Source: Prochlorococcus sp. AG-436-C13
GTDB lineage: Bacteria; Cyanobacteriota; Cyanobacteriia; PCC-6307; Cyanobiaceae
Assembly: GCA_003212695.1 (NCBI GenBank)
Contig: QCPC01000002.1
Coordinates: 1 to 64,000 of the forward strand
Reading direction: 5' to 3'
Length of the DNA stretch: 64,000 nucleotides
Below are positions 1-64,000 of this stretch, piece by piece (within the stretch, counting starts at the first letter, position 1; the number at the start of each line of letters is the position of its first letter). The position numbers and the translations under genes are program-made. The notes under the pieces are model-generated. The model made no database searches. It was given only the letters and a program-made list of their open reading frames with translations, and was not told the origin of the DNA.

Positions 1-1
1 T

Positions 2-436
2 TATAATGATTTACAAGAATACAAAAAAGCTATTAATGATTTCGACAAAGCAATAGAACTTGACTCTATAGATGCAGGAGCCTTTTACAATCGTGGTTTT
101 GCTAAAGGTGAGCTAAAAGACTACAAAGGTGCCATTGAGGACTACACAAAAGCAATACAAATTGATCCAACAAATTACATAATATATGGAAATAGAGCGT
201 GGTTTAAATATCAACAAGGAGATTACATAGGAGCAATTGAAGATAGTAATCAAGTAATTTCGAACGAGGAAAATGTAGGATGGGTTTTAGACACACGAGG
301 TCTTGCACAATATAAACTTGGTAAACAAAAAGATGGCTGCAAAGATTTAAGGCAAGCAGCATCTCTTCAAGTTGAAGATACCCAAAAATATTTAGCGAGT
401 GTGGAAGGCTCTTGGTGTAGGAATATGCCTTTTTGA
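2..436 (+). CDS. TPR-repeat protein, 3' end only (5' truncated by window edge)
   Basis: Open frame from base 2 to TGA at 434-436; translation has TPR repeats (FYNRGFAKGELKDYKGAIEDYTKAIQIDP). Confidence 0.85.
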   Translation, partial: YNDLQEYKKAINDFDKAIELDSIDAGAFYNRGFAKGELKDYKGAIEDYTKAIQIDPTNYIIYGNRAWFKYQQGDYIGAIEDSNQVISNEENVGWVLDTRGLAQYKLGKQKDGCKDLRQAASLQVEDTQKYLASVEGSWCRNMPF

Positions 437-495
437 TTTTTTGTCTAAAAAACTAATATAGATAATTGAAACTATATAAATCAGAAGTATTAAAT

Positions 496-2232
496 TCAGT
501 CTAGATATTCTTTAAAAGTACCATCATTTAGGATTTGATTAATTCTTGGATACTCATAGCCTCTTTTCTTTAAAATATATCTAGGCCAACCTTTAGCTTC
601 ACTAAGGCTTAATTTCAAGTATGATAAATATGTTTCACAGCCACCAGAATAAACGTAACTTTTATTCTTTCTCTCTACAAGTAACTTAAGTGAATCGTTT
701 TCATAAAATTCAAGACCTGCTTCTCTGTCTACATTAAAATTTTTTTTCAGAAAATCTTCCTTTGCTTGAGATTTATTAATTAATTTTGCCTCTACTAAGC
801 ATTGATTTTGCCAAATTTGTCCGGGAATAAAGTATAGACTAGTTAACTTTTTGCCAACTTTAAAGTATGGATAGGTGTACATATTTGCGCATTCAAAGGC
901 AATAAATTGGCTGACTATTTGATCATAACTCTTTTTTTTGTCATAGGCTTTACACTCTTCTTTTGTCGGCTTGGCTTCTTTAGAAGTGCCTTTCTCTTCT
1001 TTGTTAGAACCAAGAAGTAAATTAACAGTGTATTCAAAGCGCTTTGATTCCTTATCCTTCGAAATCACCCAAGCGCACTTATAACTTTGTTTTAATCTTT
1101 CAACAGCTAAATTATGTTTTCCTGAATTATATATAGATATAGCCTCGTCTTCTGTGATTTTATTCTTTTTAGACAAAGAGCTTATTATAGATTCTTTTTC
1201 TTGCTGTTTATTTATATACCCTTTGTCGAAATAGCAACTTATTTTATGTGAATCATAAGTCCAATAATTTGGATTAACCTTGTCTCCTTCATCATATAAT
1301 GGTATCCCATATTTTTTCAGACAGTTTTTCGATTTGTCAATGCTAACAGGTGAGTATCTCATTCTGTTTTCAAGGTCCTCACACTCTAAAAGAGAATCTT
1401 CTGCTATTAGAAGCTCTCTACCATGATTTTCCCAGCAATAAACGATATTCTCTTTCAAAGTTGGAATATTATTTTCTTCTAAATCTTTGCATTGGTTCTT
1501 TTTGCTTCTTTCTATTTCTTTGTTGTCGATACTTCTTTCTTCCCATCCTTTTTTTTTTAAAAATATATTTGTCTCTTTAATTTCTTCAATCCAATGGTTA
1601 TCGTTATTTATTAGATCTCTGTATGATTCTTTAGCTGTACCATTGACCATAAAGGTTCTTTTATTAATATAACTTGGTTGTTTTGGAATTAAGGCTTCTA
1701 GGATATAGTCAGAACATGACTTGTGCGCAGTTGATCTATTTATTTTCTTGTCACGTGCAAGCTGGGTAATCTTTTTATTTGTAAATAACTCTTCAGCCGT
1801 ACTTCTGCTTATATTGTAATGTTTCATTGTATCAGTTATAAAATTGAATTTAGACTTCTGTAAGGATATTTTTTTAGCCTCATAAAGGCACCTATTCTTC
1901 TTATAGATAGAGCTGACATATGCGAAACCATAACTTTTATTTTTTATCTCTATTTCTTCATTAAACCACTTAGCGCAATACCAAGATATATCCTCAGTGC
2001 TATTCGTGCCCCAATCTGCTGCAGATTTGCACCATTGTTGCCACTGTTTATATAGATTAGATTTTTTTATATTACCTTCCATGTAAGAACTATCATTTTC
2101 TATACGATATTTATCTGGGAAAATACCATCGTATAAGTTAGAACTAAATGTCGAATCTTCTGATGCTAATGCACTATAGTTTAGAATAGATAAAGAAGAC
2201 GAAATTATTATAAATTTGATTAACTTTATCAC
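496..2232 (-). CDS. Predicted secreted protein of unknown function with three degenerate Cys-containing repeats
   Basis: 578 aa ORF, N-terminal signal peptide-like MIKLIKFIIISSSLSILNYSALASE; no family recognised. Confidence 0.75.
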   Translation of the reverse strand: MIKLIKFIIISSSLSILNYSALASEDSTFSSNLYDGIFPDKYRIENDSSYMEGNIKKSNLYKQWQQWCKSAADWGTNSTEDISWYCAKWFNEEIEIKNKSYGFAYVSSIYKKNRCLYEAKKISLQKSKFNFITDTMKHYNISRSTAEELFTNKKITQLARDKKINRSTAHKSCSDYILEALIPKQPSYINKRTFMVNGTAKESYRDLINNDNHWIEEIKETNIFLKKKGWEERSIDNKEIERSKKNQCKDLEENNIPTLKENIVYCWENHGRELLIAEDSLLECEDLENRMRYSPVSIDKSKNCLKKYGIPLYDEGDKVNPNYWTYDSHKISCYFDKGYINKQQEKESIISSLSKKNKITEDEAISIYNSGKHNLAVERLKQSYKCAWVISKDKESKRFEYTVNLLLGSNKEEKGTSKEAKPTKEECKAYDKKKSYDQIVSQFIAFECANMYTYPYFKVGKKLTSLYFIPGQIWQNQCLVEAKLINKSQAKEDFLKKNFNVDREAGLEFYENDSLKLLVERKNKSYVYSGGCETYLSYLKLSLSEAKGWPRYILKKRGYEYPRINQILNDGTFKEYLD

Positions 2233-2501
2233 TATTAGTAAAAGGATTTAAAAGTCATTAAGTAATTACAGGTTATAAATATAATCTCATTCTGTTTAAC
2301 AGTATATGATGAACATATTTTAGTAATTTCATTGCTAGACCCTATTACTTTTGTGAGAACATTTATTATGCCCCAATCTTAATTGTTATTCCTATTATAT
2401 TGCTGAATATGTATGTCGTTAAAATTTGATGTAATTTTGTAAGCTCATTTTTGTATTTACGCAGCATTTGTTATTCCCCCATAGCCCAAAGAGTAATGGC
2501 T

Positions 2502-2762
2502 TTAGCGCATCAACATTCTAAGATCTTTATGAACACTGCGGTGCTCTTGCAGTGGTCCATCAATGAACAGATCGATTGCTTCTTTGAGAATTTGCGGTTG
2601 CGGTTGATCTAATTGGTCTGGTCTTTTGAGAGAACCTTCAACAGCATTTGCCCATAACAAAGCTTGGCTTCTTGAGCTAAATGTTTTGGCTTTTTGTCCT
2701 TGATATTGCTTCTTTCTAATTAATGCTTGCCAGCCTTTGCCGCTCCTTCTAATGGTTGCCAT
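2502..2762 (-). pseudogene. Truncated phage-type integrase (N-terminal arm-binding/SAM-like region only)
   Basis: 86 aa: MATIRRSGKGWQALIRKKQYQGQKAKTFSSRSQALLWA resembles the start of tyrosine recombinases; no catalytic domain; next to tRNA-Thr. Confidence 0.65.
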
Positions 2763-2902
2763 TTCTTGAATTGCATCAGGTCAGATGCATCAAGCAAGAA
2801 TGAATCGGAGAGCCAAAGTGGACTAAAAAGTGGACGTTCACTTTTAGATTTAAACAACCTCTGGTGCCTCAGAGTATTTGTCTTAGAAGAGGTCTGGGCT
2901 AG

Positions 2903-2974
<72 letters not shown>

Positions 2975-2984
2975 TTGTGGAAGG

Positions 2985-3066
2985 TGGGCCGGGTTGGATT
3001 TGAACCAACGTAGGCAGAGCCAGCGGATTTACAGTCCGCCCCCATTAACCACTCGGGCACCGACCC
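2985..3066 (-). tRNA. tRNA-Tyr(GTA)
   Basis: Reverse complement GGGTCGGTGCCCGAGTGGTTAATGGGGGCGGACTGTAAATCCGC...GGTTCAAATCCAACCCGGCCCA; class II tRNA with long variable arm; anticodon GTA. Confidence 0.95.
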
Positions 3067-3174
3067 TAACCACCCAAGGAGATTACCAGTTAAAGCGACT
3101 ACATTTATCAAATATGTTGGTCGTTTTATTGTGAACTGGATACGATCGGGTAAGTACTAGACCGATAAGGCTTA

Positions 3175-3618
3175 ATGCATTTATTGCTAATTAATGGTCC
3201 AAATCTCAACCTCCTTGGGCTAAGAGAGCCTTCGATATATGGTTCTGAGACATTGGAAGCAATTGAATCTCGCCTAAAACAAAAGGCTAAAATGGAAGGC
3301 GTTTTGTTAGAAAGTTTTCAAAGTAATTCTGAAGGAGTTTTAGTAGATAGAATTCAACAAGCGTTGGGCAAAGTGGATGGTTTTTTGATTAATGCTGGAG
3401 CTTACACACATACATCAGTTGCGTTGAGAGATGCTTTGTTGTCAACAGGTATACCGTATGTTGAATTACATTTAAGTAATACTTTTGCAAGAGAAGAGTT
3501 TCGTCAAAAGTCCTTGTTGGCAGATTGTGCTATTGGGATAGTCAGTGGCTTTGGTGGGATGAGCTATGAACTCGCTTTAGAGGGGATGTTGGGGTACTTG
3601 ATGAATACGCAAAAATGA
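3175..3618 (+). CDS. aroQ: 3-dehydroquinate dehydratase, type II
   Basis: [20 protein letters not shown] and [13 protein letters not shown] motifs. Confidence 0.95.
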
Positions 3619-3622
3619 AATT

Positions 3623-4237
3623 ATGGAATTATTAAAAGATAATGAAAAGCCTATAGCAAAAATAAAATGGCTTCTTACTTCTTCAAGTTCAAGTTGGATA
3701 GAACAGGCTATTTCTAATCCTATAGAGATCTTGATTGATCATGCACATTGCGAAAGAAAGGCCGCTGGTGTTGCTGTTCAGATGATGTTCAGATATATTT
3801 GTGAGCCTGGTTTGGCAGAGGTTTTGAGTCCTTTAGCGAGAGAAGAGCTGGAACACTTTGAAAGAGTTTTAGGGATTTTGCACTCAAGAGGTCGTTATCT
3901 TGAACCATTGCCAGCTCCTCCTTACGCTTCTTCGTTAATTAAAAATGTTAGAAAAGAAGAGCCCAAAAGGATGCTGGACAGCTTTCTTGTTTCTGGCTTG
4001 ATTGAGGCGCGCAGTCATGAAAGAATGTCTTTACTTTCATTGCATACCCCTGATAAAGAGCTAAGGAACCTATATACAGATTTATTGAAAAGTGAAGCCA
4101 GACATTCTTGTATATATTGGTCTTTGGCTAGGGAGCGTTTTGATAAAGGATTGATTTTTCAACGATTAAAAGAACTTGCAACGGCTGAGGCAAATATTCT
4201 CTCCAATCTTCATCCTCAGGCAAGGATGCATAGCTAA
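3623..4237 (+). CDS. miaE: tRNA-(ms2io6A)-hydroxylase
   Basis: Di-iron hydroxylase-like HAHCERKAA...EELEHFERVL...EARHSCIYW. Confidence 0.88.
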   Translation: MELLKDNEKPIAKIKWLLTSSSSSWIEQAISNPIEILIDHAHCERKAAGVAVQMMFRYICEPGLAEVLSPLAREELEHFERVLGILHSRGRYLEPLPAPPYASSLIKNVRKEEPKRMLDSFLVSGLIEARSHERMSLLSLHTPDKELRNLYTDLLKSEARHSCIYWSLARERFDKGLIFQRLKELATAEANILSNLHPQARMHS

Positions 4238-4239
4238 GA

Positions 4240-5034
4240 ATGATTTTTCTTAATCTCTTGAAGAAGTTTTTATTTATGTTCAAAGCAAAAAAAAATAGCT
4301 TAATTAAAAATCAAAGTTTGACGTTTGTGGGTTTAGGTCCTGGTGACCCTAGTCTTATTACTATTGGTGCTGTTGATGCTATTAATGATGCTAATTTAGT
4401 TGCCTATCCAGTTGCTTATAAAGGTGCAAAAAGCATTGCAAGAGAAATAGCAATTAGTTTAATCAAAAACAAAAGATCCTTGCCTATTGTATTCCCAATG
4501 GTTAAAGAAAAAGATGTATTGAACAAAGCTTGGGAAAACGCTAGTAATCAATTATCAGAGGCAATAGAATCTTATGGGAAAGTAGTTTTTATTTGTCAAG
4601 GAGACCCTTCGTTATATTCAACAAGCTCATATGTTTTACATTGTCTAAAGTATAATCAAGCTAAATACAATATAAAAGTAATCCCTGGGGTTACATCTTT
4701 TAATGCAGCTGCAGCATCAGCTCAATTGCCGTTGTCTTTACAAAAAGAAGATCTTATTATAAAGCCCACGCCAGATGAGAAAGTTAAGTTGGAGCAATTA
4801 CTTGATGAAGTTGTTCTTTCAAATAAAGTACTAGTATTGTTAAAACTTGGACATAGGTGGTTGTGGGCTAAAGAAATAATAAAGAAAAAGAATCTATTAG
4901 AAGAAACGATTTTTGCTCAGAGGATAGGTTTTTATGATGAAGTTATAGTTAATGCTGCAGATGTTAAACTTGAAAAAATATCTTATCTCTCTTTATTGAT
5001 TATTAGGAAGTCACCCGATTATATTTACTCTTGA
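4240..5034 (+). CDS. cobI: Precorrin-2 C20-methyltransferase
   Basis: SAM-dependent tetrapyrrole methylase motifs VGLGPGDPSLIT, GDPSLYST, IPGVTSFNAAAA. Confidence 0.9.
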   Translation: MIFLNLLKKFLFMFKAKKNSLIKNQSLTFVGLGPGDPSLITIGAVDAINDANLVAYPVAYKGAKSIAREIAISLIKNKRSLPIVFPMVKEKDVLNKAWENASNQLSEAIESYGKVVFICQGDPSLYSTSSYVLHCLKYNQAKYNIKVIPGVTSFNAAAASAQLPLSLQKEDLIIKPTPDEKVKLEQLLDEVVLSNKVLVLLKLGHRWLWAKEIIKKKNLLEETIFAQRIGFYDEVIVNAADVKLEKISYLSLLIIRKSPDYIYS

Positions 5035-5068
5035 TTCTAAGTTTACTAATGTATTTTCTCCAATCATT

Positions 5069-5530
5069 GTGAATTCTTTTTGGCCTCTTAGTCGGAAACT
5101 GTTAAACGAAATACTTTCTGATCGGATTTCAGATCGCTTTGTTTCTCAACTTGTTTGGGAAAGGCTTGGTTATCAAAAAAAAGATGATGCTAATGATGTT
5201 TTTTATGCTGGTATAAATACACCTCTTTATTGGAGCCAAAAGTTTAAAAAGGCGCCTGAAGTAATTGTGAAAAGAGCCGCTTCTATTCATTTAACTAGAT
5301 CTATTCCTAAGGATTACAAACAAGCGCTCAAAAAATATTTGAATTTCAGGGGATACCAAATTGGTGAGCTTTATCCTCGAAGGACAAGAAGAGCAACAGC
5401 TGTTAACTGGTTAATATCATGGCAATTAACTCAGGGAAAGCAACTTCCTGATGATGGCCCTTTACCATCTCTTAGTGAAATTCCCAAGGACCCTTTAGGA
5501 GGACATTTGGGCGACCCTGAGATTGAATAA
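5069..5530 (+). CDS. Conserved cyanobacterial protein (DUF1823-like)
   Basis: ORF between cobI and der; LSDRISDRFVSQLVWERLGY...NFRGYQIGELYPRRTRRATAVNWL. Confidence 0.7.
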   Translation: MNSFWPLSRKLLNEILSDRISDRFVSQLVWERLGYQKKDDANDVFYAGINTPLYWSQKFKKAPEVIVKRAASIHLTRSIPKDYKQALKKYLNFRGYQIGELYPRRTRRATAVNWLISWQLTQGKQLPDDGPLPSLSEIPKDPLGGHLGDPEIE

Positions 5531-5650
5531 GTTTGTTTTTTAAAAATTGATTTTGTTATAGGAAATTTCTTTGTATTCGTTTCTTTTAAAAAATATTGTT
5601 TTATGTACCATTACTTAAGTATTGTCAGTAAATAATTCTGTTAGGAGAAT

Positions 5651-7024
5651 ATGGCGCGACCTATCGTCGCCATAATAGGACGACCAAATGTTGGGAAGTC
5701 GACTCTAGTCAATAGACTATGCCGGAGTAGGGAGGCAATAGTTCATGATCAGCCTGGTATGACTAGGGATCGTAATTATCAAAATGGATTTTGGCGTGAT
5801 AGAGAATTTAAAGTTATTGATACTGGAGGTCTTGTTTTTGATGATGAGACTGAGTTCCTTCCAGAGATACGTGAACAGGTTAATATCGCGCTGTCAGAAG
5901 CATCAATAGCTTTGGTTATCGTTGATGGTCAGCAGGGACTTACTGCTGCTGATGAGGAAATAGCTGATTGGCTAAGACACTTTCAATGTGAAACTCTCTT
6001 GGCAGTTAATAAGTGTGAGTCTCCTGAACTTGGACTCGCTATGACAGGAGAGTTTTGGCGTTTAGGTCTTGGTGAGCCTTTCCCAGTTTCAGCTATACAT
6101 GGTTCAGGCACTGGTGATTTGCTTGATCAGTTAGTCTCATTGTTTTCACCCAAAGATCTAGATGAAGAGGAATTAGAGCCTATTCAACTTGCAATTATTG
6201 GCAGGCCAAATGTTGGCAAGTCAAGTTTGTTGAATGCAATATGTGGACAAAAGCGTGCAATAGTTAGTTCTGTTCGTGGTACGACTCGGGACACAATTGA
6301 CACTTTTATCACCCGAGAAGATAAGACTTGGAAATTAATAGACACTGCTGGTATTCGTAGGCGTAAAAGTGTAAATTATGGTCCTGAATACTTTGGAATT
6401 AATCGAAGCTTTAAGGCAATTGAACGAAGTGATATCTGCGTATTAGTTATAGATGCTTTAGATGGGGTTACAGAGCAAGATCAACGTCTTGCAGGTAGAA
6501 TTGAGGAAGAAGGTCGTGCTTGTTTGGTAGTTGTCAACAAATGGGATGCAGTGGAGAAAGATACCTACACGATGCCAAAAATGGAAAAGGAGTTGAGATC
6601 AAAATTATATTTCTTAGATTGGGCACAAATGCTTTTTACATCAGCTATTACTCATCAGAGAATTGATAATATTTTTCGCTTTGCTTCTTTAGCTGTTGTA
6701 CAACATAGAAGAAGAGTTACTACTTCGGTGGTTAATGAAGTTATTGCAGAAGCTTTAAGTTGGCGAACTCCACCAACTAGTCGTGGAGGAAGGCAAGGAA
6801 GATTATATTATGCAACTCAAGTAGCAAGCTCGCCTCCTAGCTTTACTCTTTTTGTAAATGAGCCTAAGCTATTTGGAGATTCATATCGAAGGTATTTGGA
6901 GCGTCAAATAAGAGAAGGTCTTGGATTTGAAGGGACACCATTAAGGTTGTTTTGGAGAGGGAAGCAGCAACGCGACGCTGAAAAAGAATTGAGGCGGCAT
7001 CAAGAGAATATTTCTAATAAATAG
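5651..7024 (+). CDS. der: GTPase Der (EngA)
   Basis: Two G domains ([22 protein letters not shown]), DTGG/DTAG, NKC/NKWD. Confidence 0.97.
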
Positions 7025-7942
7025 ATGGAGTTTTTAAGAAACGTTCCTATTGGACAATACGTATCAGGAAAAACAGGTTGGTTAAGAACTATTGATCCAA
7101 GATTGAAATTTGCTTGGACTTTAATATTTTTGCTTTCACCAATACTTGCGGGACCTATATGGAGAGTTGCTCTGGTTGTGATTCTTTTGGGTATTACTTC
7201 ATGTGGTTCATTGCCTTTAAGAATTGTTTGGCGGCCTTTGCTCTTTCTCTTATTAATTTCATTTTTGTTTGGGATGTTCTCTGTTTTTCTCCCTACGAAT
7301 GAAACTGCTTCAGTATTGACGGCCCGTTCTCCCCAAGAACTTCCTAATGCAATTGCCTTAGGAAGTTCTTGGGAACTTTTCAAAGTTGGCCCTTTGAATT
7401 TAGGAGATGTTTCTATAGGTTCATTTGCTGTTGATAGACGTTCTGCTGAACTAGGGATTAAAACCTCTACTTTGATTTTTACTGTTGTTCATAGTGTTAA
7501 TTTGATGCTTATTACAACATCGCCCGAGGACTTGATGTGGACATTAAGGTGGTATCTAAGTCCACTTTCTTTAATAGGGTTACCTTTAGAAAGACTCAGT
7601 TTTCAGTTGCTTTTGGCATTGCGATTTATTCCCTTAGTTCAAGAGGAATTTCAGAATCTCATTCGTTCAATATTTGTAAGAGGGTTTAGTTTTAGAAAAT
7701 TGGGGATTAAAAAATCTATTGGTGTTTTACTTGCTTTAGGTGAACGGCTCCTAACCAATATTTTACTAAGAGCAGAGCAAGGAGCAGATGCTTTAATTAT
7801 TAGAAATGGAGGTTTTTTATTAAGCCCAGATTTATTTAAGCCTGGATTTCTTTTGAAACAAACAATGATGTGGCAAAATTTTGTAGCTTCTATTGCTCTG
7901 TTGTTGATGTTGTGCCTTCGATATAAATATGGCAAGCTCTAG
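7025..7942 (+). CDS. Energy-coupling factor transporter transmembrane protein (EcfT/CbiQ family)
   Basis: DPRLKFAWTLIFLLSP, multiple TM segments, ALRFIPLVQEEFQNLIRSIFVRG and LLTNILLRAEQGADALIIRN coupling motifs. Confidence 0.85.
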   Translation: MEFLRNVPIGQYVSGKTGWLRTIDPRLKFAWTLIFLLSPILAGPIWRVALVVILLGITSCGSLPLRIVWRPLLFLLLISFLFGMFSVFLPTNETASVLTARSPQELPNAIALGSSWELFKVGPLNLGDVSIGSFAVDRRSAELGIKTSTLIFTVVHSVNLMLITTSPEDLMWTLRWYLSPLSLIGLPLERLSFQLLLALRFIPLVQEEFQNLIRSIFVRGFSFRKLGIKKSIGVLLALGERLLTNILLRAEQGADALIIRNGGFLLSPDLFKPGFLLKQTMMWQNFVASIALLLMLCLRYKYGKL

Positions 7943-8083
7943 ATTTATATTATTTGAAAGAAGGGTTTCTTTTTCTTAGAATCACTTTATTTTTTTTTGA
8001 GATAATATTCCAAAAGAATATTTATATGAGATGTTTTAGGAAGTATTATATTCCTGGAAAATGGTTTTGTTCTTGTTTTTAAG

Positions 8084-8356
8084 TTGAAAGCATCTTCAGA
8101 GCGCTATCTTAATCATCCAACTTTTGGAATGCTTTATTTGGTTGCTCCAGCGGGAGAAGGACGTGATATTTATGCAACCTTATATGCTCAAAAAATGTTT
8201 TTTTTAGTAAGCCTACAGCCTAGAGGTGCTGAGTTTGAGGTTATTCCATATATGGATGCAAGGCATTATGCTGATATCAATATTTCTAGGTGTAGAAAAA
8301 ATAAAGCTGAAGATTTAGAGGTTTGGCAAAAGTTGTTTAAGCAAACTTTTATTTAG
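8084..8356 (+). CDS. pipX: PipX, NtcA/PII-interacting coactivator
   Basis: TTG start; ERYLNHPTFGMLYLVAPAGEGRDIYATLYAQKMFFLV; followed by the YggS homolog as in the known pipX-pipY arrangement. Confidence 0.85.
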   Translation: MKASSERYLNHPTFGMLYLVAPAGEGRDIYATLYAQKMFFLVSLQPRGAEFEVIPYMDARHYADINISRCRKNKAEDLEVWQKLFKQTFI

Positions 8357-8375
8357 TTGGAATTGAAAAGTAGTC

Positions 8376-8996
8376 ATGGATTTAATTCATTTACGTAACT
8401 CACTTCCCCAGGATGTAAAGGTACTGGCAGTTAGTAAAGGTCAGCCAAGTAGTCAAATTCGAGAATTAGTATCTCAAGGGCAAATAGATTTTGGTGAGAG
8501 TAGGCTTCAAGAGGCATTGCCAAAATTGAATGAATTAGAGGATTTAAATCAGATTAGATGGCATTTTATTGGAAGTTTGCAGACCAATAAAGTAAGACAA
8601 GTAGTCAAAGCTTTTGAAGTTATACATTCTATTGATTCGATAAAATTAGCTAAAAGGGTTTCAAGAATTGCTGGAGAAGAAGGGAAGAGACCTAAGTTGA
8701 TGGCACAAGTTAAACTTCGAGAAGACCCTCAAAAATTCGGGTTCGATTCTGAGAGCCTTTTGAAGGGATGGGATGAAATCCTTCAATTGTCAGATGTTGA
8801 TGTTATTGGTTTGATGACAATTGCACCAATTTCTCTTGATATGGATGAAAGGAGAACTCTCTTCAAAGAATGCAGGCTATTAGCAGATAAGTTGCAATTA
8901 AAGGATTGTTCAATGGGTATGACTGGAGATTGGGAACAAGCGGTGGAGGCTGGAGCCACTTGGATTCGCCTAGGTACTTTGTTGTTTAGGCCTTGA
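8376..8996 (+). CDS. pipY: YggS/PipY family PLP homeostasis protein
   Basis: VLAVSKGQPSSQIRELVSQGQIDFGESRLQEALPK, RWHFIGSLQTNKVR. Confidence 0.9.
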   Translation: MDLIHLRNSLPQDVKVLAVSKGQPSSQIRELVSQGQIDFGESRLQEALPKLNELEDLNQIRWHFIGSLQTNKVRQVVKAFEVIHSIDSIKLAKRVSRIAGEEGKRPKLMAQVKLREDPQKFGFDSESLLKGWDEILQLSDVDVIGLMTIAPISLDMDERRTLFKECRLLADKLQLKDCSMGMTGDWEQAVEAGATWIRLGTLLFRP

Positions 8997-9170
8997 CTTA
9001 AACTTGAATTACGCACAGATATAAATAAAACCAACCAAAAACCTTGCTCCTGCCTATAAATAACGTTATTTAGGTACATAAGGGTCTATTTATTCTTTTT
9101 TTAAGAGTAATCCCTAATAAATTCGGTCTTAACCGAAATACTTAAAATTATTCAGAGAGGATTTAATCCT

Positions 9171-9737
9171 GTGTCGCTTATTTCACGTCTTAGAGCCGTT
9201 GTTGCTGGGGATGACTATTTAGATGGTGATTTTGATGAACTTGACTATGAAGCAGGTGATGGTTTCGATGAGCCAAATGATTCAGTAAGAAATTATTCCA
9301 GCGGGCTAGCTTCTCTCTCAGACTCAAATCCTTTCCAAAGAAGAAGTTCAACATCTAATGTTATTGGTATGCCTGGTATCTCTACAGCTTCGGCAGAAGT
9401 TAGTTTGATGGAGCCTAGAAGCTTTGATGAAATGCCTAAGGCAATACAAGCTTTGAGAGAAAGGAAGACTGTTATTTTAAATTTAACAATGATGGACCCT
9501 GACCAGGCTCAGAGAGCTGTGGATTTTGTTGCTGGTGGTACTTTTGCAATTGATGGTAATCAAGAGCGAGTCGGAGAGAGTATTTTTCTGTTTACCCCTA
9601 ATTGTGTAACAGTTACAAATTCATTCCAAGAAGAACCTTCTCCATCAAATTCAGTGAATAAAGATGAGAATATTATCAATGAGAAAATAAGTGCTCCTGA
9701 GCCTGCTTGGGGGTCTGCAGTTCAATCCGTGGTTTAG
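9171..9737 (+). CDS. sepF: Cell division protein SepF
   Basis: [49 protein letters not shown]. Confidence 0.93.
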
Positions 9738-9742
9738 ATTAG

Positions 9743-10576
9743 GTGTCTTTGTCTCTTGGCGTAATTGGGTTAGGGAGGATCGCAAAGGTTATCCTGCACA
9801 GTTTGATTGCTAAAGGACAATTTAAACCTGAAGAAGTAGTAGGTGTTGTAGGTCAACCTGGGACTGTAAGTGGAGTTGTTAAGGAATTTCCTAGTAGTCT
9901 TTTAGTGTTAGATGCAAGTGACTTCAATGCTCGTAAGGTTTGGGATGCTCCAGTTAAAATATTAGCGGTAAAACCTCAGCAGCTAAATCAGATTCGAGAA
10001 CAAATGTCATCTCAGTCTCAGCGTATGAACGAGAGTAGACCTTTGTTGATTTCAGTTTTAGCTGGCGTGAAATTGGAAAAATTACAATCTTTATTTCCCT
10101 CTCACTCTTGTGTGCGAGCAGTCCCAAATACACCTGCTCTTGTGGGCTCGGGTTTGACTGGTTTATCTTGGGGCGATGATGTCTCAATCACGCAAAAAAC
10201 GCTCGTAGAGAAGATCTTTGATCCAATTAGTGAAGTATTTCAATTGCCAGAAGTACAGTTAGATGCTTTTCTTGCTTTGACTTCTTCTGGTCCTGCTTAC
10301 TTGGCATTGATTGCAGAAGCATTGGCTGACGGTGCGGTTGCTGCTGGATTGCCTCGGCATTTAGCTTATAAGTTGACACACTTAACTCTTGAGGGGACTT
10401 CTTTATTGCTTAAGGAAAAGGACTTACATCCTAGCGAACTTAAAGATATGGTTGCTTCACCAGCTGGAACAACTATAAGAGCGATTCGTCATTTAGAGAA
10501 GGAAGGAGTTCGTTCTGCATTAATTGAGGCAGTAGTATTGGCTGCGCAGAAAAGTCGTGAATTGGGTAATAGTTAG
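9743..10576 (+). CDS. proC: Pyrroline-5-carboxylate reductase
   Basis: GVIGLGRIAKV; CVRAVPNTPALVGSGLTGL; SSGPAYLALIAEALADGAVAAGLPR. Confidence 0.93.
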   Translation: MSLSLGVIGLGRIAKVILHSLIAKGQFKPEEVVGVVGQPGTVSGVVKEFPSSLLVLDASDFNARKVWDAPVKILAVKPQQLNQIREQMSSQSQRMNESRPLLISVLAGVKLEKLQSLFPSHSCVRAVPNTPALVGSGLTGLSWGDDVSITQKTLVEKIFDPISEVFQLPEVQLDAFLALTSSGPAYLALIAEALADGAVAAGLPRHLAYKLTHLTLEGTSLLLKEKDLHPSELKDMVASPAGTTIRAIRHLEKEGVRSALIEAVVLAAQKSRELGNS

Positions 10577-10581
10577 AAATT

Positions 10582-11739
10582 CTAAATAAACTTTTTATAA
10601 AGGTTTTCTAGAGAGTTTATGTTTTTATCAAGTGTAAATTGGTTGATGACTTTTAAACGTGCCTTTTTCCCAAGTTCTGAGATTAATAACGGATGCTCTT
10701 TAATAACTGGTAAGAGAGTTTTTAATTGAGAAGTAACACCTTCTGTACTGAGAATAATTCCGGCCCCATCTTTTAGTGCTTCTCCATCAGCACCTGCATC
10801 TGTTGCAATACATGCTGTTCCTGTAGCCATGGCTTCTAGTAAGGCTATAGATAATCCTTCAACTAAACTAGGGAGAATGAATACTTCAGCACATTGGAGA
10901 AGGGCAACTTTTGTTTTTTGCTCTGCTTCATAGCCCCACCAAACTATTTCACACTCACTGGTTGATAAGAAATTATTTTCTAACGTAGGCCTAAGAGGGC
11001 CATCCCCTACTATTACTAGCTGACAACCTTTTGTGTTGATGGATTGCCAGGCTTTTAATAGGGCTTCTACATTTTTTTCTGCAGCTATTCTGCCCATATA
11101 TAAAAATGTTCTTTTTTTACCTAGTTTATTTCGAACTTCGGAGTTCTTAGAATTTGTAGTTTTTTCTGGGTTAGGTGACCATACGTTTGTATCGACTCCA
11201 TTAGGAATAATTTCAATACGATTGCTTTTAACCCCTAATTTTGAAAGTACGTCGGCCTGCTTTTTAGAAAAAACAATTACTTTTTCAAAACGAGAAAGTG
11301 AAGGTGCATAGAGTTGATAAGTAAGCTGCTGAGTGCTAGCAGCAAGACTTCTAACATTAGAATCAAAGGGTGGGTGGAACGTTGCGATCAAAGGGACATT
11401 AATTTGCTTACAAAGGTCTGGAAGTTTGAAATCTAAAGGGGATAATGTAAGACTTGCGTGAACAATGTCCGGTTTGAGCATTTCTAATGATTCTCTTAGT
11501 TCTCTAAGAGCTCTCGGAGAAGGAAGTGTATAAACTTGTGACTTGATTAGATAAGGAAGACTTACATCTGGGTCATTTGCTAATAAAGAAGTTTTGGAAA
11601 TATCAGAATCAGTTGGGTTGTCAAAGTGGATGAAATTTATTTGATGTCCTTTTTCTCTAAGGGCTTTGGTTGTAGTTAAGCCATAACTGACATTTCCACA
11701 AAAAGGAGATTTTTTGCCAAGCCAGGCTATATGGGCCAC
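10582..11739 (-). CDS. Glycosyltransferase, GT4-like (group 1)
   Basis: LYMGRIAAEKNVEALLKAWQ, EGLSIALLEAMATGTACIATDAGA. Confidence 0.88.
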   Translation of the reverse strand: MAHIAWLGKKSPFCGNVSYGLTTTKALREKGHQINFIHFDNPTDSDISKTSLLANDPDVSLPYLIKSQVYTLPSPRALRELRESLEMLKPDIVHASLTLSPLDFKLPDLCKQINVPLIATFHPPFDSNVRSLAASTQQLTYQLYAPSLSRFEKVIVFSKKQADVLSKLGVKSNRIEIIPNGVDTNVWSPNPEKTTNSKNSEVRNKLGKKRTFLYMGRIAAEKNVEALLKAWQSINTKGCQLVIVGDGPLRPTLENNFLSTSECEIVWWGYEAEQKTKVALLQCAEVFILPSLVEGLSIALLEAMATGTACIATDAGADGEALKDGAGIILSTEGVTSQLKTLLPVIKEHPLLISELGKKARLKVINQFTLDKNINSLENLYKKFI

Positions 11740-11809
11740 CTAAAAAATTTTGATTCACTTCTAGGAAGTTAGCAGGTGATTGAATGATATCCCAGTAGTT
11801 TTCTTATCT

Positions 11810-12598
11810 CTATAAAATATTCTCTTCAGACATTAGAGCCTTTTTAAGCATTTGAATTGAGTTTAGATTTCTATTTAGGTGTGCCTGTATCCAAAGTTCA
11901 ATAATATTAAGCAATTTCATCCAGACTCTAAATGGACCAAGGATCCCCCCCTTTTTTGTCTTGGGGAGTTCAGGTCTTAGTAGACGTTGCAGAAGTGCCA
12001 GTTCAGAAGCATTTAAGATAATTTTTGCACTTTCATTTTTACCGATAATAAAACCTTCAGTACTTATTAGGCTACAGCTCCAACTCCAATCACCAATTGG
12101 AGGAATGATTTTTTGACCGCTTTTACAGCAAGTATGAATAGGGAGTCCATAGCCTCCTAGCGCAAGTAAATGAGTACATGCTTGGACACAATTTGCTAAG
12201 ACTGCTAATTGTGAAATTTCTTTTTGTTGAAGGCGTTTTAAATGAATTAATATTGCCTCTAATATTTCTGGTTGAGGATCATTATTGCCTACTAGAAGAA
12301 AAGATAGCTCAGCTAATGATTGTGCGGCTGCAAGTGTCTCTAGGGTTTCACCTAGATTGCTAAAGCTTTGAAGAATTTTTATTTGCCTAGCCCTTAGAAG
12401 TTTGCTTTTACCTCCAACTTGTAATTCAAGAAAAGTTAAAGATGAGGTGGCAGCTAGCTTGCTTTTGGGACGTCTTGCCCCTGGTACCGCTATTCTTAAA
12501 ATACCCTCTTGATGAGTTAACAAGGTTAAAAGGCGATCATTTTCTCCTAAAGGACCTACCTTTAATGCCAGACCTGTAACTATTTTCCCTAAACTCAT
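11810..12598 (-). CDS. recO: DNA repair protein RecO
   Basis: TGLALKVGPLGENDRLLTLLTHQEGILRIAVPGARRPKSKL; C-terminal Cys cluster. Confidence 0.85.
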   Translation of the reverse strand: MSLGKIVTGLALKVGPLGENDRLLTLLTHQEGILRIAVPGARRPKSKLAATSSLTFLELQVGGKSKLLRARQIKILQSFSNLGETLETLAAAQSLAELSFLLVGNNDPQPEILEAILIHLKRLQQKEISQLAVLANCVQACTHLLALGGYGLPIHTCCKSGQKIIPPIGDWSWSCSLISTEGFIIGKNESAKIILNASELALLQRLLRPELPKTKKGGILGPFRVWMKLLNIIELWIQAHLNRNLNSIQMLKKALMSEENIL

Positions 12599-13284
12599 TG
12601 CTTGTTTGAATAAGTTCGAAATTCTTTCGTCAATTCAGCTCCTACTGATGTGCCTATATAGGTTGCGCCTGCATTAATCAACTCTACTGCTTGTTGAAAA
12701 GTTTTGATTCCTCCAGCTGCCTTAATAACACAGCGATTTTTGGTAATGGAATTTAATTCCATTATGTGTGTAAAGTTGATAGTCTTACCAAAGCCATTGC
12801 CCGTTTGAATTCCTTTGGCACCAGCGTCTAAGGATGCTTCAATAGCTAGTGAAAGCTTATCTTTTGGGATCTTCATTGTGTCTAGTATCACTCTTGAAGG
12901 AAGTCCTGTCGAAATTATTTCTGCTATCTCTTCTGCAAAATTTTCGATTTTACCTTCATGAAGTTTAAGAAAGTTAGGAACGATATCTAATTCCTCTGCG
13001 CCATTTTCTGCAGCCCATTCAGCTTGAGATTTTTTATTTTCCAAAGGTATATCACCAAAGGGAAAAGCTATAACAGAAATTAGTTTGGTGGTTTTATTTT
13101 TACCAAGAAAATTCCTTGCATATGGGATTCTAATGAGATTTGTGCATAATCCTGCGAAGTTAAAATGATTGCATGCATCACATATTTGACTTAATGAACT
13201 TAAGTCAAGATGAGGGTCAAGAGCAGATTCATGGATAAAAGAAGAGATGTCATTTGTTTCCCCTTTCATTAACTTGTATTTCAT
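12595..13284 (-). CDS. deoC: Deoxyribose-phosphate aldolase
   Basis: VIAFPFGDIPLENKKSQAEWAAENGAEELDIVPNF; VIKAAGGIKTFQQAVELINAGATYIGTS. ATGA overlap with recO. Confidence 0.93.
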   Translation of the reverse strand: MKYKLMKGETNDISSFIHESALDPHLDLSSLSQICDACNHFNFAGLCTNLIRIPYARNFLGKNKTTKLISVIAFPFGDIPLENKKSQAEWAAENGAEELDIVPNFLKLHEGKIENFAEEIAEIISTGLPSRVILDTMKIPKDKLSLAIEASLDAGAKGIQTGNGFGKTINFTHIMELNSITKNRCVIKAAGGIKTFQQAVELINAGATYIGTSVGAELTKEFRTYSNKQ

Positions 13285-13871
13285 TGGTTTTTTGCTTGGA
13301 TCAAACCATAACCTCCATGATTTCTTCTATAAATAACCTGTAGCTTCCCACTGTCTTTTTCTTTAAAGAGATAAAAGTCATGGTCTATAAGATCAAGTTG
13401 ATGTCTTGCTTCTTCAATACTCATTGGGGGCATGGAAAAATATTTTTTTCGTATTCCTGGGCTTGGTAATTGCACTTCTTTGCCTGTTGTAAGAGAACTG
13501 TCTACAGATTTATCTTCTACAACTTCTTCGGTTTTTGGAGTTATTGAGGCACTATGACCATGACTGTGATGATGGTTAGCATGGCGTTCCTTATATCTTT
13601 TCAATTGTCTGCAGAGCTTAGTTGCAACTAGATCAATACTTGCATAAAGATTCTGACTCCGCTCCTGTGCGCGAATTACAGTACCGTTTGCGAAAACAGT
13701 TACTTCTGCCGTTTGTTGTGGAACCCTTGGGTTTTTTGCTACTGATAGGTGTACATCAGCTTCTTTTACAAGTTCATCAAAATGGTGAATAGCTTTTTCT
13801 AGCTTTGATTTTGTGTATTCACGCAATGCTGGAGTTAACTCAAGATTTCTTCCATGAATCAACAATTTCAT
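13281..13871 (-). CDS. hpf: Long-form ribosome hibernation promoting factor (LrtA/HPF)
   Basis: MKLLIHGRNLELTPALREYTKSKLEKAIHHF; C-terminal SIEEARHQLDLIDHDFYLFKEKDSGKLQVIYRRNHGGYGLI. Confidence 0.93.
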   Translation of the reverse strand: MKLLIHGRNLELTPALREYTKSKLEKAIHHFDELVKEADVHLSVAKNPRVPQQTAEVTVFANGTVIRAQERSQNLYASIDLVATKLCRQLKRYKERHANHHHSHGHSASITPKTEEVVEDKSVDSSLTTGKEVQLPSPGIRKKYFSMPPMSIEEARHQLDLIDHDFYLFKEKDSGKLQVIYRRNHGGYGLIQAKNQ

Positions 13872-13899
13872 TTTTTCTTCTCCTCCATGTGTAGAAGAT

Positions 13900-14574
13900 A
13901 TGCATAATTTAGCTATAAATTATTTAACAGAAGATGGTTCACCTACGAACCTTTTTGAATTATCTGAATTAATAGAGTTTCAGGCTTCCTGGGATTTACA
14001 AAGAAAATGGCAAGAGAAACTCCTTTTAGAACCTTCTTATAATCAAGCTGTTTGGATACTTCAGCATCTTGAGTGCTACACACTTGGGAGAGGTTCCAGT
14101 AATAAAAACTTACTTTTTGACATAGAGAAACCACCAGCAAATTTGTTTCGAATTGATCGAGGAGGGGAGGTTACGCATCATCTTCCTGGTCAGTTAGTCA
14201 TTTATTTGGTTTTAGATCTGCATAGGTACCAAACTGATTTGAATTGGTATTTGAGAAAATTAGAGAATGTTTTACTTGATGTGTTGAATGAACTGGGACT
14301 TACTGGTTATAGAATTGATGGTATGACAGGTGTTTGGTATGAAGGAGAGAAAGTTGGATTTATAGGGATTGGTTGTCGTAGATGGATTACTCAACATGGA
14401 ATGGCTCTTAATGTTGATTGTGAGCTTTCTGGTTTTAATGAGATAGTCCCTTGTGGATTAAATGGTCAAAAAATTGGCAGGATTAGCAAATGGATTCCAG
14501 AAATTAAGATTAGTGATGTAAGCAATCTGATGAAGAGAAATTTAAAAAAGCATTTCGGATTGTTATGGATTTAG
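13900..14574 (+). CDS. lipB: Octanoyltransferase
   Basis: RGGEVTHHLPGQLVIYLVLDL; VWYEGEKVGFIGIGCRRWITQHGMALNV. Confidence 0.93.
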   Translation: MHNLAINYLTEDGSPTNLFELSELIEFQASWDLQRKWQEKLLLEPSYNQAVWILQHLECYTLGRGSSNKNLLFDIEKPPANLFRIDRGGEVTHHLPGQLVIYLVLDLHRYQTDLNWYLRKLENVLLDVLNELGLTGYRIDGMTGVWYEGEKVGFIGIGCRRWITQHGMALNVDCELSGFNEIVPCGLNGQKIGRISKWIPEIKISDVSNLMKRNLKKHFGLLWI

Positions 14575-14659
14575 TGAAAAAAACTTGATTCATAGATAAG
14601 AATTTATTAGCGAGAAAAATATTGTTATTAACCTAATTATTAAGATTAAATCATTTGCA

Positions 14660-16636
14660 ATGAGAAAAAGAATCAAAAAAACCCAAACTTCTCTTAATTC
14701 ATTAGTTTTGGCTAAATCAAATTGGGTACCTACAAAAAGAGAAGAAATTGCCTTAGATTCTCATGATTATGTTCATGATATTCAGCGCATTGATCAAATC
14801 TGGCCTTGGTTAAAGTTAAATCATGGAAAGGTTTTGGCGGTTAATGCTCCTCATGCAATGCCTCCTGAAACTTATAACTATCAAGAACTTGCTGACAAAA
14901 TCTCAATAGCAGCAGCGGCATTTAATGCTTTAGGTGTCGCTGTAGGTGATGTAGTAGCAATGTTTTCTGAAAATAGCCCAAGATGGCTAATTGCTGATCA
15001 AGGTCTGATGAGATTAGGAGCAGCTAATGCTGTTAGGGGAGCAACTGCCCCAGTCGAAGAACTGAGATATATTTTGAATGATTCTTCTTCGGTTGGATTG
15101 ATTATTCAATCGGTTAAGTTGTGGAAAGAACTTGATTTGGAAGAGGATGAAAAAAAGAGGTTTAAGTTTGTTTTACTACTAGAAGGAGATACTAAAGAAA
15201 ATTTGCTTTGTTGGGATGAATTTATTGAAATAGGTTTGAGGGAATCTTCGGGTGATTCAAGTTTGAATTCTGATTGTATTAATTCTTCTTTAGCAACTGT
15301 CCTTTATACCTCTGGTACTACTGGTAAACCAAAAGGTGTTCCACTTACACATGAGAACTTGCTTCATCAAATTAGATCTTTAGCATGCGTTGCGAGTCCA
15401 CCTCCAGGCACCCCTTTGCTTAGTGTTTTGCCTATTTGGCATTCCTATGAAAGAAGTGCAGAGTATTATTTTTTTTCTTGTGCTTGTTCTCAGACCTATA
15501 CTAATATTAAGAATCTTAAGAATGATATACAGCTGGTAAGACCGGTTGTTATGGCTACAGTTCCACGCCTTTGGGAGGCAATTAAAATAGGGTTTGATGA
15601 TGCCTTGAAAAATATGCCTAAATCTCGTCAAATTATTTTAAAAAGTGCTCTTTTAAATAGTAAAAGATTTAAATCATCATTAAGAACATCAAGAGATCTT
15701 TTGCTGACGAAGGTTAATATTTCAAGAAGAGTATTGGCTTCTGTTGAGGTGATTGTTCGCTGGCCAATACATTTATTATCATGTTTACTTTTGTGGCCAA
15801 AAGTTCTTAAGAAACTTTCTGGTGGCAGATTGGTTTTCCCGATAAATGGAGGAGGCGCTATAGCCCCTCATGTCGACGAATTCTTTGAATCCTTAGGGAT
15901 TGAATTGTTAGTTGGATATGGACTTACAGAGACTAGCCCTGTTTTGAGTTGTAGAAGAACTTGGAGAAATATTCGTGGCAGTGCAGGATTACCTTTGCCT
16001 AAAACCGAGTTTAAAATAGTTGATTTAGAAAATGGCGCATTAAAAAGATTTAATGAAAAAGGTAAGGTTTTAGTTAGAGGACCTCAGGTCATGAATGGAT
16101 ATTTAGGAAAACCTATTGAGACTTCAAAAGTACTCGATAAAAATGGTTGGTTTGATACTGGTGATCTTGGAATGTTGCTTGAAGATGGATCTTTGGTTCT
16201 TACAGGACGAGGAAAAGATACTATTGTTCTAAGTAATGGGGAGAATATAGAACCTGGACCATTGGAAGAGTTTTTGGTAGCATCTCCACTTTTTGATCAG
16301 TTGATGATAGTGGGTCAAGATGAGAGGCAATTAGGAGCTTTATTAGTCCCTAATATTGATGAGGTTTTAATTTGGGCATCTCAAAAAGGACTTTTTGTTA
16401 AAGAAGAGATGGTCCTTTCAGATGGTGATGAAGAATTAAGAAAACTTCTTAAAAGAAAAGTGAATGAATTGCTTGCAGCCCGAAAGGGGTCCCGATCAGA
16501 TGAAAGAGTTGCAGGAGTTGCTTTAGTGAAGCCTTTTTCAATAGAAAACTGTTTGCTAACCCAGACACTTAAACAAAGAAGAGATAAAATTGTTGAGCGC
16601 GATGGCAAGGCTATAAAAGAAATCTTTGCTAGATAA
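14660..16636 (+). CDS. AMP-dependent synthetase / long-chain fatty acid-CoA(ACP) ligase
   Basis: VLYTSGTTGKPKGVPLTHENL; GYGLTETSPVL; GWFDTGDLG. Confidence 0.92.
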   Translation: MRKRIKKTQTSLNSLVLAKSNWVPTKREEIALDSHDYVHDIQRIDQIWPWLKLNHGKVLAVNAPHAMPPETYNYQELADKISIAAAAFNALGVAVGDVVAMFSENSPRWLIADQGLMRLGAANAVRGATAPVEELRYILNDSSSVGLIIQSVKLWKELDLEEDEKKRFKFVLLLEGDTKENLLCWDEFIEIGLRESSGDSSLNSDCINSSLATVLYTSGTTGKPKGVPLTHENLLHQIRSLACVASPPPGTPLLSVLPIWHSYERSAEYYFFSCACSQTYTNIKNLKNDIQLVRPVVMATVPRLWEAIKIGFDDALKNMPKSRQIILKSALLNSKRFKSSLRTSRDLLLTKVNISRRVLASVEVIVRWPIHLLSCLLLWPKVLKKLSGGRLVFPINGGGAIAPHVDEFFESLGIELLVGYGLTETSPVLSCRRTWRNIRGSAGLPLPKTEFKIVDLENGALKRFNEKGKVLVRGPQVMNGYLGKPIETSKVLDKNGWFDTGDLGMLLEDGSLVLTGRGKDTIVLSNGENIEPGPLEEFLVASPLFDQLMIVGQDERQLGALLVPNIDEVLIWASQKGLFVKEEMVLSDGDEELRKLLKRKVNELLAARKGSRSDERVAGVALVKPFSIENCLLTQTLKQRRDKIVERDGKAIKEIFAR

Positions 16637-16709
16637 GATTTTTTATAATTTTCAACTAGTTGACCTATTGCCCATTCACTGAGAACCTTGGGATTGATAA
16701 TGTTTTTAA

Positions 16710-17153
16710 ATGTCTGAAGTAAGTACTATCTCAATTAAGCGTTCAATTACTATTCGCGCTGTTGTTACTCCTTCTTGGAAAGAAGAAGCAGAAAAGGAAA
16801 TAAGTACTGCGATCTCTACAAGCGATCAACAATTAGCTCAATTAGAGAAAGAAGGTCAACAAGTAGTTGATGGGCTGAGAACCCAAACGGCTAACCCTTT
16901 AGACCCAAGAGTTCAAGAGCAAGTTGCACAAGTACAACAACAAGTTGCTGCTAAAAGAGCTGAGTTGGAAGAACAAAAAAGAAATCTGTTGCAACAACAA
17001 TCTCAAGTAAGAGAATTAGAAATGGAACAAATCGTTGAGCAGGGACAGATTGAAAGCTTTTGTGAACTGAAGGTTGGAGATAATTTAGTTAAGAAAATGC
17101 AGGTTTCATTGCTTGTAAGGGATGGTGTGGTTGAGTCTATTAATCAAGACTAA
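16710..17153 (+). CDS. YlqD-family protein
   Basis: SIKRSITIRAVVTPSWKEEAEKEI with coiled-coil Gln-rich middle. Confidence 0.75.
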   Translation: MSEVSTISIKRSITIRAVVTPSWKEEAEKEISTAISTSDQQLAQLEKEGQQVVDGLRTQTANPLDPRVQEQVAQVQQQVAAKRAELEEQKRNLLQQQSQVRELEMEQIVEQGQIESFCELKVGDNLVKKMQVSLLVRDGVVESINQD

Positions 17154-17273
17154 ACTTTCTTTTTGTTTCTTTTGGCAATTGGTCTTTAAAATGATTGGGG
17201 TAAGACTTTATTTTTTAAGGAAGTTGAGGTTGGTTACGATAACGTTAAGTTAGTCAAATTGAAATCTAATTGA

Positions 17274-18023
17274 ATGGGTATACATCAATGCAAAGATTGT
17301 GGTTCAACAGATATAAGGAATGATCGTTCACTAGGAGGAAGGTTGGTATGTATAAAGTGCGGTTCTTTTACAATAGGTTTTAAGCAACGGAGAAATAGTG
17401 GGAAAAAAGTTTATCAAGGATATCGATCACTGTCTTCAGGTATAACTGTTTCCAGAGATGATTGGCAGTACTTAATACCTTTTCTGATTTGTTTAATTGC
17501 TTTTATAGCAACAGATATTTTAGGTTTGTTTGAGAAGTCCAATATCGTTTATTGGTCAGGAGGACTTCTTGCTCAACCCCACAGAATATTTACAGCACAT
17601 TTCTTTCATGGTGATTTTGGACATCTATTATTTAATACAGGCGGAATCATAGTTGCCCGAAATTTCTTTAGAACTCTTGGTTTAAGCAATAGGTCATTTT
17701 TTCTGATACTAATTGCTTTTTTGATTCCTCTGCAGGTCTCTATAAATTGGTTCTACGATATTTTTGTGGCAAGAAATCCAATGTCACTTGCTTTAGGTTT
17801 TAGTGGCATCATTTATGGAATAGATGCGTTTATTCTTTTGGCATCAATCTATGGGAAGCAAACTTTTCTTGGTGTCCAAATAGGTTTGAGTCGTAATTAT
17901 CAATGCCGACAAACCATGACAATTCTCACAGTTATGGGAGTACTTTATTCCTTTGCCCCTGGCATAAGTTTAATGGGGCATCTCTCTGGATTTGCTGCAG
18001 GAGTATTACTTTTCCTACTTTGA
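17274..18023 (+). CDS. Rhomboid-like multi-TM protein with N-terminal zinc ribbon
   Basis: CKDCGSTD...CIKCGS, then TM region with HFFHGDFGHLLFNTGGIIVARN and GFSGIIYGIDAF. Confidence 0.75.
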   Translation: MGIHQCKDCGSTDIRNDRSLGGRLVCIKCGSFTIGFKQRRNSGKKVYQGYRSLSSGITVSRDDWQYLIPFLICLIAFIATDILGLFEKSNIVYWSGGLLAQPHRIFTAHFFHGDFGHLLFNTGGIIVARNFFRTLGLSNRSFFLILIAFLIPLQVSINWFYDIFVARNPMSLALGFSGIIYGIDAFILLASIYGKQTFLGVQIGLSRNYQCRQTMTILTVMGVLYSFAPGISLMGHLSGFAAGVLLFLL

Positions 18024-18048
18024 AAAATAACTCTAATTTCTGCTTGCC

Positions 18049-18225
18049 TTATTGATCAAAAGGATCATTTCGCTCATTAATTTGGCAATAAAGTGTTAAT
18101 CGTTGTCCAAATGCATTGTAGTAAGTGGCATTCAGGGCAGGATAGACCGACCGACAGCGGTAAACGTAAAGTCCTGTACCTAGAAGGAGCAGGACTCCCA
18201 GAGCGGTTACCTGTTGCCTAGTCAT
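18049..18225 (-). CDS. Small membrane protein, 58 aa (not in supplied ORF track)
   Basis: MTRQQVTALGVLLLLGTGLYVYRCRSVYPALNATYYNAFGQRLTLYCQINERNDPFDQ*; one N-terminal TM. Confidence 0.65.
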   Translation of the reverse strand: MTRQQVTALGVLLLLGTGLYVYRCRSVYPALNATYYNAFGQRLTLYCQINERNDPFDQ

Positions 18226-18315
18226 TTTTTATTGTACTAATAAAAACTTGATCTAATACTAGATCGCCTAGATTAATATTGTTCAACTGCTCTTTTTTAT
18301 GTAATAGAAGATTCG

Positions 18316-18738
18316 CTAATACTTTTTAAAATATTTGACCCCATCTATTTCTAGTACTGAAGGACGAGTAAGAAATATCAAGTTAAATATGTTTCCTATA
18401 TAAGGAATAATAGATAAAAATATCCATTGCCATGCCATACCTACATCTCTAATTCTTCTTACAGAAAGAGGAAGGCATGTCCAAAGAAATCCACATATTA
18501 GAAAATAATTAGATATGTCAATAGTCTTGGATAATATATATAAAAAATCCGAAATTGTTGTTAAATCTCTTGGATCATTAATAATAACAAAACTTAAGTT
18601 ATTAATTAAAGAAGTAAATACATTAATCAATATGAAAAGAATAATACTAAAGATATTAAAGTACCAATATTCTTTCCTATTTGATATGCCTTTGAAATCG
18701 AATGGGCGCTTCCATGCAGAAATATAAGATCTAAGCAT
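18316..18738 (-). CDS. DUF805 membrane protein
   Basis: YISAWKRPFDFKGISNRKEYWYFNIF...LPLSVRRIRDVGMAWQWIFLSIIPYIGNIFNLIFL. Confidence 0.85.
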   Translation of the reverse strand: MLRSYISAWKRPFDFKGISNRKEYWYFNIFSIILFILINVFTSLINNLSFVIINDPRDLTTISDFLYILSKTIDISNYFLICGFLWTCLPLSVRRIRDVGMAWQWIFLSIIPYIGNIFNLIFLTRPSVLEIDGVKYFKKY

Positions 18739-18755
18739 CCTGATCTAAAAAGAAA

Positions 18756-19166
18756 TTATTTGATCTTTATTTTGTCATACGAAGGTTGTATATACCAATA
18801 AAGTACAATTAAACTAATAATAGGAATGATTTGAATTAAAAACCAAAAACCTGATCTTCCAATATCGTGTAGTCTTCGAACTGCAATAGATACCCTTGTT
18901 ATGATTCCACCAATAAATAAACCAGCACATAAGAATATAAAAAGTTTTGCTGAATATTCAAAAATTATAGTTAGCACTATTGCATAAGGCATTTTCTCTT
19001 CTAGGGCAAGAGAGTTATTTGCTAAAAAGTCAAGGAAATAACTTAAGGCGCCTGATCCATAAAGAAAGCAGATATCCCAAAGAACAAAAGACCAAAATTC
19101 TTTTCTATTTGATCTGCCTCTGAAATTAAATGTTTGTCTCCATCCTTTAAAGTAAAAATTTATCAT
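18756..19166 (-). CDS. DUF805 membrane protein, tandem paralog
   Basis: YFKGWRQTFNFRGRSNRKEFWSFVLW...VSIAVRRLHDIGRSGFWFLIQIIPIISLIVL. Confidence 0.87.
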   Translation of the reverse strand: MINFYFKGWRQTFNFRGRSNRKEFWSFVLWDICFLYGSGALSYFLDFLANNSLALEEKMPYAIVLTIIFEYSAKLFIFLCAGLFIGGIITRVSIAVRRLHDIGRSGFWFLIQIIPIISLIVLYWYIQPSYDKIKIK

Positions 19167-19269
19167 AAGAGACTAATTAACTTTTTACTCTTTATACTTA
19201 CTGTGAATTTCCTTTAAACTAATCTTTATAAGAGGAATTAATACGACCTGTAAATTAATGGTTAGACTT

Positions 19270-19473
19270 TTAAGCATCTCTTTTGTAGATGTCAATTTCG
19301 GAGTAAGGTTTCTTGCCTTTTGCTTTTCTTTCTCTCCAGGCAATCATTAAACCCCCAGACAGAACAACAGCAGTGGATCCCATAACGTGAGGTTTGTCTA
19401 CTTTCATTAGAGATAAACCAGCAGCGGCGGCAGCACTAATTCCTAAAGCAATGGCAGTATTTCTGACTTTCAT
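19270..19473 (-). CDS. Small leader/TM protein, translationally coupled to upstream TPR gene
   Basis: Likely start is MKVRNTAIALG (ATGA overlap with TPR stop) rather than the track start at 19494; 67 aa. Confidence 0.65.
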   Translation of the reverse strand: MKVRNTAIALGISAAAAAGLSLMKVDKPHVMGSTAVVLSGGLMIAWRERKAKGKKPYSEIDIYKRDA

Positions 19474-21179
19474 TCGCAATTCTCCTTTAACCATTCAGTA
19501 GCACTTTCATCGCCTAACTCTGCTGCTTTCTGCCAGTCTTTACAAGCACCTTTCAAGTCTTTTAGGTTTTCTTCTTTGATAGTACCTAAGAGTTTATAAG
19601 AGAGAATAGTAAATTTTCCACCGACATCAAATTCTATTGATTTCGTAAAATCATTAACTGCACTTTTATAGTTTTTTAATTTATAATTCATAGTACCTCT
19701 AGTGAAAAATGAATATGCACTATTAGCATTAATATCTAATGCTTTATCTAAATCCTTTAACGCACCTTTGAGGTCATTTGATTTTGACTTTGCTAATGCC
19801 CTTCGCTGATATCCTTCTTCATTATTTGGATTAATCTTTATAAAATTGTTGAAGTCTTTAATTGCTTGAGGGTAACTTTCAATTTCGAACCATGCAATAC
19901 CTCTACCTAAGTAAGCATTGGAATATTTGGGATTAATACTTAGTACTTTGTGAAAATCTCTTATTGCACCTTTGTAATCCTTTGATTGACCCTTGATTAC
20001 TCCTCGATTGTAATATGCAAGATATTTTTTAGGATCAATTCCTATTGCAAAAGTCCAGTCATCTATTGCTTTTTGAGAGTCACCTAAATTTTGACTGACT
20101 ATTCCCCGGTTGATATATGATTCAGCACGATTTGGGTTTATAGTTATTGCTTTATCTAGATCATTATTTGCTTCTATATACTTACCTAAGTTGATTCTTG
20201 TGACGCTTCGGTTTATATATACTGCCTCATAATTTGGATTGATTCCTAAAGCATTGTTGTAATCAGAAAGTGCACCTTGATAATCTTTCAATTCATTCTT
20301 TATAACCCCACGATCGTTATACGCTTCTACATACTTTGGGTTGATTTCTATTGCCTTGCCGTAATCAGATATTGCACTGGAATAATCCTTTAAATGTCTC
20401 TTGGCGATCCCACGGTTGTTATACGCCTCTGCAAACTTTGGATTAATCTCTATTGCTTTGTTGTAATCAACAACCGCTCCTGAATAATCCTTTAAGGGAA
20501 TCTTTGCATTCCCACGGTTGTGATACGCCTCTGCATACTTTGGGTTGATTTCTATTGCCTTGCCGTAATCAGATATTGCTCCGGAATAATCTTTTAATTC
20601 ATTCTTTATAAACCCACGATCGTTATACGCTTCTACATACTTTGGGTTGATTTCTATTGCCTTGCCGTAATCAGATATTGCACTGGAATAATCCTTTAAA
20701 TGTCTCTTGGCGATCCCACGGTTGTTATACGCCTCTGCAAACTTTGGATTAATCTCTATTGCTTTGTTGTAATCAACAACCGCTCCTGAATAATCCTTTA
20801 AGGCAATCTTTGCATTTCCACGGTTGTTATACGCCTCTGCAAACTTTGGATTAATCTCTATTGCTTTGTTGGAATCAGATATTGCTCCGGAATAATCTTT
20901 TAAAGCATACTTAGCAATTCCACGGTTGATATACGCCTCTGCAAACTTTGGATTAATCTCTATTGCCTTGTTGTAATCAACAATTGCACCGGAGTAATCC
21001 CCAGATTTGTGCGTGCTAATTCCACGATCAACGTAAAACTCAGAACTTTCTGCATATGCCTTGGTTGCAGAAAGCATTACAGCAGCACTAGTCAAAACAG
21101 CACTAGTCCCAATAACTAAAGGTTGCCCTAGAGGTACTAATGAAAGTGCAGCAGCAATAGCAGTATTTCTTAGTCTCAT
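19470..21179 (-). CDS. Secreted/anchored TPR-repeat protein with many tandem TPR units
   Basis: N-terminal hydrophobic leader, then tandem 34-aa units (KAIEINPKFAEAYNNRGIAKRHLKDYSSAISDYG). Confidence 0.92.
   Translation of the reverse strand: MRLRNTAIAAALSLVPLGQPLVIGTSAVLTSAAVMLSATKAYAESSEFYVDRGISTHKSGDYSGAIVDYNKAIEINPKFAEAYINRGIAKYALKDYSGAISDSNKAIEINPKFAEAYNNRGNAKIALKDYSGAVVDYNKAIEINPKFAEAYNNRGIAKRHLKDYSSAISDYGKAIEINPKYVEAYNDRGFIKNELKDYSGAISDYGKAIEINPKYAEAYHNRGNAKIPLKDYSGAVVDYNKAIEINPKFAEAYNNRGIAKRHLKDYSSAISDYGKAIEINPKYVEAYNDRGVIKNELKDYQGALSDYNNALGINPNYEAVYINRSVTRINLGKYIEANNDLDKAITINPNRAESYINRGIVSQNLGDSQKAIDDWTFAIGIDPKKYLAYYNRGVIKGQSKDYKGAIRDFHKVLSINPKYSNAYLGRGIAWFEIESYPQAIKDFNNFIKINPNNEEGYQRRALAKSKSNDLKGALKDLDKALDINANSAYSFFTRGTMNYKLKNYKSAVNDFTKSIEFDVGGKFTILSYKLLGTIKEENLKDLKGACKDWQKAAELGDESATEWLKENCE
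20283..20850. repeat. 306-bp near-identical direct repeat (three 102-bp TPR units) inside the TPR gene
   Basis: Block with cccacgatcgttatacgcttctacatactttgggttgatttctattgccttgccgtaatcagatattgcactggaataatcctttaaatgtctcttggcgatcccacgg occurs twice, offset 306 bp (e.g. ttgatttcta at 20341 and 20647). Outer limits approximate. Confidence 0.85.
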
Positions 21180-21265
21180 TCAACATACTTGTTATCTAGA
21201 TATCCTAGGTAGGAGAGTCGCTCTAGTCAGAAAGCAGTAGATTTTGGTTATGGGTTAAAGCACAA

Positions 21266-21436
21266 ATGATATTTAAATCAGATGACGGCAAATCCTTTAA
21301 TCAAGAGCAGGCAATAGATCTGTTGGTTTCTTTAGTCGCCACTGATGCCAATTCAGAAAAGAAGTGGAGAGGTTTCTATAACTCCTTATCAAGTACTGAA
21401 CTACAAGGAGAGTGGGACTATTACTGGAAGACCTAG
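21266..21436 (+). CDS. Small ORF, 56 aa, unknown (not in supplied ORF track)
   Basis: MIFKSDDGKSFNQEQAIDLLVSLVATDANSEKKWRGFYNSLSSTELQGEWDYYWKT*. Confidence 0.45.
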   Translation: MIFKSDDGKSFNQEQAIDLLVSLVATDANSEKKWRGFYNSLSSTELQGEWDYYWKT

Positions 21437-21558
21437 GCGTACAAAAAAGCAAAATATTTTATACCTATGCAGATGGACCGATATAACTGCTGTCTTAGGG
21501 TACAGAAATATGGTATAAAAATGTATTATTATACGGTCATGGATTTTGGGGCGAACTA

Positions 21559-22140
21559 ATGGCGTTATATGGATATTGGCGGTGCTCAACCAATCTTCAG
21601 GATCAAGAGCGTCAGGTGATTGCTCTTAAAGAAGAGGGTGTTCCTGAGAAAAATATTTTTGGAGACAAGATCACAGGAACAAGTAATTACGGAGATAGAG
21701 AAGAACTTGCTAAATGCTTAGATCTACTTGAACCGAACGATCTATTGATTCTGGAGGACATGACCCGTCTTGGGAGAACAATGGTCACGATGTTGGTTGA
21801 GGTAAATAACTTGATTGAGAGAGGCGTGTATATAAAAACTCTTGATGGTCGTCTTGATACCTCACTTATGAATGATGAGATTGTGAGATTGATTGTTGGA
21901 GTGATGGGATATGCCGCAGAGTGCGAACTAAGAAATATCAAACACAGAACTTCAGAAGGAAGAGCAGTAGCAAAAAGTAGAGGAGTGAAGTTTGGAAGAA
22001 AGCGTCAGTACGACAAATTCCAGATTGCAGCAATTATGGATAAGCGAAAACAAGGACTTGGATATGGTTCTATTGCCAAGTCATTGGGCATGAAGAAATC
22101 TACAGTACAAATGATTGTTCAAAGGGAGGTAGCAGCATGA
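21559..22140 (+). CDS. Serine recombinase, resolvase/invertase family
   Basis: YGYWRCSTNLQDQERQVIALKEEGV, LEDMTRLGRTMVTMLVEVNNLIERGVYIKTLDG, C-terminal HTH (GYGSIAKSLGMKKSTVQMIV). Confidence 0.92.
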   Translation: MALYGYWRCSTNLQDQERQVIALKEEGVPEKNIFGDKITGTSNYGDREELAKCLDLLEPNDLLILEDMTRLGRTMVTMLVEVNNLIERGVYIKTLDGRLDTSLMNDEIVRLIVGVMGYAAECELRNIKHRTSEGRAVAKSRGVKFGRKRQYDKFQIAAIMDKRKQGLGYGSIAKSLGMKKSTVQMIVQREVAA

Positions 22141-22340
22141 CTAAAAAAAATAATTATGCAGGTGGATTAAACAATTACATCGTCTTAAAGGAAGAGAAGG
22201 AAGTTGTTTTTTATTTGCATAATCCCTATCCAGATTGCTTAGAAATTCCAGCAATAATGAAGCAAAGGTTTCCTGATGATTACAAGAGCATAGTTACAAG
22301 CGACTTAGATGAGTTCAAGAAGTATGGGGAGAAAGCGTGA
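22137..22340 (+). CDS. Small protein, unknown; paralog of 22668-22904
   Basis: ATGA overlap with recombinase; EVVFYLHNPYPDCLEIPAIMKQRFPDDYKSIV. Confidence 0.7.
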   Translation: MTKKNNYAGGLNNYIVLKEEKEVVFYLHNPYPDCLEIPAIMKQRFPDDYKSIVTSDLDEFKKYGEKA

Positions 22341-22531
22341 TGAGTAAGAAAGAACTAATTCAGGTAATGGATTCTTGTGTGGTAAATGCTTGCGAACAAA
22401 TGAAAACTCTTAATCCTGAAGACAGATTCCACCTGCTTTTAGAGATGGGTGAGTGGATGTACAACAACCTTTCAGAAGAGATTGAGGATGTATTGCTGGT
22501 TCCTAATTTTGAGAAGGAAGTAGAGAAATGA
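22337..22531 (+). CDS. Small protein, unknown
   Basis: MSKKELIQVMDSCVVNACEQMKTLNPEDRFHLLLEMGEWMYNNL; overlaps previous stop (GTGATG). Confidence 0.65.
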   Translation: MMSKKELIQVMDSCVVNACEQMKTLNPEDRFHLLLEMGEWMYNNLSEEIEDVLLVPNFEKEVEK

Positions 22532-22671
22532 AATCAATCCTTTCCATAATTATCGTTTTACTCTTATGGCATTCACCTGATGCAAGGAATGTGTCGGCAA
22601 AGGTCTTAAGGGTAATGGCAGATTTTCTATCCCCTATTGAGCAACCAATAAATCAAAGGAACAGACGATGA
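22528..22671 (+). CDS. Small membrane/secreted peptide, 47 aa (not in supplied ORF track)
   Basis: MKSILSIIIVLLLWHSPDARNVSAKVLRVMADFLSPIEQPINQRNRR*; ATGA overlaps at both ends. Confidence 0.6.
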   Translation: MKSILSIIIVLLLWHSPDARNVSAKVLRVMADFLSPIEQPINQRNRR

Positions 22672-22904
22672 CTAATCGAAGCAACTATTCACGCTTAAGA
22701 AACGGCAAGTTAGAGGGTGGAGGATTGCCACCGCACTATGTAGATGAGAAGAAGAAGCAAGTTGTATTTCATTTGCCTGGAGGATATCCAACAACTTTGG
22801 GAATACCTACTTGGATGGAACGCTTTCCAGATAATTACAAGGGCGTAGCGGTGAGATGTGAAGAGACCTTTTATAAGTGGAGGGCAAAAGTCAATGAAGA
22901 TTGA
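22668..22904 (+). CDS. Small protein, unknown; paralog of 22137-22340
   Basis: GGGLPPHYVDEKKKQVVFHLPGGYPTTLGIPTWMERFPDNYKGVAV. Confidence 0.7.
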   Translation: MTNRSNYSRLRNGKLEGGGLPPHYVDEKKKQVVFHLPGGYPTTLGIPTWMERFPDNYKGVAVRCEETFYKWRAKVNED

Positions 22905-23034
22905 AATCACATTTTTTGTTAGCGGCAAATCGTTTAAGGAGACCTATGTTGTAAGCAATCTCCAAGACGCAAAAAGGACTGCAGAGTCAAGAAACCCCAC
23001 TGCCAAGATTGTTGCTATGAACCCCTTCTTCTAA
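22894..23034 (+). CDS. Small protein, 46 aa (not in supplied ORF track)
   Basis: MKIEITFFVSGKSFKETYVVSNLQDAKRTAESRNPTAKIVAMNPFF*; overlaps previous ORF by 11 nt. Confidence 0.6.
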   Translation: MKIEITFFVSGKSFKETYVVSNLQDAKRTAESRNPTAKIVAMNPFF

Positions 23035-23036
23035 CT

Positions 23037-23129
23037 ATGAATTTCTTTGCTTGGCACTTGGTAGTAGATGCAGTATTGATTACTGGTGTTGTGGGATTCC
23101 TTGTGTACAAGAGCAAAAGTAAGAAGTAA
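23037..23129 (+). CDS. Single-TM micropeptide, 30 aa (not in supplied ORF track)
   Basis: MNFFAWHLVVDAVLITGVVGFLVYKSKSKK*; TAATG junction with next ORF. Confidence 0.5.
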   Translation: MNFFAWHLVVDAVLITGVVGFLVYKSKSKK

Positions 23130-23461
23130 TGCCAGTTTTGATAATTGGTTGGAGCGTGTATGACAAACTCCCAGAGGAAGAGCAAAAGGAGTTTGCATTA
23201 GTAGAGCGATATAGAACTGATTATTTTTATGAGTGCTATGAGTATGAAAATGCGAAGGGGAATAAAAATTATGAGTGGAGTGATCGATGCTTTAAAAGTC
23301 AGGAAGAATTATTGGACTTCTTTGGTTATGAAATGATCGAAGACTTAAATGCAGATGCCGTGTATGCAAGAAGGGTAGAGACTTTTACTGATGAGGAAGA
23401 AAAGAAGTGGATGCAATTAAGCGATGCTGGAAATCAAATCAAATTAATGGGGACAAACTAA
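23129..23461 (+). CDS. Small acidic protein, unknown, 110 aa
   Basis: MPVLIIGWSVYDKLPEEEQKEFALVERYRTDYFYECYEYENAKG. Confidence 0.65.
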   Translation: MPVLIIGWSVYDKLPEEEQKEFALVERYRTDYFYECYEYENAKGNKNYEWSDRCFKSQEELLDFFGYEMIEDLNADAVYARRVETFTDEEEKKWMQLSDAGNQIKLMGTN

Positions 23462-23611
23462 ATGCTTGCCACCATCAGACAAGTTCACGACTCCACAATT
23501 GATCGCTACAGGAAGTTGGGTCTGAATAACTCCACGATTGCTTGGTTACTATTTGCAGAAGGAATATTTGTTGTTCTGGTAGTCAAAACAATCGTGAGGT
23601 TTATTCGTTAG
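23462..23611 (+). CDS. Small single-TM protein, 49 aa (not in supplied ORF track)
   Basis: MLATIRQVHDSTIDRYRKLGLNNSTIAWLLFAEGIFVVLVVKTIVRFIR*; start directly abuts previous stop. Confidence 0.55.
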   Translation: MLATIRQVHDSTIDRYRKLGLNNSTIAWLLFAEGIFVVLVVKTIVRFIR

Positions 23612-23612
23612 T

Positions 23613-23735
23613 TTGCTCCTTCTTGTATTAGTAAGTTCTATATCCCTTTTTACATACCCAATAGTCTGGATAATCCCAACCCTCAAGATTGTCTTTTGTT
23701 ATTTCCCAGAGGGATTAGATAAGTTACCTGACTAA
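23613..23735 (+). CDS. Possible hydrophobic micropeptide, 40 aa, TTG start
   Basis: TTG-initiated LLLLVLVSSISLFTYPIVWIIPTLKIVFCYFPEGLDKLPD*; starts 1 nt after previous stop. Confidence 0.35.
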   Translation: MLLLVLVSSISLFTYPIVWIIPTLKIVFCYFPEGLDKLPD

Positions 23736-23960
23736 CTGCAAGAAAAAGTAAGAGCAAAGTTGCAGAGGTGAATGCGTTGGTTCCATTGACCTCCAGAGGT
23801 GACAAATCGAGATCGAGATGTCAGTCTCATTTTCCAGGAAAAATACTGCTCTAAATAAAAAAAATCTGTCAGATGATTGCTGCTTTATATGGTAGAAACT
23901 TTGATAAATCCTGACTGACAATTATTATCGATATATACCGACTCCAATTCCGTCCACCAA

Positions 23961-23990
23961 TTGGACAAATGTTGGACAGAGAGTTGGACA
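23961..23990. repeat. Three direct TTGGACA iterons (11- and 12-bp spacing)
   Basis: TTGGACA at 23961-23967, 23972-23978, 23984-23990; preceded by GTCCA at 23952 forming a dyad. Confidence 0.75.
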
Positions 23991-24021
23991 CACCCCTAAA
24001 AAACAAGGACAGCACAATATT

Positions 24022-25413
24022 ATGGCGACTCACGACATTTTTATGCCAGCTCTTAGTTCTACTATGACTGAGGGGAAAATTGTGGAATGGTTAAAGAAGC
24101 CAGGAGATAAAGTCGAACGAGGAGAGTCAGTACTTGTTGTTGAATCTGACAAGGCTGATATGGATGTTGAATCTTTCCAAGAGGGCTTTCTTGCTGCGAT
24201 TTTAATGCCTGCAGGAAGCACCGTCCCAGTTGGTGAAACTATTGGATTGGTTGTTGAAACTGAAGCTGAAATTGCTTCAGTTCAAGCAGATAATCCACCA
24301 AAAAATAATTTATCTTCTTCAAAAGAAGAGAAATCAGGCAAAACCAATGCTTCTTCTTCAGAGGATTCAGCAACTAAGTCTGTAATGAAAACTAAAACTT
24401 CTGTTCAAGAGAGAGCTGCTTCGCCAGAAACTCAGAAAGTTAATACACCTTTGCCAACTGTTGTTAATCAAGGTCGAATTGTTGCTACTCCTAGAGCAAA
24501 AAAACTTGCCTCACAATACGGTGTTGACTTGGCTACTGTTGCTGGGTCTGGGCCTCATGGAAGGATTCAAGCTGAGGATGTTCAAGTTGCTCAAGGACAA
24601 CCAATTTCAGTCCCTTGGATAGCCGAAAGTGATGCACCTGTATCTATCCCAAATCCATCAACTTCTCTTGAAAACCAAGTGTTTGTTTCAGAGAAATCAA
24701 AAGCCATTGAAGTGCCTAAGGGGAAAAGTTTTGGAGCACCAGGTGAAATTATTCCATTTAATACACTCCAACAAGCAGTTAATCGGAACATGGAATCAAG
24801 CTTGTCTGTTCCTTGTTTCAGAGTGGGTTATTCAATATTGACTGAAAAGCTTGATTCTTTTTATAAACAAGTCAAGCCTAATGGCGTTACTATGACTGCT
24901 TTATTGGCAAAGGCAGTAGGTAAAACTCTTGCTCGACATCCTCAGCTTAATGCTGCTTGTAGCAGTGATGGCATGGCATATCCAAATCAGGTTAATGTTG
25001 CTGTTGCTGTTGCTATGGAAGAAGGAGGTTTAATCACACCTGTTCTTCAAAATGCCGATGTTACAGATTTATTTGAGTTGTCACGTCAATGGGCTGACTT
25101 AGTAAAGCGTTCTAGATCTAAACAATTACAGCCTAATGAGTATAACAGCGGAACTTTTACACTTTCTAATTTAGGTATGTTTGGTGTAGATCGTTTTGAT
25201 GCGATTCTTCCTCCTGGTACAGGAGCAATCTTGGCAGTTGCTGCATCATTACCAAAAGTTGTAGCAGCTAAAGATGGATCTATTTCAGTAAAGCGTCAAA
25301 TGCAGGTGAACCTTACTGCTGACCATAGAGTTGTATATGGTGCCGATGGAGCTGCTTTTTTAAAAGATCTTGCAAATTTGATAGAAAACAGTCCTGAAAG
25401 TCTTTCTAATTGA
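24022..25413 (+). CDS. pdhC: Pyruvate dehydrogenase E2 (dihydrolipoamide acetyltransferase)
   Basis: Lipoyl domain VVESDKADMDVESFQEG, E3-binding ATPRAKKLASQYGVDLATVAGSGPHGRI, catalytic NLTADHRVVYGADGAAFL. Confidence 0.95.
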   Translation: MATHDIFMPALSSTMTEGKIVEWLKKPGDKVERGESVLVVESDKADMDVESFQEGFLAAILMPAGSTVPVGETIGLVVETEAEIASVQADNPPKNNLSSSKEEKSGKTNASSSEDSATKSVMKTKTSVQERAASPETQKVNTPLPTVVNQGRIVATPRAKKLASQYGVDLATVAGSGPHGRIQAEDVQVAQGQPISVPWIAESDAPVSIPNPSTSLENQVFVSEKSKAIEVPKGKSFGAPGEIIPFNTLQQAVNRNMESSLSVPCFRVGYSILTEKLDSFYKQVKPNGVTMTALLAKAVGKTLARHPQLNAACSSDGMAYPNQVNVAVAVAMEEGGLITPVLQNADVTDLFELSRQWADLVKRSRSKQLQPNEYNSGTFTLSNLGMFGVDRFDAILPPGTGAILAVAASLPKVVAAKDGSISVKRQMQVNLTADHRVVYGADGAAFLKDLANLIENSPESLSN

Positions 25414-25435
25414 TTTGATTAGAAATCTTTTGATG

Positions 25436-25475
25436 TTTAATCAAGAGGAATTTTTAATCAAGAGGAATTTTTAAT
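25436..25475. repeat. 17-bp tandem repeat (about 2.3 copies)
   Basis: TTTAATCAAGAGGAATT repeated at 25436-25452 and 25453-25469, partial third copy. Confidence 0.85.
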
Positions 25476-25487
25476 TACTTTTTAAAA

Positions 25488-26603
25488 TTGTTAGTTGACC
25501 CAAGAGATTCACTACTAAGTTCTTATGACTATGAACTTTCTGCTGACCTCATAGCTCAAGAGCCTGCAGAGCCTAGACATAAGGCTCGCATGATGATGTT
25601 GTCTAAGGGGAAAAGAACTGGTGTAATAAATTCTTCTCATTTAAGGGTCTGGGATTTATTAAAAGAATTACGATCGGGAGACTTGCTGGTAATGAATAAT
25701 ACACGTGTTTTAAAAGCAAGGTTAAAAGTTCGATTGCAAAGTGGTTCTTTAGCTGAACTCTTTTTACTTGAACCACTTGGAGGAGGTGACTGGTTATGTC
25801 TTGCTAAACCTGCAAAAAGGATGCGTCCTGGTGATTATTTGTCTCTTGCATCTTCTGAACAGGATCATATTTCCTTGAAGATTATAGGTAAAGATAATTC
25901 AACAGGAGGAAGAATTGTTCATTTCCCTCCTTGTTTTAGCGATAGAGAAAAAATTGAAAGTTTTCTTTGTCAATATGGTGAGACTCCTCTCCCTCCTTAT
26001 ATTCACTCCAATGATTTAAGAGATGAGGATCGTTATCAAACTAGATATGCTACATGCCCTGGAGCTGTAGCTGCCCCAACTGCTGGGCTTCATCTTAGCG
26101 ATGAACTTTTGGCTAGATTATCTTCTCATGGAGTTGATAAAGCATTCGTGACTTTGCATGTAGGGATAGGCACTTTTAGACCATTAGAAGAGGAGAACCT
26201 AAAGGATCTTCGCTTACATAGAGAATGGGTTGAAGTAAAGCAAGAAGTTGTTTCTGCAATTGATGCTTGTCGTACAAGAGGAGGCAGAGTAATAGCTGTA
26301 GGAACTACAACTGTAAGATCATTAGAAGCTTCTTTCCTGGCGGGTAATGGATGTTTGAAATCTTATAAAGGTGAAGTGGATCTAGTTATAAAACCAGGAT
26401 ATAAATTCGGAGTCATCGATGGACTGTTAACAAATTTCCACCTACCTAAAAGTTCCCTTCTTTTACTTGTTAGTGCATTAATTGGAAGAGGTAAATTACT
26501 TCACTTTTATAGAGAAGCTTTGGCTGAAAAATATAGATTTTTTTCTTATGGGGATGCAATGTTCATTACCCCTGAGGCGATTTTGCCAGATTCTCGAATT
26601 TGA
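25488..26603 (+). CDS. queA: S-adenosylmethionine:tRNA ribosyltransferase-isomerase
   Basis: [51 protein letters not shown] start. Confidence 0.95.
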
Positions 26604-26616
26604 CTTTACTAAAGTT

Positions 26617-27594
26617 TTATGGCTGTTCGATAATCCCTGTAGGCACATCACTGAACATTACTGAAGAAAGGTAGCGCTCGGCAAGATCTGGCAAAACAAC
26701 AACAATTGTTTTGCCAGCAAATTCCTCTTTTTCCGCTAGGCGGATTGCAGCTGTAGCAGCTGCCCCACAAGAGATACCTACCAATAACCCTTCTTCTTCT
26801 GCTAGGCGAAGAGCCATAGCTATCGAGTCTTCATTCGTTACTTGCTCTACCTGATCAACTAAGGAAAGGTCTAGATTTTTGGGGATAAAACCTGCACCAA
26901 TTCCTTGAATTTTATGTGGTCCAGGTTTAACTTCTTCTCCATTAATGGTTTGAGAGATGACAGGACTATGTGAAGGTTCTACAGCAACTGACAAAACGTT
27001 GTGTCCTTTCTCTTTCTTTAAAAATCTAGATACTCCTGTAATAGTTCCTCCTGTACCGACTCCTGCTACTAATACATCAATTTTCCCTTCAGTATCATTC
27101 CATATCTCTGGACCTGTTGTTTTAAAGTGAATTTCAGGATTTGCAGGATTATCAAATTGTCCTGGCATAAAGTATTTGCTTGGATCACTATCTGAAATTT
27201 CTTTAGCTTTTGCAATAGCACCAGGCATTCCTTTGGCTGCTTCAGTAAGAATTAGCTTTGCTCCAAGGACAGCCATAACTCGACGCCTTTCCAAGGACAT
27301 TGATTCAGGCATGGTCAGCATTAGTTTGTAACCTTTTGCAGCAGCTGTAAAAGCAAGCGCAATACCTGTATTTCCTGAGGTCGGCTCAATAATGGTTTTT
27401 TCTTTATTAAGGAGCCCTTTTTTTTCGGCATCCCAAATCATGTTTGCTCCAATCCTGCATTTAACGCTATAAGCAGGATTGCGACCTTCAATTTTTGCTA
27501 AGACAGTTGCTTTGCAGGTCTTTGTAACTGAATGGAGCTTGACCAGTGGAGTGTTGCCAATAGCAAGACTATTGTCAGCATATATTGGAGACAT
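26617..27594 (-). CDS. cysK: Cysteine synthase A
   Basis: [45 protein letters not shown]. Confidence 0.95.
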
Positions 27595-27683
27595 TTTAAA
27601 TTTTCAACCATTTAATATTTAGCTAATGTTATTGTCTTTTGCACAATTCTGTTGTTGATCTAAAAATTTTTGAGGTTTTTTCT

Positions 27684-29159
27684 CTAGCTATTTAATGCCT
27701 TTTTGAATCGATCCCATAAATCTTCACTGTGTTCAAGCCCAACAGAAACTCTGATTAGAGAATTAGGAACACCGCATTTTTTTGCCCAGTCTAGTTCTTT
27801 GTAGTGTGCTAACAGTACATATGGACATACCAAAGTAAAAATAGTTCCTAAACTAGGCCCCTTGCATACTTTTAAAGAATTATAAAATTTCTCTGCCATT
27901 GCAACACCTCCTTTTAATTCAAAGGAAAGCAAACATCCAAATCCTCCTTTGTGTCTCATAAGAGACTTGAAATTTGGACATTGAGCAGGATGAAGAATCC
28001 TTTTAATATTTGGATGCTCTTCTAAACGTAACTTTAGATCTAAACATGCTTTGTTTGATTTAAGTATTCTATAGGTAACATCTGCACTTGCTTGTTCAAG
28101 TGCTATTGCATCTGCATCAGATAATTTTGCTACAGAAACAATCGGTAATAACTCTTGAAAAGTTTTCTTCCATTTAGATGAGGGACTAACTATTAGTGAA
28201 CCAGCAAGAATATCGCCGCGACCTGCAAAGCTTTTAGTTAAAGAGGTGAAAACCAAGTCTGCAAAAGGTAGAGGGTCAATATTTACGGCTGATCCAATTG
28301 TGTCATCAGCAATAACTGGTATGCCCCTATCATGTGCCATTTTTGCTATTAGAGGCAAGTCAACACATTGGAGCATGGGGTTGCTTGGCAATTCAACAAT
28401 TAATGCAGAAGGTTTTTGTTGGTCAAGTTGTTTAGCAAGTTCTTTAGGACTTGGATTAAGCAGAAGCTCGCTTCCCTCAAATATTATTTGAGGAAGTTTT
28501 AATACATCAACATAAGGGAATCCAATTTGTATAGCTGTGTTATTAGGGCGAAATTTTCTTAATGCTTCGAGTGCTGTTGTTAGAGCAGCCATGCCAGAGG
28601 GATGGAGTTGAATGAGCTCTGAATCACATCTATGAATTTCTGCAAGTCGATTGCATATTGACTTTCTTGCTTCGTCCCCTTTGCTTTGTAAAGGGAGCTT
28701 TTCCTTATTAAGTGCTATTGCAGCCTGCCTGGATGATGCTCCTAGCCCAGTGTGCTGCCAAAATGCTTTTGCAATATGAGTCGTTTTAGTATCAACAATT
28801 AGGCAGTGAAGCCCACATACTTCGATAATATATAATTTAGCATTTGCATTTATTTTCTCGCAATATTCTTTTGCTTTTTTTGCTGTATTTAGGTTTGGGA
28901 AAGGCCATCCGCTGTTTGTAAAATCACCACCATGTAGATGAAGTCCTTTATCTGCAATTTCTTTAACAAGGGGGTTAAACCCAAAACGTGGGTAAATCGA
29001 TTTAAGCATATTTATACACGAAGGAACTTTTTCCTCATATGCAATAACGTCTTCCCAGCGAGGCAAAGCTACTGAAACAGCATGAGGGCTAGAAGGTATT
29101 GCTTCTCCAAGATGTTTGTGCTCCCAGAGTGGTGAGGTTAGTAAGTCTTTCCCAATCAC
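27684..29159 (-). CDS. Cys/Met metabolism PLP-dependent enzyme (cystathionine gamma-synthase-like)
   Basis: PVIADDTIGSAVNIDPLPFADLVFTSLTKSFAGRGDILAGSL; start revised to GTG at 29159 (GTGA overlap with upstream stop). Confidence 0.8.
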   Translation of the reverse strand: MIGKDLLTSPLWEHKHLGEAIPSSPHAVSVALPRWEDVIAYEEKVPSCINMLKSIYPRFGFNPLVKEIADKGLHLHGGDFTNSGWPFPNLNTAKKAKEYCEKINANAKLYIIEVCGLHCLIVDTKTTHIAKAFWQHTGLGASSRQAAIALNKEKLPLQSKGDEARKSICNRLAEIHRCDSELIQLHPSGMAALTTALEALRKFRPNNTAIQIGFPYVDVLKLPQIIFEGSELLLNPSPKELAKQLDQQKPSALIVELPSNPMLQCVDLPLIAKMAHDRGIPVIADDTIGSAVNIDPLPFADLVFTSLTKSFAGRGDILAGSLIVSPSSKWKKTFQELLPIVSVAKLSDADAIALEQASADVTYRILKSNKACLDLKLRLEEHPNIKRILHPAQCPNFKSLMRHKGGFGCLLSFELKGGVAMAEKFYNSLKVCKGPSLGTIFTLVCPYVLLAHYKELDWAKKCGVPNSLIRVSVGLEHSEDLWDRFKKALNS

Positions 29160-30334
29160 TTTAATTTTTTTAGACTTTGTTTTATATCTAGGTCTAGATC
29201 TTGAAAGTCTTCGCATCCTATTGACAATCTAACAAGACTTTCATCAATCCCTAGCTTTTGCTTTATTTGAGATGGAACGGAAGCATGAGTCATAGTTGAT
29301 GGATGACAAATAAGACTTTCAATTCCTCCAAGGCTTTCTGCCATAGTAAAAAACTTCAGACCTTTGCAAAAAGAATATGTTTGTTTTTGATCGGCTTTTA
29401 ACCTTAAAGTAATAATCGCTCCTCCTGCAGTCATTTGTTTCTTTGCAAGTTCATTTTGCGGATGATCTGATCGAAAAGGATATCTAACCCATTGCACGTA
29501 AGGATGTTCTGCCAACTCATTAGCCAAATTCAATGCATTGTCTACTTGCCTTTGTATTCTTAGAGGGAGTGTTTTTATACCTCTAGTAATTAGCCAGCAA
29601 TCAAATGGAGAGGGCTGCAACCCAAGTGCTTTCTGTGCAAATTTCATTTTTTTATTCCAGGATCTGTCTTGAGTACATACAGCTCCACCTAGAGCATCAG
29701 AATGACCATTTATGTATTTTGTAGTGCTAGTAAGAGAAATAGTTGCGCCAAGTTCAAGTGGTTTTTGCAGTAACGCTGTAGCAAAAGTGTTATCAACAAC
29801 AACTGGGATCTGACTCTCTTTGGCTTTCTCACAAACCTTTTTTAGGTCAATTATTTTCAATAGAGGGTTCGTTGGACTCTCTAACCAAATCATTGATGGA
29901 GCAAGTTTGTCAATTGAATTAATTGAAGATGTCTTTGAAAAATCTAACCATTCAACTTTAAGTCCAAATTTCTTGAAAACCTCTTCGAACAATCTGACAG
30001 TACAACCATAAAGATTTTCTTCGCATAAAATAAGGTCACCTGACTTAAGAGAACTTGCGATCGCTGTTATAGCACTAACACCAGATCCAAAAACGGTTGC
30101 ATATTTGCAGCATTCCAAAGAACATAAAACAGCTTCTAATATGCGGAAGTTTGGATTTCCAGAGCGTGTGTAATCAAATCCTTCTGGATTTCCATGACTA
30201 AAAGTTGCTGTTTGGTAAATAGGAGGCATTACAGTGCCTGTGTTATTAGCAAAACTTTCTCCATGGTGTATAACCTTTGTGCTTACACGTGGTTGAGATT
30301 GCTCTTCAGACGGTTGTGATTTCACTTTATTCAA
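29156..30334 (-). CDS. metB: Cystathionine gamma-synthase/lyase family PLP enzyme
   Basis: STKVIHHGESFANNTGTVMPPIYQTATF; TSTTKYINGHSDALGGAV. Confidence 0.85.
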   Translation of the reverse strand: MNKVKSQPSEEQSQPRVSTKVIHHGESFANNTGTVMPPIYQTATFSHGNPEGFDYTRSGNPNFRILEAVLCSLECCKYATVFGSGVSAITAIASSLKSGDLILCEENLYGCTVRLFEEVFKKFGLKVEWLDFSKTSSINSIDKLAPSMIWLESPTNPLLKIIDLKKVCEKAKESQIPVVVDNTFATALLQKPLELGATISLTSTTKYINGHSDALGGAVCTQDRSWNKKMKFAQKALGLQPSPFDCWLITRGIKTLPLRIQRQVDNALNLANELAEHPYVQWVRYPFRSDHPQNELAKKQMTAGGAIITLRLKADQKQTYSFCKGLKFFTMAESLGGIESLICHPSTMTHASVPSQIKQKLGIDESLVRLSIGCEDFQDLDLDIKQSLKKLK

Positions 30335-30538
30335 GAACAGTTATGACCTAGATAACAATTGTATAAAATAGAACCTATATAAAAACTATATTATTAATTT
30401 AAGTTCCTTTTTTTACTATTCCTCATGAAAAGATAAATATGTTTAGGTTTAATTTGATTTCCTTTATGAATTAAGCTTAGAATTCAATGGCAATAATTGT
30501 TCTGCATATATAAGCAGGTTAATTAATTTCTGAAAAAT

Positions 30539-31432
30539 TCATATATTTAATTTATTCTCTAAAGATAATATTTTCTGTACTAGCTCTTTCTTTTTCAATC
30601 TGGATATATTACTCACTCCCTTCAAAAGAGACTTTAACTCAAGATTTGTTTTGCACATTAACTCTGCTTTCCTTTCTTCTACGGCAAGCTTCTTTAAAGC
30701 TATTGGATTGGAAATAATTAGTTTGATTAATTGTTTCCTGTTGAGACTGTTAACTAAATCTATTCCTTCTAAAAGATTCCTTAACTCCACTTCGCTTCTA
30801 TTATTTAGTTCATTAGGTATAAATTCTTCTTTGCTTGGGCTTAATATTTTGGGTTGATTTTTTATTAAAAGGTTTGAGGATATTTTAATAAGCTCTATTG
30901 AAATATCATAAATTATTATACATATTAATATTATCGGCTCAATGCTTTTATCTATATCAATGGAAGTTTCTTTTATTATGCTTGTTAGATGATCTTTGAG
31001 AGGCTTTTTGTCTTTTATGGCCTTGTTGAAATTAAAACTTAATGGACTTTTTAAAGTAAGGTTTTTATTTGCTTCTGATTTTTCAGATTCTTTTGACTGT
31101 TTATTTTCTTTTAATGCTACATCTGCCTTTTCTTTCTTTACAGTATTAAAGTCTGAAACTTCTTTTGTCTTTGAAGAAGAATATCTGATATTCTGTCGAG
31201 AGATTATTGGGTCTTTTGGTAATTTCTTTTTTTTATTATTGATTAAATACTTTCTTGTGAATATATAAATTAGTATAAATAGAAGAACTAATAATACTAT
31301 AATTACAAGTCTGTTTAATGAGAGTATATTTAAATCATCTTTATTGATTAATTCCGTGTAACTTTTAGCGCCTGCTTCTGACCATCCGATTAGCTCAAGC
31401 TCCTTTACTGTTTCTAAAAGTTTGTTTGGCAA
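30539..31432 (-). CDS. Membrane-anchored protein with two C-terminal SAP/Rho_N-like motifs
   Basis: TM LVIIVLLVLLFILIYIF; motifs ELRNLLEGIDLVNSLNRKQLIKLI and ELKSLLKGVSNISRLKKKELVQKI. Confidence 0.65.
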   Translation of the reverse strand: MPNKLLETVKELELIGWSEAGAKSYTELINKDDLNILSLNRLVIIVLLVLLFILIYIFTRKYLINNKKKKLPKDPIISRQNIRYSSSKTKEVSDFNTVKKEKADVALKENKQSKESEKSEANKNLTLKSPLSFNFNKAIKDKKPLKDHLTSIIKETSIDIDKSIEPIILICIIIYDISIELIKISSNLLIKNQPKILSPSKEEFIPNELNNRSEVELRNLLEGIDLVNSLNRKQLIKLIISNPIALKKLAVEERKAELMCKTNLELKSLLKGVSNISRLKKKELVQKILSLENKLNI

Positions 31433-31639
31433 AACATTTATCCCTTTAGAGCAAGTTTGCTAAAAGATTTAGCATTAGTCTCGCTTATTTTAATTTTTTG
31501 CAAAAAATTTCTTTTAGAAAGTATAAGAAACAAAACATTAATACGATGGATTAGTAATTATTGCTTAGGTACTTTATCTTTGGTAATGAAGGACCTTTGC
31601 CTAATTATTCTGTGCTAAATATAGCTTCCGGTTTGCACG

Positions 31640-31801
31640 ATGAAGCTGAAAATGTCCAATTCAAGTAGTGATCTTCTTCAAAATGATCATATGGATGCAA
31701 TTGACTCTTATTTTGAATGTGTAACTGCTTGCAGCCTTGGTAGTGAAGGTGGTGAATGTATAACACGTTGTATAGAGGTTCATCTAAAGAAGGAAGACTG
31801 A
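31640..31801 (+). CDS. Small protein with twin CX3C motif, 53 aa (not in supplied ORF track)
   Basis: MKLKMSNSSSDLLQNDHMDAIDSYFECVTACSLGSEGGECITRCIEVHLKKED*. Confidence 0.6.
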   Translation: MKLKMSNSSSDLLQNDHMDAIDSYFECVTACSLGSEGGECITRCIEVHLKKED

Positions 31802-31802
31802 G

Positions 31803-31970
31803 ATGAAAAAAAATACATCCATTCAACGTAAAACAACTTTGAAATGGACATCTAATGGCGAATTATCTGCTATTGATAAAGCAAGAATTTTAGAAAAGCT
31901 TACTAATAAAGAATTGACTGAGTGTGAGTTCTCATGTGATATGGAAAAGTCTATAGAAATCGATCAATAG
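31803..31970 (+). CDS. Small protein, 55 aa (not in supplied ORF track)
   Basis: MKKNTSIQRKTTLKWTSNGELSAIDKARILEKLTNKELTECEFSCDMEKSIEIDQ*; 1 nt after previous stop. Confidence 0.5.
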   Translation: MKKNTSIQRKTTLKWTSNGELSAIDKARILEKLTNKELTECEFSCDMEKSIEIDQ

Positions 31971-32050
31971 TAAATTCCTGCTAAATAAATATTCATTATC
32001 CTATTTATTTTTATAGAAGACCTAGCTTTTGTATTAATCAAAAGTGTTAA

Positions 32051-32353
32051 TTACTTTGCTGCTGATCTCCTTCGAACTGTCCGTCTTCCATCATTTCCTT
32101 CATTTGCTTTTGAGGTGACATTCTCTGTTGTCTTGTTTTGATCTTTAGCATTATTTTCATCAGAGTCTTCCATTTCTAAGCAAGTGGCTACTACCATAGC
32201 CGCTTCAATTTGATTAGGAAGATCACCAATGGTGATAAGAGCTTTTAGAACTAACTGCATTCGTGGATCTTTGCCTAGATCAGGACGCAGCTTTCTAACT
32301 GATTGCCAGAGTTCTTTTGTAACTTCTTTGAGTAGCGCCTTGTCAGTAACCAC
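32051..32353 (-). CDS. Conserved cyanobacterial hypothetical protein, 100 aa
   Basis: DKALLKEVTKELWQSVRKLRPDLGKDPRMQLVLKALITIGDLPNQIEAAMVVATCLE. Confidence 0.7.
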   Translation of the reverse strand: MVTDKALLKEVTKELWQSVRKLRPDLGKDPRMQLVLKALITIGDLPNQIEAAMVVATCLEMEDSDENNAKDQNKTTENVTSKANEGNDGRRTVRRRSAAK

Positions 32354-32423
32354 AGAGTTTTTATATATAATTACTTAAAGTAACAGCTCTTACGAAAAAA
32401 GGTGCGTTAAGTTCTGAGCACAA

Positions 32424-32456
32424 AAAAGCCCCCAAATTGATTGGGGAACTTTTTGT
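32424..32456 (-). terminator. Rho-independent terminator downstream of rpsD
   Basis: aaaaagcCCCCAAattgaTTGGGGaactttttg; A/T tracts on both sides. Confidence 0.8.
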
Positions 32457-32496
32457 TAATACTCACCAAGCAAAACCGTTGAGGTTAATAGGTTTT

Positions 32497-33105
32497 TTAT
32501 ACTTTCCGTGAGTAGTACTCAACAACTAGAAGTTCATTTATTTCTATGGCCACCCATTCTCTGTCACATTTGCCTGTGACTTTGGCGGTCATTTTTGACT
32601 TCTCTAGCTCTAAGTGAGGTGGGACATTTGCTAGGCCGGGGAATTCTAGATTTCCTTCGACTAGTTTTTTGCTGCCCTTCCTTTCACGAATGGCAATAAT
32701 ATCTCCTGCCTTGCATTGATAGCTTGAGATGTCTAATGGTTTGCCGTTAACAGTTACATGTCCATGATTAACAAGCTGGCGTGAGCCTGGAATAGTTGGA
32801 CCAAAGCCAAGGCGAAAGCAAACATTGTCAAGCCTGCTTTCCAATAATTTAAGAAGATTAGTTCCTGTAGAACCTTCCATTGCTCTTGCTTTCTTTACGT
32901 AGCGAACAAGCTGCCGTTCTGAAATCCCATAATTGAATCGAAGTTTTTGCTTTTCTTCTAATCGGATCGCGTACTCAGAGCGCTTGCGACGGGCACTGCC
33001 GTGCTGACCTGGTGGATTTGACCGTTTTGCGGCTTTCCGGGTGAGACCTGGAAGATCTCCCAAGCGACGCGTGATCCTCAGTCGAGGCCCACGGTATCTA
33101 GACAT
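32497..33105 (-). CDS. rpsD: 30S ribosomal protein S4
   Basis: [56 protein letters not shown]. Confidence 0.98.
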
Positions 33106-33202
33106 AGAAAGAAAAAATAAGGAACAATTGTGATTAAATCAGCTTTAGGAACTATGTTGTTCCTAGTAAAGCTATCTAATCAAAAACATTCTATATTGAA
33201 GC

Positions 33203-33439
33203 ATGATTAAAAAGTTTAATGATGTTCTTGGTAAAGTATTTTTGAGCTTGATAAGCTTTTATAGACAATGGATTTCTCCTATTCTTGGACCGAATTGTCG
33301 TTTTATTCCTACTTGTAGTGAATATGGCTTGGAAGCAATCTCTAAGCATGGACCATGGAAAGGAGGATTGTTGACCTTAAAAAGACTTTTGCGCTGTCAT
33401 CCATTTACACCTTGTGGTTGCGATCCTGTTCCTGATTGA
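33203..33439 (+). CDS. yidD: Membrane protein insertion efficiency factor YidD
   Basis: [35 protein letters not shown]. Confidence 0.95.
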
Positions 33440-33750
33440 TGAGCAAAAATAAATTAATTCTCTTGAGTAGATTGGGCTGCTGTATATGCAAGGGATTGGA
33501 AGAACGCATAAGTAATATATCTTTAGAGCTTTTTGATCCTCCTTTATTTCTTTGTGTTATCAATATTGATGAACCAGATATTCCAAAGGCTCTTAAAGAT
33601 CGTTATTCATTGGAAGTACCTGTTTTATTACTAGAGTTAGATAATCCTTTGAGAAGATTTGAATTGCCCAGAGTTTCACCACGACTTTCTCAAAAAGATC
33701 TAAGTATTTGGCTAGAAAAAATCATATTTAAGAAATTAGAAACTAGTTAA
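33436..33750 (+). CDS. Glutaredoxin-like (DUF836-type) protein
   Basis: [22 protein letters not shown] overlaps yidD stop. Confidence 0.75.
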
Positions 33751-33765
33751 AGGAGTACTTTCTAT

Positions 33766-35280
33766 ATGTCACGTAATCTTCACTCACTTTTGAGATCAGT
33801 AGGTCTTGATTTCTCTTCTGATTTTAAAGATGTGTTAATTGAAAGCATTGGCTGTGATTCACGCTCTATTAAAAAGGGTGAACTGTTTTTTGGGCTGTCA
33901 GGAGAAAAAGTTGATGGAGGCCAATTTTGGCGTGATGCATTGGCTAAAGGTGCTGTTGCAGCCGTAATAAGCGCTAAAGCAGCTGATATAGATCCGCCCT
34001 GTGAGAGGGATAGGGTAATTGTGCTAACTGATTCAATTGCTTATTGGATGGGTGAATTGTCAGCAGCTTTTTGGGATCAACCATCATTAAAGCTTTCATT
34101 GATAGGAGTAACTGGAACAAACGGCAAAACAACAACATCGCATCTTATAGAGTATATGGCTTCAAAATCTGGGTTTGAATCTGCTTTGTTTGGCACTTTA
34201 GTTAATAGATGGCCAGAATATAGTGAAGTTGCAACTCATACAACATCTTTTGGCGATGCCTTACAGGCTCAACTTGCAAAAGCAGTTCTGTGCGGGGCTG
34301 ACCTTGCTGCAATGGAAGTTAGTTCCCATGCACTTGCTCAAAGTCGAGTTGCAGGTTGTCGATACTCAGGAGCTGTATTTACAAATTTAACTCAAGATCA
34401 CCTTGATTACCATTGTTCGATGGAGGAATATTTCGAAGCAAAGGCTTTATTGTTTCAATCACCTTATTTGCAAGAAGGAGATGCAAGAGCTGTCATAAAT
34501 ATTGATGATGATTGGGGTTGTCGATTGGCTCAACGTTTAAACAAAAAATGTTGGAGAGCTTCTATAGATGCTCGCTTGATTGAATCTATGCGGCCTGAAT
34601 TATTCCTTACAGATTTAAATATGACCTCTAAAGGTTCTGAGGGTATTTTGCATAGTCCTTTAGGGAAAGGACGATTCTTTTCTCCTTTGGTGGGTAGATT
34701 TAACCTTATGAATTTGCTTGAGGCTGTTGGGGTATTGCTTCAACAAGGAATTATCTTGGAAGATCTTATATGCTCAATTAAAAGCTTCCCTGGAGTGCCA
34801 GGTCGAATGGAACCAATCGTGGTAGAAGGAGCAGATTTACCGGGAGTTGTTGTTGATTATGCCCATACCCCTGATGGTTTGGAAAATGCTTTAAAAACTT
34901 TACGGTCCTTTGTTTCAGGAAAGCTTTACTGCATATTTGGTTGTGGTGGTGATAGAGATAGAGGAAAAAGAGCACGCATGGGGTCTATTGCATCAAAACT
35001 AGCTGACCATGTGATAATCACTTCTGACAACCCGAGGACTGAAGAGCCAAGACAAATACTATTAGATATATTAGAGGGAATACCTATTAACAGAGAGGTA
35101 ATTATAGAAGATAATAGAGAGCTTGCTATTAAAGAGACTATTCTAAAGGCAATTCCGGGTGATGTTATTTTAATTGCAGGGAAGGGGCATGAAAATTATC
35201 AAATACTTAAACAGGAAACAATTGAATTTGATGATAGAGATATTGCAAGACAAGTAATGGAAGGAATAGCGAGAAGTTAG
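33766..35280 (+). CDS. murE: UDP-MurNAc-L-Ala-D-Glu ligase MurE
   Basis: IGVTGTNGKTTTSHLIEYM; TSDNPRTEEPRQILLDI. Confidence 0.95.
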   Translation: MSRNLHSLLRSVGLDFSSDFKDVLIESIGCDSRSIKKGELFFGLSGEKVDGGQFWRDALAKGAVAAVISAKAADIDPPCERDRVIVLTDSIAYWMGELSAAFWDQPSLKLSLIGVTGTNGKTTTSHLIEYMASKSGFESALFGTLVNRWPEYSEVATHTTSFGDALQAQLAKAVLCGADLAAMEVSSHALAQSRVAGCRYSGAVFTNLTQDHLDYHCSMEEYFEAKALLFQSPYLQEGDARAVINIDDDWGCRLAQRLNKKCWRASIDARLIESMRPELFLTDLNMTSKGSEGILHSPLGKGRFFSPLVGRFNLMNLLEAVGVLLQQGIILEDLICSIKSFPGVPGRMEPIVVEGADLPGVVVDYAHTPDGLENALKTLRSFVSGKLYCIFGCGGDRDRGKRARMGSIASKLADHVIITSDNPRTEEPRQILLDILEGIPINREVIIEDNRELAIKETILKAIPGDVILIAGKGHENYQILKQETIEFDDRDIARQVMEGIARS

Positions 35281-36467
35281 TTTGTTATTTTTTCAAGAAG
35301 GGTTGCAAGTTTTTCTATCTCTTCATTAGTACTTGTTACATGAACACATGCACGAAGCCAAGCTGGGTCTTCAACTACTCTTATCCAAACTGATTCCTTA
35401 CCTAGCAACTTGACAATTTCCTTTGGACTGAATTTTGAATTCATAGTGAAGCTTATTATCCCTGCCGGTGGTGGTCCTTTAAGAATGAGATCTAATTTCT
35501 CAATATTGCGAAGCTTTTCCCACAATTTGTAGCTAAGAGATTTAATCTTTTTAATTCTTTCAATTCCATTCCCTTCATTTTCAAGAAGACTCAGTGAAGA
35601 ACGTAGACCTGCGAGAAGTGGTGTACAAGAAGTTGCTACTTCGAATCGTCTAGCATCAGAATGAAATGGATTTGGATTATTATTATGAATACTCTCTTCA
35701 TTGATAAGGCTTTTCCAACCAATTAGGGTAGGGGTTGCCTCTTTCAAGACTCTTTCTGAAAGGATTGCTCCGCCCAGGCCTTCAGGACCAAAGGCCCATT
35801 TGTGCCCTGTAAAAGCATAGATATCTGCTTTTTTAGCAGCTTCATTTATTGGAATTTGGCCAAAACTTTGTGCTGCATCAACTAATAAAAAAGGCTGATT
35901 TTTGTGATTCGAAAGAATTTCTGAAATTAATTCTATTGGCATTATTGTTCCTGTATTCCATAACAGATGAGATAGCACAACAAGTTTTGTTGAAGGTTTT
36001 AACTCTTTTTCTAAATTCTGAACAACTAAATTATTATTTATGGTTTCTTCACCATCCCCTTCTCTAAGTAGTTGAACTTTTAATATATCTATTTTCAGAT
36101 TAGATCTGTGTGCCAGTTCTTTGCAAGCCGATACAACTCCAGGATGCTCACAATCACTTATTAAAATTCTGTCTTCTTTAGAAAATGGCAGTCCCCACAG
36201 AGGTAGTACGCAGCCACTTGTAACATTCTCAGTTAAGCAAACCCTCCTAATATTGACCCCACAAAAATGTGCAATTATACTTTTAGTTTCGTTAATCTCT
36301 TTTGATATATAAGGCCATACATTATTTGTAAATGGTCCTAGTTCTTGTATCTTTAGCCAGCTACTTGTAATTGCATCTAGAGATGACTTGGGTAAAGGTC
36401 CTTGACCTCCATAATTGAAATAATATTTGTTTGATAATGCCGGTAAATCTGATCTTAAATAACTCAT
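35277..36467 (-). CDS. Class V aminotransferase / cysteine desulfurase-like
   Basis: LVDAAQSFGQIPI and DIYAFTGHKWAFGPEGLGG. Confidence 0.85.
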   Translation of the reverse strand: MSYLRSDLPALSNKYYFNYGGQGPLPKSSLDAITSSWLKIQELGPFTNNVWPYISKEINETKSIIAHFCGVNIRRVCLTENVTSGCVLPLWGLPFSKEDRILISDCEHPGVVSACKELAHRSNLKIDILKVQLLREGDGEETINNNLVVQNLEKELKPSTKLVVLSHLLWNTGTIMPIELISEILSNHKNQPFLLVDAAQSFGQIPINEAAKKADIYAFTGHKWAFGPEGLGGAILSERVLKEATPTLIGWKSLINEESIHNNNPNPFHSDARRFEVATSCTPLLAGLRSSLSLLENEGNGIERIKKIKSLSYKLWEKLRNIEKLDLILKGPPPAGIISFTMNSKFSPKEIVKLLGKESVWIRVVEDPAWLRACVHVTSTNEEIEKLATLLEKITN

Positions 36468-36520
36468 TTATAAAATCTATTGGATCTTTATTATTTAGAT
36501 AATCTAAACTAAAAAAATAT

Positions 36521-36745
36521 TTAATTTAGGTGTTGTGGACATTTTAAAAGACCAATAGCAACAGCTGTAAAATTTAAACTGTCAGAATTTTGTATAACCT
36601 TTCTTACTTCTTGTACACCATACTTTTCACTAGCATCACTGTAAGCTAGTAGAAGAGACCTGTAAGTATCACTACCCTCTGAACGATATTCGCAGAACTT
36701 GTCCGCTACAGAATTAAGTAGAACCATTAATGTTAATTCGACCAT
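36521..36745 (-). CDS. Small hypothetical protein, 74 aa
   Basis: MVELTLMVLLNSVADKFCEYRSEGSDTYRSLLLAYSDASEKYGVQEVRKVIQ. Confidence 0.55.
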   Translation of the reverse strand: MVELTLMVLLNSVADKFCEYRSEGSDTYRSLLLAYSDASEKYGVQEVRKVIQNSDSLNFTAVAIGLLKCPQHLN

Positions 36746-36786
36746 AGAATTAAATTATTGCTATTGAAAATAGCATAGTCTTTTTC

Positions 36787-36909
36787 ATGCAAAGGCTAAA
36801 CAGAGTAAATACTACAACAAATTGTATTTCCTTAATTTTATTATTATTTTCTATTTCTTTTGCTAGATATTGCAGACTAAAAAAGCTGCTTAAAGGAGAA
36901 ATGCTGTAA
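36787..36909 (+). CDS. Possible 40-aa membrane peptide
   Basis: MQRLNRVNTTTNCISLILLLFSISFARYCRLKKLLKGEML*; 3' end runs into a terminator hairpin. Confidence 0.3.
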   Translation: MQRLNRVNTTTNCISLILLLFSISFARYCRLKKLLKGEML

Positions 36910-36927
36910 ATTCTCAGTTAAGCAGCT
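36884..36927. terminator. Strong hairpin with A/T flanks, possible bidirectional terminator
   Basis: AGCTGCTTAA (36884-36893) / TTAAGCAGCT (36918-36927), preceded by AAAA and followed by ctttttag. Confidence 0.8.
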
Positions 36928-36950
36928 CTTTTTAGAAAAGGTGTTATAAA

Positions 36951-37121
36951 TCAATTCTGATAATTGATACCTCGATAAGTAAGAATTGGTATTTGTTGTT
37001 TTGATAAATCTTCTTTTCTGTTGGAGTAGATATTCCTTCTATAGGTAAGCTCAACAAACTGTTTTTGAACAGCTTCTTTATGTTGAACGTAAGCTTTTCC
37101 TCGATAAGTAAGAGTTGCCAT
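36951..37121 (-). CDS. 56-aa small protein with three LTYRG/LTYRR repeats (DUF4278-like); correct frame missed by supplied track
   Basis: MATLTYRGKAYVQHKEAVQKQFVELTYRRNIYSNRKEDLSKQQIPILTYRGINYQN*; AAAGGA Shine-Dalgarno-like site upstream. Confidence 0.85.
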   Translation of the reverse strand: MATLTYRGKAYVQHKEAVQKQFVELTYRRNIYSNRKEDLSKQQIPILTYRGINYQN

Positions 37122-37142
37122 TTGCAGAGTCCTTTGATTTTT

Positions 37143-37200
37143 CCAGGTCCCCGTTCCATGGCCTGGGTGGAACTGCGCCCTGAAGGTATCAGGGTGAACG
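37143..37200 (-). promoter_or_regulatory. Type II glutamine riboswitch (downstream-peptide motif)
   Basis: RNA CGUUCACCCUGAUACCUUCAGGGCGCAGUUCCACCCAGGCCAUGGAACGGGGACCUGG: P1 CGUUC/GAACG, P2 CCCUGA/UCAGGG, conserved GCGCAGU, 3' CCUGG/CCAGG pseudoknot; 21 nt upstream of small ORF. Confidence 0.85.
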
Positions 37201-37222
37201 TTTTGTAGCGGTTGCTACAAAA
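37201..37222 (-). promoter_or_regulatory. Candidate NtcA box
   Basis: TTTTGTAGCGGTTGCTACAAAA, perfect 9-bp arms containing GTA-N8-TAC (37205-37218), directly upstream of the riboswitch. Confidence 0.65.
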
Positions 37223-37405
37223 TCATTCTTATGCTTGCTCTCTTTACCTGGAGTTCATTTTGATACAAAGATGTATTTTTTTTAGATTTAATTAATATTC
37301 TCAGCTATATGCTTCATTGTTTAAGTATTCTTTAGGAGGAAGCACTAGTCAATTGATAGCAATTTGGTTGGCTGTTCTCTTTAGTTCTATGAAAATTCTT
37401 AGAAG

Positions 37406-37663
37406 ATGAAAGCTTTTTTATTTTTTCTTGGATCAGCAATTAGGTGGATGGGTTCAGAGCCAAGAAGGTTTTTGTATTTTCATTTGTATTTAACTTGCGT
37501 CTATTTTTTTACTTATTTTGCTAAATCAGGATCAACAGATATTTATCGATTGATATTCACGGTTGGAGTAATAACTCCTGTTTTTATTTCTATTAGCAAA
37601 GGACTTCCCTTGGACTGTTTGAATTTTGATGCAGCAGTAAAGAAAGAGTTTCCCAATTCCTAG
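37406..37663 (+). CDS. Small membrane protein, 85 aa
   Basis: Hydrophobic ORF MKAFLFFLGSAIRWMGSEPRRFLYFHLYLTCVYFFTYF. Confidence 0.6.
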   Translation: MKAFLFFLGSAIRWMGSEPRRFLYFHLYLTCVYFFTYFAKSGSTDIYRLIFTVGVITPVFISISKGLPLDCLNFDAAVKKEFPNS

Positions 37664-37681
37664 GCCAGTAAGCTTTTCTGC

Positions 37682-37927
37682 TTAAAGCACTTGAATTACT
37701 TCACTTACTTCTGGAATCATTTCACAAAGCTTTCTTTCTATACCCATTTTCAGGGTCATTGTGCTACTTGGACAGCTCCCGCAGGCTCCCTGTAGGCGAA
37801 CTTTGACTATTGGGCCATCTATTTCCACAACCTCTACATTTCCTCCATCTGCTAGGAGGAATGGTCTCAATTCATCTAAGACTTTTTCTACGTTTTCGTG
37901 GGTTAGTGCCATGGATTCGTTTTCCAT
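37682..37927 (-). CDS. NifU-like Fe-S scaffold (NFU domain)
   Basis: [52 protein letters not shown]. Confidence 0.95.
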
Positions 37928-37999
37928 ATAAGTTAGATATATTTTGAATTAGACTTAGCCTACTAATTAACTGATCTAATAGGAAGGGTTTAGGTTGTT

Positions 38000-39490
38000 T
38001 TGGCATTCTCCGATTCTCTAGGTTCAGAATCTCAATTTGATGCAGTCTTAGTTGGTGCTGGAATAATGAGTTCCACATTGGCAGTACTGCTTCATGAATT
38101 AGAACCTGATATGAGAATTCTTATTATTGAAAGATTGCAGGCTCCAGCTTTAGAAAGTAGTGCTGCAATTAATAACTCTGGTACTGGTCATGCGGCTAAT
38201 TGTGAATTTAATTACACACCTCTTAATCCAGATGGAAGCATTAATATTCAAAAAGCACTTGAAATTAATCATTCCTTTGAAACAAGCTTGGAGTTTTGGG
38301 CTTCTTTGACAGAATTGCAACGGATATCACCATCAAAATTTTTGCATGTTTTGCCTCACATTAGTTTCGTTTGGCGTGAAGAAGATATTGTTTTCTTGAG
38401 AGAGCGTTATACACGCTTGCGTACAGAAACTCCTTTTAAAGATATGGAATGGAGTGAAGATAAAGAGGAACTAAAAGAATGGATCCCTTTGATTATGAAT
38501 GGTAGGAATTGTAATGAGAAAGTTGCTGCAACACGCATGAATCGAGGAACGGACATTGATTTTGGCTCTTTAACCTCTTCTTATTTGAACGAACTAATTC
38601 AATCTGGAGCTGTAGAGTTGAGATTATCTACTGAAGTTGTCGATATTCAAAAGTCTAATAGAGATTCATGGCGCCTTTCATTAGCTAATAAAACAGAAAC
38701 TTATTGTGTTAAATCTCCTTTTCTTTTTTTGGGAGCTGGGGGAGGTGCATTGAGTTTGTTGCAGAAATCAGGCATACCTGAGTCTAATATCTATGGGGGG
38801 TTCCCAGTAAGTGGTCAGTGGTTGGTTTGCAATGATCCAAGCGTTACTAAGAAACATAATGCAAAAGTGTATGGTAAAAGTGCATTAGGAGCCCCCCCTA
38901 TGTCAGTTCCTCATTTAGATACAAGGTGGGTGAGTGGTGAAAGGTCTCTATTGTTTGGACCTTTTGCAGGAGCTAATACTAAGTTTTTAAAGAACGGATC
39001 TAATATTGATTTTTTTCGATCTATAAATCTTCGGAATTTTTCACCTATGGTTCAAGCTGGTATTGAAAACTTTGATTTGATTAAGTATCTTCTTAGTCAA
39101 ATTCAACTTAATCATACAGCTAAGATAGATTCCTTGAAGACCTTTTTCCCAGAGGCCAAGTCAAAGGACTGGAGCTTGGCAATAGCAGGTCAGAGAGTAC
39201 AGATTGTTAAGAAGACATCTCACGGAGGTGTGCTTAAGATGGGAACAGAAGTAGTTACATCTTCTGATGGATCTTTGGCTGCTTTATTGGGGGCATCACC
39301 AGGAGCAAGTACTGCTGTATCAATTATGTTGGAAGTTCTTAAGCGATGTTGGAGTGAAAAAATGTCTACATATTATTGGCAAAACCGATTAAGACAATTA
39401 GTACCTAGTTTTCAATTAGATGTTAATACGGATAAATCATTACTTGATAAGATTCGTTTGCGCACTGATTCCCTACTTGGATTGAGTTGA
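38000..39490 (+). CDS. mqo: Malate:quinone oxidoreductase
   Basis: [50 protein letters not shown]. Confidence 0.95.
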
Positions 39491-39575
39491 TTAGTTTATG
39501 CATCATTTTTATTAGATAAGATGTTCATTCTTTCGCTAAAGAGTAACAGCAAAAAACTTAGTTTCCTGAACACAC

Positions 39576-41384
39576 ATGACTGATGTACCTATTTCGAGAT
39601 TGCGCAATTTCTGCATAATTGCACATATAGATCATGGTAAATCAACCTTGGCAGATAGGCTATTACAGGAAACAGGGACCGTTTCTTCTAGAGATATGCA
39701 GGAGCAGTTTTTAGATAATATGGACCTTGAAAGAGAAAGAGGTATAACAATTAAGTTGCAAGCGGCAAGAATGAACTATTCCGCTAATGATGGTCAGAAA
39801 TATGTGCTTAATTTAATAGATACACCGGGACATGTTGACTTCTCTTATGAAGTTAGCCGCTCTTTGCAAGCATGTGAAGGTGCTTTGCTGGTAGTAGATG
39901 CTAGTCAGGGGGTTGAAGCTCAGACATTAGCAAATGTTTATTTAGCACTTGAGAATGATCTTGAAATTATTCCAGTATTAAACAAAGTAGATCTGCCTGG
40001 ATCTGACCCAGAAAGAATTAAACAAGAAATTGAAGCAATTATTGGATTAGATACAACGAATGCAATTGCATGTTCTGCAAAAACAGGAATAGGCATTTCA
40101 GAAATTCTTCAGGCAGTCGTTGATCGCATACCTCCTCCTAAAGATTTACTAGAAGAGTCAACTAGAGCATTGATTTTTGATTCATATTACGACCCTTATA
40201 GAGGGGTAATCGTTTACTTTCGTGTTATAGCTGGAAGGATTTCATCTAGAGATAAAGTTCTTCTAATGGCTAGTAAACAGAGTTATGAGCTCGATGAGAT
40301 TGGTATAATGGCTCCAGATCAGAGCAAAGTAAAAGATTTGCATGCCGGTGAAGTTGGTTACTTAGCAGCATCAATCAAAGCAGTTGCTGATGCACGTGTA
40401 GGAGATACCATCACACTTTTAAATGATCCGGCACAAGAGCCTTTACCGGGATATACAGAAGCAAAACCCATGGTGTTTTGTGGGCTTTTCCCTACTGATG
40501 CAGATCAGTATCCCGACTTGAGGGAAGCTTTAGATAAGCTCCAGCTTTCAGATGCTGCCTTGAAATATGAACCTGAAACAAGTAGTGCGATGGGATTTGG
40601 TTTTCGTTGTGGATTCCTAGGGTTGCTTCATATGGAAATAGTTCAAGAAAGATTGGAGCGCGAATACGACCTTGATCTAATAGTGACGGCTCCATCAGTA
40701 ATTTATCAGGTGAATATGCTTAATGGAGAAGTTCTCTTGGTTGATAATCCAGCGATTTTGCCTGACCCACAGAAGCGTGAATCTATTGAAGAACCATATG
40801 TTCGAATAGAAATTTATGCGCCAAATGAATACAATGGAACTTTAATGGGACTATGTCAGGATCGTCGAGGTGATTTTGTAGATATGAAGTTTATAACTAC
40901 TGATAGAGTAACCTTGGTTTATGAAATCCCATTAGCAGAAGTTGTCACAGATTTCTTTGATCAAATGAAGAGTAGAACCAAGGGATATGCATCTATGGAA
41001 TATCACTTGATTGGATACAGAAAAAATGATTTAGTTAGACTGGACGTGTTAATCAATGCAGAAAGAGCTGACCCTCTGACGACTATCGTTCATAGGGAAA
41101 AGGCTTATAGCGTTGGTAGAGGCCTAGTAGAAAAATTAAAAGAGCTTATCCCTAAACAACAATTTAAAATCCCTTTGCAGGCATCAATTGGAAGTAGGGT
41201 TATTGCAAGTGAAAGCATCAGTGCCTTAAGAAAAGATGTTTTAGCAAAGTGCTATGGCGGAGATATTTCACGGAAGAAAAAATTGCTTAAGAAACAAGCA
41301 AAAGGTAAGAAAAGGATGAAATCCATGGGGAAGGTAGATGTCCCTCAGGAAGCATTTATGGCAGTACTTAAATTAAATAATTAG
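39576..41384 (+). CDS. lepA: Elongation factor 4
   Basis: [33 protein letters not shown]-terminal [27 protein letters not shown]. Confidence 0.98.
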
Positions 41385-41431
41385 TATTTTAAATAAGAAA
41401 AACTTTGCTTTTTGACTTTTCGTAGATGTGT

Positions 41432-41647
41432 TTATAAATAAGGAACGCTTGGGGATTGGTTTAAAGATAATCTATTGGGATTTGTTTTTAAACTTTGATC
41501 ATATCCTTCATTCTTGCTAATATTTGTCCATATTAGCGCAGCTATTATTAATATTGAGATAGCTATAGTTAGTTCTCCAACAGTTAGTCCTTGATCTTTT
41601 GGGAGCATGGTTTTTCTTGATTTCATATATATAAGCGCTAGTTGCAT
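41432..41647 (-). CDS. Small type IV prepilin-like protein
   Basis: MLPKDQG|LTVGELTIAISILIIAALIW: prepilin-peptidase-like site with Glu at +5 and hydrophobic helix. Confidence 0.6.
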   Translation of the reverse strand: MQLALIYMKSRKTMLPKDQGLTVGELTIAISILIIAALIWTNISKNEGYDQSLKTNPNRLSLNQSPSVPYL

Positions 41648-41691
41648 AAAAAATCTACCCTTTATTATGCTTTTAGAGATGAATTTTTTAC

Positions 41692-42552
41692 TTGAGGTAC
41701 CTTTCTTTTTGGAGACGCCAAAATACTAAAAAACTTTCAAGCAAAATGGCAGTATGGGGAATTGCATTGTTGGGCGCTTATTTAATTGCTGCTTTACTAA
41801 CACCACTGTTAATCGATTTGAATATAGTTCCAGATGGTAAATTGGGACTTGATAGCCCTATGTACTCTGCTCCATCCTTGGAACATTGGTGTGGGACTGA
41901 TCGACTAGGCAGAGACGTATGTGTTAGGACCTTGCAGGGGACAAGTGTAGCGTTGCAAGTGGTACTCTTGGCTGTTGGCTTCGCTGTGATTATAGGTGTG
42001 CCCCTGGGAATTATTAGCGGCTACCTAGGTGGAACTATTGATAGGTTAATGGTATTGATAATGGAGACTTTGTATACTGTCCCTGTTTTGCTTCTATCAG
42101 TGGTGATAGCGTTCCTTCTTGGTAGAGGTGTTGTAAATGCTGCTATAGCTCTATGTGTTGTATATATTCCTCAATATTTTAGGGTTGTTCGTAATCAAAC
42201 TGCGCAGGTTAAAACAGAGCTTTATGTAGAAGCTGCGAGAGCTATAGGGGCAGGTCCTCTATGGATAATGAGAAGATATCTGTTGAAAAATGTAATGACA
42301 TCTATACCAGTGCTTTTGACCTTAAATGCTGCTGATGCAGTTCTTGTGTTAGGAGGACTCGGTTTCCTCGGACTGGGCTTGCCGGAAACTATCCCTGAAT
42401 GGGGCAGTGATTTAAACATGGCATTAGATGCAGTGCCAATAGGGATCTGGTGGACAGCTTTATATCCAGGTATTGCAATGTTTGGATTGGTCATTTCCCT
42501 TTCTTTAATTGGAGAAGCGCTGGAAGATTTACTGAATGGGGGAACTGATTGA
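41692..42552 (+). CDS. ABC transporter permease (DppC/OppC family)
   Basis: WCGTDRLGRDVCVRTLQGTSVAL; EAARAIGAGPLWIMRRYLLKN. Confidence 0.9.
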   Translation: MRYLSFWRRQNTKKLSSKMAVWGIALLGAYLIAALLTPLLIDLNIVPDGKLGLDSPMYSAPSLEHWCGTDRLGRDVCVRTLQGTSVALQVVLLAVGFAVIIGVPLGIISGYLGGTIDRLMVLIMETLYTVPVLLLSVVIAFLLGRGVVNAAIALCVVYIPQYFRVVRNQTAQVKTELYVEAARAIGAGPLWIMRRYLLKNVMTSIPVLLTLNAADAVLVLGGLGFLGLGLPETIPEWGSDLNMALDAVPIGIWWTALYPGIAMFGLVISLSLIGEALEDLLNGGTD

Positions 42553-42591
42553 TGATTGGCTATCTCTACAAGACATTTTTTGCTGTATTGA

Positions 42592-43281
42592 TTAGCACCT
42601 AAACTTACTTGTTCTTGGAAGACTTTCTAAGATTTCCCCGTTTGTTCCAAGTTTAGGGTAATTACGTCCCTCATCCCTACACCATTTTGCTACTTCAGGG
42701 TATGACCATTCGAACAAAGTTTGGTCATAAAGTGCTTCATTCAAACCTTCTCCATCATTTGGAATGACTCCATAGTGCTCCCTCTGCCTCAATGCTTCGA
42801 ATAGAAGTGTTGCTGAGGCTACTGATACATTTAGGGATTGAACCATTCCTCTCATAGGTATAAAAATAGATTCATCTACTGACTTTAATGCTGAATCACT
42901 TAAGCCCCATTTCTCAGCTCCCATAAGAAATGCTGTGGGTTGTCTATAGTCAGGGAGGCGATAGTCTTTTGCGCTTGCATTTAGGCTAGTACCATATAAA
43001 ATAAATCCTTGCTCCTTTAAATATCCAATAGCGAGTTCAATGCTCTCATGCTTTTTGAGCTTTACCCATTTTTGACTTCCCTGAGCTGTGCTATTGAATG
43101 TAGGTATTGCACTTTCTTTTGAGATTGCATGTGCTTCTAGGACTCCAACAGCATCACAAGTTCGTAAAATGGCAGAGAGGTTATGCGGCTTTTCTACTTC
43201 CTCAATCAAAATTGTGAGATTTGACATTCGACGATTTAGGACATGTTTTATTCGTTTAAACCTACGTGGTAAAAGCGGCAT
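42592..43281 (-). CDS. trmH: TrmH-like tRNA/rRNA methyltransferase (SpoU family)
   Basis: LTILIEEVEKPHNLSAILRTCDAVGVLEAHAI; FLMGAEKWGLSDSAL; SLNVSVASATLLFEALRQR. Confidence 0.9.
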   Translation of the reverse strand: MPLLPRRFKRIKHVLNRRMSNLTILIEEVEKPHNLSAILRTCDAVGVLEAHAISKESAIPTFNSTAQGSQKWVKLKKHESIELAIGYLKEQGFILYGTSLNASAKDYRLPDYRQPTAFLMGAEKWGLSDSALKSVDESIFIPMRGMVQSLNVSVASATLLFEALRQREHYGVIPNDGEGLNEALYDQTLFEWSYPEVAKWCRDEGRNYPKLGTNGEILESLPRTSKFRC

Positions 43282-43639
43282 TGGATAAAAATGAGAATGT
43301 TGGTCTGGTGCTTTCTCTCGAACTATTATAGTTCCTTGCCTAAATAGACTTGTGGATGGATTTATCCATAAGCCCTTTGCTAAATGAGAATCTTTAATAG
43401 ATCTTCGTTATGTGATTTCTATAAATTAAAAGAATAAGTAGGTTATTTTAATTGGATTTTTTTGAAGAGTAATTTCTTTACATATAAGGATGTCTTTCTA
43501 TTTTGGTTTTTATACAGTAATAACTTATTAAAAATTATCTTTAATTAATTAGTAATTAACACTTGATTTAAATTGAACTACTAGGATATTAGAATATAGG
43601 AGGAAAATAATCGTTCTAGAAAAAGGCTATAAGGAAGGC

Positions 43640-44944
43640 TTGCAATCTCGGTTTGCGGCATGGGAGATACTCCAAGAAGTAGCACGAGGAGCTTATTCTG
43701 AGGTTGCGATTGATCGCGCATTTCGTAAATATGATTTGAGCGAAATGGACAAAGCACTTGCTACAGAAATAGCTTGTGGATCAATACGCCAACGTAAGTT
43801 TTTAGATTGCTGGATCGACTCTCTAGCTAAAACTCCTGCACTAAAGCAGCCACCTTTACTTCGTTGGTTGTTTCATATAGGTCTATATCAAATATTTTTT
43901 ATGGATAGAATTCCTGTTTCTGCAGTAGTTAATACAAGTGTGGAATTAGCAAAGAAGAAACATTTGGGGCGCCTTGCTTCAGTCGTTAATGCTGTGTTAA
44001 GAAAGGCAATTGGCTTTCATGAAGCCGGAGAAAAGTTTACTTGTGCAAAAGATGAAATGGAGTCTTTTGCCTGTAATTACTCAATTCCCAACTGGCTTGC
44101 GAGGAAATTGATTGCATGGAAAGGTGAGGTTACGGCTGGAAATTTAGCAAAGACATTCAATTGTGTGCCATCAATAGATTTACGTGTTAATCGCCAACGT
44201 GCAGATCTAGAGAATGTTCAAAAAAGACTTAGCAATGTAGGCATAAAAAGCACTACTATAAAAAACTGTCCTTACGGGCTGCATATTGTCTCTGGATCAG
44301 GAGATTTACGAAAATGGCCTGGATATGAACAAGGAGAATGGTCTGTACAGGACCGTTCTGCTCAGTGGGTTGCACCTTTAATGAAGGCATGCCCTGGTGA
44401 GTTGATTCTTGATGCTTGTGCAGCACCCGGAGGTAAAGCTACTCACTTAGCTGAATTGATGACTGATATAGGAGAAATATGGGCTGTAGACTATTCTTCC
44501 ACACGCCTACAAAGAACTAAAAGTAATTCCTCTCGACTGGGCTTAAAGTCTTTAAATTTCTTACAGGCTGATTCAACAGCTCTTTTGGAAAAGATGCCTC
44601 ATTGGAAAGGATGTTTTGATCGTATACTTTTAGATGCACCTTGCTCAGGACTAGGTACTTTGGCTAGGAATCCTGACCTGAGATGGAGGATGTCCCTTGA
44701 AAAAATAAGCACATTAATTACACTTCAATTGAATCTGTTGGAAGGTATTCTTCCATTGTTGAAGTCAGGTGGTAGGGTCGTTTATTCAACTTGTACGATT
44801 AATCCCGATGAGAATGACAATCAAATTAGTAGTTTCCTCTCGCTTCATGATGAGTTAAAACTCAGAGATCAAGCACAGATATGGCCTGGCAGTAAAGAAG
44901 GAGGCGATGGCTTTTATGCTGCAATTATTGACTCTCTTCAATAA
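43640..44944 (+). CDS. rsmB: 16S rRNA m5C methyltransferase RsmB/Sun
   Basis: NusB-like N-terminus; ILDACAAPGGKATHLAELM; LLDAPCSGLGTLARNPDLRW; TTG start. Confidence 0.93.
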   Translation: MQSRFAAWEILQEVARGAYSEVAIDRAFRKYDLSEMDKALATEIACGSIRQRKFLDCWIDSLAKTPALKQPPLLRWLFHIGLYQIFFMDRIPVSAVVNTSVELAKKKHLGRLASVVNAVLRKAIGFHEAGEKFTCAKDEMESFACNYSIPNWLARKLIAWKGEVTAGNLAKTFNCVPSIDLRVNRQRADLENVQKRLSNVGIKSTTIKNCPYGLHIVSGSGDLRKWPGYEQGEWSVQDRSAQWVAPLMKACPGELILDACAAPGGKATHLAELMTDIGEIWAVDYSSTRLQRTKSNSSRLGLKSLNFLQADSTALLEKMPHWKGCFDRILLDAPCSGLGTLARNPDLRWRMSLEKISTLITLQLNLLEGILPLLKSGGRVVYSTCTINPDENDNQISSFLSLHDELKLRDQAQIWPGSKEGGDGFYAAIIDSLQ

Positions 44945-46778
44945 CATTGTTATTTACTAATCTGTGTGATGAGGACCTTTCAGGAAAATTTATTATTTCC
45001 AAATCATTAGAAATTTTTAACATAAACTGTTTCCATGCAAATGCTGCATCACCACTACTACCTTTGATCGGTGAGTTGTCATCTTTGCCAAACCAAATAC
45101 TGGTTGTTAGTTGTGGTATAGAACCAATAAACCAAAGGTCTCTATTCCCTTCTGAAGTCCCTGTTTTACCTGCAACTTGCCGATTGTCTAAGAAGGCAGC
45201 TCTCCCAGAACCCTCAGCAACTACTTCCCTGAGCATCAAGTTCATTGTATCAGCCGCTTGAATAGAAAGAGCTCTTAGATGATCTTTTTGGTTTTTAGGA
45301 TGGATCCAGATGATCTCATTATTTGGGCCTATGATTTTTTCAATCGCAGATGGCTTAATATATATTCCTCTATTTGTAATGCCTGCATAGGCTGCAGTCA
45401 TGTTAAGTACACTTTCTTCATGTGCACCAATTGCTAATGGGTAAAAACGTCCTAACTTTCGTTCTTTCCCAACCCCAAGTCTATTTGCAGTAGATATTAC
45501 CTTCTCAAAGCCTACTTTTGCTAATAAATCTACAGCAACTGTATTCAAAGAATGCGTAAATGCATTTGCAATTGAGACTTCCCCATAGTACCTGTCACCA
45601 AAGTTTTTAGGGCAATATCCATACCAGCATCTTGGTGTATCGTAAAGGATGTCTTCTGGTTTGTAACCACTCTCAATAGCAGCGATATAAGTAAATATTT
45701 TAAAAGTTGAACCAGGAGACCTTAATGCTTGTGCCGCTCTATTGAATTGATTTTCATTAAAGTCCTTACCTCCTAAAAGCACTCTAATAAGGCCGCTGCT
45801 AGGTTCGACAGAGACTATTGCAGCCTCTGCATTTATGGGACTCTGATTTCTAATTATATCTCTTGCTTTTAATTGCCAATCAAGATTAAGACTTGTGTGA
45901 ACCTTTAGGCCGCCAATTTCTAGTTGCTCTTTTGAGAGTAGGTGAGGTAGTTCTTGCTCTACATAGCTTGAGAAAAAAGGGGCTTCGCTTATCAAATACT
46001 TTGGAGTAGCAGGCTCAAGATTTAGAGGTCGTCTAAGGGCTATAGACAATTCAGAATCAGAGATGAAATTCTCCAGCCTCATTTTTTGTAAAACTATTGC
46101 TCTTCGTTTTAAGGCTAAATCAGCATTTACTAGTGGAGAGTAGAGTGAGGGAGCAGGCGCTAGTCCAGCTATTAGAGCAGCTTCTTCTAGTTTGAGTAGA
46201 TCAGGTGTTTTTTTGAAATATACCCATGCTGCATCTGCAATGCCATATGCATTGGAACCTAAATAAACGTTATTTAGGTATTGTCCAATAATTTCTTCTT
46301 TTGATAAGTTCCTTTCAAGTTTAAAAGCAAGAGCAATTTCATTGAGTTTCCTTTTTAAGGTTCTATCCTGGCTTAGAAAGATTATTCTTGCTAACTGTTG
46401 TGTAATTGTACTTCCTCCTTGAACAATAGACCTTTCTTTTATATTCGTAAGCGTTGCCCGACCTATACTCCAGAAATCTACTCCTGTATGCTTATAAAAA
46501 CGCCTATCTTCAGCAGCTATAAATGCTTTTTTAATGAGATCAGGCATCTCGTCGGGCTTGATTTTTTCACGTGTTACAGGTCCTAGCTTCTGAATGATTT
46601 TTCCTTTAGATGATAGCAATTCAATAGTTCCTGTACGACTAAATATATTGACTTTGCTTGTTGGCGGTAAGAGATGATCTATTGACTTGCTTATCCACCT
46701 CTCTGTAATTGCTGTTAGTGAGCCTATAGCTATTGCGCTAGTTGCTAATAATATAAATGTTTGAAAACGACGGCTCAC
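44925..46778 (-). CDS. Penicillin-binding protein 1A-like transglycosylase/transpeptidase
   Basis: AAEDRRFYKHTGVDFWSIGRA...QGGSTITQQLAR; RSPGSTFKIFTYIAAI; VAGKTGTSEGNRD. Confidence 0.95.
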   Translation of the reverse strand: MSRRFQTFILLATSAIAIGSLTAITERWISKSIDHLLPPTSKVNIFSRTGTIELLSSKGKIIQKLGPVTREKIKPDEMPDLIKKAFIAAEDRRFYKHTGVDFWSIGRATLTNIKERSIVQGGSTITQQLARIIFLSQDRTLKRKLNEIALAFKLERNLSKEEIIGQYLNNVYLGSNAYGIADAAWVYFKKTPDLLKLEEAALIAGLAPAPSLYSPLVNADLALKRRAIVLQKMRLENFISDSELSIALRRPLNLEPATPKYLISEAPFFSSYVEQELPHLLSKEQLEIGGLKVHTSLNLDWQLKARDIIRNQSPINAEAAIVSVEPSSGLIRVLLGGKDFNENQFNRAAQALRSPGSTFKIFTYIAAIESGYKPEDILYDTPRCWYGYCPKNFGDRYYGEVSIANAFTHSLNTVAVDLLAKVGFEKVISTANRLGVGKERKLGRFYPLAIGAHEESVLNMTAAYAGITNRGIYIKPSAIEKIIGPNNEIIWIHPKNQKDHLRALSIQAADTMNLMLREVVAEGSGRAAFLDNRQVAGKTGTSEGNRDLWFIGSIPQLTTSIWFGKDDNSPIKGSSGDAAFAWKQFMLKISNDLEIINFPERSSSHRLVNNNVIEESQ

Positions 46779-47728
46779 TAAATACTAACAAGTGAACTAT
46801 GACCTATGGCTAAAGCAGTAACTAGCATGCCTAAAATTAAAAAAGGTTGTGCACTTGCTTGGTATTTAACATCAAACTTCAAAGGATCTCTAAGTAGCCA
46901 AATGTCTTGAAAAGTCATTTGTGGAATTATTAATAAAACAAGAATAACTGAGGCTAGATGTTGCCCAATAGATATTAAGACAACGACCATTGCAAGTTGA
47001 AAAATGTCTATCATCCCTGCACTGATAAAACTTGCATTTTTAATTCCAAATGCAACTGGTAAAGATTGAAGGCCCAGGGCTTTATCTCCTTCAACACTTT
47101 TAAAGTCATTGATCACAGCTATGCCTAATCCAGCCAAACTATAGGCAAGGGTTAAAAGAGCAGTCGTCCAAGTAAGTGTTCCAAATAGAGCTTGTCCTGC
47201 CCACCATGGAAGAGCTATATAGCTTGCTCCTAGGGCATAGTTTCCAAGCCATCCATTTTGTTTCAGTTTTAAAGGGGGAGCAGAATATATATAGCTAACG
47301 AATGAACCTCCAAGGGCAAGTAAGAGTACTGAAGGCGTTGTGTGTCCAGCCCAATTATCAAGACAATAAGCTAGACCTAAGCCTGCCAAAAGAAGTATCC
47401 AGATCTGTAGTTTGACTTGAGTAAGGGAAATTGCACCAGATGGTATAGGCCTATTAGGCTCGTTTATAGCATCTATATCCTTGTCATAATAGTCGTTAAT
47501 AGTTTGTGTGTAGCCAGCAAGAAGCGGCCCACTCATTATCATGCAAGAGAAAGATGCCAGTACATTACTCACGCTCCAGTGAAAATTGCCACTAGCAGCG
47601 GCACCACATACTACTCCCCATAACAAAGGAATCCATGTGATTGGCTTCATAAGCTGCAATCGGAGTTTCCAAATGTTTGTAGTTTCTGAACCTCCTTTGA
47701 TACCAAGGAGTTGTCGGGTATCACTCAC
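46778..47728 (-). CDS. chlG: Chlorophyll synthase (geranylgeranyl transferase)
   Basis: UbiA family: YTQTINDYYDKDIDAINEPNRPIPSGAIS; VINDFKSVEGDKALGLQSLPVAFG. Confidence 0.95.
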   Translation of the reverse strand: MSDTRQLLGIKGGSETTNIWKLRLQLMKPITWIPLLWGVVCGAAASGNFHWSVSNVLASFSCMIMSGPLLAGYTQTINDYYDKDIDAINEPNRPIPSGAISLTQVKLQIWILLLAGLGLAYCLDNWAGHTTPSVLLLALGGSFVSYIYSAPPLKLKQNGWLGNYALGASYIALPWWAGQALFGTLTWTTALLTLAYSLAGLGIAVINDFKSVEGDKALGLQSLPVAFGIKNASFISAGMIDIFQLAMVVVLISIGQHLASVILVLLIIPQMTFQDIWLLRDPLKFDVKYQASAQPFLILGMLVTALAIGHSSLVSI

Positions 47729-47739
47729 TTTTTATATCC

Positions 47740-47964
47740 TCAGCTGCGCCCAATTTCATTGTCAAAGAACCAATTTTTTGTTCCATCGGTAAGTGTAACG
47801 ACAAGCCCGACTCCACCACCATCTGTCATTTTGTAGTCCGTTACAGTGGCTCTGGGGTCTGTGGAAAGTTTATCAATTAAATTGCCTGATATGCGATCTT
47901 TAACTTTTTCAAGATCAATCTTGACTCTTGAGCCTATCTTTGTAAGGTTTACTGTCTGTGCCAT
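47740..47964 (-). CDS. Conserved small cyanobacterial protein (DUF2862-like)
   Basis: GSRVKIDLEKVKDRISGNLIDKLSTDPRATVTDYKMTDGGGVGLVVTLTDGTKNWFFDNEI. Confidence 0.8.
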   Translation of the reverse strand: MAQTVNLTKIGSRVKIDLEKVKDRISGNLIDKLSTDPRATVTDYKMTDGGGVGLVVTLTDGTKNWFFDNEIGRS

Positions 47965-48031
47965 GAGCGACCAACTCCTTTGCTTAGTTGTTGGGCAACC
48001 TTAACAGTCGCAGTACTCCAAATTAAATTTT

Positions 48032-48805
48032 ATGGTTGCTCTTCGATTAATTCCTTGTCTTGATGTTGCAAATGGGAGGGTTGTAAAAGGTGTTAATTTC
48101 GTTGGACTTAGAGACGCAGGTGACCCAGTAGAACTGGCTTTTCGCTATAGCCAGGAGGGTGCTGATGAATTGGTTCTTCTTGATATAGCTGCAAGTCATG
48201 AAGCCAGAGCAACAATGGTTGATATTGTTAGACGCACTGCTGAATCTGTAACCATCCCGTTTACTGTTGGAGGTGGAATTAGTTCAACTGAAGGGATTAA
48301 TGAGCTTTTAAGAGCTGGAGCAGACAAAATAAGTTTGAATACTTCTGCTGTGAAAGACCCAGAGTTGATAATTAAAGGTTCTAGGCAATTTGGGACGCAG
48401 TGTATTGTTGTCGCAATTGATGCCAAACGTAGGGTTGAGGATAAGTTTGGTTGGGATGTTTTTATTAATGGTGGAAGAGTTAATACTGGCTTGGATGCTT
48501 TGTTTTGGGCTAAGAAGGTTGCGGAATTGGGCGCTGGAGAAATACTTCTGACGTCAATGGATGGAGATGGCACTCAGAATGGATATGATTTGGAATTAAC
48601 AAAAGCAATTGCTGATGAAGTTTCTATTCCTGTAATAGCTTCTGGCGGAGCTGGTTGTGTGGAACATGTTTTTGATGCTTTTAAGTATGGGAATGCATCG
48701 GCTGCCCTTTTAGCTTCTCTTTTGCATGATAATGATCTAAGCATTGGAGAAATAAAAAGCTATCTAATAGAAAGAAAGCTTTTTATTAGACCAACTAAAT
48801 ATTGA
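48032..48805 (+). CDS. hisF: Imidazole glycerol phosphate synthase cyclase subunit
   Basis: [48 protein letters not shown]. Confidence 0.98.
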
Positions 48806-48906
48806 TTGCTTAAGATCACATATTTAAAATAATAATTAATTTATATTTTTTTTAAGTATACTAACTATATTGAATAGAAATTTTTAGATATCAAAAATAA
48901 CCATAC

Positions 48907-49608
48907 GTGAAACCTAAAGATCCTATTTTAGTTAAGGATTTATTTGATTCTGTTTCTACAAGATATGACTTCCTAAATGATCTACTTAGTTTGGGGATGC
49001 ATAGACTTTGGAAGAAACAATTGTTGAAATGGCTCCAACCTTCTAAAGGAGAGAAATGGCTAGATCTTTGTTGTGGTACAGGTGATTTAAGTTTGCATTT
49101 AGCGCGTTTAGTTTATCCGGGGGGGAGCACAATAGGTGTTGATTTCTCTGGCTCACAAATATTTCTTGCAAAAAAACGTGCACATGTTGAACCTTCTTTA
49201 TCAATCTCTTGGCTTGTTAGGGACGCGTTAAACACTTCTCTACCCTCTGAATCTTTTGATGGAGTTGTTATGGCATATGGACTAAGAAATCTTGCTAATG
49301 CAGAAGATGGTTTAAAGGAGATCTATCGTCTTTTGAAATCTGGATCTAAAGCCGGTATCTTGGATTTTAATCATGCCAAAGAAGGTTCAAAAACATCTAT
49401 TTTTCAAAGAATCTATCTTCGTAATGTTGTTGTTCCTATTGCATCAATTATGGGACTTGGGGATGAATATGCATATATAGAAGAGAGCATAAAATGTTTC
49501 CCATATGGGAGCTTGCAAGAAACTATTGCAACTAAAGTAGGGTTTAATCAAGCTAAATACAAGTTACTTGCAGGAGGACAAATGGGAGCCTTGATACTTA
49601 CAAAATAG
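48907..49608 (+). CDS. menG: UbiE/MenG demethylquinone methyltransferase
   Basis: LFDSVSTRYDFLNDLLSLGMHRLWKKQLL; WLDLCCGTGDLSLHLA; GTG start. Confidence 0.93.
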   Translation: MKPKDPILVKDLFDSVSTRYDFLNDLLSLGMHRLWKKQLLKWLQPSKGEKWLDLCCGTGDLSLHLARLVYPGGSTIGVDFSGSQIFLAKKRAHVEPSLSISWLVRDALNTSLPSESFDGVVMAYGLRNLANAEDGLKEIYRLLKSGSKAGILDFNHAKEGSKTSIFQRIYLRNVVVPIASIMGLGDEYAYIEESIKCFPYGSLQETIATKVGFNQAKYKLLAGGQMGALILTK

Positions 49609-49627
49609 ATGCTTTTATTTTAAATTT

Positions 49628-50146
49628 TCAAGTTAACTCATCTCTTCTGCATAGACCACATTTGCTCCAAAGTGATATCTCTCCTATTGGTGCAGGAGAA
49701 TTACAAATAGGACATTCTTTTTTACCATAAATATCCGCCCTACTGGGATGTTTTTCCCAAATAGAATTTTCGTTATCTTTTGGTTCAATTCTTTTGGGGT
49801 AGTGCTGTTGAATTCTTAAATCTCTAATTTCATGACCTTCCGCTCTTAGTGCGGCTATTAGTTGATTTCGATTAAAAATCAGTGCTTGTATCCATTGAGG
49901 ATGATTTGAACCAACAGTTAAGACACCACCTTGAAAAGTTAAAGGTATGCAATTCGTTGCAAGTTGCTTTCCAGCCACCCTTGGCCAGTCTTTCCATAAT
50001 GCCGCAATACTTTTATTCTTGAGCCATTCAACTCTTAGTGTGTCAATACAATTAGAGAGAGAGGATAATTGATTCTCCTTTTTTTTTCGCAAGAAGATAT
50101 CTTCTTTTTTAGGTATATTTGTTTTCTTATGACTTGCATAATTCAT
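49628..50146 (-). CDS. DUF721/DciA-like protein with C-terminal zinc ribbon
   Basis: LWKDWPRVAGKQLATNCIPLTFQGGVLTVGSNHPQWIQALIFNRNQLIAAL; CPICNSPAPIGEISLWSKCGLC. Confidence 0.8.
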   Translation of the reverse strand: MNYASHKKTNIPKKEDIFLRKKKENQLSSLSNCIDTLRVEWLKNKSIAALWKDWPRVAGKQLATNCIPLTFQGGVLTVGSNHPQWIQALIFNRNQLIAALRAEGHEIRDLRIQQHYPKRIEPKDNENSIWEKHPSRADIYGKKECPICNSPAPIGEISLWSKCGLCRRDELT

Positions 50147-50159
50147 AATTTTATTTTAG

Positions 50160-50975
50160 TTGGAGTTTTTAAGGTGTGGAGCTAACCTTTTTATTGTCTT
50201 TTTGATTGATTTTATGGGAGCTTATTTGCCATGGACTGGTGCTGCTCCAATCAATTTTCGTTTGAAGAGAACAGGTCTCGGTAAACAGTCTTGGCAGTTG
50301 CGATGGAAGCCTGTTTGCGCAAGTACTGAAATTGAACTGTCTAGATGGCTAAAGGAACGACCTTTACAGAAAAATAATTTAAGAGCATTTTTCTCTGGCA
50401 AGCAATTATTTGGGAAGGGACAAAGAGGAAGGGTTTGGGAGTCTCCAAAGGGCGGTCTTTGGATGAGCGTAGCGATGCATTGTGAAAAAGAAACTTTCTC
50501 TATTGGTTTGTTTGGTCTTGCAGTGGCAGTTGCCTTGGCTAATAGGTTGGAGAGAGATTCTATTCCAGTGAAGATCAAGTGGCCTAACGATTTATTGGTA
50601 GGAGGAAGAAAAATTGTAGGAATTTTACCCCGTGTTGTTTATAGAGGTAGTAATCCAATACTTATATGTTTAGGAGTTGGGTTGAATGTATCTAATCGTG
50701 TTCCTAAAGAAGGAATTTCCCTATCTAGCATTAAAGGTCAAACCAGAATTTCTATTTCTCATTGGTCTTGTGAAGTTTTGCTTGCAATTGAAAAGGCAAG
50801 ATTGCTTTTAAAGACACCAACTTATATTTGCAAAGAAGGCGAAAGACTTCTTTGGGCATCACATGTAAAGAAATCTAATTCAAATGAAATTTGGGATATT
50901 GAAGGTTTGGATTTTGATGGGCAGTTGAAAGTTAAGAGAGCTTTATTTAAAGAGACATGGAATCGTTGGGAATAA
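50160..50975 (+). CDS. birA: Biotin-[acetyl-CoA-carboxylase] ligase
   Basis: GKGQRGRVWESPKGGLWMSVAM; IKWPNDLLVGGRKIVGIL. Confidence 0.88.
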   Translation: MEFLRCGANLFIVFLIDFMGAYLPWTGAAPINFRLKRTGLGKQSWQLRWKPVCASTEIELSRWLKERPLQKNNLRAFFSGKQLFGKGQRGRVWESPKGGLWMSVAMHCEKETFSIGLFGLAVAVALANRLERDSIPVKIKWPNDLLVGGRKIVGILPRVVYRGSNPILICLGVGLNVSNRVPKEGISLSSIKGQTRISISHWSCEVLLAIEKARLLLKTPTYICKEGERLLWASHVKKSNSNEIWDIEGLDFDGQLKVKRALFKETWNRWE

Positions 50976-50992
50976 ATAATCTTTGAACATTT

Positions 50993-51673
50993 TTAGCAAA
51001 TTTCAATAATTCTTCCATCTTTGAATAAGGCTTTTTTCTTTGCCCTCAAAGCCACTTCATCTTCATGAGTTACCAGAACCAAAGTGATTCCTTGTTCATG
51101 AAGTTCATCAAATAAATTTAGGACCTCTTCAGTGGTATTTGAATCGAGAGCACCTGTAGGCTCGTCTGCAAGAAGAAGAGATGGCTTATTTATTATTGCC
51201 CTAGCGATTGCAACTCTTTGTTGTTGACCTCCAGAGAGTTGATTTGGTCGATTATTCATTCTTTCTCTTAAACCAACTCTATCAAGGGCTTCAGCTGCTA
51301 ATTTTTCCCTTTCATGCGTTGGGATACATGCGTAAAGCATTGGAAGCATTACATTCTCTAATGCGGTTGCATCATGCAAAAGATGAAATTGCTGAAAGAC
51401 AAAACCAAGTTCTTGATTCCTTAAATCGGCCAATTCGTCATCATTTAACTTTTCAACAGCATTACCATTTAGTTGGTAAGTCCCTTTGCTTGGTCTATCA
51501 AGACAACCTAAAATATTCATTGCAGTGCTTTTGCCAGATCCACTTGCCCCCATTACTGCAAGATAATCTCCTTGATGAACTTCAAGATTTAACCCATCTA
51601 GAGCTTTTACAATTAAATCCCCTTCTCCATAATGCTTGCTAACGTTTGAAAGCTTTGCGATGAGGTTACTCAT
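50993..51673 (-). CDS. ABC transporter ATP-binding protein (LolD/MacB-type)
   Basis: MGASGSGKSTAMNILGCLDRPSKGTYQLNG; LSGGQQQRVAIARAI; LLADEPTGALDSNT. Confidence 0.93.
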   Translation of the reverse strand: MSNLIAKLSNVSKHYGEGDLIVKALDGLNLEVHQGDYLAVMGASGSGKSTAMNILGCLDRPSKGTYQLNGNAVEKLNDDELADLRNQELGFVFQQFHLLHDATALENVMLPMLYACIPTHEREKLAAEALDRVGLRERMNNRPNQLSGGQQQRVAIARAIINKPSLLLADEPTGALDSNTTEEVLNLFDELHEQGITLVLVTHEDEVALRAKKKALFKDGRIIEIC

Positions 51674-51678
51674 AACGT

Positions 51679-53244
51679 TTAACCGATTGCCGCCTTATCA
51701 GCTGCCAGCGTTAAAGCTTCTTGAAGAATAGGTGTTCCCGCTACAGCACTGTTGGCCCATTGAAACAAAGGATTTGAGAGGATGCCTCCAATTGCTGTAA
51801 CCAATACGCAGCTCAGTAAAGCAAATTTTAATGTAGGAATGCCAATTGATTTAAATTGAATTTTTGGATAAGTCTTTACTAGTTCAGATGCTTCTTGGGG
51901 TTCTTTTACTACCATCATTTTTATTACAGAAATATAGTAATAGATTGATATAACTGAAGTTACAAGACCAACTATTACCAAGAGATATTGTCCATCAGAC
52001 CAACCTGCAAAAAACAGATATATCTTCCCAAAGAAACCAAGCATTGGAGGTATACCACCTAAGGAAAGTAGGCATAGACTTAGTCCTAAAGTAATTAAAG
52101 GATCTTTTTGGTATAGACCTGCATAATCTGCAATTCTGTCACTTCCAGTCCTAAGGGAAAAAAGAATTACGCAAGCAAAAGCCCCTAGGTTCATAAATAG
52201 GTATGAGGCCATGTAAAGAATCATTGCTGCATAACCCTCTTCGGTCCCACAAACCAGACCTATCATTACAAACCCGGCTTGTCCTATTGAGCTATAAGCA
52301 AGCATTCTTTTCATAGAAGTTTGCGCAAGTGCTACAACATTCCCTAGCGCCATACTTAGTACTGCGAGAACAGTAAAAAGAAGTTTCCATTGAATATCGA
52401 ATGCACTAAAACAACCAACTAGAAGTCTTACTGCCAAAGCAAATCCAGCTGCCTTTGAACCAACAGAAAGAAAGGCAACTACAGGTGTAGGAGAGCCTTC
52501 ATATACATCAGGAGTCCATTGATGAAATGGAACTGCAGCAATTTTAAAAGCAACAGTAGCCAGAATAAATACAAGAGCTAAAGCTGCTAAAGGAGTGGGA
52601 CTGTTTTGGAGTGCTAACCCAATACTCTTTAGATTTGTAGATCCGCTTAGCCCATAAAGTAAAGATGCTCCATATAAGAAAACAGCAGCAGCAGCAGATC
52701 CTACTAAGAGATATTTTAGTGCTGCTTCAGAACTTCTTGCATCACGTTTCAGGTATCCTGAGAGCAGATAACTTGCGACTGAAAGTGTCTCTAAAGAAAT
52801 AAAAATACTAATTAAGTCTGTAGATCCACATAAAAGCATTGCTCCTAAAGTTGCAGCTAAAAGAATTGCTGCATATTCACCTATAGGACTTTCATTTTGA
52901 TCTGCGTATTCCCAGCTTATAAGAAGCGAGAAAAGTGTTGAAAGCGAAACTACGGCTCTAAATGCAATTGAGAAATTATCAGCAATAAAAGCTCCAATGA
53001 ATGATGACTCAGGGATTGAATTCCATTGAGTAGCAAGAAGGACAAGTGATGTCCCTAAACCTGCATAACATATTGGTGGAGCCCATCTTTTGGCAGTTTC
53101 CTCTCCCGCAAGATCAACTAATAAAGTCCCGATTAAAGCTAATAGAACAAAACCCTCAGGGAGTATTGCTTTTGCGTTTAGCGAAAGATTTAACAAGTCT
53201 TCAGGAGCCGACATTGCTTGGTTAGTTAAAAAAAATAGTCCCAT
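51679..53244 (-). CDS. ndhB: NAD(P)H dehydrogenase subunit 2
   Basis: Antiporter-like multi-TM NuoN/Ndh[52 protein letters not shown]. Confidence 0.95.
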
Positions 53245-53380
53245 CTTTAGAGATGTTTTTAACAGAAAAGACCTGTGTCTAAACTCTAGCGATGTTATGA
53301 ATTATGCCTTAGTTCTTAAAATGGTCTATGCATTTTGGTGGTTGATGCGATAAAGATGAGTAAAAGTATTTTGTTCGCCT

Positions 53381-56038
53381 GTGGCGCACACCTTGGTCAT
53401 CGTAGAAAGTCCAACTAAGGCAAGAACTATAAAAAGCTTCTTGCCCAAAGACTTTCAAGTAATTGCCTCTATGGGCCATGTTAGGGATCTCCCAAAAGGA
53501 GCTGGTGAGATTCCTGCTGCAATGAAGAAAGAAAAATGGTCAAGAATTGGTGTTAACACAGCTGAAGACTTTGAACCTTTGTATGTTGTTCCAAAAGACA
53601 AAAAAAAGGTTGTAAGGGAATTAAAATCAGCTTTAAAAGATGCAAAAGAGCTTTTGTTGGCGACTGATGAAGACCGAGAAGGAGAAAGTATTAGCTGGCA
53701 TTTATTGGAGCTTTTAAAGCCAAAGGTACCAACCAAAAGGATGGTTTTCCATGAAATTACTAAGCAAGCTATTACTAAAGCCCTTCAGAAGCCAAGAGAT
53801 TTGGATATGGAGCTGGTTCATGCTCAAGAGACAAGAAGAATTCTAGATAGATTAGTTGGATATACTCTTTCTCCTCTTTTATGGAAAAAAGTTTCTTGGG
53901 GACTTTCTGCTGGACGAGTTCAATCAGTTTCTGTAAGACTTTTGGTAAATAGAGAGAGGGAAAGAAGAGCTTTTCAAAAAGCAAGTTATTGGGATTTGAA
54001 AACCACACTAGAAAAAAATAATATCCCTATAGATGCAAGATTGATTAATTATGGGGGACACAAAATTGCAATTGGAAGCGATTTTGATGAAAAAACAGGG
54101 AAAATTAAAACAGGTAGTAAGTCAAAACTTTTAAAGGAAAAGGAAGCTAAAGAATTAGCTGATTTATTTTCAAAAAATAAGTGGATAATTAAATCTGTTG
54201 AGAAGAAGCCAACAGTAAGGAAGCCTGTGCCTCCTTTTACTACAAGTACGCTGCAACAGGAAGCAAATAGGAAGCTCAGACTTTCTGCTAGAGAAACCAT
54301 GAGATGTGCTCAAGGGTTATATGAGCGAGGGTTCATAACATATATGAGAACAGATTCAGTTAATTTGTCTCAGCAAGCAATTGGGGCTGCTCGCAAATGT
54401 GTTGAATTGAGATATGGAAAAGAATATTTAAGTGAATCGCCTAGGCAATTCACTTCCAGTACAAGAAATGCACAAGAGGCCCATGAAGCAATAAGACCTG
54501 CAGGTGAAAGCTTTCGTACTCCTAAGGATTCAGGTTTGAGCGGCAGAGATTTGGCGTTGTACGAACTTATTTGGAAGCGAACGGTTGCTAGTCAAATGGC
54601 TGAAGCTAGGTTGACAATGCTTTCTGTAGATATAAGCGTTTGCGATTCTATTTTTCGTGCTACTGGTAAAAATATTGATTTCCCTGGTTTCTTTAGGGCT
54701 TATGTTGAGGGCAGTGATGACCCAGAAGCGGCATTGGAAGGTCAAGAGATTATTTTGCCTTCTCTCTCTTCAGGAGATGAACTTATTCCAAAAAATATAG
54801 ATGCCATTGGACATGAGACAAAGCCTCCAGCTAGATATAGTGAGGCTTCGCTAGTCAAGACTCTTGAAAAGGAAGGTATTGGTAGACCGTCTACTTATGC
54901 AAGCATTATTGGGACAATCGTTGATAGGGGATATGCATCATTAAATGCAAATTCTCTTGCCCCAACATTTACAGCATTTGCCGTAACGTCTTTATTAGAA
55001 GAGCATTTCCCTGATTTGGTAGACACAGCTTTTACTGCTCGTATGGAATCTTCTTTAGATGAGATTTCATCTGGTTCTATTAAGTGGCTACCTTATTTGG
55101 AATCATTTTATAAAGGGAGAAAAGGATTAGCGGCTCAAGTTGATAGAAGGGAAGGAGATATTGATGGTAAAGCTTATAGAAAAGTAGATCTTGAGGGCAT
55201 AGCATGTACAGTTCGCATTGGTTCAAATGGACCTTGGCTAGAGGGAAAGAGGATTAATGAAAAAGGTGAAGAAGTTGATGCTAAGGGAAATCTTCCTATA
55301 GATATAACCCCAGGGGATCTTGATCAAGATAAAGTAAAGCAAATTCTTGATGGGCCTTCAGATTTAGGAACTCATCCTGAAACAGGTGAAAAGGTATATC
55401 TGCGTTTTGGTCCATGGGGCCCTTTTGTTCAACTAGGCGAAGCTGCTGATAGTAAAGAAAAACCTAGACGTTCATCTCTACCTAAGGATATAAAAACTCA
55501 GGAGCTTACTTTGGCTCAGGCTGTAAAACTTTTGAGCCTTCCAAGGATATTAGGCGATCATCCTGAGGGAGGAAAAATAGAAGCTAGAACAGGTCAATTC
55601 GGTCCTTATATTGTCTGGGATAAAGGGAATGGGGAAAAACCAGATAATAGATCTTTAAAAAAAGAAGATGATGTTTATGAAATTGAACTCAAAAGAGCAC
55701 TTGAATTGTTGTCTATACCAAAACTTGGTAGAGGAGGAAGAATGGCTATAAGAGATTTAGGCTTACCAAAAGGAGACACTGAAAATATTCATGTTTATAA
55801 CGGCCCATATGGACTTTATGTCAAACAAGGAAAAATCAATGCTTCCTTACCAAAAGATAAAAATGCTGATGAAGTGACAATTGACGAGGCGATTGAACTT
55901 ATAAAAGCCAAGAAATCTACCAAATCAAAAAGAAGCTTAAAGAAAAAGAAGAGTTCTGTTAAATCAAACTCTAATAGACAAACTAAGACAACAAGTTCAA
56001 AAGGAAAATCTTTAAAGATTTCAAAATCCAAAGAGTAA
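53381..56038 (+). CDS. topA: DNA topoisomerase I
   Basis: LVIVESPTKARTIKSFL; ATDEDREGESISWHLLELL; RGFITYMRTDSVNLS; GTG start. Confidence 0.97.
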   Translation: MAHTLVIVESPTKARTIKSFLPKDFQVIASMGHVRDLPKGAGEIPAAMKKEKWSRIGVNTAEDFEPLYVVPKDKKKVVRELKSALKDAKELLLATDEDREGESISWHLLELLKPKVPTKRMVFHEITKQAITKALQKPRDLDMELVHAQETRRILDRLVGYTLSPLLWKKVSWGLSAGRVQSVSVRLLVNRERERRAFQKASYWDLKTTLEKNNIPIDARLINYGGHKIAIGSDFDEKTGKIKTGSKSKLLKEKEAKELADLFSKNKWIIKSVEKKPTVRKPVPPFTTSTLQQEANRKLRLSARETMRCAQGLYERGFITYMRTDSVNLSQQAIGAARKCVELRYGKEYLSESPRQFTSSTRNAQEAHEAIRPAGESFRTPKDSGLSGRDLALYELIWKRTVASQMAEARLTMLSVDISVCDSIFRATGKNIDFPGFFRAYVEGSDDPEAALEGQEIILPSLSSGDELIPKNIDAIGHETKPPARYSEASLVKTLEKEGIGRPSTYASIIGTIVDRGYASLNANSLAPTFTAFAVTSLLEEHFPDLVDTAFTARMESSLDEISSGSIKWLPYLESFYKGRKGLAAQVDRREGDIDGKAYRKVDLEGIACTVRIGSNGPWLEGKRINEKGEEVDAKGNLPIDITPGDLDQDKVKQILDGPSDLGTHPETGEKVYLRFGPWGPFVQLGEAADSKEKPRRSSLPKDIKTQELTLAQAVKLLSLPRILGDHPEGGKIEARTGQFGPYIVWDKGNGEKPDNRSLKKEDDVYEIELKRALELLSIPKLGRGGRMAIRDLGLPKGDTENIHVYNGPYGLYVKQGKINASLPKDKNADEVTIDEAIELIKAKKSTKSKRSLKKKKSSVKSNSNRQTKTTSSKGKSLKISKSKE

Positions 56039-56041
56039 ATA

Positions 56042-56521
56042 ATGAATTTATTTAAGGAAGTTTCTATTAAGAATTGGCTTTTAATTTTCGCTGAGATTAT
56101 TCTATTCAGTTTTCTTCAATCATGCGCTGGAACTAATTTTGGCAAGAGATTAACCAATAGTTTTGATATTCCTTTGCAAGATTCTGACTCTTTAAATAAT
56201 ATGGGAAATAGAAAAATAGATAAGGATAATCAATTAGATAATAAGGGTAATAATCAATTAGTGAAAAAGGATGTAGAACTGAAAAGTAATAATATCTCAT
56301 ACTCTTCTAATGAGATTAAGAAAGTAGAATCTTCGTATAAAGATAGTAAATCATTTAAACTTAAGCCATATAGAATTATAATTAGACTTTATGAGGTTGA
56401 TCCTTCTGCTCCTGCTCAAATAGTTACCAGTGCATTGAGAGATGCGGGAGTTAGATTTGAAGTAGAGAGAATAGAAAAGTTTGATATTGAAAACAAAGTA
56501 AAGAATTCATTTGAGAGGTAA
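56042..56521 (+). CDS. Putative lipoprotein, Asn/Lys-rich, unknown
   Basis: Leader IILFSFLQSCAGTNFG; PYRIIIRLYEVDPSAPAQIVTSALRDAGVRFEVERIEKFDI. Confidence 0.65.
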   Translation: MNLFKEVSIKNWLLIFAEIILFSFLQSCAGTNFGKRLTNSFDIPLQDSDSLNNMGNRKIDKDNQLDNKGNNQLVKKDVELKSNNISYSSNEIKKVESSYKDSKSFKLKPYRIIIRLYEVDPSAPAQIVTSALRDAGVRFEVERIEKFDIENKVKNSFER

Positions 56522-56526
56522 ATATT

Positions 56527-57213
56527 TTGCTTAATTTTAGAAATTATATAACTATAAGAAAAACCAACTTTCGCAAGCCTCTTTCAAGAAGACAAGCAAT
56601 TCGATTGGTTGAGACCTCATTTTTAGCAGCAGCTTCTGCCTTGATATGGATAGCACTTTATTATTTGCCAATTGGAGGAGCTTTTTTCAGACTTGCATTG
56701 CCTTTGCCATTAGCTCTTTTGCAAGTGAGAAGAGGCCCTTCTTCAGGAATTGAAGGTACGTGTCTTTTAGTATTTCTTTTGATTGCACTTATGGGTCCAG
56801 TGAGAGGACCTTTGGTTATGTTCCCGTATGGATTTCTTTCTCTTTGGTTGGGATGGAGCTGGTTTAGGGGTATTAGTTGGTGGCTGAGTTGGGGGATAGG
56901 TGTTTTGATTGGTACATTAGGTTTTCTTATAAGAGTTTTTTTAGTTTCACTTCTTGTTGGCGAGAACCTTTGGATAGTTGTTCTTAGAGCAGGATCCCTA
57001 TTGATAGAAAAAATTACAGCACCATTAAGTCTTACTTTTGTTCCAGATTTGTTTTCTGTTCAAATCGTTGCTCTCCTATTAGTTCTCTTTCAAGAGCTGA
57101 TATTTGTTCTTACTTTGCATGCTGTGGCATTTTGGATTTTTCCAAAACTGCAAGCCCGAGTCCCAATGCCGCCTCGCGTATTAAATAATTTAATTTTGTG
57201 GGACCCAACTTGA
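56527..57213 (+). CDS. DUF2232-like multi-TM protein
   Basis: [44 protein letters not shown]. Confidence 0.8.
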
Positions 57214-58391
57214 ATAAGTTAGATATAAGTGCTTCTAATTTAAATCTTCCTAAGGGATGTAAAGCCTTTGGTGAAGTGGCAACATCATCTTTCTTATTAG
57301 ATCGCTGGATTAGGATTTGGAGTAATTCTATTAATGAAATAAATAGTCTTTTAGTATTGGCAGGCTCCAAAACTGCTGAAATAGAAGGCGTTTCTTCAGC
57401 AGGTGCTACAAAAGAGTCGCGACGTTATACAGCTATTGCAGATGCTGAATTGCTTTTAAGAGGTCCTTCTCAATCAAGAAAATGGCCTTTACCTCCTCTT
57501 CCTGCAGGCGTGTCGCCTGCTCTCATCAGTCATGTTGCTTCTCGGTTGATGGGGCTGAAGCCATTGATTGTTAGCACTGGGTTAATTCAAACGCCTTCTT
57601 TCTGTCATCTGATCGCTTCGTCTAATGGGCCTTCAAATTGTTTGACGACTGGAAAGGCTATGCATTTGAAGCGTGTAGATCTTCTATGGGATAAAGGATT
57701 TTCAATGGGCATGAGTTTTACTAAACCACTTTTATTAGCAGAATGTGTGCCAGGAGGAACGACAACTGCACTTGCAGTATTAACTGGCATAGGACTCTCT
57801 GTAGGAGAATTAATTAGTGGAAGCAACCGTAATCCAGCAATGCAATTAAAGAAGAGTTTGGTAGAACAGGGACTATTGGCTGCAGAACTAGGTAGTCATC
57901 CAATGCCGAAGAATGTATTGGCTGCAGTTGGGGATCCATTCCAACCATTTGCAGTTGGATTGCTTATGGGAGCGAGACACGCTGCTCAACCAGTTATATT
58001 AGGCGGAGGAAGTCAGATGGTAGCTATTTTGGCAGTTGCATTGGCTTCTATTGATTCATCTTTAAGAAATGAATTTTTAAAAGATATCTCAATTGGAACA
58101 ACTGCATGGCTTGCTGAGGAGATTATTTCTTCTACCAAGACTCAGAGTGAATTTCCTCTTTTAATTAAGGAAATAGAAAAGTTCTTTGATGTATCGCTTT
58201 TATGCTTATCTTCAGGATTAAATTTCTCAGGTAGTTCTAAGAAGGTTTTGAGAGATTATGAACTGGGATTTATAAAAGAAGGTGTAGGAGCTGGTGCTTT
58301 TTCATTATTAGCACAACTTAATGGCTTTAGTTGTAAACAATTGGTTGAACAGTGTGAACTTGCGGTTGATCAATTAAATGAAAATACATAG
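57198..58391 (+). CDS. cobT: CobT-like nicotinate-nucleotide-dimethylbenzimidazole phosphoribosyltransferase family protein
   Basis: [50 protein letters not shown] 57198 or TTG 57210 start. Confidence 0.82.
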
Positions 58392-58423
58392 CTATATTGC
58401 TAATTGCTATTAGGGTTTAGATT

Positions 58424-59428
58424 ATGATGGATATCAGCACCTTAGGAAGAAGAGAATTCCTTCGTTTGGCAGCATTGACAGCCTTGCTAGGTTTGTCTGG
58501 ATGTTCTTTTGCGAATAGTAAACCTACCTTAAGGTTGTCGAGAGGTGTTTTGCCAATAGATTTTTTGCAAGCTTTACAAGAACCATGGAGATATAAGTAT
58601 TTCCATTCAGATCTAGGCCTTTCCCAGGACAAATTTCCTTTTAATAAAAATGACGATTTAACAGCTTTAGGTGATGGTTGGCTTAAACATATTCCGTTTG
58701 AATTATTCCAGACTATTGAAGCACCAGAGATTTCCAGGAACTTAAGCACACAAGCTATTGATTTCTTAGACAGTTTTAAATCCAATATTTCATCACGAAT
58801 ATTGCCTATAGGGGTTAGCCCTTGGGTCTTGATTTTTAGAGGAGGAGAAGAATTTCTTGCTGGAGCAAGAGATTCATGGGAAGTTCTTTTAGACCCTCTT
58901 CTTAGGGATCAGGTAGTGCTTCCTAGTAGCCCTAGGGTCATTATGTCTTTAGCAGATAGAATGAATCAACTTGATTCATTAAGGCTTTTAAGGTTGCAAG
59001 CAAGAATATATGATGATCGCAATGGCTTAAACTGGTTGTTGTCTGGCAAGGCGAAAGTAGCTGTTTTACCTTTGCAGACTTGTTTAAATACACTTGCGGC
59101 TGACCCTCGGTTGAATATTGTAGTACCCAAACAAGGAGCCCCTTTAAATTGGACAGTTTTATTGCAGTCAAAGCTTTCTAAAGAGCTATTGCCATCTAGT
59201 TGGGTTAAAAAATCATGGAAGGTGCCCTTAATGATTAAATTACTTGCAAAAGGATTAATACCTCCTATTGACTACTTAGAAGTTGTTAAGGTGATTAATT
59301 ATCTTCCCAAAAAATATCATTCTATCTATAATTCTCAAGAGTCTTTTCAAAGGTCATGGTCATTGCCATTGTTAAATAACACAGAGGAAAAGTTTCTTGA
59401 GGATAAGTGGATTGACTCATCTCCATAG
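58424..59428 (+). CDS. Tat-type lipoprotein, extracellular solute-binding (PotD-like)
   Basis: GRREFLRLAALTALLGLSGC (twin-arginine plus lipobox); periplasmic-binding-like body. Confidence 0.7.
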   Translation: MMDISTLGRREFLRLAALTALLGLSGCSFANSKPTLRLSRGVLPIDFLQALQEPWRYKYFHSDLGLSQDKFPFNKNDDLTALGDGWLKHIPFELFQTIEAPEISRNLSTQAIDFLDSFKSNISSRILPIGVSPWVLIFRGGEEFLAGARDSWEVLLDPLLRDQVVLPSSPRVIMSLADRMNQLDSLRLLRLQARIYDDRNGLNWLLSGKAKVAVLPLQTCLNTLAADPRLNIVVPKQGAPLNWTVLLQSKLSKELLPSSWVKKSWKVPLMIKLLAKGLIPPIDYLEVVKVINYLPKKYHSIYNSQESFQRSWSLPLLNNTEEKFLEDKWIDSSP

Positions 59429-60553
59429 CCTCCTGACCGGATTGCCCTGCAATTCTTCATTGGTATTACTTAAAAGACTTGGTATGTCTAGACTATAGGG
59501 ACATCGAGGCAAGCAATCTCCGCATTTTATACATGCACTACCGTTCTTTTTCTCCCACCAATGACCTGCCTGACCAATTAGATTATATCTTTCTTTTGCA
59601 AATGTTTTTAAGTCTAGCCCAATAGCGAGATTTCGTAGGCGTAGAATTTCAGGGATTGGTATTTCCTCAGGACATGGCAAGCATTTTTTGCATTGTCCAC
59701 AAAATGTTTCACCTAATCGACTTTTCATTCTATTAAACATATTTTCAATGGCTCTTTTCTCTATTCCTTTTAGCGGATCATTAGAATTAATAAGCTTTTT
59801 TGCAAGGGAAAAATCTTCAATTTTGTGAGCACCAAGAGTAAGAGTACTAATACCCTGTCCTAAAAGAAATCTATAAGCTAGTTCAAGTGGCAATATGGGA
59901 TAACAGTCTTCAATAAGTGTTGTACTTGGGAGGTGTAAATGACCTCCTTTGTCTGCAGGTGAAATAGCCATAACTCCCATGCCTTCTGTTAAAGCTTTCA
60001 GAGCAAGGGGCATTCGACTTTGGTCTAATAAATGCAGGTGAAGACTGCAAAACTGAAACTGACGGCTGTTAATTGCTTCTTCAATTAAATTTAAAGACCC
60101 ATGAGAAGTGAAACCTACCTGTCCAACTAGCTCCTCATTTTTGGCCCATTTAAGTAATTTAGCCCCTTCACCTTTTAGGGCCCAGTCCAAATGTTTAGGT
60201 AAATTGAGTCCATGGATTGCCAGATTATGAATCTTTTGAATACCTAACCTCTTTAAAATTCCTTTTATTTGCGTTTTACCATCTGAAATTCCAATTTCTG
60301 GCAAAATTTTACTTGTGATTATCCAATTGCCCTCAGGTTTAATTCCATCTGCCTTAAGTTTTTTTAAGGATTCGCCTAAAAAAAATTCAGCAGGTCCATA
60401 TGCTGGAGCTGTCTCTATATGATTAATTCCTGCCAAACAAGCTTCTTTAGCAACCAAATACATTTGCTCTATTGATTCAATTGCTCTCATAGTCCCTAAG
60501 GTGAAGAGGCTAATCTCAGGTCCTATACCAAATCGATTACGTTTAGCTTTCAT
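59417..60553 (-). CDS. Aldo/keto reductase with C-terminal Fe-S ferredoxin-like motifs
   Basis: AGINHIETAPAYGPAEFFLGESLKKL; CGQCKKCLPC and CIKCGDCLPRCPY. Confidence 0.88.
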   Translation of the reverse strand: MKAKRNRFGIGPEISLFTLGTMRAIESIEQMYLVAKEACLAGINHIETAPAYGPAEFFLGESLKKLKADGIKPEGNWIITSKILPEIGISDGKTQIKGILKRLGIQKIHNLAIHGLNLPKHLDWALKGEGAKLLKWAKNEELVGQVGFTSHGSLNLIEEAINSRQFQFCSLHLHLLDQSRMPLALKALTEGMGVMAISPADKGGHLHLPSTTLIEDCYPILPLELAYRFLLGQGISTLTLGAHKIEDFSLAKKLINSNDPLKGIEKRAIENMFNRMKSRLGETFCGQCKKCLPCPEEIPIPEILRLRNLAIGLDLKTFAKERYNLIGQAGHWWEKKNGSACIKCGDCLPRCPYSLDIPSLLSNTNEELQGNPVRRLWR

Positions 60554-60655
60554 TCAACTGGGATTTGAGTTTCTTTCATCTGGCATCTGGAGAGTTTTTT
60601 TGTTAGAACTTTTCTTTGATTATGACTAAGTATTTTTTGTTTTGTTCTTTTTAAA

Positions 60656-61321
60656 ATGTTTACAGGTCTAATTCAATCAGTAGGGACAATTCATCTCCAT
60701 GGTAAAGGAGTTTTGATAGAATCTCATTCTTCTTTTTTACCATTAGTTCTTGGAGAGAGTATTTCTGTAGATGGTGTTTGCTTAACGGTTTCTGGGTTGC
60801 GAGATAATTCTTTCTTTGCAGATATAAGCGAAGAAACTCTAAAAAGGACTACTCTTGGAGAAAAGTCTAAGAAGCAAGGATTTGTAAATTTAGAAAAAGC
60901 ATTGAGGCTCTCAGACCGACTTGGAGGACATTTAGTGAGTGGACATGTTGATGGTGTAGGTAAGGTTGTTAATTTAAAGTCTTTGTCAAACTCCTGGGAT
61001 TTAGAAATTGCTTGGGAGGAGAGTATATTTTCAAAATATATATGCGATAAAGCAAGTATTGCTATTAACGGTGTAAGCCTTACTGTTTCTGAAAAAAAAC
61101 AAAAAGGTGATGTTTTTAAAATTGCTGTAATTCCCCACACTTGGTCAAATACTTCATTGCAATATTTAAAAGAAGGGGAGATTGTAAATCTTGAAGCCGA
61201 TCTTATGGCTAAATATGCAGAAAGCCTATTGAAATATGACTTTGTAGGCTTTAAACAACGAGAAGCACCTAAGGAGTCTTCTGATTTGTCCGATGATTGG
61301 TTAATAAAAAATGGTTATTGA
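60656..61321 (+). CDS. ribE: Riboflavin synthase alpha subunit
   Basis: MFTGLIQSVGTI; SVDGVCLTVSGL; GGHLVSGHVDGVG. Confidence 0.96.
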   Translation: MFTGLIQSVGTIHLHGKGVLIESHSSFLPLVLGESISVDGVCLTVSGLRDNSFFADISEETLKRTTLGEKSKKQGFVNLEKALRLSDRLGGHLVSGHVDGVGKVVNLKSLSNSWDLEIAWEESIFSKYICDKASIAINGVSLTVSEKKQKGDVFKIAVIPHTWSNTSLQYLKEGEIVNLEADLMAKYAESLLKYDFVGFKQREAPKESSDLSDDWLIKNGY

Positions 61322-61370
61322 TAATATTTTAATTGTCCAAGCAAGATGTCTAATAACGCAAATCTTATAT

Positions 61371-61745
61371 TTATTTGATTTCTAGAGTTTTTCCACCTAG
61401 AGGAAGTAAACATATGGCTCCAGAATCTTTCCTTACATCAATTCTAAATTCCTGGCCTGGTTCTAGGCCAAGTTTTTTTGTATAGGCATGACCTATTAGA
61501 AGATTCCCATTCCCATGCACCTTGGTACGGAATTCTGCTTGCCGACCTCGTGAAGATCTATTACCAGGCCTCCCAGGTCCATTAGAGCGAAGCTTGTATC
61601 CTTTTGCTTGGACCAATGCTCGGTAGAAGCTTTTACGTAAAACCCTACCGCTTGGACCTACATAACCGCAGCCTCTTGCGATTTCATCCTCAGAACATTT
61701 GCTCAGTGATCTGGCTTTGTTGAGTAATTCTTGACCTACCAGCAT
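61371..61745 (-). CDS. AbrB-like cyanobacterial transcriptional regulator
   Basis: SRGRQAEFRTKVHGNGNLLIGHAYTKKLGLEPGQEFRIDV. Confidence 0.87.
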   Translation of the reverse strand: MLVGQELLNKARSLSKCSEDEIARGCGYVGPSGRVLRKSFYRALVQAKGYKLRSNGPGRPGNRSSRGRQAEFRTKVHGNGNLLIGHAYTKKLGLEPGQEFRIDVRKDSGAICLLPLGGKTLEIK

Positions 61746-61842
61746 GTAATAGTTCTATTAGTTTCTATTAATTCTGACGAATAACTGCAATTGTGGCAAT
61801 AAACCTCTTTAAATTAATTTGTTTATTATCAAGAATTAAAGA

Positions 61843-62445
61843 TTAAAGAAGATAGAGAATGATGAATAAAACCACCCATATCCCATCAACAAAATGCCAA
61901 TAGAGTTCTGCTGCCTCAAAAGGGAACCTATTGGTTTTTGTAATTCGTCCACCTGGAGAACGTGATTGCCACCAAATAATTAAAATCATTATTGCCCCTA
62001 AAGTCACATGAAGCCCATGGAAGCCTGTTAAGGCGTAAAAAGTGCTTGCATAGAGGTTGTCGGTTAGTCCAAATGGGAGGGTAAAATATTCGAACATTTG
62101 ACTTATCAGGAATGCCACTCCAAGTCCTGCCGTAATAAGTAGCCAGTATTGACATTTCTTCGAGTTATTTTCTTCTAAATATTTGCCTGCCTTGTGAAAC
62201 GTTGCACTACTAACTAACAATAAAATAGTATTTAAAGTTGGAAGGGGAAGTTCTAGTTCATAAATAGCGTCTGGAAGCAAAGGATTAACTGCTTTGAAAG
62301 TTAGATACGCTGCAAAAAATCCAGCGAAAGTCATTCCATCTGCAATAAGAAAAGTTATAAGACCAAATAATCTATGATCCGCATGCTCCTCTTTGCTTGA
62401 TATAACCTCATTCGACTTTTTATTTAGAGGGGAAACTGTTGTCAT
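61843..62445 (-). CDS. ctaE: Cytochrome c oxidase subunit III
   Basis: GLITFLIADGMTFAGFFAAYLTFK; ALTGFHGLHVTLGAIMILIIWW; HFVDGIWVVLFIILYLL. Confidence 0.95.
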   Translation of the reverse strand: MTTVSPLNKKSNEVISSKEEHADHRLFGLITFLIADGMTFAGFFAAYLTFKAVNPLLPDAIYELELPLPTLNTILLLVSSATFHKAGKYLEENNSKKCQYWLLITAGLGVAFLISQMFEYFTLPFGLTDNLYASTFYALTGFHGLHVTLGAIMILIIWWQSRSPGGRITKTNRFPFEAAELYWHFVDGIWVVLFIILYLL

Positions 62446-62450
62446 TACAA

Positions 62451-64000
62451 TTAATTCTCAAGGATGGAATCTGGAGAGTTCTTGGTTTCTTGCTTCTTTC
62501 CATAACCATATGGCTCAGTAACAAGAGGAGCTTCCCCAATCCAGTTTTCAACTGGTGGTGGTGAGCTGGTTAACCATTCTGGTGTTAATGCTTTCCATGG
62601 ATTATCTCCAGACTCTTTCCCTTTAAAAGTGCTATAGAAAATATTCCAAAGGAAAGGGAGAGTGCTTAGGGCCATTAGTAGGGCTCCAAAACTACTTATT
62701 TGATTTACAAAAGTAAATTGAGGGTCATATTCTGCTACTCGTCTAGGCATTCCATTAAGACCTAACCAATGTTGTGGTGCAAAACATAGATTAAAGCCAA
62801 TGAAGGTTATTGCGAAATGAATTCTGCCAATAGTTTCGTTAAGCATTTTGCCTGTGAACTTTGGATACCAGTGATAAATGGAAGAGAAAATCACAAAAAC
62901 AGACCCCCCATAGACTATGTAATGGAAGTGTGCAACTACAAAGTAGGTATCATGAACGTGAACATCAAAAGGAACTTGTGCTAAAGCAACTCCAGTAATT
63001 CCACCTAATACAAAATTAACTATAAATCCACAAGAAAATAGAATAGCGCTATTTAAAGAAATACGACCTCCCCAAAGAGTAGCAACCCAGTTAAAAAACT
63101 TTATTCCTGTTGGCACTGCAATGAATGCCGTGGCAATTGTGAAAAATAATCTCATCCATGGTGGTGTGCCACTAGTAAACATATGGTGAGCCCAAACAAC
63201 AAGTCCTAAAATTACTATTGCCATTATTGAGTAGACCATCGTTGAGTAACCAAAAAGTGGCTTTCTACAATGAACAGGTAGAATTTCGCTTACTAGGCCA
63301 AATGCTGGTAGAACCATTATATAAACAGCTGGATGAGAATAAAACCAGAAAAGGTGCTGATAAACAATTACATTTCCACCAAGGCTCGGATTGAAAAAAC
63401 CCGTATGAGCAACAATATCGAAACTTAAAAGTATTAGTGTACCTGCCAAAACAGGAGTTGATAGGACTACTAATATGCTTGTTCCTAGCATTGCCCAGCA
63501 ATACATAGGCAACTGCATTAATTTTAGCCCTGGTCTGCGAAGCTTGAGAATAGTTGCTATGAAATTAATACCGCCAAATATAGAGCTTCCTCCTAATAAG
63601 AGAACACTTATTATCCAAACAATTTGACCTGCTGCTGGAGTTGTAATGCTTAGAGGCGGATAGGCTGTCCAGCCTGATTGAGCTGCACCATTTATAAAAT
63701 AACTCGAAATTAACATTAAGCCTGCTGGAGGAATTAGCCAGAATGCCACTGCATTTAGGCGCGGGAATGCCATATCACGAGCACCAACATAAAAAGGGAT
63801 CAGATAATTTCCAAAAGCCCCGTTTACGACTGGAACAATCCATAGGAAAATCATTATTGTTCCATGCAATGTTAGGACTTGGTTGTAGACGTCTCTTGCC
63901 ATGAAATCGGACATTGGACTTGTTAGTTCTATCCGTATAGCTCCAGCTAGTAATCCACCAATTAAGTAAAAAATAAAACCGCAAATCAAATATTGAAGGC
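62451..64000 (-). CDS. ctaD: Cytochrome c oxidase subunit I (N-terminus beyond window edge)
   Basis: LTLHGTIMIFLWIVPVVNGAFGNYLIPFYVGARDMAFPRLNA; HLFWFYSHPAVYIMVLPAFG. Frame stays open to the end (QYLICGF...). Confidence 0.97.
   Translation of the reverse strand, partial: LQYLICGFIFYLIGGLLAGAIRIELTSPMSDFMARDVYNQVLTLHGTIMIFLWIVPVVNGAFGNYLIPFYVGARDMAFPRLNAVAFWLIPPAGLMLISSYFINGAAQSGWTAYPPLSITTPAAGQIVWIISVLLLGGSSIFGGINFIATILKLRRPGLKLMQLPMYCWAMLGTSILVVLSTPVLAGTLILLSFDIVAHTGFFNPSLGGNVIVYQHLFWFYSHPAVYIMVLPAFGLVSEILPVHCRKPLFGYSTMVYSIMAIVILGLVVWAHHMFTSGTPPWMRLFFTIATAFIAVPTGIKFFNWVATLWGGRISLNSAILFSCGFIVNFVLGGITGVALAQVPFDVHVHDTYFVVAHFHYIVYGGSVFVIFSSIYHWYPKFTGKMLNETIGRIHFAITFIGFNLCFAPQHWLGLNGMPRRVAEYDPQFTFVNQISSFGALLMALSTLPFLWNIFYSTFKGKESGDNPWKALTPEWLTSSPPPVENWIGEAPLVTEPYGYGKKQETKNSPDSILEN

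Follow-up and report, generated by a model that had tools for sequence, protein, structure and literature searches.

The window analysed in this study was a stretch of 64,000 nucleotides from an incomplete Prochlorococcus-type genome, and the nearest named relatives of its 56-aa ORF were found in Prochlorococcus single-cell genomes. The region of interest has the gene order murE-like gene, class V aminotransferase-like gene, 74-aa ORF, DUF4278 ORF, NifU-like gene and mqo, which is the same in the closest relative. The 74-aa ORF (36521-36745, minus strand), which separates the DUF4278 gene from the class V aminotransferase gene, had no match in Pfam or NCBIfam; its place is kept in a relative (L175). 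The features of the DUF4278 gene and its control region are listed in Table 1.

Table 1. Features of the Glutamine-II/DUF4278 unit, given in window coordinates
Feature	Position	Strand	Basis
Upstream element GTATCAAAATGAACTCC, consensus GTATC-N4-YGAAC-N2-C	37250..37266	-	Conservation and promoter alignment
-10 hexamer AAGAAT, weak	37225..37230	-	Promoter alignment and sequence
Predicted transcription start (+1, ± 1 nt), at the opening G of the box	37218	-	Promoter alignment; published Yfr6 mapping
NtcA-type box GTAGCAACCGCTAC (GTA-N8-TAC), +1 to +14	37205..37218	-	Sequence and conservation
Glutamine-II riboswitch aptamer	37142..37203	-	RF01704 covariance-model match
Shine-Dalgarno-like stretch containing AAAGGA	37129..37135	-	Sequence
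56-aa DUF4278 protein, ATG start	36951..37121	-	PF14105 match and coding constraint
Terminator-like stem-loop, followed by T6	36883..36927	-	Sequence

Searching the window with the Rfam model RF01704 gave a match of 70.4 bits (cut-off 33; E = 5.4e-15) that covered model positions 1-60 of 60. The RNA is beyond doubt a Glutamine-II riboswitch, of the class formerly named "downstream-peptide", and the type II glutamine riboswitch that an initial annotation had placed on the minus strand, with comparison to the Rfam models as the proposed check, was thereby borne out. The same assembly contains three Glutamine-II copies, each with a DUF4278 ORF, the two outside this locus having been overlooked in that annotation.

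The Shine-Dalgarno-like AAAGGA and the 56-aa ORF described there also held up, with AAAGGA located approximately 8 nt upstream of the ATG. Its reading of the ORF had missed the DUF4278 identity, which was given by a PF14105 profile match of 39.3 bits (cut-off 25.3; E = 8.8e-10) spanning residues 3-54 of 56. The protein contains three YRG/YRR repeats (TLTYRGKAY, ELTYRRNIY, and LTYRGINY), and their core residues were invariant across 58 aligned relatives. Comparison with the two nearest relatives showed 9/2/21 and 13/3/30 changes at codon positions 1/2/3, respectively; since third-codon changes dominate, the ORF is judged to be translated and constrained. With the nearer relative, dN was 0.12 and dS 0.88, a dN/dS of approximately 0.13, indicating purifying selection. 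No phage relatives of the protein were detected at E 0.01.

Two structural descriptions needed correction. The supposed "strong hairpin terminator" does have a 10-bp stem (AGCTGCTTAA / TTAAGCAGCT; 36927-36918 / 36892-36883) and the T6 run and is plausible, but its 25-nt loop exceeds the limit of 8 set in the consensus terminator scan, in which it was not detected. The "perfect palindrome" is a perfect 9-bp inverted repeat, TTTTGTAGCAACCGCTACAAAA (37222-37201, minus strand), which encloses the NtcA-type box and adjoins the 5′ end of the aptamer; its 4-nt spacer (AACC) is not self-complementary, so the term was slightly too strong.

For comparison, Glutamine-II loci of marine picocyanobacteria were drawn from the window's own genome and from genomes of its genus and family, and 134 loci from 30 genera were aligned on CGTTC, the opening bases of the aptamer; two loci, not anchorable in this way, were left out. 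Most were picked for best aptamer score and all share ancestry, and the counts below therefore describe conservation, not independent events. A YRG-motif protein was encoded at 126 of the 134 loci. GTA-N8-TAC occurred within 50 nt 5′ of the aptamer at 125/134, against approximately 1.5 expected by chance, and began 15-24 nt upstream of the aptamer in all 125; every one of the 30 genera had it. In the 1.55-Mb assembly, the core GTAGC-N4-GCTAC was present at two sites only, both directly 5′ of Glutamine-II aptamers, and the reversed control pattern had zero occurrences. At one locus (L029), the box GTATCCGTTGCTAC was present twice in identical form, one copy beside the aptamer and the other some 50-60 nt farther upstream.

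When +1 is set at the opening G of the box, a TATAAT-like (TAN3T) hexamer lies at -12 to -7 across the family, with letter frequencies in the larger group of loci of T 0.57, A 0.85, T 0.55, A 0.74, A 0.74, and T 0.64. Where the upstream element described below is lacking, a TTGNCA-like -35 hexamer is common at -36 to -31, 18 nt from the -10. These positions in the alignment placed the start at the box. Published mapping agrees: Yfr6 of MED4 begins with G and has a 33-codon ORF from nt 97 (PMC1242208), the window ORF would begin at nt 98, and Weinberg et al. put transcription start about 20 nt upstream of the motif (PMC2864571). The earlier proposal that the box overlaps the start site was thus sustained, and transcription in the window's genome probably begins there.

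By the promoter alignment, the box lies downstream of the -35 position and overlaps the start; in promoters repressed by NtcA, such a box overlaps the core promoter or the start. In Synechocystis, NtcA represses gifA and gifB from core-promoter sites; the reported sites are centred at -30.5 (gifA) and -7.5 (gifB), whereas that of the window would be at +7.5. An ntcA gene is present in the window's genome, and NtcA is the probable binder. The inner bases of GTAGC-N4-GCTAC differ from those of the site that precedes glnA within the genus (GTACTTATTGATAC), and a binder other than NtcA may therefore be possible.

A second conserved promoter element, not noticed in the initial annotation, was located farther upstream. 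It is 17 bp long, and the initial 14 bp have their centre near -41.5. The pattern GTA-N6-YGAAC was present in 95/134 loci, about two thirds, against 0.4 expected, and its distance to the start of the box was 48 or 49 bp in 87 of 88 measurable cases. Its 22-23 nt gap to the -10 is that of the published NtcA-activated class II promoter (GTAN8TAC at -41.5, N22, TAN3T). Position and spacing thus resemble the canonical arrangement; the window differs from it in having AAC instead of TAC in the 3′ half (GTATCAAAATGAAC) and a second box that overlaps the start. Four sites in the window's genome carry the 17-bp pattern, namely the three Glutamine-II promoters and one inside a reading frame. No published description of the -41.5 element was found in a literature search that covered sources other than the primary 2018 glutamine riboswitch paper.

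Several explanations of this element were considered and rejected. A role as a general regulon motif found no support: across 14 genomes from the genus, intergenic sites of the element were nearly all at Glutamine-II promoters, with exceptions 5′ of groES-like and flavodoxin-like genes, and the other occurrences were mostly inside long reading frames. The second CRP-family regulator of the genome (L174) was discarded as the binder, clear relatives of it being missing from many genomes that bear the element (e.g., G003, G068, and G043). Pairing of the element with the aptamer as RNA (TGAACG is complementary to CGTTCA) was dismissed because the start site is downstream of the element. NtcA is a candidate binder.

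The aptamer, the box, the promoter geometry, the coding constraint and the conservation together form the basis for the model that we consider highly probable, a one-gene small-protein unit under two nitrogen controls, namely start-site occlusion by NtcA and a glutamine-ON translational switch. Transcription would begin at the first base of the GTA-N8-TAC box, giving an mRNA whose 5′ end is the box followed by the Glutamine-II aptamer. In nitrogen-poor cells, with 2-oxoglutarate high, NtcA would bind the box and block initiation; when glutamine is high, the aptamer pseudoknot would form, the ribosome-binding site (RBS) would be free, and the DUF4278 protein would be made. Both controls would act the same way, restricting the protein to nitrogen-replete cells. 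In MED4, Yfr6 RNA drops upon nitrogen depletion (PMC1242208), as expected if NtcA represses at the start site.

For the translational step, glutamine binding and ON switching have been published for Glutamine-II relatives of the window aptamer. In the crystal-structure paper, translational control was argued to be likely from the closeness of the aptamer to the start codon; glutamine would stabilise the pseudoknot and free the RBS, an ON switch (PMC6698751). When the window leader was folded with no pseudoknot, its start codon and RBS region were predicted to pair with the 3′ portion of the aptamer, in keeping with that mode. Over 124 loci, complementarity between aptamer and RBS region was only marginally above that of shuffled regions (mean z -0.24); the expression platform of the window's genome is therefore only putative, and the ON direction was taken from the literature.

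As -41.5 is where NtcA activates, control of the promoter may go beyond simple repression. That a two-site design, with a dedicated 17-bp activator element and an NtcA box on the start, prevails among the Glutamine-II promoters of marine picocyanobacteria appears to us possible, if somewhat short of an even chance. A specific version, which we hold tentatively, is that NtcA or another universal CRP-family protein would activate at -41.5 and repress at +7.5, so that expression would peak at intermediate nitrogen and the riboswitch would set translation. The frequency of the element and its fixed spacing from the box speak for this version, as does its gap to the -10. AAC in place of TAC is accepted in published predictions of NtcA sites in Synechococcus WH7803, and Anabaena gifA is believed to carry two NtcA sites, one for repression and one for activation. 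Against these points, the conserved 3′ half GAAC differs from the NtcA half-site TAC, and Yfr6 RNA falls in nitrogen-depleted MED4. The element is also missing from all seven loci of one genus group (g17) and from others, where a -35-like hexamer is found instead, a pattern that looks like the exchange of an activator-dependent promoter for an ordinary one. If the two-site reading were true, three nitrogen inputs, namely activation, repression, and glutamine-gated translation, would tune a small regulon in cells known for very few regulators.

Relative to published parts, the fresh detail of the start-site occlusion model's setting is this second promoter element. The RNA was published as Yfr6 in 2005 and as the downstream-peptide motif in 2010, and glutamine binding, the crystal structure, the DUF4278 target and, for PMM1846, the NtcA motif are likewise already published. 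The arrangement itself is not new; according to the passages of a review that deal with it, PMM1846 of MED4 combines a DUF4278 gene with a type 2 glutamine riboswitch and an NtcA motif in its promoter (PMC6316151). Like the window, PMM1846 has a Glutamine-II aptamer in the 5′ UTR, a protein of approximately 7 kDa with DUF4278, and an NtcA consensus motif. It differs in being another gene copy in another genome, and those passages of the review do not say where the motif lies with respect to the start (PMC6316151). Yfr6 of MED4 and SS120 shares with the window a short transcript starting with G, a Glutamine-II leader, and nearly the same ORF position, and is lower on nitrogen depletion; it is a 244-nt RNA encoding a 33-aa peptide, whereas the window encodes a 56-aa protein with three repeats (PMC1242208). 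The multi-copy habit of Glutamine-II/DUF4278 genes in marine picocyanobacteria has also been noted in that review (PMC6316151). Small proteins stand behind Glutamine-II switches in several copies per genome across this group, and an NtcA-type box predicted to lie exactly on the start of nearly every Glutamine-II gene sampled, in 30 genera, makes the simple dual-control model testable.

The 56-aa protein is most likely a nitrogen-replete regulator that would act on a partner protein through contact. The candidate partner put forward in the literature is glutamine synthetase, an assignment that we consider rather unlikely; inhibition of this enzyme by these DUF4278 proteins is raised as an idea in the review, in the passages concerned (PMC6316151). 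A parallel is gifB of Synechocystis, in which a glutamine-ON riboswitch and NtcA repression are likewise combined and the product, IF17, contains DUF4278; its aptamer is of type 1, and IF17 adds an IF7-like inhibitory half. That the window protein is a stripped-down IF17, dedicated to inhibiting glutamine synthetase, is suggested by the identical nitrogen logic and by DUF4278 being the N-terminal part of IF17, yet we regard it as doubtful. DUF4278 fills residues 3-54 of the 56, so that an IF7-like C-terminal half would not fit; as judged by the described layout of IF17, this half is absent. In the relevant passages of the review, the DUF4278 half is reported to be dispensable for inhibition of glutamine synthetase by IF17, and such inhibition by the small proteins is treated as an open question (PMC6316151). 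A search of solved structures with the 56-aa protein gave no meaningful homologue, and its predicted structure was poor (mean pLDDT 67.6, pTM 0.20), too poor for use in a structure search.

An RNA role for the inverted repeat, as a hairpin at the very 5′ terminus that serves mRNA stability or aptamer folding with NtcA uninvolved, is improbable. GUAGC-N4-GCUAC would stand at the transcript start and forms a stem of 5 bp when the leader fold is predicted, and four Synechococcus-group loci with another inverted repeat there are the main counter-observation to a protein site. On the other side, GTA..TAC is exact in 125/134 loci, and among these the inner pair is C-G in 99, C-A (a mismatch) in 16, T-G (a wobble) in 7, and T-A (compensatory) in only 3. 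Conservation thus lies in sequence rather than pairing, and a protein-binding site explains the box better. The four loci (L047, L052, L063, and L077) belong to one Synechococcus-like genus (g34), have a GTTGAG..CTCAAC-like or GTCGA..TCGAC repeat at the box position, and retain the upstream element.

Variant Glutamine-II aptamers, some of them near the crystallised one, were observed to precede other small proteins, which start with MNxL..I.....RAxRLHxAQL (loci L024, L025, L026, L029, L030, and L198-L209). This family, MNxLxLIRxxxxRAxRLHxAQL, had no match in Pfam or NCBIfam. A protein-profile search of 246 cyanobacterial genomes matched 16, all of marine picocyanobacteria, and a Glutamine-II match was found beside the gene at 12/12 loci fetched, one of them just below cut-off. 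In T4-like cyanophages, the N-terminal module of this family, there MNTLTLIKxQIxKAxxLHDAQI, is joined to DUF4278-like YRG repeats, which ties the two small-protein families together. The fusion loci (L194-L197, around 1201-1368) are those of Synechococcus phages Syn9, S-SM1, S-CAM1, and S-BM1, and the fusion gene lies between nrdB and talC in Syn9, S-SM1, and S-BM1. Upstream of it, both glutamine riboswitch models matched weakly at two of the four loci, S-SM1 and S-BM1.
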